The notes under the pieces are model-generated. The model ran no database searches. It was not told the DNA's origin and worked only from the letters and a program-made list of their open reading frames with translations. The translations under genes and the position numbers were made by a program. From Allokutzneria sp. NRRL B-24872 (GTDB lineage Bacteria; Actinomycetota; Actinomycetes; Mycobacteriales; Pseudonocardiaceae), in NCBI RefSeq assembly GCF_002155965.1, contig NZ_MUMH01000039.1, positions 1 to 64,000 on the forward strand: DNA of 64,000 bases, read 5' to 3'. Positions 1 through 64,000 of this stretch are shown here, piece by piece; the first letter of the stretch is position 1, and the number at the start of each line of letters is the position of its first letter.

Positions 1-100
1 CGGACCGGGAGGCGCGGATCACGGTGTGGCCAGAGGCCTCCAGCAGGGACGACACGGCGGACCCGATGGTGCCGCTCGCGCCGACGACGATGATTCTCAT
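1..100 (-). CDS. NAD(P)-binding short-chain dehydrogenase, N-terminal part (cut by window edge)
   Basis: Only the first 33 codons are in the window; the gene continues past the left edge. The reading frame starts at an ATG complementary to 98-100 and begins MRIIVVGASGTIGSAV. This is the glycine-rich dinucleotide-binding turn (GASGTIG) of the first beta-alpha-beta unit of SDR/epimerase-like Rossmann proteins. The gene is divergent from the XRE-type regulator at 158, with a palindrome between the two starts, so the regulator plausibly controls it. Family assignment is good; substrate and subfamily cannot be told from this fragment. Confidence 0.75.
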   Translation of the reverse strand, partial: MRIIVVGASGTIGSAVSSLLEASGHTVIRASRS

Positions 101-107
101 GGCGCCC

Positions 108-131
108 AGCGTTGCCCGTACTGGAAACGCT
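108..131. promoter_or_regulatory. Imperfect 24-bp palindrome between divergent genes (candidate operator)
   Basis: AGCGTT (108-113) and AACGCT (126-131) are perfect inverted arms around a central GTAC (118-121). Including inner positions, 20 of 24 bases are symmetric. It lies in the 57-bp gap between the SDR-like gene and the XRE regulator, where an autoregulatory site would be expected. Binding by that regulator is inference. Confidence 0.45.
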
Positions 132-157
132 AGCCAGAACCCTGGGAGGGTCAGGTT

Positions 158-967
158 ATGGAGCTGGGGGAGTACCTGAAGGCATGCCGCGCGCGGATCA
201 GCCCGGCCGACGCGGGGCTGCCGACGGGTGGCAGGCGGCGGGTGCGGGGGTTGCGGCGGGAGGAGCTGGCGGGGCTCGCGGGGATCAGCGTGCCGTACTA
301 CACGCGGTTGGAGCAGGGGCGCGACCGCAACGCCTCGGACTCCGTGCTGGACGCGGTGGCGCGCGTGCTGCGGCTGGACGGCGATGAGCGCGCGCACCTC
401 TACCGGCTGGCGCGAGGAACCGACCACGCCACGCCAGAACGGCTCCGGCCGAGCCTTCAGCTCATGATCGACTCGATGCGGGACGTTCCGGCGCTCGTGA
501 TGGGGCGGCGGACGGACGTGCTGGCGTGGAACCGGCTCGCGCACGCGTTGCTCGCGCCGCACCACGACTTCGCGGAGCCGCACACCGTGAACCTCGCACG
601 GTTGGTTTTTCTCGACCAGGCCACGCGGGAGCTCTACGTCGACCACGACCGGAAGATGCGCGATGCCGTCGCGCACCTGCGAATGATCTCCGGTGCCTAC
701 CCGGGAGACGACGGCATCGCGCAACTCATCGACGAGTTGTCGTTGCGGAGCAAGGACTTCGCCGCGCTCTGGACGGAGTACCCGGTCCGCAACTGCGCGT
801 TCAACGCGCGCGAGTACGACCACCCCGTCGTGGGACGGCTGACGCTGACGGACGAGCTGATGCTGCTGCCGGACGACGAGGGGCAGCGAGTCGTCGTCTA
901 CACGGCGGAGTCCGGTACCAGTTCGGCCAAGGCGCTCGCGCGACTCGTACACCATCTGCTTTCATAG
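158..967 (+). CDS. XRE-family transcriptional regulator with MmyB-like ligand-binding domain
   Basis: A 269-aa protein. Residues 1-70 form a lambda-repressor-like helix-turn-helix, including the typical stretches RRVRGLRREELA and GISVPYYTRLEQGR. Residues about 100-265 match the MmyB-like ligand-binding domain common in actinobacterial XRE regulators, with motifs such as VLAWN and a C-terminal VVVYTAE strand. The ATG at 158 follows a GGGAGGG ribosome-binding site. These regulators usually control a divergently transcribed oxidoreductase, which matches the SDR fragment at 1-100. The ligand is unknown. Confidence 0.9.
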   Translation: MELGEYLKACRARISPADAGLPTGGRRRVRGLRREELAGLAGISVPYYTRLEQGRDRNASDSVLDAVARVLRLDGDERAHLYRLARGTDHATPERLRPSLQLMIDSMRDVPALVMGRRTDVLAWNRLAHALLAPHHDFAEPHTVNLARLVFLDQATRELYVDHDRKMRDAVAHLRMISGAYPGDDGIAQLIDELSLRSKDFAALWTEYPVRNCAFNAREYDHPVVGRLTLTDELMLLPDDEGQRVVVYTAESGTSSAKALARLVHHLLS

Positions 968-1206
968 GTCCAGCAAGGACTTTCTCCGGCAGTCCACTGT
1001 GGAATCAACAATTCCTCCGGATTTCGCCCAAGCACTTGACGGCCGGGAAAGCCCTGGTGCGCTGCGGCGTTCGGGCCCCGTTCCTGCTCCGATCGGCCGC
1101 CCTCCCGGCGTCGCTTGTCCGGAGAACCCGTTCTGGAGTTGCCTTTTCCCAACCGGCCCGCCTGCGGCCGGACCTCGTTCGAGGGCACGGGGAAAGGAGT
1201 GACCTA

Positions 1207-2001
1207 GTGAACTCCCTGCGTCACCTGGTCAAGATCGTCGGCATCACCGCGGCGCTCGGCATCGCCGCCACCACGACCGGAACCGCCACCGCCGCGCCGG
1301 CCAAGCCGTCCGGCGACCTGTCGCCGATGATCGTCGGCGGCAGCCCGGCCACCACGGAGCAGTACCCGTGGACGGTCGCGCTGATCTACAACGGCACCCA
1401 GTGGTGCGGCGGCACGCTCGTCGCGCCGAACAAGGTCGTCACCGCCGCGCACTGCACGGCGGGCAAGGCGGCCAGCTCCTGGGGCGTCGCCGCCGGGCGC
1501 ACCGACCTGCGCACCAGCGAGGGCGTGCTGGCCAAGGTCACCAAGGTCTGGCAGCACCCGAACTACCGCAGCGTCACCCAGGGCGACGACGTCGCCGTGA
1601 TGACGCTGGACCAGAACCTGCCGTACAAGACCCTGCCGCTGGCCACCACGGCGGACTCCGGCCTGTACGCGGCCGGCACCGTCGCGAAGACCCTGGGCTG
1701 GGGCGACACCACCGGCACGGGCACCTACTCCGACACCCTGAACCAGGTCGACGTGCCGGTGACCTCCGACCAGACCTGCGCCACGGCCTACGGCACCGAC
1801 TACCGCAAGGCGTCGATGGTCTGCGCGGGCTACCCGAACGGGGGCAAGGACAGCTGCCAGGCCGACTCCGGCGGTCCGCTGGTCGCGGGCGGCAAGCTGA
1901 TCGGCGTCGTCTCCTGGGGTGAGGGCTGCGCCCTCGCGGGCAAGCCCGGCGTCTACGCCCGGGTCTCCTCCTACGTGGACCTGATCAAGCAGCAGCTCTG
2001 A
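1207..2001 (+). CDS. Secreted trypsin-like serine protease (S1 family)
   Basis: A 264-aa chymotrypsin-fold protease made as a secreted zymogen. The frame is open far upstream, but GTG 1207 follows AAAGGAG at 1192-1198 and gives a proper signal peptide (LRHLVKIVGITAALGIA then an Ala/Thr-rich cleavage region). A propeptide ends just before IVGG (residues 42-45), the usual new N-terminus. The catalytic triad is visible: His82 (TAAHC), Asp128 (GDDVAVM) and Ser221 (DSCQADSGGP). Asp215, six residues before the catalytic serine, is the S1-pocket aspartate of trypsins, so cleavage after Arg/Lys is expected. Six cysteines fit three disulfides. It is a single-gene unit between the XRE regulator and the Mrp operon. 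Confidence 0.93.
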   Translation: MNSLRHLVKIVGITAALGIAATTTGTATAAPAKPSGDLSPMIVGGSPATTEQYPWTVALIYNGTQWCGGTLVAPNKVVTAAHCTAGKAASSWGVAAGRTDLRTSEGVLAKVTKVWQHPNYRSVTQGDDVAVMTLDQNLPYKTLPLATTADSGLYAAGTVAKTLGWGDTTGTGTYSDTLNQVDVPVTSDQTCATAYGTDYRKASMVCAGYPNGGKDSCQADSGGPLVAGGKLIGVVSWGEGCALAGKPGVYARVSSYVDLIKQQL

Positions 2002-2013
2002 CGCGTCGCGTTC

Positions 2014-2041
2014 GGCGGGCGGCCCACCCGGGTCGCCCGCC
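2014..2041 (+). terminator. Hairpin after the trypsin-like protease gene
   Basis: GGCGGGCG (2014-2021) pairs perfectly with CGCCCGCC (2034-2041) across a 12-nt loop, 12 bp after the stop codon. No U-tract follows, as is usual in high-G+C actinomycetes. Confidence 0.6.
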
Positions 2042-2160
2042 TTCGCTCGTTCCCTTGCGCGCCAACGGTTCCCGCCCAGGAGTGGGCGAATGTCGGACCG
2101 GCGAAGTATGGTGGTGCGTGGTTCGGGGTCGATCGAGCGACGGGCGGTGACGGTGATCAA

Positions 2161-4494
2161 GTGCCAGTGGCACCGGGTGGTGCCGGAGTGCTAGTCCTGA
2201 TCGCCGTCCATTTTCTCGTAGCCGCACTGCTTCCCGCCGTCGCCGCGCGCTGGGGGAAGGCCGCGTTCGTCCTCGCCGCCCTTCCGCCGGCCGCCGCGCT
2301 CGTGACGGCGCTGTCGTGGTCGGCGACCGTCCTCAATGGATCGCCGCCGACGGAGACGCTGACCTGGGCGCCGACGATCGGGCTCGACCTGACGCTGCGG
2401 CTCGACCCGCTCTCGCTGCTGATGATCGTCCTCGTGTCCGGGGTCGGCGCGCTGGTGTTCCTCTATTACGCCGCCTACACGTCTCCCGAAGACCCGCTTG
2501 CGGGGTCGAGCATGGACACAGCAGGCATTGCCCGTAGCTCTACGCTGCTGGTGATCTTCGCCGGATCGATGCTCGGCCTGGTCACCGCTGACGACGTGTT
2601 CTCCCTGTACGTGTTCTGGGAGTTCACCACCATCTGCTCGTTCCTGCTGGTCGGCGGCGCGGGGCTGACCAAGGCGGCGCGCCGCTCGGCCACGCAGGCG
2701 CTGCTGGTCACCGGCTTCGGCGGGCTGACGATGCTGCTCGGGCTGATCCTGCTCGGCACGGCGGCGGGCACGTTCCGGATCTCCGCGATCGTGGCCTACC
2801 CGCCCTCCGGCGCGGTGGTCGAGGTCGCCGTGGTGCTGCTGCTCGTCGGAGCGCTGACGAAGTCCGCCCAGGTGCCGTTCCACCCGTGGCTGCCCGCCGC
2901 GATGGTGGCGCCGACGCCGGTCAGCGCGTACCTGCACGCCGCGGCCATGGTGAAGGCCGGCGTGTACCTCGTCGCCCGGTTCGCGCCCGGGTTCGCGGAG
3001 CTGCCCGCGTGGTGGATTCCGTTGGTGGTACTGGGTTTGTGGACGATGGTGCTCGGCGGGATCAGGGCGCTGCGCGAGCACGACCTGAAGAAGCTGCTGG
3101 CCTTCGGCACGGTCAGCCAGCTCGGTTTCCTGATCGTGCTGCTGGGCGTCGGCGAGCACGTCGCGGCCGTCGCGGGCGCGACGATGGTGCTGGCGCACGG
3201 GCTGTTCAAGTCCGCGTTGTTCCTCGCGGTCGGCGTGATCGACAAGCTCGCCGGGACCAGGGACATCCGCGAGCTGTCCGGGCTGGGCGGGCGGTGGCCG
3301 GTCTTCACCGGCTTCGTCGTGCTCGCGGCGGCGTCGATGGCCGGAGCGCCGCCGCTGCTGGGCTTCGTCGGCAAGGAAGCCGCCTTCGAAGCGCTCCAAG
3401 CGGAACCGGTCGTGCTCGTCGTCCTGGTGCTCGGCTCGGCGTTGACCGTCGCCTACAGCCTGAGGTTCCTCATCGGGGCGTTCGGCACGAAACCCGGAGT
3501 GTCCCTTGTGGACAGTGTGCGGCCGGGCGCCGGGCTGGCCGCTCCGGTGGCGATCCCCGCGCTGGCCGGGCTCGTGCTCGCCTTCGCGCCGGGGATCGTG
3601 GAGCCGGTGATCGCGGGCTACGCCTCGGCCTACCCCGTCGCCGAACCCTATGGATTGGCTCTGTGGCACGGTTTCACGCTGCCGCTGCTGCTGTCCGCGG
3701 TGGTGCTCGGCGGCGGTTGGCTGGTGTACCGCTTCGCCACCGGGCGCTCCGAGTGGCTGCCGGAGGCGGTGCACGCGCAGACCGGCTACGACCGCGTGGT
3801 GATGGCGCTGGACGGCCTGGCGCGCGGGGTCACCGGGCGGTTGCAGGCCGGTTCGGTGCCGGTGTACCTCGGCGTGATCCTCGTGGTCGCGGTGGTGGTG
3901 CCGGGCGCGGGACTGCTGGCGGGACTGGCTCCGCTGCCGCGCATGCAGTGGTTCGACTCGTGGATGCAGGTGCCGCTGGCGATCGCGGTGCTCGTCGCGG
4001 CCGGGCTCGTGGTGCTGGCGCGGCGCAGGCTGACCGCCGTGCTGGTGACGGGCGTGATCGGCTACGGCATCGGTGCGCTGTTCCTGGTGGACGGCGGGCC
4101 GGACCTCGCGCTCGCGCAGTTCCTGGTGGAGTCGCTGACGTTGGTGGTGTTCGTGTTCGTGCTCCGCCGGATGCCGCCGAGGTTCAGCGAGGACCGGCGC
4201 CCGCTCAGCGAGGGCAGGTGGGTGAAGGCCGTCGTGGCGTGCGTCGCCGGGACCTTCGTCGCGGTGCTGGCGGTGCTGTTCTCCGCCAACCGGGACGGCC
4301 TGCCCGAAGCGAGCGTGGAGTACATCCAGCGCGCGCAGGAGGACGCGGGCGCGAGCAACGTGGTGAACGCGATCATCGTGGACTTCCGCGCTTTCGACAC
4401 GGTCGGCGAGATCGCCGTGCTCGCGGTCGCGGCGACCGGGGCGGCGAGCCTGATCCTGGCCTCGCACCGGGCCAGGCGGAAGGCGGAGCGGTGA
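2161..4494 (+). CDS. mrpA: Na+(K+)/H+ antiporter subunit A (MrpA/MnhA)
   Basis: A 777-aa polytopic membrane protein homologous to complex I NuoL. It is the large proton-translocating subunit of the multisubunit Mrp cation/proton antiporter in the plasma membrane. The antiporter-like core shows VFWEFTTICSFLLVG near residue 150 and KSAQVPFHPWLPAAM with PTPVSAYLHAA near 235-260. The C-terminal third contains the DUF4040/MbhD-MbhE-like segment (DGGPDLALAQFLVESLTLVVFV), so this is a complete MrpA. GTG 2161 is used, but GTG 2188 in the same frame is also possible; neither ribosome-binding site is strong. Its stop overlaps the start of mrpB (GTGA), as at all later junctions in this seven-gene operon. 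Confidence 0.93.
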   Translation: MPVAPGGAGVLVLIAVHFLVAALLPAVAARWGKAAFVLAALPPAAALVTALSWSATVLNGSPPTETLTWAPTIGLDLTLRLDPLSLLMIVLVSGVGALVFLYYAAYTSPEDPLAGSSMDTAGIARSSTLLVIFAGSMLGLVTADDVFSLYVFWEFTTICSFLLVGGAGLTKAARRSATQALLVTGFGGLTMLLGLILLGTAAGTFRISAIVAYPPSGAVVEVAVVLLLVGALTKSAQVPFHPWLPAAMVAPTPVSAYLHAAAMVKAGVYLVARFAPGFAELPAWWIPLVVLGLWTMVLGGIRALREHDLKKLLAFGTVSQLGFLIVLLGVGEHVAAVAGATMVLAHGLFKSALFLAVGVIDKLAGTRDIRELSGLGGRWPVFTGFVVLAAASMAGAPPLLGFVGKEAAFEALQAEPVVLVVLVLGSALTVAYSLRFLIGAFGTKPGVSLVDSVRPGAGLAAPVAIPALAGLVLAFAPGIVEPVIAGYASAYPVAEPYGLALWHGFTLPLLLSAVVLGGGWLVYRFATGRSEWLPEAVHAQTGYDRVVMALDGLARGVTGRLQAGSVPVYLGVILVVAVVVPGAGLLAGLAPLPRMQWFDSWMQVPLAIAVLVAAGLVVLARRRLTAVLVTGVIGYGIGALFLVDGGPDLALAQFLVESLTLVVFVFVLRRMPPRFSEDRRPLSEGRWVKAVVACVAGTFVAVLAVLFSANRDGLPEASVEYIQRAQEDAGASNVVNAIIVDFRAFDTVGEIAVLAVAATGAASLILASHRARRKAER

Positions 4495-4985
4495 GCGACA
4501 GGGGACCGTGGTGGGAGTGGGACGCCCCGCGCGAGCGGTGGCTGCTCACCGAACAGGACTGCAACGGCTGGCCGCGTTCGCTGCTGCTGGAGGTGTGCGC
4601 GCGGATCGTCTTCCCGACGGTGCTCGTGCTGTCGGTGTACCTGCTCTTCGCCGGGCACAACAACAGCGGCGGCGGCTTCACCGGCGGGCTCGTGGCCGGG
4701 CTGGCGTTCGTGCTGCGCTACCTGGCGGGCGGCAAGGTCGAGCTGAGCGCGGTGGTCCGCGTGCGCCCGCCGGTGGTGATCGGCACCGGGCTGAGCATCG
4801 CCGTGATCACCGCGCTGGTGCCGACGCTGTTCGGGCTGCCGGTGCTCACCACCGACGTGTGGCAGCTCGGCCCGGTCAAGCTCGCCACCAGCCTGTTCCT
4901 GGACGTCGGCGTGTACCTGCTGATCGTGGGCGTCGTGGTCGACCTGCTCGGCACGCTCGGCGTGAGCCTGGAGGAGGACCAGTGA
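4491..4985 (+). CDS. mrpB: Na+/H+ antiporter subunit B (MrpB/MnhB)
   Basis: A 164-aa membrane protein with about four transmembrane segments. It contains the MrpB signature LLFAGHNNSGGGFTGGLVAGLAFVLRY. GTG 4491 overlaps the stop of mrpA, so translation is coupled. An N-terminal cytoplasmic extension rich in Trp and charged residues (WWEWDAPRERW) precedes the first membrane helix. MrpB is a structural subunit needed for function of the whole Mrp complex, which exports Na+ (or K+) against protons and supports pH and salt homeostasis. Confidence 0.92.
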   Translation: MSDRGPWWEWDAPRERWLLTEQDCNGWPRSLLLEVCARIVFPTVLVLSVYLLFAGHNNSGGGFTGGLVAGLAFVLRYLAGGKVELSAVVRVRPPVVIGTGLSIAVITALVPTLFGLPVLTTDVWQLGPVKLATSLFLDVGVYLLIVGVVVDLLGTLGVSLEEDQ

Positions 4986-5371
4986 CGATCACCATCACCA
5001 TGGCCGTCCTGCTGGCCGGGCTGTACTCGGTCGGCTTCTACCTGCTGATGCAGCGCTCGCTGATGCGGGTGATCCTGGGCATCGTCATCCTCGGCCACGG
5101 CGCCAACCTGTTCCTCCAGGTCGCGGGCGGGCCGCCCGGAGTGCCGCCGTTCGCCGGGCTCTCCGCGCCGGAGGCCATGGTCGACCCGCTGCCGCAGGCG
5201 ATGGCGCTGACCGCGATCGTGATCACCTTCGCGCTGACCACCTTCCTGCTGGCGCTGGCCTTCCGCTCCTTCGTGCTGCTCGGCCACGACGAGGTGCAGG
5301 ACGACGTCGAGGACCGCCGCGTCGGCACCACCGCCGAGCGCAACGACCTCGTGCAGGAGGCGGCGCCGTGA
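4982..5371 (+). CDS. mrpC: Na+/H+ antiporter subunit C (MrpC/MnhC, NuoK-like)
   Basis: A 129-aa protein with three membrane helices, homologous to NuoK of complex I. The signature GIVILGHGANLFLQVAGG (about residues 37-54) and DPLPQAMALTAIVITFALT are typical. GTG 4982 overlaps the mrpB stop by four bases. The C-terminal tail (residues 95-129) is charged and cytoplasmic. It helps form the proton path with MrpA and MrpD. Confidence 0.93.
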   Translation: MTITITMAVLLAGLYSVGFYLLMQRSLMRVILGIVILGHGANLFLQVAGGPPGVPPFAGLSAPEAMVDPLPQAMALTAIVITFALTTFLLALAFRSFVLLGHDEVQDDVEDRRVGTTAERNDLVQEAAP

Positions 5372-6897
5372 GCATCCTGGTCGCGCTGCCCGTCCTGCTG
5401 CCCCTGCTCGCCGCCGCGTTGTCGTTGGCGTTCAACACCTTCCCGCGCGTGCAGCGGGTGCTGGGCGTGATCGTGCTGTCGGCGATCGTGGTCGACGCGT
5501 CGGTGCTGCTCGCGCACGTCGACCGCGCGGGCCCGGTGGTGCTGCGGATGGGCGGCTACAGCCCGCCGATCGGGATCACCCTGGTCGCCGACCGGCTCTC
5601 GGCGTTGCTGCTGCTGGTCTCGGCCGTGGTGACGCTGGCCGTGCTGGTGTTCTCGATCGGCCAGCGGATCACCGACTACGGCCGGGGCACGGCGTCGAAC
5701 ACCTTCCACTCGATGTACCTCGTGCTGTGCGCGGGCGTCGCGCTCTGCTACGTCACCGGCGACCTGTTCACGCTGTTCGTCGGCTTCGAGATCATGCTGT
5801 CCGCGTCCTACGTGCTGATCACCAGGCGCACCACGGCGCAGCGCGTGCGCGCGGGCATGACCTACGTGATCGTCAGCCTCACGTCCTCGCTGCTGTTCAT
5901 CACGATGATCGCGCTGGTGTACGCGGCCACCGGGACGGTGAACCTGGCCGACCTCGCGGACAAGGTCGCGCAGCTGCCCCCGGGCATCCGGACCAGCCTC
6001 GGCCTGTTCACCGTGGTGGTGTTCGGCATCAAGGCCGCGTTGGTGCCACTGCACTTCTGGTTGCCGGACAGCTATCCCACCGCGCCCGCGCCGGTCACCG
6101 CCGTCTTCGCCGGCCTGCTGACCAAGGTCGGCGTGTACGCGCTGATCCGGACCCAGACGCTGATCTTCACCAGCGAGGCGATCTGGACGCTGCTGCTGGT
6201 GACCGCGCTGCTGACGATGATCGTCGGAGCGCTGGGGGCGTTGGCGCAGAACGACATCAACCGGATGATGTCCTTCCTGCTGGTCAGCCACATCGGCTAC
6301 ATGCTGTTCGGGCTCGCGCTCTACACCGAGATCGGGCTGACCGGCGTGATCCTCTACGTGGTGCACCACATCACCGTGCAGGCGTCGCTGTTCCTCGTCG
6401 GCGGTCTGATCACCCGGCACACCGGGACGGTGTCGCTGCGCGCGATGTCCGGGGTGGCCACGGCCTACCCGCTGGTGGCCGTGCTCTTCGCCATCCCGGC
6501 GCTGAGCCTGGCCGGGGTGCCGCCGTTCTCCGGCTTCGTCGCGAAGATCGCCCTGCTGCGCGCGGGCGCGGAGTCGGCCACGCTCACCGCCTACCTGGTG
6601 ACTGGGGGCGCGGTGCTGACGAGCCTGCTCAGCCTGTACGCGGTGACGAAGATCTGGGTCGGCGCGTTCTGGGGCAAGACCCAACCGCCCTACGAGGACC
6701 CCGATCCGACCGACGAGGTCACCGTGGGCACCGGGAACACCTCGCGCGGCATGGTGTCGGCGACCGCCGCGCTGGTCGCGACGGGCGTGGCGATCGCGGT
6801 GTTCGCCGGGCCGCTGGCGGGGATCAGCGGGCGCGCGGCGAACGACCTGATCGACGGGAAGTCCTACCGCGAAGCCGTTCTGGGGGCCGCCCGATGA
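5368..6897 (+). CDS. mrpD: Na+/H+ antiporter subunit D (MrpD/MnhD)
   Basis: A 509-aa NuoM/NuoN-like antiporter subunit with about 14 membrane helices. Diagnostic stretches are GDLFTLFVGFEIMLSASYVLI (about residues 131-151), FGIKAALVPLHFWLPDSYPTAPAPVTAVF and NDINRMMSFLLVSHIGYM. The conserved membrane glutamate (GFEIM) and lysines (GIKAAL, LTKVGVYAL) of the proton pathway are present. The GTG start overlaps the end of mrpC. It is one of the two large ion-translocating subunits with MrpA. Confidence 0.94.
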   Translation: MSILVALPVLLPLLAAALSLAFNTFPRVQRVLGVIVLSAIVVDASVLLAHVDRAGPVVLRMGGYSPPIGITLVADRLSALLLLVSAVVTLAVLVFSIGQRITDYGRGTASNTFHSMYLVLCAGVALCYVTGDLFTLFVGFEIMLSASYVLITRRTTAQRVRAGMTYVIVSLTSSLLFITMIALVYAATGTVNLADLADKVAQLPPGIRTSLGLFTVVVFGIKAALVPLHFWLPDSYPTAPAPVTAVFAGLLTKVGVYALIRTQTLIFTSEAIWTLLLVTALLTMIVGALGALAQNDINRMMSFLLVSHIGYMLFGLALYTEIGLTGVILYVVHHITVQASLFLVGGLITRHTGTVSLRAMSGVATAYPLVAVLFAIPALSLAGVPPFSGFVAKIALLRAGAESATLTAYLVTGGAVLTSLLSLYAVTKIWVGAFWGKTQPPYEDPDPTDEVTVGTGNTSRGMVSATAALVATGVAIAVFAGPLAGISGRAANDLIDGKSYREAVLGAAR

Positions 6898-7376
6898 TCT
6901 CGACGTTCGTGTGGCTCGTGGTGGTGTGGCTGATGCTCTGGGGCTCGGCGGACCTCGGTCTGGTGCTGCTCGGCGGAGTGGTGGCCGCGGGCGTGCTGCT
7001 GCTCTACCCGCTGCCGGCGGTGCGCTCGCGGGTGCTGCGGCGCCCGCACCGCCTGTTCGGGCTCGGCCTGTTCCTGCTGGCCGACCTGGTGACCTCGGGG
7101 ATCAGGGTCGCCTGGGAGGCGCTGCGCTACGGGCGGAAGGTGCGCGCGGCGGTGATCGCGGTCCCGGTGCTCTCCGACGAGGACTACGTGATCGCCACGG
7201 CCGCGAACCTGCTGTCGCTGGGGCCGGGCAAGTTCGTGCTCCAGCTGGACCGGCGCGAGCGGATCTTCTACGTGTACGCGCTCGGAGTGCGCTCGGACGC
7301 GGAAGTGGATCGCGCGCGGGAGGACGTGCTCGGCCTGCAACGCCGGGTGATCAAGGCGTTTGGAGAACCGGCATGA
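6894..7376 (+). CDS. mrpE: Na+/H+ antiporter subunit E (MrpE/MnhE)
   Basis: A 160-aa protein. Two or three N-terminal membrane helices (residues 3-75) are followed by a cytoplasmic domain ending in the MrpE pattern LGPGKFVLQLDRRERIFYVYALGV. ATG 6894 overlaps the mrpD stop (ATGA). It is an accessory subunit required for full Mrp antiport activity. Confidence 0.92.
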   Translation: MISTFVWLVVVWLMLWGSADLGLVLLGGVVAAGVLLLYPLPAVRSRVLRRPHRLFGLGLFLLADLVTSGIRVAWEALRYGRKVRAAVIAVPVLSDEDYVIATAANLLSLGPGKFVLQLDRRERIFYVYALGVRSDAEVDRAREDVLGLQRRVIKAFGEPA

Positions 7377-7639
7377 GCACTGTCTTCACGATCACCTTCG
7401 GGCTGCTGGTGCTGGCCGGGGTGCTGACGCTGGTCCGGCTCGCGCGCGGGCCGAGGACGCTGGACCGCATCCTCGCCGTCGACGTGCTGGTGGTGCTCAT
7501 CGCCTGCGGGATCGCCGTGGAGATGGCGGAGTCCGGCCGGGCGATGAACATCGCGCTGCTGCTGGCGATCACCCTGCTGGGCTTCCTCGGCTCGATCGGC
7601 GCGGTCCGGCTCATCGAGGACAGGAAGGACCACCGGTGA
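7373..7639 (+). CDS. mrpF: Na+/H+ antiporter subunit F (MrpF/MnhF)
   Basis: An 88-aa protein with three membrane helices and the MrpF signature RLARGPRTLDRILAVDVL (residues 22-39). Its length is typical of the family. ATG 7373 overlaps the mrpE stop, and the mrpG start overlaps its own stop. Confidence 0.93.
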   Translation: MSTVFTITFGLLVLAGVLTLVRLARGPRTLDRILAVDVLVVLIACGIAVEMAESGRAMNIALLLAITLLGFLGSIGAVRLIEDRKDHR

Positions 7640-8007
7640 CCAACGTGCTCTCCTCCGTCCTCCTGCTCGGCGGAGCGTTGTTCTGCGTGCTCGGCGCGCT
7701 GGGCATGCTGCGCCTGCCGGACGTGCCGAGCCGCCTTCAGGCCGCGACCAAGCCGCAGACGCTCGGTTTACTGCTGATCCTCTCCGGCACGGCGTTGCAG
7801 CTGCCGCCGTCGTACGCGGTCGGACTGGCGCTGGTCGCGCTGTTCCAGGTGCTGACCGCGCCGGTGCTCTCGCAGTTCCTCGGGCGCGCCGCCTACCGCA
7901 CGGGCGCCGTCGAGGAGTCCACGCTGCTCTGCGACGACCTCAAGGCTGTTCGGGATGGTTCGCGGGATAGCGACGCAGAGTCGGGTTCAGCGTCACCAGG
8001 AGCGTGA
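7636..8007 (+). CDS. mrpG: Na+/H+ antiporter subunit G (MrpG/MnhG)
   Basis: A 123-aa protein, last gene of the Mrp operon. Three membrane helices carry the MrpG core GALFCVLGALGMLRLPD and SRLQAATKPQTLGLLLIL. GTG 7636 overlaps the mrpF stop. Codon 45 is a TTA leucine codon (7768-7770), rare in such genomes. The C-terminal hydrophilic tail (about residues 95-123) is encoded in DNA that also encodes, on the other strand, the end of the MFS exporter gene: the convergent genes overlap by 68 bp, so no separate terminator fits between them. Confidence 0.92.
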   Translation: MTNVLSSVLLLGGALFCVLGALGMLRLPDVPSRLQAATKPQTLGLLLILSGTALQLPPSYAVGLALVALFQVLTAPVLSQFLGRAAYRTGAVEESTLLCDDLKAVRDGSRDSDAESGSASPGA

Positions 8008-9159
8008 CCGCCGCGATCCCGCCCGTGCAGGTGAGCACGGCCGCGGTGGGCGGGAGTGACGCGGCGAGCTGACCACCGGCGAGCGAGCCGATGCCGAACG
8101 CGGCGCCGACCACGAGCGTCAGCACGCTGCCCAGCCTGCCGCGCAGCTCGTCCGGGGTGATCAGCATCTGGTGCGTGCTGATCGTGGTGTTCGCGGTCGG
8201 CGCGAGCAGGGCCATCAGTCCGAAGAGGACACCGATGAGGTAGCCGTTGTCGAACAGCAGGGTCAGCGGGGTCAGCAGCGTCACGCCCCAGAACACGCCG
8301 ACGATCGACAGGTAGGGGCTCAGCCGCTCGCACAGCGTGGGCGCGAGCAGCGAGCCCACGATGCCGCCGACGCCGAGCATCGCGGCCATGAACCCCAGCT
8401 CCGCCTCGGGGATGCCGCGCCCGTTCGCCAGCACCAGGACCACCAGGTAGAAGCCCGCGAAGAACATGTTCAGCACGGCCGCGCAGATGGTGGTCACGCG
8501 GATCTCCTTGCGCTGCCACACCCACCGCAGCCCCTCGGCGATCTCGCGGCCGAGGTGCGGGTTCTCCGGCTTGACGCGCTCGCGCGGCGGGACGCGCAGG
8601 AACAGCAGCGCGAAGAACCCGATGATGTGCGTGATCATGTCGAGCAGGAACGGGAAAGCCCTGTTCAGGCCGTAGAGCACGCCGCCGAGCGCCTTGCCGC
8701 CGGAGTCCCCGAGCGCGCTGCGCGCCGCGTTGAGCCCGATCGCCGTGGACAGCTGGCTCTCCGCGACGAGGTTCGGCAAGCACGCGTCCTCGGCGGGCTC
8801 GAACAGCGCGCGGCAGATGCCCATCACCGCCGCGACGACCACGAGGTGCGGCACGGTCACGGTGCCCCAGAACAGGACCGCGACCAGGCTGCCGAGCGAG
8901 ACCGCCTGCGCCGCCTCGCACCACACCATGACCTTCTTGCGATCCCACCGGTCGACCAGCGCCCCGGCGGGCAGCCCGACCAGCACCTGGCCGAGCGACT
9001 CCACCGCGACGACCGCGCCCGCCACCACCGGTGAGCCGGTGATCAGCAGCGCGAGCAGCGGGAACGCGAACGAGGTCGCGCTGAAGCCGACCTCGGCCAG
9101 CGCCTGGCTGGTCCACAGGATCGTGTAGTTCCTGTTGCGGGACAGGGGAACGGTCGTGG

Positions 9160-9163
<4 letters not shown>
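7940..9163 (-). CDS. MFS transporter (EntS-like exporter), probable NRPS product exporter
   Basis: A 407-aa major facilitator protein with about 12 membrane helices. The MFS motif A region is seen as [15 protein letters not shown] (about residues 69-83), and the sequence resembles MFS_3/EntS-type exporters of non-ribosomal products. ATG 9163 overlaps the stop of the upstream 6312-aa NRPS gene (ATGA), so it is translated as the last gene of the biosynthetic operon. Export of the finished peptide, and self-protection, is the likely role. The frame is open upstream into the NRPS, but those residues have shadow-frame composition. The 3' end overlaps convergent mrpG. Confidence 0.88.
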
Positions 9164-28097
<18,934 letters not shown>

Positions 28098-28098
<1 letters not shown>

Positions 28099-29711
28099 CA
28101 GTTTTCTTCCTCAGCAGCGAGAGCCTCGAGCTCCCGCAAGATCGTTTCTTCGACGAGCGCGGCCAGTGCGGCGACCGTGCGGCTGGTGAGCACATCACGC
28201 GGAGTGAGCGCGACGTCGAAGGCTTCCTTGACCTGGGAGGTGATGTGCAGGCTCAGGATCGAGTCCCCGCCCAGGTCGAAGAAGTTGTCCTCGATGCCGA
28301 CCTTCTCCACCCCGAGCACCTCGGCCCAGATCTCCGCCAGCGCCTCCTCCAGTTCGGTCTCCGGCGCCACGTAACCGACCGGAGCGGCGGGCGAAGAGCT
28401 GAAGCGCTCGACCTCGGCAACGGCCACCTCGCCGGTGAAGGCGGGAACGGAACCGTCGGTGGTGATGTCGACCAGCAGCGAGCGCAGGTCGGCGCCGAGG
28501 CGGCCGATGGTGTCGGCGTCGAACAGCTTCGGCTCGAAGCCCAGCACGAAGGACAGCTGCTCACCGGGGTAGACCGTCGCGCTGAGCGGGAAGTTCGTCG
28601 TCTCCACCGCCCGCAGCTCGCGCAGGCGCAGCCCGTGCGCGCTCGCCGCGTCGTCGTCGATCGGGTAGTTCTCGAACACCAGCAGGCTGTCGAACAGCGA
28701 CCGGCCACCGGTGACGCCGCTCCACGCCTGCATCTGCGTCAGCGACACGTGCTCGAAGCCCCGGGCCTCCACCTGCGCGGCCTGAAGCTCGCGCAACCAC
28801 TCGGAGATCTCGGTATCGCCCGGTACCGCGACCCGCACCGGCAGCGAGTTGATGAAGATGCCGGTGATCGCGTCCACGCCGGCGAGATCGGCCGGGCGGC
28901 CGGACACCGTCGAGCCGAAGCACACCTCGCTCCGTCCACTGTGGCGGGACAGCAGCAGCGCCCACGCGCCCTGCACGACCGCGCTCGGCGTGATGCGGTG
29001 CTCCTTCGCGAACGCGTACAGCCGCGCGGAGTCCTCAATGGACAGACCGAACGACTGCTGCTCCGAAGCCGCGGTGTCGTGCAGGTCGGTGCTCGCGCGG
29101 TCCTGGGGGAGCGGCGTGGGCTCGGTGAAGTCGCCGAGCACCTTGCGCCAGTGCGCCTCCGCGGCGTCCTTGTCCTGGCCCTGCAACCACTCCACGTAGT
29201 CGCGGAACGGCCGCCGCTCCAACGGCTCACCGCGCCCGGAGTGCGCCTCGAACACGTCGGAGAGCACCTGGAAGACGCTCCAGCCGTCCAGCAGCACGTG
29301 GTGGAACGTCCACAGCACCTGGACCTCGGTCCCCGACAGCCGCGCGAGCGCGACGCGCATCAGCGGCGCGGCGGCCAGGTCGAGACCTTCGGCGCGGTCG
29401 GACTCCAGCAGCGAGGCCAATCGAGACTGGCGCTCGGAGTCGGAAACACCGGTCCAGTCGAGGAAAGTGACGGGGAGCCGGACCGAGTCGTGCACGATCT
29501 GCACGGGCTCGCCGACGCCCTCCCACACCACGGAGCTGCGCAGCACGGGAGTCCGGTCGACGACCTGCTGCCACGCCTCGGCGAAGCGCTCGCTGTCGCG
29601 AACGCCGTCCAGCACGAAACTGGTCTGCTGGAAGTAGGCACCCTGATCACCCTGGGACAGGCCGTGGAACACCATCCCGGCCTGCATCGAGGTGAGCGGG
29701 TAGACGTCCTG
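28098..29711 (-). other. NRPS module 3 (C-T), no adenylation domain
   Basis: The DCL-type C domain runs to about residue 2055 and is joined by a 30-residue linker straight to the carrier domain (Ser2119). No A-domain remnant is visible. The residue must be supplied in trans. Without an E domain the residue stays L. Confidence 0.85.
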
Positions 29712-32700
29712 TGTGGACGGAGTGACCAGCCGGTCGACCTGCTCCTGCGTGAGCCGCGCGAGCGGGAAGTCCGAAGGCGTCCGCCCACCGGAACCGGCCG
29801 CGGCGCAGTGCGTGATGATCTCCTGGAGCGCGGCGAGCAGCGCTCCGGCCAGCGCGCGGACCGTGTCGCCCTCGTACTGCGCTTCCGAGTAGTACCAAGT
29901 GAAAGCGAGCGCGCCCTTCTCCACCCGGCCGACCACGTCGAGCAGGTACGTGCGCTGCGCCTCCGGGGCCATGTCGAGCGCGAGCTCACCCTGGCTGTCG
30001 TCGAAGCGGCCCAGGTAGTTGAAGCTCACCTGCGGTGCGGCCGTGAGCGCGGCGTCGCCGGAGATGTGGCGCAGCGCCCCGTAACCGATGCCGCGCCCGG
30101 GAATCGCGCGTAACTGCTCCTTGACCGACTTCAGCGCCTCGCCCCAGCCGGAGTCCGGCAGGTGCAGCGAGACCGGGAACATGGTGGTGAACCAGCCGAC
30201 CGTCCGCGACAGATCGACGTCGCCGAACAGCTCCTCGCGGCCGTGCCCCTCCAGCGCCAGCAGCACGCGCTCGGTGCCGGTCCAGTCGCTGAGCACGCGG
30301 CCCAGCGCGGCCAGCAGCACGTCGTTGACCTGGGTCCGGTACGCCTCGGGCACGTCGCGCAGCAGCGCATCGGTTTCCGTGGTGGAAAGGTAAACGCTGA
30401 CCTCGCGCATCGACGCGGCGTCGTTCACGCCCTCGTGGTCCACCGGCAGTTCACATTCAGCGTGCTCGCCCCAGTACCGGCGCTCGCCGGAGAAACCACC
30501 GTCAACGGTGTGCGCGGTGAGCCGCCGCGACCACTCCTGGAACGACGTGGACTTCTGTCCGATGTGGATGGTGGAGCCGCGAAGAGCCTGCCGGTAGGCG
30601 GTTTCCAGGTCCTCGGCGATGATCCGCCACGACACGCCGTCCACGACGAGGTGGTGCCCGGTCAGCAGCACGGTCCGCGCGTCCAGCACCTTCGCCCGCA
30701 GCAACTGCCCGGCGCCGAGGTCGAACGCCTCGTCCGGGGCCGCGTCACTGAACGGCTCCACGGCACCGACCGGCGCGTTGTCCTGCGCCCAGTCGCCGTC
30801 CACCACGCGGAAGCGCATGCGCAGCGCGTCGTGGTGCTCGATCACCGCGACCAGCGCGGCGCGCAACGCCACCACGTCGGCCTTCTCGTCCAACATGATC
30901 CGCATCGACTGGTTGAACCGGTCGGGGGAGACGCTGTGGCCGGTGAGGAACCACTTCTGGATGGGCGTCAGCGGCACGTCGCCGACGACCTCGCCCTGCT
31001 CGCTGTGCTGCTGCTGCACGCGCGCCTCGGTGACGTGCGGCGCGAGCGCGGCGATGCTCTGGTGCTGGAAGATGTCCTTCGAGGACAGCACGAGCCCGGC
31101 CTTGCGCGCCCTGGTCACCACCTGGATGCACAGGATGGAGTCGCCGCCGAGGGAGAAGAAGTTGTCCCGCACGCCCACCTTCGGCACACCGAGCACGTCG
31201 GCGTAGATCTCCGCGAGCGTGGCTTCGACCGGCGTCCTGGGCGCGACGTGCTTGGACTCCGCGCGAGCCTCAGCTGGAATCTCCGGCAGCTCGTCGCGGT
31301 CGAGGGAGTCCACGAACACGAACGCGGTCGGCACCATGTAGTCCGGCAGCACCTGCGCCAGGAAGGTCCGCAGCGCAACGGAATCCTGCTTGCGCGCCTT
31401 CACGAACGCCACGAGCCGACCGCGACCGGCCTCGGTGTCCACCACGGCGACCGCATCGTCCACATCGGAGTGTCGCAAAAGGACGGACTCCACCGAATCG
31501 ACGTCCACCCGGAAACCGCGCACGCGCACGATCTCGGCGGTGTCGGCGACGACCTCCTCGGAGCCGCGCATCGGCAGGTCGCCGAGCACGCTGTCCGGAG
31601 CGGACACGATGCCGCTGAGCAACACCTCAAGGTGCTCGCTCATCCGCGCGATGGTGTCCGCGTCGAACAGATCGGTGTTGTACTCGATGGTCGTGGTCAA
31701 GGAGTCGGCGGTCGGCCAGAACTCCACCACGACGTCGAAGCGCGACGACGGGCGCGGCAGGTCGTGCTCGCTGACGCGCAGCTGCCCCATGCGGTCGCGC
31801 CGCACCAACGGCTGCTGCAACGCCACCAGGGCCTGCACGAGCGGAGTCCGGCTCGGGTCGCGCTCCGGCTGGAGGTGTTCGACGAGGCGGTCGAACGGAA
31901 TCTCGTCGTGCGCGAAGGCTTCCAGAACCGTCTCGCGGACCTCGGCGAGGAAGTCCGGGAACTCCAGTAATGGGTCTACATAGGACCGCAGCACCAGAGT
32001 GTTCACGAAGAAGCCCGCGATGCCTTCGAGTTCCGTGCGCCCGCGACCCGAGTTCACCGTGCCCACGGAGATGTCGCGCTGCCGCGAGTACCGGGACAGC
32101 ATGATCTGCACAGCGGCCGTCAACGTCATGAACAACGTCGCGTCGTGCGCTCTGGCCACAGTGGACAGTCGCTCGACGAGATCGGTCGGCAGCACGCTGC
32201 GGTGCACGGCTCCGGCCGAGGTCCGCACCGGCGGGCGGAGGTGGTCGGTCGGCAGGTCGAGCACTTCGAGGCCGTCGAGCTTGTGCCGCCAGTACGCCAG
32301 GTGCCCGTGCGAGACGCCGCCGCCCAGCACGTCCTTGGAGCGCTCCCGCTGCCACACCGCGTAGTCGGCGTAGGAGATCGGCAGTTCGGTGAGCATCGCG
32401 GGCAGGCCCTGGACGGCCGCCGTGTACAGCTCGGCCAGCTCCTCCAACAGCAGCGACACCGACCAGCCGTCGGTGATGATGTGGTGCTGCGCCCACAGGA
32501 GCACGTGCTCCTCGGCGCTGACCTCCACCAGCAGCACGCGGGTCAGCGCGCTCGACAGCAGGTACGGGCGGCTCAGCTCGCGCTCCAGCTCGGCGTCCAC
32601 GTCCACGCCGGAGACCACTCGCACGGGGATCACGCCCTCGTCGGCGATGACCTGGAACGGCTCTCCGTCAACGGAGTCGAAGGTCGTGCGCAGCGCCTCG

Positions 32701-34616
32701 TGCCGCTGCGTCAGCTCGTCCAGCGCGGAGCGCAGCGCCACCATGTCCAGCGGCCCGCTCAGCCGCAGAGCCACACCGGTGTTGTGGTCAGTACCACCGG
32801 GAGCAAGATCCTCCACGAGCCAGAGCCGTTGCTGCGCCGAGGAAAGCGGCAACCGGCGACTGCGGTCGGCGCGCGGAATCCACTCCGCCGCGGTCGCGGT
32901 CTCGGGCAGCAGCGCGGCCAGCGTAGCCACGGTCGGCGCGTCGAACACGGCGCGCGCGGAGACCGCACTGCCGTACTTCTCCCGCAGGCGCGCCAACACC
33001 TTCACGGCCAGCACGGAGTCGCCGCCGAGCCCGAAGAAGTCGTCGTCGATGCCGATCTGGTCGGTCCCGAGCGCGTCGGAGAACAGGCCCGCCACGACCT
33101 CCTCGCGCTCCGTGCGCGGACGGCTGTCCACCGCACCGGCGCGCGCGGGCGCCGGGAGTGCCTTGCGGTCGAGCTTCCCGTGGGGGCTCAAGGGGAACGC
33201 GTCGAGCGTGACGAACGCGGCCGGCACCATGTAGTTCGGCATCTCCGCCGCGAGCGCTTCGCGGACGGCCGCCGGGTCGGCGGAGCCGGTGAGGTAGGCG
33301 ATGAGCCGCTTGTCGCCGGGGCGGTCCTCGCGCACGATCGCGACGGCCTGGCGCACGCCGGGAACCGCCTGCATCGCGGCCTCGATCTCGCCCAGCTCGA
33401 TGCGGAAGCCGCGCAGCTTGACCTGGTGGTCGGCGCGCCCCACGAACTCCAGCACCCCGGCCGGAGTGCGCCGGACGACATCGCCCGTGCGGTACATCCG
33501 GCTCCCGGCCGGGCCGAACGGGTCCGCGACGAAGCGCGTCGCCGACAGCCCGGGACGGCGCAGGTAGCCGCGCGCCAGACCGACACCGGACACGTACAGC
33601 TCGCCGACCTCGGTCGGGCGCAGCGCGGCGTCCAGCACGTACGCGGAGGTGTTCCAGATCGGGCCACCGATGGGCGGCGGCGCGTCGGCGGGCACCAGCG
33701 GACGGCTCCACGTCGAGACCACCGTGGCCTCGGTCGGACCGTAGGCGTTGATCATGCGGCGACCCGGGGCCCACCGCTGCACCAGTTCCGGCGGGCAGGC
33801 GTCACCGCCGACGACGAGCGTGCGGAACTCCGGCAGCCGCACGCCGTCCGGCACGGTGGCCAGCGCGACCGGCGGGATGAGCGCGTGGCTGATCCGGCAC
33901 CGCTCCAGCACCTCGGCCAGCTGCTCGCCCAGCAGCGGCCCCTCCGGCGGCACCACCAGCGCGGCACCGAGCGGCAGCGACATGCACAGCTCCAGCACCG
34001 AGGCGTCGAAGCTCGGCGAGGAGAACTGGAGCACCCGGTCGCCCGGCCGCACGTCGAAGCGCTCGGCCTCGGCCGCGGAGAAGTTCGCCAGACCCCGGTG
34101 CGACACCACGACGCCCTTGGGGCGCCCGGTGGAGCCGGAGGTGTAGATGACGTAGGCGGCGTTGTCCGGGGTCATGTCGACGACCGGGTCGCTCTCCGGC
34201 TGCCCCTCGCACTCCGGGAGCACGTGCAGCACGAGCAGCGGCCTCGCGTCGTCGATCATGTACGCGATCCGCTCGCGCGGGTAGGCGGGGTCAACCGGCA
34301 GGTACGCCGCGCCCGCCTTGAGCACCGCCAGCTGCGCCACGACGATGTCCACCGAGCGCGGCAGCACCAGCGCGACGATCTTCTCCGGCCCCGCGCCCGC
34401 CGCGATCAGCTTGTGCGCCAGGCGGTTCGCCCACGCGTTCAGCTCCGCGTAGCTCAGGCGGCGGTCGCCGTCGAGCACGGCGAGCGCGTTCGGCGAACGC
34501 GCCACCCGCGCCTCGAACAGCTCGGGGAAGGTCCGCGCGGGCACTGCTCGCGCGGCCTCGGTCCACTCCTGGGTCAGTGCGGCGAACAACGGCGTCGGAG
34601 CCGTCTCAGCGGTCAT
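28098..34616 (-). CDS. Non-ribosomal peptide synthetase, three modules A-T / C-(A remnant)-T-E / C-T
   Basis: A 2172-aa protein that starts the assembly line (modules 1-3). Domains in order: A1 25-485 ([12 protein letters not shown]10 HGKLDR), T1 498-570 (Ser534), LCL-type C2 588-1010 (HHIITDGWS 711-719), a 95-residue C-terminal A-domain remnant (1020-1115), T2 1125-1195 (Ser1160), E2 1213-1635 (HHLVVDGVS 1321-1329), DCL-type C3 1637-2055 (HHVLLDGWS 1772-1780), T3 2085-2155 (Ser2119). Modules 2 and 3 therefore have no working adenylation domain, although their C, T and E motifs are intact. There is no starter C domain, so the first residue has a free amine suitable for cyclization. ATG 34616 follows AAAGGG. 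The C-terminal tail is an acidic helix (EALAAEEEN). It lies 78 bp downstream of the PBP-type hydrolase gene. Confidence 0.96.
29712..32906 (-). other. NRPS module 2 (C - A remnant - T - E), A-deficient, D-residue
   Basis: The C domain is followed directly by a region equivalent only to the A8-A10 subdomain (31272-31559), then T and E. The A3, A4, A5 and A7 core regions are absent and the A10 lysine is lost. T2 must be charged by another A domain in trans. The E domain makes residue 2 a D-amino acid. Confidence 0.85.
31272..31559 (-). pseudogene. Relic of an adenylation domain inside module 2
   Basis: Residues 1020-1115 of the 2172-aa [21 protein letters not shown] matches the A8 hinge region (usual form [13 protein letters not shown]). 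[16 protein letters not shown] matches the stretch before A10. The NGK motif with the catalytic lysine is replaced by DRDELPEIP, so it cannot catalyse adenylation. The frame is intact across it, so this is an in-frame deletion of roughly 350-400 residues kept as a linker, not a frameshift. Confidence 0.85.
32907..34616 (-). other. NRPS module 1 (A-T), loading module
   Basis: Pocket residues read by aligning A4-A5 to GrsA (positions 235, 236, 239, 278, 299, 301, 322, 330, 331, 517) give DALLVGAVVK. This resembles the Phe/Tyr-type DAWT-AAV-K frame with larger-pocket changes (W239L, A301G), so a large hydrophobic or aromatic L-amino acid is expected. The same code occurs in modules 7 and 8. The substrate is inference. 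Confidence 0.7.
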
Positions 34617-34694
34617 CGGTGGTCGACCCTTTCGGGAACGGTCGGCATGCTTGAGGGCCGGGGCGCACCCGGCGGGGACTGGGGGTGGTGCTGG

Positions 34695-35954
34695 TCAGCG
34701 GCGGCGCGCGAGCCGTCCGCCGACCTGGACGCGGTCGACGCCGCCGCCGGGGCCGGTGAGGAACCGCCCGGTCTGGCTGGTGTCGTCGGTGTCCACGTCG
34801 CGCAGGGCGAAGAGCAGGCCGTCGAGCGGGGTCAGCTCGGCGTAGTCCTCACCGTCCACGGCGAGGGCGAGCCGCCCGTCAGCGGCCTCGGTGACGGTGT
34901 ACGTGAGGTCACCGTTGAGGTAGTCGCCGCAACAGTCTTCGGGCGCGGGCACCTGGCCGCCGCGGTCGACGGCGGGCTGCCCACCGAGGCCGAACTCCGC
35001 GGCGAACTCCTGCCACAGGTGCAAACCGTTGCTGCCGTTGGTGGTGAGCGCGACCACCGTGCCCGACTCCGGGTGCACCCGCAGGTGCGCGGACGTGCCG
35101 TCGCCGGTGCCGTCGTGGCCGAACCAGTCGCCGTGCACCGCGACGCCGAGACCCCACCCGTCGGCCATGCCGAACGGCTCGGCGCCGTCCACCGGCGTCC
35201 GTGCCTGCACCAGCAGGTCCTCGCCGATCAGCTCTTCGGCGCCGAGGAACACACCGCCGACGGTGAGCAGGTCCAACGCGCTCGCCGCGATGGCGCCCGC
35301 GGGCGCGTCCAGTTCGCTCAGCGACTGGCGGACCGGGAGGGCGGGGTGCCCGGAGCGCACCGCGTGCCCGTGCACGACGTCCACGCGGGTGTCACCGACG
35401 ACGTAGGCCAGGTCGAGCCCGAGCGGCTTGCCCAGGACCGCGTCGACGGACTCCCGCCAACTCATCCCGGTCACGGCCTCGACGACTGCGCCGACGACAA
35501 CGTAACCGATGTTGGAGTAGGAGAAACCCTCGTTCGGCTCGCCCACCGGGGTGAGGGTGCGGCACGCGGTCAGCACGTGCCTGCGCGGCGAGGACGCGCT
35601 CGTGTCCGTCGCGTCGGACGGCAGCCCAGCGGTGTGGCTGAGCAGCTGGCGCGTGGTCACCGCGCCGAAGGCGGTGTCCCGCCCCAGTTCCGGCAGGTAC
35701 TCGGAGACGGGCTCGTCCAGCTCCAGGTCCTGCTCCTCGGCCAGCGCCAGCGCCACCGCGGCGGTGCACGCCTTGGTCACCGAGCCCACCGGGACCTTCG
35801 CGCCCTCGGTGAGCGGTTCGGCCCGGCCCTGCCTGGCCACGCCGAACACGGCCGACGTCCGTCGGCCTTCCAGCAGCACGGCGACCTGCGCGCCGGGCAC
35901 GCCCCGGCTCACGACCAGCTCGCCGAGCCGTCGCGACATCTGGGCGAAATCCAT
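34695..35954 (-). CDS. PBP-type (beta-lactamase family) serine hydrolase, probable trans-acting NRPS thioesterase/cyclase
   Basis: A 419-aa cytoplasmic protein of the serine beta-lactamase/penicillin-binding-protein superfamily, class C-like. The catalytic motifs are present: SVTK (Ser58-Lys61), YSN (146-148) and HDG (280-282, the KTG equivalent). No signal peptide or membrane anchor is seen, unlike cell-wall PBPs and secreted beta-lactamases. A C-terminal domain of about 100 residues, lipocalin-like in position, matches the two-domain layout of PBP-type thioesterases. It is the first gene of the NRPS operon, whose last module ends in E with no TE. The SurE enzyme of surugamide biosynthesis and relatives (desotamide, ulleungmycin, mannopeptimycin pathways) do this job with D-terminal peptidyl carriers. 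Start ATG 35954, preceded by GCGAGGAT, is preferred over an upstream ATG at 36068. Alternatives are an esterase or D-aminopeptidase. Confidence 0.82.
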   Translation of the reverse strand: MDFAQMSRRLGELVVSRGVPGAQVAVLLEGRRTSAVFGVARQGRAEPLTEGAKVPVGSVTKACTAAVALALAEEQDLELDEPVSEYLPELGRDTAFGAVTTRQLLSHTAGLPSDATDTSASSPRRHVLTACRTLTPVGEPNEGFSYSNIGYVVVGAVVEAVTGMSWRESVDAVLGKPLGLDLAYVVGDTRVDVVHGHAVRSGHPALPVRQSLSELDAPAGAIAASALDLLTVGGVFLGAEELIGEDLLVQARTPVDGAEPFGMADGWGLGVAVHGDWFGHDGTGDGTSAHLRVHPESGTVVALTTNGSNGLHLWQEFAAEFGLGGQPAVDRGGQVPAPEDCCGDYLNGDLTYTVTEAADGRLALAVDGEDYAELTPLDGLLFALRDVDTDDTSQTGRFLTGPGGGVDRVQVGGRLARRR

Positions 35955-36091
35955 CGATCCTCGCTCATCGACTTCCCAGGGGCACGGGTGTTCCTCGGTT
36001 GATTCACCGCGGTCGGTCCACCACGCCCGTGAACCGTTTTCAGTGTCCGACCCGAGAATGTGACCCACAAGACATCGTGAGTCCGTAACGC

Positions 36092-36116
36092 AACTCCGCG
36101 TGCCCCGCGCGGAGTT
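36092..36116. promoter_or_regulatory. Perfect 9-bp-arm palindrome upstream of the NRPS operon
   Basis: AACTCCGCG (36092-36100) and CGCGGAGTT (36108-36116) are perfect inverted arms with a 7-nt spacer. It lies 138 bp upstream of the first gene of the NRPS operon and may be a repressor/activator site or a leader hairpin. There is no direct evidence for a binding protein. Confidence 0.45.
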
Positions 36117-36342
36117 ATGTGCATTGAGTGCACGGCAACGGTGTCAACCCGCCCAGTTTTCAGCGACCGCCAAACGGAGCATTCGAGGAAGTATTACCGA
36201 ATGCGACGGTGTACGTCGCCGGGGATGTAACCCGAGGTTTGGCGGGCGGCATGCTCATTCACCCTATTGGCGACGGGTTTGCTGTAACGGCCTGCTCCGA
36301 CGGGTGATCCAGGGCATGTTTGAGTGACTCTACCGGCGAGTA

Positions 36343-36363
36343 GTCAGCTGACGGACGGTCCGT
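36343..36363. promoter_or_regulatory. Two abutting perfect palindromes (candidate operators)
   Basis: GTCAGCTGAC (36343-36352) is a perfect 10-bp palindrome. It is immediately followed by ACGGAC-G-GTCCGT (36351-36363), a perfect 13-bp odd palindrome. Abutting dyads of this kind are typical of TetR-like or two-site operators. Confidence 0.4.
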
Positions 36364-36395
36364 TACAGATGAATTCTTCGAATCGTGCGAGCGCC

Positions 36396-36444
36396 AAGTG
36401 GTACGAAAGTAACAGGCCCGCTTTGACTTTAGTACCACTTTTTT
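36396..36444 (+). terminator. Strong intrinsic terminator with no obvious upstream gene
   Basis: AAGTGGTACGAAAGT (36396-36410) pairs with ACTTTAGTACCACTT (36426-36440) with one mismatch in 15 bp and a 15-nt loop. A run of six T (439-444) follows on the plus strand. This is the most canonical Rho-independent terminator in the window, yet no plus-strand gene precedes it. It could end a small RNA or act as an attenuator for the downstream chaperone operon. Confidence 0.6.
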
Positions 36445-36653
36445 CGCGATGTGTACGGACATATTCGACGCGGGCGTGCCATTCGGTTCGGTCCCGTTTT
36501 TCGAAACGCACTCGCGCTGGAAATGCCGGAGCGGGGTCCGGGGGGCCGTCCGCCGCGCCGGCGGGGGCTCAGTGGCGGCCGAACGTCGCAATCCGGTAAC
36601 GCTTACGGCTCAGTCCGGGGCTGTTTTCTCCCACCTCGTGGGACGCGCGGGCT

Positions 36654-36669
36654 GGTGACCGCGATCACC
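36654..36669. promoter_or_regulatory. Near-perfect 16-bp palindrome (candidate operator)
   Basis: GGTGACCGCGATCACC is symmetric at 14 of 16 positions. It is 250 bp upstream of the chaperone operon, in the shared intergenic region. Confidence 0.35.
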
Positions 36670-36918
36670 TGCCCGCATTATCCGGAAAAACGTCTTGATC
36701 GCATTTCGGAGAGCAATTGGCAATTGAATCGCGGGTATCGGTCCCCGCGCCCCCGGGCCACCTCCGCCCGTGCCCGGAACGTCTCTAGATGGGGAAATGC
36801 TTGTGCGCCAAGGAGATCGCCGTTCCGATTGGGGATGGACTTGGTCACGGCTTGGCCGGGGCGTTGATCGCGACCCGGGCGAGCGGTAAGACAGCGGCAG
36901 GCGAGCGAGGGAGAAGGC

Positions 36919-38976
36919 GTGGACTCGGCTCAGGAGTTGTTCGCAACCGCCGTCGACCGGGAAGCCGCCGGAGACCTGCGCGGGGCGAAAGCGTTGTACG
37001 GCAAGGTGATCGAGACCGACGACGAGGAGTGCGCCCCGGCAGCGGCGATGCGGCTGGCGCGGATGCTGGAGGGCGTGGGCGATCTGGCGGGCGCTCGATC
37101 GGCCTACCGCGCCGCGGCGGATTCCGGGCACCCGCTGCACTCCGGGGTGGCGGCGCGCAGGCTCGCGGGCGCGGGCGCGCCGCGTCGCGCGGCGGCGGCA
37201 CCGAAGCTGCTGGAGCCGGTGGCGAACCCGGAGCTGTACCGGCGCAACGCTTTCCGGCTCAGCGGTCTCCCGGTGGACGCCACAGCGCGCGACCTGCGAC
37301 GACGCGCGGAGCAGCTGCGCGCGGCCGAACGACTCGGCGCCCCGGTGACCGTGACGTCGTCCCCGCTGCCACCGGTCGAGGCACCAGATCCCGCGGCGGT
37401 GCGGGAAGCGCTCACGCTGGTGCGCGATCCGACCAGGCGGATCGTCGAGGAACTGTTCTGGTTCTGGGAAAACCAGTCTCCGGACGCCCCCGACAGCGGT
37501 CCAGCCCTGCACGACGCCGCCGTGCTGGCACATGCCCAAGCACTGGACGCCGGGCACGACGCGGACCCCGCGCTCTGGCGGCGCGCCTACGAGCACTGGG
37601 CCGCGGTCGCCGAGGAAACTGAGTGCTGGCAGTGGTTGGCGGAGCGCGTCGTCCAGTTGGCCGATCGCAGGCTCACCGAAGAGACCGTCGAGACCATGCG
37701 CGCCGAACTGCCCAGAGCAGTGCTCGCGCCGCAAGCCGACCTGGCCGTCCGCGCGGCCGAGGCCGGGGCGGAGGACATCGCCCGCGCGCACGTCGAAGCC
37801 CTGCGCCGGTCCGGGTTTCCGGTCGCGGTGATCACCGACGCCCTCGCCGCCGCGACGAGACACCTCAGCGCGCGGGTCAGAACCGCCTGCCAGAACGCGG
37901 AGCGCGCCACGGCCGCCGACCCCGAGGACGGCGCCGACGCCGTCGACGCGCTGCTGGACCAGGTCGAGCCGCTGCTGCGGGCACTGCGCCTGGTGCTCGG
38001 CGCGACCACCTCGGCCTACGGAGCCGCCGCGGACGCGCTCGCGCTGTCGGTCAACACGTGCGTGATCAGGTTCGTCAACGAGGGCCACGACTTCGAAGAC
38101 GCCTTCGAACAGCTCGAAGAGGTCCTGGACATCGCGGTCAGCGAGCAGGCGCGCGCGGCGATCGAACCGAGCTTCGTCGCGGCGGGCTCCAACGTGCTCG
38201 GCGAGCTGTGCCAGGACGCGGCCGACCGCGCCACCGCGTTACCGGAGCAGGGCGCGCAGATCGCGGGGGAGCTGATCGCCGAGATGCGGCCGACGCTGCT
38301 GGCGATGGCCGCGCGCGCCGATCCGGAGAACCCGCTCTACCGCGAGTGCCTTGACGGCGTCGCGCTGTGCGTCGTCAGCTGCCTCGGCTCCTTCCACGGC
38401 GCGACCGGCGACGACGAGACCACGCTCGACGGACTCGACGGAGCGCTGGACATCGCCGTCGGCGACGAGGCGCGGGTGTCGATCACCCAGGCCATCGAGG
38501 TCGTGCGCGGCGGCCTCAACCCGCCGTGCTGGTTCTGCCAGGCCCACAACGGAAAGGACGCCGCATATGAGGTCGCGGTGCACGGTGAGGTCGACCAGTC
38601 CGAGTTCCCCAAGGTGACGTGGAAGACGGCCGCCGTCGCCGTGCCGCGCTGCGTCTCGTGCCGAGAGGCGCACCAGCACCGCGACTGGCTGGAGGCGGGT
38701 TGGGTCTCCTCGCTGATCACGCTGTTCGGCGCGCCCCTGGTCGCCGTCGGGATGGTGGTGCTGTTCAACGAGGGCTTCGAGGTCCCCGCCGTGCTGTTCT
38801 ACCTGCTCGTCGCGATCTTCCTGCTGTTCGCGGTGTACGGCTCGCTGGTGAACGCCCGCCAGCGCCGGGCCACCGCGCGGCAGGCGCACCTCACCGCGGC
38901 CCTGTCCCGCTTCCCGCCGATCCAGCAGCTCGAAGGGCTCGGCTGGCGGCTCGGCGCGCGGCCACCCGGCCTCTAG
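36919..38976 (+). CDS. TPR/J-like protein with CxxC pairs and C-terminal membrane hairpin
   Basis: A 685-aa protein of no recognised family name. Residues 1-95 form TPR-like helices (LFATAVDREAAGDLRGAKALYGKVIE, then GDLAGARSAYRAAADSG). Residues about 107-140 (YRRNAFRLSGLPVDATARDLRRRAEQL) resemble helices I-II of J domains but lack the HPD tripeptide. A long alpha-helical middle follows. Near the C-terminus two pairs, CWFC and CVSC, could bind zinc. Two hydrophobic helices (about residues 597-640) form a membrane hairpin. GTG 36919 follows GGGAGAAGG. It is first of three genes with a GrpE-like protein and an Hsp70, so it probably acts as their membrane-bound co-chaperone or client adaptor. Codon 441 is TTA. 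Function is inference. Confidence 0.75.
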   Translation: MDSAQELFATAVDREAAGDLRGAKALYGKVIETDDEECAPAAAMRLARMLEGVGDLAGARSAYRAAADSGHPLHSGVAARRLAGAGAPRRAAAAPKLLEPVANPELYRRNAFRLSGLPVDATARDLRRRAEQLRAAERLGAPVTVTSSPLPPVEAPDPAAVREALTLVRDPTRRIVEELFWFWENQSPDAPDSGPALHDAAVLAHAQALDAGHDADPALWRRAYEHWAAVAEETECWQWLAERVVQLADRRLTEETVETMRAELPRAVLAPQADLAVRAAEAGAEDIARAHVEALRRSGFPVAVITDALAAATRHLSARVRTACQNAERATAADPEDGADAVDALLDQVEPLLRALRLVLGATTSAYGAAADALALSVNTCVIRFVNEGHDFEDAFEQLEEVLDIAVSEQARAAIEPSFVAAGSNVLGELCQDAADRATALPEQGAQIAGELIAEMRPTLLAMAARADPENPLYRECLDGVALCVVSCLGSFHGATGDDETTLDGLDGALDIAVGDEARVSITQAIEVVRGGLNPPCWFCQAHNGKDAAYEVAVHGEVDQSEFPKVTWKTAAVAVPRCVSCREAHQHRDWLEAGWVSSLITLFGAPLVAVGMVVLFNEGFEVPAVLFYLLVAIFLLFAVYGSLVNARQRRATARQAHLTAALSRFPPIQQLEGLGWRLGARPPGL

Positions 38977-38997
38977 CCCTTTCCCCCGAGGAGGAGC

Positions 38998-39329
38998 ATG
39001 TCAGCCCACGTCCAGGTGGAGTCCCGCTCGCTGGCCGACATCGCCACGGCGGTGTGGCGGCTGCACGCCAAGCTCGCCGACCAGGACTCGCCCGCGCGCA
39101 GGCACGCGCAGACCGCGATGGACGCGCTCGCCGAAGCCGGGATCGAGGTCCAGTCCCACCGCGACCGCGACTACGACCCCGGCATGGCGATCCGCGTGCT
39201 CGCCTTCCAACCCCGGCCGGGGCTGACCAAGGAGACCATCGTGGAAACCGTCCGGCCCACGATCTACCTGCACGGCCAGGTGATCGGCATGGGTGAGGTC
39301 ATCGTCGGCATCCCGTCTGGAGAAGCTCA

Positions 39330-39333
<4 letters not shown>
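38998..39333 (+). CDS. Small GrpE-like protein (putative nucleotide exchange factor)
   Basis: A 111-aa protein starting at ATG 38998 behind GAGGAGGAG. Residues 8-55 are helical. Residues 58-105 resemble the C-terminal beta-domain of GrpE (YDPGMAIRVLAF, then ETVRPTIYLHGQVIGMGEVIVGIP, compared with GrpE VVEVLRPGYRLGDRVLRPARV). It is much shorter than housekeeping GrpE (about 180-220 aa) and lacks the long N-terminal coiled coil. It sits 21 bp after the TPR/J-like gene and overlaps the Hsp70 start (GTGA), which supports a role in ADP/ATP exchange on that Hsp70. The homology is weak by eye. Confidence 0.6.
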
Positions 39334-41753
<2,420 letters not shown>

Positions 41754-42052
41754 GTTTTTGGGGGCTTCCGGCTGGGCTTCCAGCGGGGGACGGCTGGGCT
41801 TCCAGCTTGCGCCGTTTCCAGCGTGGGATCGGCTTGACCTGGGAACCCCTTGCGCGTGCCCTTGGGCCTTACAGGGGCACGGGTAGTGAACCCGGCCCTC
41901 GCGCAAGCGTATGGCACGCGCACCCCAGGTAAAGCCGACCATTCCAGCCGCGCGTTCCGTTTCGTGGGGGTTGCGTTTTTCGGGCGGCGGGGCGCCTGGG
42001 AATTCATTCTTTAGAGCCATGATCGTTTCGAATTCGAGAGTAGAATTGAGGT
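41754..42052. other. 299-bp intergenic region with tandem hairpins and a large structured inverted repeat
   Basis: A 16-bp direct repeat CGGCTGGGCTTCCAGC occurs at 41769-41784 and 41791-41806; each copy folds on itself (GCTGG/CCAGC). Next is a nested inverted repeat (41830-41937, separate entry). From 41995 the DNA is A+T-rich with two GAATTC sites and likely carries the promoter of the HNH gene. No coding sequence is seen. Confidence 0.6.
41830..41937. repeat. Nested imperfect inverted repeat, candidate structured RNA or element end
   Basis: CGGCTTGACCTGGG (41830-41843) pairs with CCCAGGTAAAGCCG (41924-41937), 13 of 14. Inside, GCGCGTGCC (41852-41860) pairs perfectly with GGCACGCGC (41913-41921). 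Competing perfect pairings exist: CTTGCGCG (41849-41856) with CGCGCAAG (41900-41907), and CGTGCCC (41855-41861) with GGGCACG (41875-41881). CGGGT/ACCCG (41880-41894) forms a small inner hairpin. Such alternatives suggest a folded RNA or a mobile-element boundary. Confidence 0.5.
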
Positions 42053-43174
42053 ATGACTCTCGAAGAGTTGTTGGTCGAGGTTGAGGCGAGTCACGCTGCT
42101 TTGTGTCATGCGAAAGCGAATCTCGCTTCGGCCTTGACCGCGTTCCAGAACGCTGCTGATGATCGTGATTACCGGTATGTGCAGAATGAGGTCGCCTGTG
42201 CCTTGCACATCTCCCGTCGTGGCGCCGACCACATCCTCTCCAACTCCCTGGAGCTGACCGAACGCCCCCGAGTGTTGGCGGCGTTGTCGGCGGGGTCGAT
42301 CGATGAGGGCAAAGCCCGCCTCATCGTCGACCAGCTGCAGATCTTGAAGGAACCGCAAGCCTCGATCGCCGAGGCGGATCTCCTGGCCTACGCCCCGACC
42401 CGTACCCACACCTCGGTTCGTCGTCGTGCTCAGACGTTGATCCACAAGCTCGACCCGAAAGCAGCCGAGCGTCGTCATGAGGAGAAGCGCAAAGAGCGGT
42501 TGGTGTGGAAGACCAACCTGGACGACGGCATGGCCGAACTGCGCCTGGGCATGACCGCCCACGACACCGCCATGGCCTACGACCACATCGACCGCATCGC
42601 CAAGTCCCTGCCCAAAGACGACCGCACCCTGGACCAGAAGCGCGCCGACGTCGCACGGGACCTGTTGCTGGGCCTGGACACTCCCGCGCCGCAGGGGCAG
42701 ACGATGGTCTACCTGACGATGCCGGTGACCGCCCTCCTGGGCTTGACCGACGACCCCGGGATGCTCGCCGGATACGGCCCCATCCCGACAAGCGTCGCCC
42801 AAGACATCGCCGCAGGCGGCATCTGGAAACGCATCCTCACCGACCCGGTCACCGGCATGGCGGAGGAAGTCAGCAACACCTACCGGCCCACGGCGAAACA
42901 GCGGGAGTTGATCAACGCCCGCTATCCCCGCTGCACCGCGATCGGATGCCAGCAACCCGCGCAGCGCTGCGACATTGATCATTGCCGCCCCTGCAACGGC
43001 AGCAACACGACCATCAAGAACCTCCGGCCGAAGTGCCGCCATCACCACAACATGAAGACCCACTCCAACTGGCGGTGTGAGAACCGTGAGGACGGCAGTC
43101 ATGTGTGGATCACGCCCAGCGGGCGGGTTCACGAAACGGAACTGGAGCCCATCGCCGAACCCGCGCCCTTCTAG
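42053..43174 (+). CDS. DUF222 / HNH endonuclease domain protein (13E12 repeat family)
   Basis: A 373-aa protein. Residues 1-290 form the helical DUF222 domain found in the actinobacterial 13E12 repeat family. Residues about 300-345 form an HNH nuclease domain with zinc-type cysteines: CTAIGC, CDIDHCRPC, then NLRPKCRHHHNMKT. The catalytic Asp-His (IDH) and the final HH are present. ATG 42053 follows TTGAGGT. These genes are multi-copy in many actinomycetes and may be selfish elements, but their function is not established. The large inverted repeat upstream and the decayed gene downstream are consistent with a plastic locus. Confidence 0.88.
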   Translation: MTLEELLVEVEASHAALCHAKANLASALTAFQNAADDRDYRYVQNEVACALHISRRGADHILSNSLELTERPRVLAALSAGSIDEGKARLIVDQLQILKEPQASIAEADLLAYAPTRTHTSVRRRAQTLIHKLDPKAAERRHEEKRKERLVWKTNLDDGMAELRLGMTAHDTAMAYDHIDRIAKSLPKDDRTLDQKRADVARDLLLGLDTPAPQGQTMVYLTMPVTALLGLTDDPGMLAGYGPIPTSVAQDIAAGGIWKRILTDPVTGMAEEVSNTYRPTAKQRELINARYPRCTAIGCQQPAQRCDIDHCRPCNGSNTTIKNLRPKCRHHHNMKTHSNWRCENREDGSHVWITPSGRVHETELEPIAEPAPF

Positions 43175-43825
43175 CCGCGCCTTTGGCAAACCCACGCGCA
43201 CCTGGGTTGGGTGCGGACGGTCGAGCACATGGCGGTGGTCGTTGTCCTGCAAGGGTTGTACGGCTACGTGTTCGACGCGTCGAACCGGTCGCGGGATGCG
43301 GACGAGGATCGGGTCAACAATCCGCACCGGCGGGTTGATCACACCGGAGGGAGCGCGGCGGCGGGCTCGGTGTCCTGGAATGGGTACTGCTCTTCCAAGC
43401 GGTGACGGCATTCCTCAATCTGCGATGCGCGCCGCGCGCATACCTGTGGTGCAAGACGCCGTGCATGGTCCTCAGCACGATCGCTCAGCTCGCCGCCGCC
43501 TGGCAGTCGGTCATCCCCCTCGACGAAACAGGGTGGCGGTGGGTGCTGGCCGTGTCGTTGCTGTTCAGCCTCGCGCTGCCCTTCGAGGACGTGCGGGACA
43601 TGGCTGGTGACCGTGCCATCGGGCGACGCACACGTGCTCTACGTGCCAACGGGGGCGACGGCGGCGCGGATCGCCTTCTGCGGAGCGGTGGTGGCGGTGG
43701 CCTGTGGGACGCCGGCGATCCGGGCACTGGCGCTGCGCGGCACCGCGGCGGATCGGCTGGCCTACCAGTTGCTCATCGTGGCGTACGTCGTGGTGATGTC
43801 GACCGGGGTGGTGCTCTGGAGCTGA
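43175..43825 (+). pseudogene. UbiA-family prenyltransferase pseudogene (multiple frameshifts)
   Basis: Conserved UbiA pieces lie in order but in different frames. LQGLYGYVFDASNRSRDADED with VNNPHR (first Asp-rich motif) is in the frame of 43175. GGLITPEGARRRA follows in the frame of 43077. A block ending LLFSLALPFEDVRDMAGDRAIGRRT (second motif DxxxDxxGD) is in the frame of 43402. ATAARIAFCGAVVAV to the end at 43825 is in the frame of 43607. At least three frameshifts are needed to join them. UbiA enzymes are membrane-bound and transfer prenyl groups to aromatic or other acceptors. No start codon with a ribosome-binding site is seen; the 5' end may be lost into the HNH gene junction. Confidence 0.75.
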
Positions 43826-43828
43826 AGC

Positions 43829-43858
43829 GTTGCCGCGCCGGTTCCCCGACGCGGCAAC
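43829..43858. terminator. Bidirectional terminator hairpin
   Basis: GTTGCCGCG (43829-43837) pairs perfectly with CGCGGCAAC (43850-43858), loop 12 nt. It lies between the convergent UbiA pseudogene and osmC-like gene. Confidence 0.65.
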
Positions 43859-43865
43859 AGTGAAG

Positions 43866-44300
43866 TCAGTTCAGCGCCGCGTCGAGGGTGATCGTGGTGC
43901 CGGAGAGGGCCTTGGTGACGGGGCAGGTGCTCTCGGCGACCTTGGCGAGCTCGACGAACTTGGCGTTGTCGATGCCGGGGACGGTGGCGCGCACGGTGAG
44001 GGCGATACCGGTGATGCGGAAGCCGCCGCCGGACTCGGGGCCGAGGGTGACCTCGGCGCTGACGTCGATGGAGTCGGCGACGAGGTCGCTGGCGCCCAGG
44101 ACACCGGAGAGGTTCATGGCCAGGCAGGAGGAGTGCGCGGCCGCGATCAGCTCCTCGGGGCTGGTCTGGCCGTCGGGGTTGCCCGCGCGGGTCGGGAACG
44201 AGACGTCGAACTGGCCCGCGTTGGACGAGTCGAACGTGACGGTGCCCTTGCCGTTCTGGAGTCCGCCTTCCCAGTGGGTGGTGGCGTCGCGGCTCGGCAT
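43866..44300 (-). CDS. OsmC/Ohr-family peroxiredoxin
   Basis: A 144-aa thiol-dependent peroxidase that detoxifies organic hydroperoxides in the cytoplasm. The two catalytic cysteines of the family are Cys59 (AAAHSSCLAMNL) and Cys126 (VAESTCPVTKAL). The sequence after the start, ATTHWEGGLQNGKGTV, is typical of the OsmC subfamily. ATG 44300 follows an AGGAGG-like site (complement of cctcctggg). It is divergent from an SDR gene with a strong palindrome between, so peroxide or ligand-responsive control by an unlinked repressor is likely. Confidence 0.9.
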   Translation of the reverse strand: MPSRDATTHWEGGLQNGKGTVTFDSSNAGQFDVSFPTRAGNPDGQTSPEELIAAAHSSCLAMNLSGVLGASDLVADSIDVSAEVTLGPESGGGFRITGIALTVRATVPGIDNAKFVELAKVAESTCPVTKALSGTTITLDAALN

Positions 44301-44352
44301 GGGATGCCTCCTGGGGTGCTGGTCGGTGGGTACGAGAAGAAACATAGCGGAC

Positions 44353-44376
44353 ACTTACATTGGACGCAATGTAAGT
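44353..44376. promoter_or_regulatory. Perfect 9-bp-arm palindrome (TetR-type operator candidate)
   Basis: ACTTACATT (44353-44361) and AATGTAAGT (44368-44376) are perfect inverted arms with a 6-bp spacer. It is 53 bp upstream of the osmC-like start and 92 bp upstream of the SDR start, so it can control both. The form resembles TetR-family operators. No regulator gene is adjacent. Confidence 0.65.
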
Positions 44377-44467
44377 CGGTGAGACGGTGGACACGAGGGG
44401 TCCGCGGCTGACAACCGCTCGGTTGGACTTGGGTCGGACGGTAGCGGCACGGGCATACGTTCGCCGC

Positions 44468-45247
44468 GTGAAGATCCAGGGAAAGCACATCGTGGTCACC
44501 GGAGCCGCCGGTGGCATCGGCCGTGCGCTCGTCGAGCGCTTCGTGGCCGAAGGCGCCCGCGCGGTGGTGGCGGCGGACCACGACCTCGCGGGGGTTCAGG
44601 CCACGGCGGAGGCGGCGGGGCCGAGCGTGACGGCGCGGAAGTTCGACGCGGGGCGGGAGGCGGACGTCCAGGACCTGGTGCGTTTCGCCAACGAGGCCAA
44701 CGGGCGCATCGACGTCTTCTTCTCCAACGCGGGCGTGACCGGACCCGTGGGTGGGCCGTTGGAGACGACGAACGAGGACTGGGACTCGTTGTGGCGCATC
44801 CACGTCATGGCGCACGTGTGGGCCTCCCGCGCGGTGCTGCCGCAGATGCGCGAAGCGGGGGAGGGCTACCTGCTGAACACGGCGTCGGCGGCCGGACTGC
44901 TGACGCAGCCCTCGGCGCTGCCGTACACGGTGACCAAGCACGCGGCGGTGGCGCTCGCGGAGTGGCTGTCGATCACCTATGGCGGAGAAGGGATTCGCGT
45001 GTCCTGCGTGTGCCCGCAGGCGGTGCGCACGCAGATGCTGGTGGCGGCGATGGGTCAGAGCGAAGGGGCCTCGGACGTGGTCGCGGCGGCCGGGCTGATC
45101 GACCCGGAGGACGTGGCGCGCACGGTGGTCGACGGCATGGCCGACGAGCGGCTGCTGATCCTGCCGCACCCCGACGTGGCCCAGCGGATGGCGTTCAAGG
45201 GCGCCGACCACGAGGGCTGGCTGGCCGACCTGCGCGCGAAGATCTGA
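44468..45247 (+). CDS. Short-chain dehydrogenase/reductase (SDR)
   Basis: A 259-aa classical SDR. The cofactor loop TGAAGGIGRAL (about residues 12-22), NAGVTGPVG, the catalytic Ser in NTASAAGLL and YTVTK (Tyr-x-x-x-Lys) are all present. GTG 44468 begins the protein at VKIQGKHIVVTGAA; upstream residues in the open frame look non-coding. Genes for a VOC-family protein and an epoxide hydrolase follow closely, suggesting a small catabolic operon acting on an epoxide, alcohol or ketone. The substrate is unknown. Confidence 0.88.
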   Translation: MKIQGKHIVVTGAAGGIGRALVERFVAEGARAVVAADHDLAGVQATAEAAGPSVTARKFDAGREADVQDLVRFANEANGRIDVFFSNAGVTGPVGGPLETTNEDWDSLWRIHVMAHVWASRAVLPQMREAGEGYLLNTASAAGLLTQPSALPYTVTKHAAVALAEWLSITYGGEGIRVSCVCPQAVRTQMLVAAMGQSEGASDVVAAAGLIDPEDVARTVVDGMADERLLILPHPDVAQRMAFKGADHEGWLADLRAKI

Positions 45248-45258
45248 GGAGGGCGACC

Positions 45259-45726
45259 ATGATCCGCGGAGTGCACCACGTCGGTGTCGCCACGAAGGAC
45301 ATCGACCGGATTCTGCCCTTCTACCTGGACCTGATCGGCTGCGAGGTGATCACCGACTACCGGTGGGAGCCGGGCAACAAGGCCGCGGACGAGGTGACCG
45401 GGCTGACCGGGACCTCGGCGCGCAGCCTCATGCTGCGCAAGGGGAACGCGCACATCGAGCTGTTCCAGTACCTCACCCCGGAGTCCGGCCGCGCCAACGC
45501 CGAGCTGCGACCGCACGACCCGGGCGTGACGCACTTCTGCCTGGACGTCACCGACATCCACGGCGAGTACAGCCGCCTGAGCGCGGCCGGGGTGCCGTTC
45601 AACAGCGAGCCGCAGGAGGTCTTCCCCGGCGTGTGGACGGCATACGGCCACGACCCGGACGGCAACATCGTCGAGCTGCAAGAGGTTCTGGACCCCAACC
45701 ACCGCATCGCGCTGAAGAGCTGGTGA
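45259..45726 (+). CDS. VOC-superfamily (glyoxalase/dioxygenase fold) protein
   Basis: A 155-aa vicinal-oxygen-chelate protein with two paired beta-alpha-beta-beta-beta motifs. Likely metal ligands are His6/His7 (GVHHVGV), Glu in AHIELFQY, His in VTHFCLDV and Glu in GNIVELQE. ATG 45259 follows GAGGAGGG, 11 bp after the SDR. Its stop overlaps the epoxide hydrolase start. It resembles glyoxalase I/methylmalonyl-CoA epimerase-like lyases and isomerases. The exact reaction is not determinable. Confidence 0.85.
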   Translation: MIRGVHHVGVATKDIDRILPFYLDLIGCEVITDYRWEPGNKAADEVTGLTGTSARSLMLRKGNAHIELFQYLTPESGRANAELRPHDPGVTHFCLDVTDIHGEYSRLSAAGVPFNSEPQEVFPGVWTAYGHDPDGNIVELQEVLDPNHRIALKSW

Positions 45727-46559
45727 CCGCCGTGGAGATCGTGCTGAACGACCGCAGGTACAACGCGATCGCCGCCGGGCCGGTTGACGGCGAACTGGTG
45801 CTGCTGCTGCACGGCTGGCCGGAGTTCGCCGACTGCTGGACCGAGGAGATCGCCGCGCTCGCCGAAGCCGGGTACCGCGCGGTGGCGGTGGACCAGCGCG
45901 GGTACTCGCCGGGCGCGCGGCCGACCAAGGTCGCCGACTACCACGTCGACCACCTCGTCGCTGACGTGCTCGGATTCGCAGATGCCCTTGGCGCGCAACG
46001 GTTCCACCTCGTCGCACACGACTGGGGCGGCATCGTGGCGTGGGCCTTCGCCGGCGCGCACCCGGAGCGGCTGAAGACGCTGGCGGTGCTCGCGACGCCG
46101 CACCCGAGCGCGCTGGGCAAGGCGATCGCGGAGGACGAGGACCAGTCCCGCCGCGTCGACTACGTGCGGTTCTTCCGCCAGCCCGGCGGGATCGCCGAGG
46201 AGTCGCTGCTCGCCGACGGGGCCGCGCGGCTGCGAAACGCTTACGGCGGCAAGGTTCCCGCGCCGCTGGTCGAGGAGAACGTGCGGCGGCTGTCCGAGCC
46301 GGGCGCGCTGTCCGCGACGCTGAACTGGTACCGCGCGGCCAACGACCAGCTCGACATCCCGGCCCGGCCGAGCACCGTGCCGACGCTGTACGTGTGGGGC
46401 AGCGAGGACGCCGCGCTCGGACCGGTCGCGGCGCACCGCACCTCGGAGTTCGTCGACGGGCCGTACCGCTTCGTCGAGCTGACCGGCGCCAGCCACTGGC
46501 TGCCCGAGGAGGCTCCGGCGGAGGTAGGCGCTCTCATCCTCTCTCACCTGGCCGGTTGA
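45723..46559 (+). CDS. Epoxide hydrolase-like alpha/beta hydrolase
   Basis: A 278-aa alpha/beta hydrolase. The oxyanion motif HGWPE (30-34), nucleophile Asp100 in VAHDWGGIVAW, acid in WGSEDAALG and catalytic His in GASHWLPEE follow the soluble epoxide hydrolase/haloalkane dehalogenase order. VDQRGYSPGARP is typical of epoxide hydrolases. GTG 45723 overlaps the stop of the VOC gene (GTGA). It is the last gene of the SDR-VOC-hydrolase operon, followed by a strong hairpin. Confidence 0.87.
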   Translation: MTAVEIVLNDRRYNAIAAGPVDGELVLLLHGWPEFADCWTEEIAALAEAGYRAVAVDQRGYSPGARPTKVADYHVDHLVADVLGFADALGAQRFHLVAHDWGGIVAWAFAGAHPERLKTLAVLATPHPSALGKAIAEDEDQSRRVDYVRFFRQPGGIAEESLLADGAARLRNAYGGKVPAPLVEENVRRLSEPGALSATLNWYRAANDQLDIPARPSTVPTLYVWGSEDAALGPVAAHRTSEFVDGPYRFVELTGASHWLPEEAPAEVGALILSHLAG

Positions 46560-46570
46560 TCTCATCCGGT

Positions 46571-46609
46571 GCCGGTTCCGCCGAAGGTCTTGCCGACGGC
46601 GGAACCGGC
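46571..46609 (+). terminator. Hairpin after the epoxide hydrolase gene
   Basis: GCCGGTTCCGCCG (46571-46583) pairs perfectly over 13 bp with CGGCGGAACCGGC (46597-46609), loop 13 nt. Confidence 0.7.
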
Positions 46610-46638
46610 CGGACATACTCCCCGTCACCGCTGGCCGC

Positions 46639-46670
46639 CTCAGTGGTCCCTTCCAGGCCCCTGCACTGAG
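46639..46670. promoter_or_regulatory. Inverted repeat upstream of the GH16 glucanase
   Basis: CTCAGTG (46639-46645) and CACTGAG (46664-46670) are perfect inverted arms with an 18-bp spacer, ending 11 bp before the start codon. Could be a sugar-responsive operator; no regulator is known here. Confidence 0.3.
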
Positions 46671-46681
46671 AGGCGAGCGTG

Positions 46682-47908
46682 ATGTCCAGCAGATTCCGCG
46701 CGTCCGCGGCCGTTGTCGCGGTACTCGCACTCATCCTCGGCGGCACCGCACAGGCCGAGAGCCCAGCTCCCGATCCCAGCACCATGGCGACGACCTTCGC
46801 CGACGAGTTCAACCTGCCCGCGGGAACGCCGGTCGACGGCTCGAAGTGGCAGTTGGAGACCGGCGACAACGTCAACAACCACGAGCGGCAGTTCTACACC
46901 AACAGCACCAGCAACGCCGTCCACGACGGCGCGGGCAACCTGGTGATCACCGCGCGCCGGGAGAACCCCGGCAACTACCAGTGCTGGTACGGGCGGTGCG
47001 AGTACACCTCGGCGCGGCTGAACACCGCGGGCCGCTTCACCCAGGCGTACGGCCGTTTCGAGGCTCGGATGAAGCTCCCGCGCGGCAAGGGGATGTGGCC
47101 CGCGTTCTGGATGCTCGGCGACAACATGGGCCAGGTCGGCTGGCCGCAGGCGGGCGAGATCGACATCATGGAGAACGTCGGCCACCTGATGAACACCGTG
47201 CACGGAACCCTGCACGGGCCCGGCTACTCCGGCTCCGGCGGTATCGGCGCGGCCTACAACGGGCCGAACTTCGGCGACGGCTTCCACACCTTCGCGGTGG
47301 ACTGGGCGCCGAACCGGATCACCTGGTACGTCGACGGAAACGCTTACCAGACAAGGACTCCGGCCGACCTCGGCGGACGGCAGTGGGTCTTCGACCACCC
47401 GTTCTTCCTGATACTCAACCTGGCCGTCGGCGGCTACTGGCCGGGCGACCCCGACGGCAGCACGGTGTTCCCGCAGCAGCTCGTCGTCGACTACGTCCGC
47501 GTCACCACCAACAGCACGGGGGCGCCGACCGGGCAGATCACCGGGCTCGCGGGCAAGTGCGTCGACGTCGCGAACGCCAGCACCGCAAACGGGACACCGA
47601 TCCAGTTGCACGACTGCAACGGCAACGCCGCGCAGAACTGGACGGTCGCCGGTGACGGCACGATCCGCGCGCTCGGCAAGTGCCTCGACGTGAACAACAA
47701 CGGCGCCAACGACGGGGCGGCCGTGGTGCTGTGGGACTGCCACGGCGGTGCCAACCAGAAGTGGGCGACACCGGCCGCCAGGGACATCGTGAGCATCTCC
47801 GGCAACAGATGTCTCGACGTCACCGGCAACAACTCCGCCAACGGGACGCGGCTGCAGGTGTGGACGTGCGCGGGCACCGCGAACCAGAAGTGGAACGTTC
47901 CGCGCTAG
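46682..47908 (+). CDS. Secreted GH16 endo-beta-1,3-glucanase with ricin-type lectin domain
   Basis: A 408-aa secreted enzyme. Residues 1-26 form a signal peptide (SRFRASAAVVAVLALILGGTAQA). A GH16 laminarinase-type domain spans about 35-275, with the catalytic signature GEIDIMEN (Glu159 nucleophile, Asp161, Glu164 acid/base) and FHTFAVDWAPNRITWYVDG. A C-terminal ricin-B-like beta-trefoil (about 280-408) has three QxW repeats (AQNWTV, NQKWAT, NQKWNV) and binds carbohydrate. It should attack beta-1,3-glucans of fungal or plant walls. ATG 46682 follows GAGAGGCGAG; GTG 46679 is an alternative. It is a single-gene unit ended by a strong terminator. Confidence 0.92.
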   Translation: MSSRFRASAAVVAVLALILGGTAQAESPAPDPSTMATTFADEFNLPAGTPVDGSKWQLETGDNVNNHERQFYTNSTSNAVHDGAGNLVITARRENPGNYQCWYGRCEYTSARLNTAGRFTQAYGRFEARMKLPRGKGMWPAFWMLGDNMGQVGWPQAGEIDIMENVGHLMNTVHGTLHGPGYSGSGGIGAAYNGPNFGDGFHTFAVDWAPNRITWYVDGNAYQTRTPADLGGRQWVFDHPFFLILNLAVGGYWPGDPDGSTVFPQQLVVDYVRVTTNSTGAPTGQITGLAGKCVDVANASTANGTPIQLHDCNGNAAQNWTVAGDGTIRALGKCLDVNNNGANDGAAVVLWDCHGGANQKWATPAARDIVSISGNRCLDVTGNNSANGTRLQVWTCAGTANQKWNVPR

Positions 47909-47922
47909 GTCCGAAAGGGCTC

Positions 47923-47973
47923 AATCCGCCGCTTTTTCTTTTATTCACAGAGAGAAAGCGGCGGATTTCTTTT
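47923..47973 (+). terminator. Strong intrinsic terminator after the GH16 gene
   Basis: A 17-bp stem: AATCCGCCGCTTTTTCT (47923-47939) with AGAGAAAGCGGCGGATT (47951-47967), one G-T wobble. TCTTTT follows. Its 3' arm overlaps the expected -35 area of the next gene. Confidence 0.85.
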
Positions 47974-47975
47974 GG

Positions 47976-47991
47976 GTAACATGCCGGTGTG
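47976..47991 (+). promoter_or_regulatory. Candidate -10 element and leaderless start
   Basis: TAACAT (47976-47981) lies 7 nt before GTG 47989. No ribosome-binding site precedes the GTG, so transcription probably starts at the start codon (leaderless mRNA, common in actinobacteria). Confidence 0.45.
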
Positions 47992-49449
47992 CTGAAAAGA
48001 TCAACCGCGCTGGTCGTCGCGACCTTGATCGCAATGACCTCGACTCCGGCCGTCGCCGCTCCCGCGCTCGCCTGGGGTGAGTGCGCAGGTCTGCCCGCCG
48101 AGCTGGAGTGCGTCAAGCTCGATGTCGCGCTGGACCACCGGAACCCGTTCTCGCGCAAGCTCACCATCGATGTGAGCAGGCTGAAGGCGACCGGCGGCAA
48201 GGGGCGTGAGCTGCTGCTGCTCAACCCCGGCGGCCCCGGCGGCGAGGGCGTGGGCCTGCCGATGGCGTTCAAGGACAACGCGATCGCAGCGAAGTTCGAG
48301 GTCGTGGGCTTCAACCCGCGCGGAACGGGCAGTTCGGTGCTGGACTGCGGACTTCCGCCGGAAGCCGGGCTCCCGGTGACCAGGCCGACCGAACAGCAGA
48401 TCCGCGACTACACCGCCGACGCGCAGCGCCGTGAGCGCGCGTGCCAGCAGGCTGGAGCCGCCATTCGGCCGCATCTCAGCACCGCGAATACCGCGAGGGA
48501 CATGGATGTCATCCGTTCGGCCCTTGGCGGGAAGAAAATCAACTATCTCGGCTTCTCCTACGGCACCTATCTCGGCGCCGTCTACGGATCGTTGTTCCCG
48601 CACCGGATGAACCGAAGTGTCTTCGATTCTTCGATGAACCCCGAGTGGCTGTATTACGAGCAGGCCAAGCAGCAGGCCGTCTCCGCGCGGCAGAACTACC
48701 GCACCTGGACCGGCTGGGTCGCCGAGCACCACGCGCACTACGGCTTCGGCCGCACCGCCGCCGAGGTCCAGGCGTCCCTGGACGCGCTCGGCAAGGCGCT
48801 CGCCGCGAAACCGTTGGTGGTGCAGGGCGCGCCGTACCCCATCGACCGCAACGCGCTCGACATCGTGCTCGGCTCGCAGACCCCGAACCGCGCTGGCTGG
48901 ACGACCTTGACGGCCGCCGTCAAGAAGGTTCGCGAGGCCTCCGCCTCCGGCACCCTCGACCTCGACACCGCCAAGGCGCTCGGCGCGATGCTCAACGACC
49001 TCAAGCTCGGCCTCGAACTGCTGCACTCCGGCTCGTTCGCGACCGTCACCTGCGAGGCCGCTTGGTCGCGCGACACCCGGCTCTACGCCGCCGAGATGCG
49101 CCGCTTCGCCACCGAGTACCCCTTCGGTCGCGGCGCCCACGCCGCAGCCGCCTCCGAGTGCGCCTTCCGCTCCTTCACTCCTGCCGAGCCCATGGTTCCC
49201 TTGCGCCGCACCGGTTATCCGGCCGGGCTCGTCGTGCAGGGCGATCACGACCCGGTGACCGGCTACGCGGGCGGCCCCGTCATGGCAGCGAAGATGGACT
49301 ACCGCCTGGTGTCCGTTGTGGACAGTGGGGTGCACGGGCACTACGGCCGCAACGACTGCGTCACCAAGGCCGTCGACACCTACCTCATCGACGGAGTCCT
49401 CCCCGCGCGCGGCACCACCTGCGCAGGCCCTCCCCGCCCCAAACCCTGA
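47989..49449 (+). CDS. Secreted tripeptidyl aminopeptidase-like alpha/beta hydrolase (S33/TAP)
   Basis: A 486-aa exported serine peptidase. Residues 1-24 form a signal peptide (STALVVATLIAMTSTPAVAA). The core has LLLNPGGPGGEGVG, the nucleophile elbow GFSYGTYLG (Ser190), the acid in VQGDHDPVTGY and His in VDSGVHGHYGRNDC. This is the Streptomyces TAP/SlpD-like family that removes N-terminal di- or tripeptides. The C-terminal TAP-like domain with conserved cysteines is present. The GTG start and probable leaderless promoter are noted separately. A 30-bp-period repeat array follows. Confidence 0.9.
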   Translation: MLKRSTALVVATLIAMTSTPAVAAPALAWGECAGLPAELECVKLDVALDHRNPFSRKLTIDVSRLKATGGKGRELLLLNPGGPGGEGVGLPMAFKDNAIAAKFEVVGFNPRGTGSSVLDCGLPPEAGLPVTRPTEQQIRDYTADAQRRERACQQAGAAIRPHLSTANTARDMDVIRSALGGKKINYLGFSYGTYLGAVYGSLFPHRMNRSVFDSSMNPEWLYYEQAKQQAVSARQNYRTWTGWVAEHHAHYGFGRTAAEVQASLDALGKALAAKPLVVQGAPYPIDRNALDIVLGSQTPNRAGWTTLTAAVKKVREASASGTLDLDTAKALGAMLNDLKLGLELLHSGSFATVTCEAAWSRDTRLYAAEMRRFATEYPFGRGAHAAAASECAFRSFTPAEPMVPLRRTGYPAGLVVQGDHDPVTGYAGGPVMAAKMDYRLVSVVDSGVHGHYGRNDCVTKAVDTYLIDGVLPARGTTCAGPPRPKP

Positions 49450-49590
49450 ACGACCCCTTCAGTGCGCTACGGAAGCCCTGAACGACCCGTTTGGTGCGCT
49501 CAACTCCCCGAACGACCCGTTTGGTGCGTTGAAGGAGCTGAACGGGTCGTTTAGTGCGTTCAAGTACCCAAACGGGTCGTTCAGGGCGAA
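49446..49590. repeat. Five-unit, 30-bp-period palindromic repeat array between convergent genes
   Basis: Units begin AACGACCC or AACGGGTC at 49449, 49481, 49511, 49541 and 49571 (spacings 32, 30, 30, 30). The first three have the core in one orientation and the last two in the other, so CTGAACGACCCGTTTGG (49478-49494) pairs perfectly over 17 bp with CCAAACGGGTCGTTCAG (49568-49584), and units 3 and 4 pair inside it. The nested hairpin sits between the convergent peptidase and glutaminase genes and may terminate both. Confidence 0.8.
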
Positions 49591-49598
49591 CCGCGGAG

Positions 49599-50513
49599 CT
49601 AGAAGACGGACCAGCCGGTGAGGGTGGTGAAGCGGTCGAGGGCCGCCACGCCCGCGACGGAGTTGCCGCGCGCGTCGAGGCCGGGGCTCCACACGCACAC
49701 GGTGCAGCGGCCGGGGACGACGGCGAGGATGGCGCCGCTGACCCCGCTCTTGCCGGGCAGGCCGACGCGGTAGGCGAACTGGCCCGCCGCGTCGTAGGTG
49801 CCGCAGGTGAGCATGACGGCGTTGACCCGCTTGGCCTGGCTGCGCTCCAGCAGACGGGAGCCGTCGTTGCGCACGCCGTGCCGCGCGAGGAACAACCCGG
49901 ACAGCGCCAGCTCGGCGCAGTTCATCGCGATGGAGCACTGCCGCACGTACTGGGCGAGCACGTCGGGCACGGGCGTGCGCATGTTGCCGTAGGAGGCCAT
50001 GAAGTACGCCAGCGCCCGGTTGCGGTCGGCGTTGGCGGCCTCGGACGCGGCGACCTCCTCGTCGACGACGATGCCGGGGGAGCCGCTTTCCTTGCGCAGG
50101 AAGGAAAGCAGCTCCTCGGTCACATCGCAGCCGCGCGCGGCCAGCTCGTCGGTGACGACGATGGCACCGGAGTTGATGAACGGGTTGCGCGGTATGCCGT
50201 CCTCGTGCTCCAACTGGACGAGCGAGTTGAACGGGTCACCGGAGGGCTCGCGGCCGACGCGGTCCCAGACCTCGTCCCCGCCGGGCTGGGCGAGGGCGAG
50301 GGCCAGGGTGAACACCTTCGACACGCTCTGCACGGAGAAGCGCTCGCGCCACTCCCCGGTGCCGTGCACCGTCCCGTCCAGCTCCGCGACGGCCATGCCG
50401 AAGCGCGCGGTGTCCACGCGGGCCAGCGCCGGGATGTAGTCGGCGGCCGAGCCCTTGCCGACCTCGTCGGCCACCTCGGCGGAGATCCGCGCGAGCAGGT
50501 CAGGAATGTGCAC
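49599..50513 (-). CDS. glsA: Glutaminase (GlsA family)
   Basis: A 304-aa serine-dependent glutaminase converting L-glutamine to glutamate and ammonia. It belongs to the beta-lactamase-like fold glutaminases. Motifs: SVSK (63-66, catalytic Ser-x-x-Lys), GDPFNSLVQLE, IPRNPFINSGAI, SIAMNCAELAL and GLPGKSGVSGAIL. Length matches the family. GTG 50513 lies 4 bp after the glmS stop, so it is co-transcribed with glmS; both enzymes consume glutamine. Confidence 0.94.
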   Translation of the reverse strand: MHIPDLLARISAEVADEVGKGSAADYIPALARVDTARFGMAVAELDGTVHGTGEWRERFSVQSVSKVFTLALALAQPGGDEVWDRVGREPSGDPFNSLVQLEHEDGIPRNPFINSGAIVVTDELAARGCDVTEELLSFLRKESGSPGIVVDEEVAASEAANADRNRALAYFMASYGNMRTPVPDVLAQYVRQCSIAMNCAELALSGLFLARHGVRNDGSRLLERSQAKRVNAVMLTCGTYDAAGQFAYRVGLPGKSGVSGAILAVVPGRCTVCVWSPGLDARGNSVAGVAALDRFTTLTGWSVF

Positions 50514-50517
50514 GCGC

Positions 50518-52353
50518 CTATTCCACCGTGACGCTCTTGGCCAGGTTGCGGGGGCGGTCGATGTCGCGCCCCAGCTTGGCCGCCAGGTGGTAGGCGAACA
50601 GCTGCAACGGGATGGTGAACAGGATCGGGTCCAGCTCGGTCTCGTTGCGCGGCACCCGCAGCTCGGCGTCGACGAGACCGGCGGGCAGCTCGGCGTTGGT
50701 GACCGCGATCACCGCGCCGCTGCGGGCCTTGATCTCCTCGATGGTGCCGATGTTCTTCGACAGCAGCTCGTCGTCCGGGACGACGATCACGGTCGGCATG
50801 GTGTTGTCGATCAGCGCGAGCGGGCCGTGCTTGAGCTCGGAGGCCTGGTATGCCTCGGCGTGCACGTAGGAGATCTCCTTGAGCTTCTGCGCGCCCTCGC
50901 GGGCCACCGGCCAGCCCCGGACGCGGCCGACGAAGAACATGCTCCTGGTGTCGGCGAAGCGCGCGGCGACCTGGGCCACGGCCTGCTCCTGGGCCAGGAT
51001 CTCCGCGACCTGTTCGGGCAGGCGGCGCAGACCGGCGACGATCCGCTTGCCGTCGGCGGTGGACAGGTCGCGCACGCGGCCCAGCAGCAGGCCGAGCATG
51101 GCCAGCGAGGTCGCGGTGTTGGTCAGCGCCTTGGTCGATGCCACCGACACCTCGGGGCCGGCGTGCAGGAAGATGCCGCTGCCGCACTCGCGGGCGATGG
51201 CGCTGCCGACCACGTTCACCACGCCGAGCAGCTGACCGCCCTTGCGCTTGAGCTCCTGCGCCGCGGCGAGGGTGTCCAGGGTCTCGCCGGACTGGCTCAG
51301 CGCCACGTACAGGGTGTCGGCCTCCACCACCGGGTTGCGGTAGCGGAACTCCGAGGCGGGCTCGGCGTCGGCGGGGATGCGGGCGAGCTCCTCCACCAGC
51401 TGCGCGCCCATCTGGCCCGCGTAGTAGGAGGACCCGCAGCCGAGGAACTTCACCCGGCGGATCGCGCGCAGCTCGCGCGGCTCCATGTTGATGCCGCCGA
51501 GGTGCGCGGTGGCGAAGCGCTCGTTGAGCCGTCCGCTCAGCGCCCTGGCCAGCGCGGTGGGCTGCTCGTGGATCTCCTTGCTCATGAAGTCCGTCGAGCC
51601 GCCCAGCTCGTAGTCGTCGGCCACCAGGTCCACGGTGGTCGGGGACTTCACCACCGGGCTGGCCTCCACGGCCAGGGTGCTGGTGTGGAACTCGTCGGAG
51701 CGCACCACGGCCAGCTCGCCGTCGTCGAGGTAGACGACCTGCTGGGTGTGCCGGACGAGCGCGGCCACGTCGGAGGCGACGAACATCTCGCCCTCGCCGA
51801 TGCCGAGCACGATGGGGCTGCCGTTGCGCGCCACCACCAGGTGGTCGGGGTTGTCGCGGTCGAGCACCACGATGCCGTAGGTGCCCTCGACGCGGCTGAG
51901 CGCGGCGCGGACGGCCTCCTCCAGGCTCGGCGCGTCCTCGGCGGCCATCAGGCGGCCGATCAGGTGCGCGAGCGCCTCGGTGTCGGTCTCGGAGGCGAAG
52001 CTCACGCCCTCGGCGGTCAGCTGCGCGCGCAGGCGGTCGGAGTTCTCGATGATGCCGTTGTGCACCAGGGCGATCCGGCCCGCGGAGTCCAGGTGCGGGT
52101 GCGCGTTGGCGTCGCTGGGCTCACCGTGGGTGGCCCACCGGGTGTGCGCGATGCCGACGGCGGCCGGGATCTCCTCCTTGATCAGGTTGCGCAGCTGCTG
52201 GACGCGCCCCTCGGTCTTGATCACGCGGAGGCCGCCCGCCTCGGGGGTCGCCAACCCGGCGGAGTCGTACCCGCGGTACTCCAGCCGGTGCAGACCCTCG
52301 ACGAGGATCGGCGCTGCCGGACGTTTCCCGACGTACCCAACGATGCCGCACAC
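50518..52353 (-). CDS. glmS: Glutamine-fructose-6-phosphate aminotransferase (isomerizing)
   Basis: A 611-aa enzyme making glucosamine-6-phosphate for peptidoglycan precursors. Residues 2-220 form the class II glutamine amidotransferase domain with nucleophile Cys2 (MCGIVGYVG) and RLEYRGYDSAG. Two SIS sugar-isomerase domains follow (GCGSSYYAG and SQSGETLDT; later VGRVRGWPVAREGAQKLKEISY). The C-terminus DRPRNLAKSVTVE is canonical. The start is GTG 52353 behind GAAGGGACAGG. A small gene ends 17 bp upstream and glsA follows after 4 bp. Confidence 0.97.
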   Translation of the reverse strand: MCGIVGYVGKRPAAPILVEGLHRLEYRGYDSAGLATPEAGGLRVIKTEGRVQQLRNLIKEEIPAAVGIAHTRWATHGEPSDANAHPHLDSAGRIALVHNGIIENSDRLRAQLTAEGVSFASETDTEALAHLIGRLMAAEDAPSLEEAVRAALSRVEGTYGIVVLDRDNPDHLVVARNGSPIVLGIGEGEMFVASDVAALVRHTQQVVYLDDGELAVVRSDEFHTSTLAVEASPVVKSPTTVDLVADDYELGGSTDFMSKEIHEQPTALARALSGRLNERFATAHLGGINMEPRELRAIRRVKFLGCGSSYYAGQMGAQLVEELARIPADAEPASEFRYRNPVVEADTLYVALSQSGETLDTLAAAQELKRKGGQLLGVVNVVGSAIARECGSGIFLHAGPEVSVASTKALTNTATSLAMLGLLLGRVRDLSTADGKRIVAGLRRLPEQVAEILAQEQAVAQVAARFADTRSMFFVGRVRGWPVAREGAQKLKEISYVHAEAYQASELKHGPLALIDNTMPTVIVVPDDELLSKNIGTIEEIKARSGAVIAVTNAELPAGLVDAELRVPRNETELDPILFTIPLQLFAYHLAAKLGRDIDRPRNLAKSVTVE

Positions 52354-52370
52354 GTCTGTGACCTGTCCCT

Positions 52371-52640
52371 TCAGCCGTACACGATGCGCCGCAGCTGGCG
52401 TTCGCTGAACGCGGGGGCGGCCACTGGCCGCCGCCGCAGCTCGGCCGCGAGCACGCCCCAGATCTCGGCGTTGCGCAGCTGCTGGCGCTGGAGTTCGGAG
52501 TGCCGTCGCCGTACGTAGTCCTCGGCGCTCTCGCCGAAGTACGCGATGACGTCGGCGACCACCCGGGCCGCCGTCGACGGGGGCAGGCCGGTCGTGGCCG
52601 ACACGTGCCGGACCAGTTCGCCCGCCCCGTCTTCACTCAC
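52371..52640 (-). CDS. Small helical protein of unknown function upstream of glmS
   Basis: An 89-aa hydrophilic, mainly alpha-helical protein (TTGLPPSTAARVVADVIAYFGESAEDYVRRRHSELQ), with no signal peptide or membrane segment and a positively charged C-terminal half (ERQLRRIVYG). I do not recognise it. It sits 17 bp upstream of glmS in the same direction, so it is probably co-transcribed and may be related to glmS control or cell-wall metabolism. GTG 52640 is chosen; the ribosome-binding site is weak. A perfect 20-bp palindrome lies 42 bp upstream. Confidence 0.65.
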   Translation of the reverse strand: MSEDGAGELVRHVSATTGLPPSTAARVVADVIAYFGESAEDYVRRRHSELQRQQLRNAEIWGVLAAELRRRPVAAPAFSERQLRRIVYG

Positions 52641-52681
52641 GAGGAGCGAGCGTGTCAGACGCGGGCCGCCGACTCAAGTTC

Positions 52682-52701
52682 CCTGCCCGATATCGGGCAG
52701 G
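52682..52701. promoter_or_regulatory. Perfect 20-bp palindrome between the PIG-L gene and the glmS operon
   Basis: CCTGCCCGATATCGGGCAGG is an exact palindrome with no spacer. It begins 4 bp past the PIG-L stop and 42 bp before the small gene that leads the glmS operon. It may be an operator for that operon, or part of a terminator, although a hairpin without loop nucleotides and without a T-tract makes the operator more likely. Confidence 0.5.
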
Positions 52702-52705
52702 CGTG

Positions 52706-53395
52706 TCATTTCTGCTGGTGAGGGCGCTCCACGTACCACTCGCGGCCGAAGAGGGCGCCGAAAACGGGCGCGGGCATCCGCACCATCGCCCGGAAGAGCG
52801 GCGCCGACCTGCCGTTGCCGAACACCGGCGTGCGGTGCGCGGCGAGCGCGGCCTGCTTCTGCGCGGCGTAGCGCCGCACGTCATAACGGTGGGTGATCGC
52901 CTTGCGCGGGCTGTACCGGTTGCGCTTCGCCGAGCCCGGGACCGGGACCGTGCCCTCCAGCACGCGCACCCCGGTCAGCGCCGCCGCCCGAGCGCCGACG
53001 TGGTGCACCTTCACGTGGTCGCGGTGCCCGTAGCCGCCGTTGGGGTCGTAGCTCAGCAGCAGGTCGGCCTTTTCCTCGCGCAGCAGCTCCGCGAGCCTGC
53101 CGGTGGCCTCGTCCGGGTCGGCGCGAGCGAAGCGCTGCCGGTCGGACGGATCGTCGTAGAGCAGCGCGCCGTGCCCGCTGTCGGCGTACCCGAGGTGAGC
53201 GACCCGTTGCGCCCCAAGCACTTCAGCGCTCGCACGGAGTTCGTCCATGCGCACGCCGTCGGCCTCGTCCATGCACCCGTCGGTGGCGACGACGATCACC
53301 ACCCGGTGCCCCTCGTCAGCCAGTCGCGCCAGCGTTCCGCCGGTCAGCAGGGCTTCGTCGTCCGGGTGCGCGTGGAAGGCGACAACATTTCCCAT
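52706..53395 (-). CDS. PIG-L/LmbE-family zinc-dependent deacetylase
   Basis: A 229-aa cytoplasmic deacetylase. Zinc-binding and catalytic motif AHPDDE (residues 9-14) and second motif GHRDHVKVHH (near 130) define the family, which removes N-acetyl groups from sugar amines (mycothiol MshB/Mca, teicoplanin and PIG-L enzymes). ATG 53395 lies 11 bp after the stop of the STAND-ATPase gene, so they form one transcript. It is not a clear MshB orthologue, and the substrate is unknown. Confidence 0.88.
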   Translation of the reverse strand: MGNVVAFHAHPDDEALLTGGTLARLADEGHRVVIVVATDGCMDEADGVRMDELRASAEVLGAQRVAHLGYADSGHGALLYDDPSDRQRFARADPDEATGRLAELLREEKADLLLSYDPNGGYGHRDHVKVHHVGARAAALTGVRVLEGTVPVPGSAKRNRYSPRKAITHRYDVRRYAAQKQAALAAHRTPVFGNGRSAPLFRAMVRMPAPVFGALFGREWYVERPHQQK

Positions 53396-53406
53396 GGGCG
53401 CCGACC

Positions 53407-55320
53407 CTACCGACGCACCAGGTGCTCTGTCAGACGCGAGACCGCTTCATTGAGCCTGCGGAAGTACGTCGCGCGGCTCAGCGCCAGGCTCCGCGCGATC
53501 TTCTCGTGGCTCTCGCGCCCGTCGAAGAAGCGCTGCGTGAGCGCGGCGCTCAGCTGCCGCTCGTGCGGGCTCGTGCCGAACTCCAGCTCCACCGCGGAGC
53601 GCAGCACCGCGCGCACGTGCTCAGCGCGCTCGCGGGTGTCGGCTCCGCGAGCCAGCGGGCTCTGCGCGAGATCGCCGCTGGAGGCGAAACCATCAAGCGC
53701 CGCACGGACATCGGCCGCTGTGACCGCGGTCGGCACGCAGACGCCCAGCTCGCGGTAGACGATGTCGCGCTGGGTCACGTACAGCCCGCCGGGTCCGTAG
53801 TCGATCAGGTAGACGACCACGCGGCGCCCGTCGACGTCGGTCTCCAGCTCGGGAATCGGCCGCCCGCCGGTCGCCGTGCAGAAGGCGTGCACGCGATCGT
53901 TGTGCCCGAACGCGGAGACGATCGCGTAGCGCGGGTTGCGGACCTCCATGCGCAGCACCACCGACAGGTTGAGCATTGCCAGCACGTGCGAGCCCTCGCC
54001 GGTCAGGTCGACGGTGTCGCGCCACACGACGGCTTGGCCGTCCGGGCTGATCCGTTGCGCGTAGCGGAGCAGACGCGCGCCGAACGGATCGATCCGCGAG
54101 CACACCGGAAGTGCTGACGGGGTAAGGAAAATTGCGTGCCCGACGGGGGAGCCCGCCGCGTCGCGCGCGATCGTGACGTTCTGCGGGCGGTTGCTGTAGT
54201 AGGCCTCGCTCATCGCCCACCACTCGTCGTAGCCGCGCGTGGTGAGCGCGTGCCCGACGACCTCGGCGTCACCGACGCGGACGCGGTCGGTCTGGAAGCG
54301 CGAACTGCCTTCCCAGCGGTAGCCCCAACGGATCTCCGGCGAGTCGATCAGGTGTGCGAGGTCGACCAGCGCGCCCGCGTCCCCGCTCAGCGCTCGCGCG
54401 TAGAAGTGGTCGCACAGCAGTCGTTTGAGCTTGTTGACGCGGTCGGGGCGGCTCTGCCGGACCCGGGCCAGCACCGGCATGCGCACCACGTCGTGCAACG
54501 TCAGCGAATCGCCGTAACTGTCCACAAAGGACCTTTCGGCGAGCCAGTCGAAGGCCTCCCTCGGTTCCCCGAGCGTGTGCGCGAGCAGCTCGACCGTGAC
54601 CTCGCGGGCGATCGCGCAGACCGTGAGCGCGTCGTGGAAGGCCGGGTCCAGCTCCGCTTCCGTGACGACCTCGAACAGCGCGCTGACCGTCGTCGGTCTC
54701 GGGCTCGTCGCGCCCGTCGCCAGGTAGGCGCCCGCCGCCAGTGTCAGCGCGAGCGGCGAGCCCTCCGACCAGCCGCGCAGGCGCTCGGCGACCGTGTCGT
54801 CGGTGACCCCGTGCGCGCGGAGCAGGCGCTGCGCCTCGGCCGGGGTGAGCGCGCCGAGCGGCAGCTCCGCCACGACCTGGTCCCAGCCGTCGAGGCGCCA
54901 GCCGCTGTCCGGCGGTCGCCGCCCGCTGATCACCACGACGGAGTCGTCGGCGAGCTTCGGCAGCACGTCCTGGCGCAGCGTCCGCCCGCACGCACCGATC
55001 CGCTCGAAGGAGTCGATGAAGACCACCGGGGCGCGCTCCCCGTCGTGCGCGGTTGCTTCGGCGAGCGCGTCCACCACCGCGTCCGGCACCGGGGCGAGCG
55101 CGCGGGCGTCCACCCAGTAGCAGCGGCGCCCCGCCTCGGCCGCGAGCAGCCGCATCATCCGCAGCAGGCTCGTCTTGCCCAGGCCGCCCGGTCCGTGCAC
55201 GAACAGCACGTTGTGGTCAAGGCCGCCCGCGAGCGCCTGCCGGAACACGCCGATCTCCGCGTCCCGGCCGACGAAGCGCGAGAGCTGCCTGCGCACGAGG
55301 CCGTCCCCGATCGTTGCCAT
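53407..55320 (-). CDS. STAND/AAA ATPase regulator with C-terminal helix-turn-helix
   Basis: A 637-aa multidomain protein. Walker A GPGGLGKT (43-50), Walker B VVFIDS (99-104) and VVVISGRRPP (sensor-like) mark an NTPase module, followed by helical winged-helix-like segments (about 150-330). Residues about 340-540 are a mixed alpha/beta, possibly GNAT-like domain (SPVGHAIFLTP, VLAMLNLSVVLRMEVRNPRYAIVS). The C-terminus has a sigma-region-4-like HTH (HEKIARSLALSRATYFRRLNEAVSRL, about 600-625). This is a signal-responsive transcription factor type; the signal is unknown. ATG 55320. It is divergent from a secreted protein gene and upstream of the PIG-L deacetylase. Confidence 0.8.
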   Translation of the reverse strand: MATIGDGLVRRQLSRFVGRDAEIGVFRQALAGGLDHNVLFVHGPGGLGKTSLLRMMRLLAAEAGRRCYWVDARALAPVPDAVVDALAEATAHDGERAPVVFIDSFERIGACGRTLRQDVLPKLADDSVVVISGRRPPDSGWRLDGWDQVVAELPLGALTPAEAQRLLRAHGVTDDTVAERLRGWSEGSPLALTLAAGAYLATGATSPRPTTVSALFEVVTEAELDPAFHDALTVCAIAREVTVELLAHTLGEPREAFDWLAERSFVDSYGDSLTLHDVVRMPVLARVRQSRPDRVNKLKRLLCDHFYARALSGDAGALVDLAHLIDSPEIRWGYRWEGSSRFQTDRVRVGDAEVVGHALTTRGYDEWWAMSEAYYSNRPQNVTIARDAAGSPVGHAIFLTPSALPVCSRIDPFGARLLRYAQRISPDGQAVVWRDTVDLTGEGSHVLAMLNLSVVLRMEVRNPRYAIVSAFGHNDRVHAFCTATGGRPIPELETDVDGRRVVVYLIDYGPGGLYVTQRDIVYRELGVCVPTAVTAADVRAALDGFASSGDLAQSPLARGADTRERAEHVRAVLRSAVELEFGTSPHERQLSAALTQRFFDGRESHEKIARSLALSRATYFRRLNEAVSRLTEHLVRR

Positions 55321-55453
55321 GCGGCCAGCATGCGCGAGCGCGCCCGCCCCGACATGAGTAGGCGTTGCTCATTCTCAAGTTCGTCTCACCGCTCTGGTGA
55401 TCGTTCTCGTGGTGCCTCTAGCGTCGGGATTCCCTGCGGAACAAGGAGAAACC

Positions 55454-56479
55454 ATGCGAGCTGTGGCAGTGGTGCTGTCCCTGTTCGTCACATCCGGCGT
55501 CGCCGTGGCCGCGCCCCCGGTGGGTGTGGAGGCGGTCGCGCACGACCTCGCCGCCGCACCGTCCGTGCTCGCCCGCGTCCACGCGGGCCTGACCAGCGGC
55601 ACGTCCAAGATCGACCTCATCCCGCTCGCGTCGGGCGCTCTGCGCCAGCGGGTCGAGCAGGCCGGAGCGCACGTGCGCGCGGCGAAACGGCTGCCCGCCG
55701 ACCTCGGGCCCCTGCTCCAAGTGCGTGCGGGCAACCGCTCGGCCCTGACGTCTTTTGAGGGCGCACTCGTCGTGGCCGAGCCCGCGTCCGACGAGGTTCG
55801 GCACGTGACCGCCTACTCCGCTTCCGGGACGCGGCGGATCTCCGTCGACTCGCCTCCTGTCGACCGGCCTCTGTTCGTCGTGGCCGTCGACCACCACCGC
55901 GTGCTCTCCGCGAACCTCGCCAAGCTCCGCGCTTCGTTGCGCGCCTTGGGTGTTCGCGCCGACGAGCCGTCGGTTTCTGGGGGTTACGACGCCGCCAAGA
56001 TCACTTCGATCCGGCTCGCCAAGGACCACGAGCCCGACCTGCGCGGCGACGCCGAGATCTACGCGCTGGTCGCGGGCGTCGGCCCCGACGACAAGCCCGT
56101 TGTGGACACCGTCCAGATGCCCTACCTCGACCACGACAAGACCACCTACACGCCCAACCAGGTGCTCGTGAACTGGTCGCACTTCAAGTACGCCGCCGCC
56201 GACGCCGTGATGATGGAGGAGGACGACAACTTCAGCTACGAGGAGCTCGCGCGGGCCGCCGCCAAGGCCATCCTGTCCGTCGTCGGCGCCGGCGAGTACG
56301 TCCCCGTCGTCGACGCCATCCTCGCCGCCGTCCCGGATTCCTTCTGGACCAACGACGCCGACTACGTCGACTCCTGGTACACCATCCGCAAGCAGCCCGT
56401 CGGCGCCACCACCACCCTGCCCGGCGCCCGCGCCAACGGCGTCCTCACCCTCAACACCATCCACATCCCCACCACCTGA
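55454..56479 (+). CDS. Secreted protein of unknown function (possibly DUF3103-like)
   Basis: A 341-aa protein starting at ATG 55454 behind AAGGAG, with a signal peptide (residues 1-19, MRAVAVVLSLFVTSGVAVA). The middle has paired Asp/Glu-rich stretches (DHDKTTY, MMEEDDNFSYEELARAAAK). I see no catalytic motif. The start of the mature protein (AVAHDLAAAPSVLARVH) and the later YLDHDKTTYTPNQ resemble secreted DUF3103-type proteins, but this is a weak memory match. Divergent from the STAND regulator, which may control it. A repeat array follows. Confidence 0.7.
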   Translation: MRAVAVVLSLFVTSGVAVAAPPVGVEAVAHDLAAAPSVLARVHAGLTSGTSKIDLIPLASGALRQRVEQAGAHVRAAKRLPADLGPLLQVRAGNRSALTSFEGALVVAEPASDEVRHVTAYSASGTRRISVDSPPVDRPLFVVAVDHHRVLSANLAKLRASLRALGVRADEPSVSGGYDAAKITSIRLAKDHEPDLRGDAEIYALVAGVGPDDKPVVDTVQMPYLDHDKTTYTPNQVLVNWSHFKYAAADAVMMEEDDNFSYEELARAAAKAILSVVGAGEYVPVVDAILAAVPDSFWTNDADYVDSWYTIRKQPVGATTTLPGARANGVLTLNTIHIPTT

Positions 56480-56497
56480 CCCGCCACGTCAAACCTG

Positions 56498-56671
56498 CTG
56501 AATGACTCGTTGAGGTGGTTGGAACGCCTGAATGACTCGTTCAGCACGTTGAACCACATGAACGAGTCATTGAGGTGGTGAAGCCCTGAACGACCCGTTT
56601 GGTGCGTTGAGCGCGCTGAACGGGTCGTTTGGTGCGTTGAAGTATGCGAACGGGTCGTTCAGGGCTTTACG
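56498..56671. repeat. Six-unit, 30-bp-period palindromic repeat array (two subtypes)
   Basis: Units start at 56501, 56531, 56561, 56589, 56619 and 56649. The first three carry the core AATGACTCGTT or its inverse AACGAGTCATT. The last three carry AACGACCCGTT or its inverse AACGGGTCGTT, the same core as the array at 49446-49590. Opposite orientations in each subtype allow nested hairpins. It lies between two genes of the same direction, so it is not simply a convergent terminator. The downstream open frame runs through it, but this is a side effect of the 30-bp (10-codon) period. Confidence 0.8.
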
Positions 56672-56686
56672 GGGACGCGAGCGAGG

Positions 56687-56721
56687 TTGTTACTGGCTGG
56701 TAGGGTACTGGGCGGTAACAA
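56687..56721. promoter_or_regulatory. Tandem TACTGGNNGGTA sites (candidate TetR-type operator of acyl-CoA dehydrogenase)
   Basis: TACTGGCTGGTA (56691-56702) and TACTGGGCGGTA (56706-56717) are 15 bp apart. The pair is bounded by a larger inverted repeat TTGTTAC (56687-56693) and GTAACAA (56715-56721). It lies 24-60 bp upstream of the preferred start of the acyl-CoA dehydrogenase. TAC-N6-GTA dyads are typical of TetR-like repressors of fatty-acid genes. Confidence 0.55.
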
Positions 56722-56744
56722 TGGGTGGGCGGATGGAGTGCGCG

Positions 56745-58475
56745 GTGGCCGAGAACGAGTACCCGGCGTTGTTCAACCCGGTCACCGCTGACCTGGGGCA
56801 CCTGGACGCGGTGGCGCGCGGGAAGCTGCGGGCGCTGGTGGACTGGTTCGAGTCGCGCGGCAAGCAGCGGTTGATCGCCGACCACCTCGACCGCGAGTGG
56901 TACACCGACTTCCTCGACTTCATCAAGCGCGAGAAGCTGTTCGCCACCTTCAACACCCCGGCCGCTGACGCCAAAGGCGACCCCGACAAGCGGTGGGACG
57001 CCACGCGCAACGCGGCGCTGAGCGAGATCCTGGGCTTCTACGGGCTGTCCTACTGGTACGCGTGGCAGGTCACGGTGCTGGGGCTCGGGCCGATCTGGAT
57101 GAGCGGCAACGCCGAAGCCCGTGCGCGCGCGGCGGCGCTGCTGGACAGCGGCGCGGTGTTCGCCTTCGGGCTGTCGGAGAAGGAGCACGGTGCCGACGTC
57201 TACTCGACGGACATGGTGCTGACGCCTCGGCCGGAAGGCGGTTTCACGGCGACGGGCGACAAGTACTACATCGGCAACGGCAACGTGGCGGGCATGGTGT
57301 CGGTGTTCGGGCGGCGCGCGGACGTCGAGGGCCCGGACGGCTACGTGTTCTTCGCGGTGGAGAGCCAGCACCCGAACTTCGAGCTGATCAAGAACGTCGT
57401 GGACTCGCAGATGTTCGTCAGCGCCTTCCGCCTCAACGACTACCCGGTCTCCGACGCCGACGTGCTGCACACCGGGGCGGAGGCGTTCAGTGCCGCGCTC
57501 AACACGGTCAACGTCGGCAAGTTCAACCTGTGCACGGCTTCGATCGGCATCGCCGAGCACTCCTTCCACGAGGCGATCACCCACGCGCACAACAGGATTC
57601 TCTACGGCAACCGGGTCACCGAGTTCCCGCACGTCCGACAGTCCTTTGTGGACGCCTACGCGCGGCTGGTCGCGATGAAGCTCTTCAGCGACCGCGCGGT
57701 GGACTACTTCCGCTCCGCCACCGCCGAAGACCGCCGCTACCTGCTGTTCAACCCCATCACCAAGATGAAGGTGACCAGCGAGGGCGAGCGCGTCATCGAC
57801 CTGCTGTGGGACGTGATCGCGGCGAAGGGCTTCGAGAAGGACACCTACTTCAACACCGCGACCGGGCACATCCGCGCGCTGCCGAAGCTTGAGGGCACGG
57901 TGCACGTCAACCTCGCGCTCGTCCTGAAGTTCATGCCGAGCTACCTGTTCAACCCGCGGGAGTTCGAGCCGGTTCCGACCCGCCACGACGCGGCCGACGA
58001 CGCCTTCCTGTTCGAGCAGGGGCCGGCGCGCGGGCTCGGCAAGATCACATTCCACGACTGGGAGCGGGCGTACACCGCCTTCGCGCACGTGCCCAACGTC
58101 GCGCTGTTCCACGAGCAGGCCACCGGGTTGAAGCGGCTGCTCGCCACGGCCGCCCCGGACGCCGAGCAGCAGCGGGACCTGGACTTCCTGCTCAACCTCG
58201 GCCACCTGTTCACGCTCGTGGTGTACGGCCAGCTCGTGCTGGAGCAGGCCGAGCTGACCGGCTGCCCCGCCGACGTGCTCGACCAGGTCTTCGACGTGCT
58301 CGTGCGCGACTTCTCGGAGTACGCGGTCGGCCTGCACGGCAAGGCCACCGCGACCGGGGCCCAGCAGGCGTGGGCGCTGGAGCACATCCGCAGGCCGGTC
58401 CCGGACGCGGGCCGGTTCGGGCGGCTCTGGGAGCACGTCGCGGCCCTTTCTGGCAGCTACGAGATGCGCGCATAA
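56745..58475 (+). CDS. Acyl-CoA dehydrogenase/oxidase family flavoprotein
   Basis: A 576-aa FAD enzyme of the acyl-CoA dehydrogenase superfamily, long form. The FAD/substrate-binding middle domain shows VFAFGLSEKEHGADVYSTDM and TATGDKYYIGNGNVAGMVSVF. The helical C-terminal domain includes NRILYGNRVTEFPHVRQSF and a conserved Glu-bearing stretch. It should oxidise an acyl-CoA at the alpha-beta bond. GTG 56745 is chosen because GGAG lies 6 nt upstream and because starts further up (56607, 56721) would translate the repeat array or the operator. ATG 56733 is also possible. The tandem operator suggests fatty-acid-responsive repression. Confidence 0.87.
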   Translation: MAENEYPALFNPVTADLGHLDAVARGKLRALVDWFESRGKQRLIADHLDREWYTDFLDFIKREKLFATFNTPAADAKGDPDKRWDATRNAALSEILGFYGLSYWYAWQVTVLGLGPIWMSGNAEARARAAALLDSGAVFAFGLSEKEHGADVYSTDMVLTPRPEGGFTATGDKYYIGNGNVAGMVSVFGRRADVEGPDGYVFFAVESQHPNFELIKNVVDSQMFVSAFRLNDYPVSDADVLHTGAEAFSAALNTVNVGKFNLCTASIGIAEHSFHEAITHAHNRILYGNRVTEFPHVRQSFVDAYARLVAMKLFSDRAVDYFRSATAEDRRYLLFNPITKMKVTSEGERVIDLLWDVIAAKGFEKDTYFNTATGHIRALPKLEGTVHVNLALVLKFMPSYLFNPREFEPVPTRHDAADDAFLFEQGPARGLGKITFHDWERAYTAFAHVPNVALFHEQATGLKRLLATAAPDAEQQRDLDFLLNLGHLFTLVVYGQLVLEQAELTGCPADVLDQVFDVLVRDFSEYAVGLHGKATATGAQQAWALEHIRRPVPDAGRFGRLWEHVAALSGSYEMRA

Positions 58476-58528
58476 CTGTTGCGCACAGACCCGGCTGGCG
58501 GTTCGCGCGGCGTGTCAGAATCGGCTTC

Positions 58529-58855
58529 ATGATCGATCCTGCCTCCGTGGTGGACCGCCAGCTGGCCGCGTACAACGAGCACGACCTGGACGCGTTCCTG
58601 GCGACCTACGCCGAGGACGTCCACCTCTCGATGGACGAGGGGCGCACGGTGCGGGGGCGTGAGCAGATGCGCGGGCTCTACGAGGAGCAGTTCGCCCAGC
58701 GCCTGTGCCGCGCCGAGGTGGTCGGCAGGCTGGTGGAGCGCGGGTGGGTGGTGGACCACGAGGTGGCGCACGGGCTCGGCGGCGAACCCCACCGCGTGCT
58801 CGTCGCCTACCGGGTCCGCGACGGGTTGATCGACCGCGTGCGCTTCTTGAGTTAG
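58529..58855 (+). CDS. SnoaL/NTF2-like small protein
   Basis: A 108-aa cone-shaped alpha+beta barrel protein of the SnoaL/NTF2-like superfamily (steroid-isomerase fold). It begins VVDRQLAAYNEHDLDAFLATYAEDV, followed by GREQMRGLYEEQF and a final strand VRDGLIDRVRFL. ATG 58529 has no strong ribosome-binding site. It lies 54 bp after the acyl-CoA dehydrogenase and may be co-transcribed. Members bind or isomerise small hydrophobic molecules; the function is not predictable here. Confidence 0.8.
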   Translation: MIDPASVVDRQLAAYNEHDLDAFLATYAEDVHLSMDEGRTVRGREQMRGLYEEQFAQRLCRAEVVGRLVERGWVVDHEVAHGLGGEPHRVLVAYRVRDGLIDRVRFLS

Positions 58856-62180
<3,325 letters not shown>

Positions 62181-62184
<4 letters not shown>

Positions 62185-63122
62185 GAGTGATTTCCTCGCA
62201 GGGGACGGAGTTCCACGCGCTCGGCCAGGGTGCGGATCGCGTCGCCGCCCCCGGTGCCGAGGCCGCGCCTGGTGATGTTGAGCGCCCCGGCCGCCGCGCC
62301 GATGCGCAGGGCTTCGCGCAACGGCTCACCCTTGGCGAGGCAGGCCGCGACGCCCGCCGTCATCGAATCGCCGCCGCCCCGCGTGTCCACCGGGCTGAGG
62401 TCCGGGACGTGCAGCGTGAGCAGGTCGTCCTCGACCAGCGCCAGCGCGGGCTCGGCGGCGCGGGAGACCACGACCGCCTCCGGGCCGCACTTGGCGATCT
62501 CCCTGATCGCGGGGATGAGCTCGTCCAGGTCGCCGCTGGCCGCGCGACCGTCGTCGATCAGCTCCTCGTGGCTGACCTTCACGAAGGACGGCCCGCCGTC
62601 GAGCACCTCCACCAGGCGCTGCCCCGCGAGGTCGGCCAGCACGCGGCAGCCGTTGCCCGACAGGTCCTCGGTGAGCCTGCGGTAGAGCGAGTGCGGCAGC
62701 ACGCGGTCGTTGCTCGGCCCGCTGAGCAGCGCGATCCCGGCGTCCAGGGCGTGGGTCAGGGTCAGCTCGTAGAGGTCGTCGAGGTCGTGCCGGGACAGCT
62801 CACCGGCCGGCATCTCCACCAGCTCGTCCCGGCTCCCGTCGCGGCGGTCGTGCACGTAGGCGCCGTTGCGGGCGTCCACGTGCAGCAGTTGCGCCTCGAT
62901 GGCGGGATCGTCGACCAGGTGCTGGAGCACGCGTCCGGTCTCGCCGCCGACCGTTCCGCACAGCACCACGCCCACGCCGAGCGAGGTGATCATCCGGGCC
63001 TGCCAGACACCCTGCCCACCGGGGTGCACGTGGATGTCGGGCTCCCCGTTGAGGTCCTCGACGGTCACCGTCAGCTGAGGAGAGGGCGCGAAGACCACGA
63101 CGCGTCCGTTTTGTCCGCTCAC
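62181..63122 (-). CDS. PfkB-family sugar kinase (1-phosphofructokinase-like)
   Basis: A 313-aa ribokinase-fold kinase. Motifs are PGGQGVWQARM (PfkB signature 1 region, about residues 33-43) and DTRGGGDSMTAGVAACLAKG (signature 2 with the catalytic Asp, about residues 245-264). It resembles 1-phosphofructokinase and tagatose kinases. It is first of a two-gene unit with surE (4-bp overlap). GTG 63122. The substrate is not certain. Confidence 0.88.
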
Positions 63123-63146
63123 TTCCCGTGCTTTCCCCGCCGCGCG

Positions 63147-63767
63147 TCATTCCATGCCCGACACCCGCAGCGTGATGTTGAGGCGCCCGCCGCCGCGCAG
63201 GCCGATCTCCGGCCCCGTGCCCGGGAACGTCCTGGTGACGCCGTGGTAGGCCAGCCGCGACGGCCCGCCGAAGACGAAGAGGTCGCCGGAGCGCAACTCC
63301 ACGTCCGTCCACGGGCGCCCGCGGTTCTCGGTGTTGCCGAAGCGGAACACGCACGCGTCGCCGAGGCTCAGCGAGACCACCGGCTCCGCGCTGCGCTCGT
63401 CCGCGTCGCGGTGCATGCCCATCCGCGCTTCGGCGTCGTAGTAGTTGACCAGCGCGATGTCCGGCCGGTAGTCCGCGCCCGCCGCTCTGCGCCCCAGTTC
63501 GCCCAGCCAGTCCGGGAACGGCTTCACCGGCTCGCCGTGCTCGGTTCGTCTTGAGTACTTGTACGGCGTCCAGTGCCACCCCAGGCACACCGAGCGCACC
63601 GACATCACCGAGCCGTTCGGCATCCGCGTCGCGCGCAGTCCCGCGGGCGGGCGCGACCACTCGCGGCACGCTTGCACCAAGCGCGTTTGCTCGTCCCGGC
63701 TCAGCCAGTCCGGCACGTGCACCGCGCCCGGCGCGATCTCCGCGCGTTCGCGGGGGAACAGGGCCAT
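63147..63767 (-). CDS. AlkB-family 2-oxoglutarate/Fe(II) dioxygenase
   Basis: A 206-aa oxygenase that repairs alkylated nucleic-acid bases. Iron ligands His119 and Asp121 (MGMHRDAD) and His175 (RLAYHGVTRT), and the 2-oxoglutarate-binding Arg201 (NITLRVS), follow the AlkB order. NYYDAEARMGMHRD and FRFGNTENRG are also typical. ATG 63767 is preferred over ATG 63776 because it sits 7 nt after the -10 element (CATTAT on the minus strand), giving a leaderless mRNA. Divergent from a flavin-binding protein gene. Confidence 0.9.
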   Translation of the reverse strand: MALFPRERAEIAPGAVHVPDWLSRDEQTRLVQACREWSRPPAGLRATRMPNGSVMSVRSVCLGWHWTPYKYSRRTEHGEPVKPFPDWLGELGRRAAGADYRPDIALVNYYDAEARMGMHRDADERSAEPVVSLSLGDACVFRFGNTENRGRPWTDVELRSGDLFVFGGPSRLAYHGVTRTFPGTGPEIGLRGGGRLNITLRVSGME

Positions 63768-63773
63768 GAGGAC

Positions 63774-63780
63774 CATAATG
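63774..63780. promoter_or_regulatory. Shared bidirectional -10 element with leaderless starts on both strands
   Basis: CATAAT (63774-63779) on the plus strand is 6 nt before ATG 63786. CATTAT on the minus strand (63780-63775) is 7 nt before ATG 63767. Neither gene has a ribosome-binding site. The near-palindrome CCATAATGG (63773-63781) seems to serve both directions. Confidence 0.55.
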
Positions 63781-63785
63781 GGCTC

Positions 63786-64000
63786 ATGCCGAAGATCGAG
63801 TTGAGCGAGGGCGGCACCGCCTTCTGGACCGAGCGCCACCTCTGCACGCTGAGCACGATCCGCAAGGACGGCACCCCGCACGTCGTCCCCGTCGGCGTGA
63901 CCCTCGACGCCGAGGCAGGCATCGCGCGCGTGATCACCTTCTCCCACTCGCAGAAGGTCCGGCACGTCCGCGCCGCCGGTCCCGACGGCGCCACCGTCGC
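63786..64000 (+). CDS. PPOX-class flavin/F420-binding oxidoreductase, N-terminal part (cut by window edge)
   Basis: The first 71 codons of a split-barrel protein are present; the gene continues past the right edge. TERHLCTLSTIRKDGTPHVVPVGVTLD followed by RVITFSHSQKVRHVRA is typical of pyridoxamine-5'-phosphate-oxidase-like, F420-dependent actinobacterial proteins. It starts at ATG 63786 as a probable leaderless gene, divergent from the AlkB-like gene. Confidence 0.85.
   Translation, partial: MPKIELSEGGTAFWTERHLCTLSTIRKDGTPHVVPVGVTLDAEAGIARVITFSHSQKVRHVRAAGPDGATV

Follow-up and report, generated by a model that had tools for sequence, protein, structure and literature searches.

A stand-alone SurE-family thioesterase adjoins an NRPS line ending in an epimerization domain in Allokutzneria

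Introduction

A non-ribosomal peptide synthetase (NRPS) line that ends in an epimerization (E) domain and carries no thioesterase (TE) raises the question of how its finished peptide is released, and in what form. We met this question in a 64,000-nucleotide stretch of DNA from Allokutzneria sp. NRRL B-24872 (RefSeq assembly GCF_002155965.1, contig NZ_MUMH01000039.1, positions 1 to 64,000), which is called the window below. A first-pass annotation had given the task of releasing and cyclising an octapeptide to a cytoplasmic serine hydrolase encoded by the first gene of the NRPS operon. PBP-type TEs are described as joining an N-terminal L-residue to a C-terminal D-residue (PMC11735501).

Results

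Gene block and neighbourhood

The hydrolase gene belongs to a block of four genes, all on the minus strand, in the order TE, 78 bp, NRPS1, NRPS2, MFS exporter:

34695-35954 (stop codon included), minus strand: stand-alone PBP-type thioesterase and predicted peptide cyclase, 419 aa (ORF, homology and model)
28098-34616, minus strand: NRPS1, 2172 aa, A1-T1-C2-(A fragment)-T2-E2-C3-T3 (profiles and Pfam)
9160-28098, minus strand: NRPS2, 6312 aa, C4-A4-T4-E4-C5-A5-T5-C6-A6-T6-E6-C7-A7-T7-C8-A8-T8-E8, no TE (profiles and Pfam)
7940-9163, minus strand: MFS exporter, 407 aa, overlapping the NRPS2 stop by 4 bases

The reading frame was placed as first proposed, with an ATG at 35954 preceded by GAGGA and a stop codon ending at 34695, and the same start is used in two congeneric orthologues (79.5% and 80.7% identity). 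A by-eye reading found no evident signal peptide, which fits a cytoplasmic enzyme. The gene does lead the block, 78 bp ahead of the NRPS1 start at 34616; the term operon holds as far as gene order, strand and spacing carry it. No gene for a tailoring enzyme lies in the four-gene block, so a product made of ordinary amino acids is favoured.

The order TE-NRPS1-NRPS2-MFS recurs in the congener G001, in Saccharothrix algeriensis, in Actinokineospora diospyrosa and in a ten-module cluster (G056). The congener G002 has TE-NRPS1-NRPS2, the MFS gene being absent from the ORFs that passed the filter of that scan. In a scan of genome contigs the homologue adjoined an NRPS in 24/24 loci, these NRPSs mostly being read in part; in 20 of the 24 it lies directly upstream of an NRPS beginning with an A domain, and in the other four directly downstream of an NRPS ending in E.

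Three further regions of the window, all on the plus strand, were recorded. Divergent from the TE gene, 36919-41753 encodes three proteins: one of 685 aa, a small one and an Hsp70-like one of 807 aa; counterparts of the 685-aa and Hsp70-like genes flank the G002 cluster. The glycosyl hydrolase encoded at 46679-47908 belongs to family 16, looks secreted and carries Ricin_B_lectin at its C-terminus. The protein encoded at 59200-61440 has two Terpene_syn_C_2 stretches, a layout that we take to resemble a geosmin-type synthase.

Family membership of the enzyme

At an E-value of 1e-5, Pfam matched the enzyme to Beta-lactamase (PF00144) alone. This match would suit a class C beta-lactamase, a DD-peptidase or an esterase with no relation to the NRPS, adjoining it by chance. 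However, the NCBIfam class C beta-lactamase model gave 74.2 bits, far below its curated cut-off of 415. In a phmmer search of all PDB sequences the top two structures were SurE (3.9e-62) and Ulm16 (1.8e-52), followed by the IS11 esterase (3.1e-24), and the resemblance to SurE and Ulm16, read from sequence, is far beyond chance.

We then built a tree of 54 rows, because grouping with esterases or DD-peptidases had been named as an outcome that would refute the first proposal. It comprised SurE, Ulm16, 33 homologues (P0001 and 32 loci out of 44, of which one scan gave 20 and the genome-contig scan 24; L011 and L039 look like one gene) and 19 non-TE rows. The latter were the IS11 esterase, an alkaline D-peptidase and 17 PF00144 rows, of which the window's genome supplied eight and weaker matches in relatives nine; the tree had no sequences of AmpC, R61, MppK, PenA, WolJ or FlkO. 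The homologues, SurE and Ulm16 formed one group with support of 100/99, recovered in 100% of 200 bootstrap trees, and all 19 non-TE rows fell outside it. The enzyme thus sits with SurE and Ulm16, apart from the IS11 esterase and the D-peptidase, and the refuting outcome was not seen. A tree with fewer outgroups (three paralogues) had the same outcome. The enzyme belongs to the SurE family of stand-alone PBP-type thioesterases.

Additional full-length homologues (42-45% identity) are found in the two congeners, at G001:C3:76465-77574, G001:C43:87819-89066 and G002:C1:2533315-2534565. At the threshold that gave these homologues, the window's genome has a single other match, which covers residues 5-318.

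Active site, pocket and fold

The motifs named at the outset are all present, and the following features were located in the enzyme:

35772-35783, minus strand: SVTK motif with S58, the predicted nucleophile, and K61 (S and K in 33/33 aligned homologues)
35511-35519, minus strand: YSN motif, Y146-S-N148 (Y in 33/33, N in 29/33)
35295-35297, minus strand: G220, aligned with SurE G235 (G in 33/33)
35109-35117, minus strand: HDG motif, H280-D-G282 (33/33)
34698-34928, minus strand: lipocalin-like C-terminal domain, its eight antiparallel strands lying between residues 343 and 418 (AlphaFold2 model)

Across the 33 homologues S58, K61, Y146, G220, H280, D281, G282 and R414 are invariant, and residue 148 is N in 29, S in three and T in one. 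The pairing of G220 with SurE G235 comes from the phmmer alignment, in which the SurE chain is numbered 20 above the numbering of the published work; we set this offset by taking the SurE catalytic serine to be S63. In SurE the pocket that receives the C-terminal D-residue contains G235, and mutating this glycine alters the accepted residue (PMC11735501).

An AlphaFold2 model based on the 33 homologues had a mean pLDDT of 92.2 and showed the eight antiparallel strands at the C-terminus. Foldseek ranked four SurE chains first, then Ulm16. After realignment the Z scores were 48.2 and 47.9 for SurE, 47.8 for Ulm16 and 38.5 for IS11; the remaining 46 rows among the matches listed had Z of at most 35.6, and nearly all of these alignments end at residue 322 or 323. 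SurE, Ulm16 and IS11 align through residue 419, including the C-terminal domain, whereas the class C beta-lactamases and the R61 DD-peptidase, among the matches listed, align at residues 1-323 only. The extent of the structural alignment, together with the NCBIfam score and the tree, leads us to reject a beta-lactamase, DD-peptidase or esterase identity; the adjoining NRPS at 24/24 loci also speaks against a chance neighbour, a reading to which we give almost no weight.

The two-domain fold is not in itself proof of cyclase function, because the IS11 esterase aligns over the whole model. That esterase could even be called in support of an enzyme that hydrolyses and releases a linear peptide, and a PBP-type TE faced with a poor substrate can hydrolyse it, as described for PenA on a tetrapeptide (PMC11735501). 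In the tree, however, the enzyme groups with two cyclases and apart from IS11, and it retains the pocket glycine, so that we regard release of a linear peptide as improbable.

Domain order and stereochemistry

The domain order of the line was read with profiles built from the window's own domains. Apart from the complete modules of NRPS2, the following domains are of particular note:

33150-34526, minus strand: A1 adenylation domain, code DALLVGAVV (code reading and profiles)
31281-31583, minus strand: A2 remnant, C-terminal subdomain only, matching 362-442 of the 457 model positions and lacking the A10 lysine
31032-31229, minus strand: T2, carrier of the A-less module 2, FFSLGGDS intact
29775-30980, minus strand: E2 epimerization domain, HHLVVDGVS intact
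28407-29711, minus strand: C3 condensation domain, DCL-like
28152-28352, minus strand: T3, carrier of module 3, which is without any A domain
9163-10380, minus strand: E8, the terminal epimerization domain

At an E-value of 1e-5, Pfam found only Condensation, AMP-binding, AMP-binding_C and PP-binding matches in NRPS1 and NRPS2, and no thioesterase. With the domain profiles, this confirmed that the line ends in E, the E8 of NRPS2, with no TE of its own.

Every C and E domain in the window keeps HHxxxDG. C2, C4, C6 and C8 are of one type (C2 is LCL-type), and C3, C5 and C7, each placed after an E domain, are of another. Module 1 has no E domain, giving an L-configured start at the domain level, and E domains at modules 2, 4, 6 and 8 imply strict L-D alternation with a D-configured C-terminus. 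The E and C order is identical in five fully read clusters, three from Allokutzneria and one each from Saccharothrix and Actinokineospora. All 20 E domains of these clusters keep HHxxxD, EGHGRE, GWFT and FNY. The full HHxxxDG is found in 18/20, the other two being HHxxxDA in E6 of S. algeriensis (L075-L076) and A. diospyrosa (L077-L078), which makes a D-residue at position 6 less sure in those two species. By motif scan the ten-module G056 line (L067-L069) has a terminal E and all its A domains, and no strict alternation. Based on the domain types, the window's line probably makes a strictly alternating L-D cyclic octapeptide. The octapeptide first proposed should still be taken with caution, the line having eight T domains and only six complete A domains.

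Modules 2 and 3 are A-less and conserved

Eight carriers in the window's line thus face six complete A domains. In the three Allokutzneria genomes module 2 retains only the last part of its A domain, with the A10 lysine missing. The A core of module 2 is absent from 22 genomes in all, comprising 20/20 TE-first loci (G001 included), the window and G002; G056, also TE-first, retains A2. The A2 fragment is present in 13/13 Saccharothrix loci and 0/6 Actinokineospora loci. A3 is found in 6/6 Actinokineospora and 12/13 Saccharothrix loci (L040 ends inside A3), and is missing in 3/3 Allokutzneria. An assembly artefact behind the A-less modules was ruled out, since G002 has the same order on a single contig.

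Across the three Allokutzneria species T2, E2, C3 and T3 are 78-94% identical, T2 and T3 88-94%. Their dN/dS values were 0.19-0.29 for T2, 0.11-0.27 for T3, 0.15-0.26 for C3 and 0.27-0.32 for E2, with 0.08-0.27 for T1 and T4 as comparison; the TE gene, at 0.32-0.42, lies above most of the NRPS domains measured. Purifying selection and conservation indicate that modules 2 and 3 are kept and are not decaying.

Six complete A domains would suit a line in which the same cyclase acts after modules 2 and 3 have been skipped, giving a cyclic hexapeptide. Skipping would disrupt the LCL/DCL order, however, and it sits poorly with T2, E2, C3 and T3 domains whose motifs, identity and low dN/dS (0.11-0.32) have been maintained, or with the retention of C2, T2 and E2 in all 22 genomes with an A-less module 2. 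We consider a hexapeptide distinctly unlikely.

Loading of modules 2 and 3

If modules 2 and 3 are used, their carriers have to be charged from elsewhere, and there are published precedents for two routes. Within [C-A-T-E-C-A-T-C-T-E] of mannopeptimycin, the second A domain feeds both of the T domains after it, and free A-T proteins are used by syringomycin, ramoplanin and enduracidin (both PMC8949500). The mannopeptimycin line also has a SurE-type cyclase, MppK (PMC7459860). In the window's line, too, one chain carries both a complete A domain and an intact C-T-E module without one.

With the same cyclase, modules 2 and 3 might instead be charged in trans by a free A or A-T protein whose gene lies elsewhere in the genome; residues 2 and 3 could then differ from residue 1. 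The free A-T modules just cited offer a model for this, and 42 of the 48 AMP-binding matches in the window's genome lie outside the two NRPSs. On the contig, however, all six AMP-binding matches fall in NRPS1 and NRPS2, leaving no free A gene in the window. The trans-loader scan covered 16 of the 42 outside stretches; its motif filter gave an ORF in nine and none in seven, and two of the nine ORFs look like free amino-acid A proteins. At E 1e-80 the first was unmatched in G001, G100, G101 and G102. The second was unmatched in G100 at E 1e-100, and in G101 and G103 its matches reached just 38-40%. As general trans loaders both were rejected, since neither was matched throughout the genomes it was compared with, all of which have an A-less module 2. 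Loading in trans is hence unlikely in our view, if less so than the skipping of both modules. T-domain similarity does not reveal which A domain charges T2 or T3.

With neither candidate in all of the A-less genomes, sharing of A1 is the simplest reading, in which A1 would serve T2 and perhaps T3.

A second NRPS region was seen on G000:C425, and a 777-aa free A protein encoded there is 85-87% conserved in both congeners.

Predicted residues and ring

Nine-residue codes were taken from a hand-anchored alignment, in which residue 239 of A4-A6 has no firm reading (W or L; E by eye). A1, A7 and A8 share the code DALLVGAVV, and A1 reads DALL[VI]GAVV in 22/22 genomes. D occupies positions 278 and 331 in A4-A6, which we read as probably basic. 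For comparison, Table 3 of the cyclofaulknamycin paper (PMC8399532) lists DGMLVGAVVK of FlkP A2 as predicted Leu and DLAESGAVDK (A4) as predicted Arg, Orn or Lys, both assignments being predictions themselves. The code of A8, the source of the D-configured C-terminus, is close to that of FlkP A2 (PMC8399532), and the native C-terminus of SurE substrates is D-Leu (PMC11735501). For the ring we predict the order Leu-like, D-?, ?, D-basic, basic, D-basic, Leu-like, D-Leu-like. Its size and sequence are uncertain, because the line has eight carriers and six complete A domains and the outcome depends on how modules 2 and 3 are loaded.

In S. algeriensis the codes at positions 3 and 7 are Thr-like. 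A. diospyrosa has a Ser-type code at position 3, DVWHLSLVD being what we take to be a Ser code. We found no paper on the meaning of the window's A-domain codes, and among the titles listed for Saccharothrix NRPS and Allokutzneria none concerned the product of this cluster.

Discussion

Collectively the tree, the model fold, the motifs, the NRPS linkage at 24/24 loci, the terminal E and the L-configured start support the original proposal that a SurE-type TE serves this line. The explanation we favour, and which we hold to be very likely, is that this enzyme releases and cyclises head to tail a probable alternating L-D octapeptide, with A1 charging T2 and perhaps T3. E8 would set the D-residue on the T8-bound peptide, S58 would take the finished peptide from T8 to give an acyl-enzyme, and the free amino group of the module-1 L-residue would then attack to close a head-to-tail lactam. 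The transfer to S58 and the N-terminal attack are proposed because they are the known chemistry of the family. The cyclase is predicted to prefer a large neutral D-residue. Points against this explanation are the dN/dS of the TE gene, above that of most NRPS domains measured, and the six complete A domains for eight carriers.

The closest known systems have much in common with the window. SurE (surugamide; PDB 6KSU, 6KSV) is 35-36% identical to the enzyme, shares its two domains, SxxK, YSN and HDG motifs and pocket glycine, and likewise serves a TE-less line. Its products include cyclic octapeptides, although SurE serves two lines, making an octa- and a decapeptide (PMC11735501), whereas here there is one adjoining line with two A-less modules. 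Ulm16 (ulleungmycin; PDB 8FEK) is 37-41% identical, with the same catalytic motifs, and acts on a hexapeptide substrate (PMC11735501), unlike the octapeptide predicted here. IS11, a thermophilic esterase (PDB 7SPN), has a PBP-like and a C-terminal domain as the window enzyme does, but is only 24% identical and sits with the non-TE rows of the tree. Mannopeptimycin, likened here by description and not by MppK sequence, also combines a SurE-type cyclase with a C-T-E module that has no A domain of its own (PMC7459860, PMC8949500); the window differs in having two A-less modules, the first directly after the initiation module, and no tailoring enzyme in the block.

The two fully read Saccharothrix and Actinokineospora clusters are homologous to that of the window, with the same TE-NRPS1-NRPS2-MFS order, eight modules, E domains at 2, 4, 6 and 8 and an A-less module 2. 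In contrast to the window, clusters of these genera keep A3 (with Thr-, Ser- or Leu-like codes, or DVFSIAMVH), and in those of Actinokineospora even the A2 fragment is gone.

Should the octapeptide prove real, its ring would have an even number of residues alternating between L and D. The lugdunin paper cites this class from designed peptides, describing even-numbered D,L cyclopeptides as designs that self-assemble into nanotubular channels (PMC11389392). We can suggest only tentatively, as an idea more likely wrong than right, that the line makes a natural cyclo-(L-D)4 ring in which three consecutive basic residues lie opposite Leu-like residues, so that nature would have its own version of the designed self-assembling D,L-cyclopeptide nanotubes. 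The backbone stereochemistry would be constant in three genera, residues 3 and 7 would vary, and A1 would feed up to three carriers.

For this family of lines the data outline a stepwise loss of A domains, in which the A2 core is gone from all 22 genomes that have an NRPS1 of this type, the A2 fragment also from Actinokineospora, and A3 from Allokutzneria only, while G056 keeps A2. With such a series, provided by nature, one can ask how a single A domain ends up serving several carriers. The enzyme itself is a well-supported cyclase beside an orphan line, the product of which is predictable well enough for synthesis and testing.
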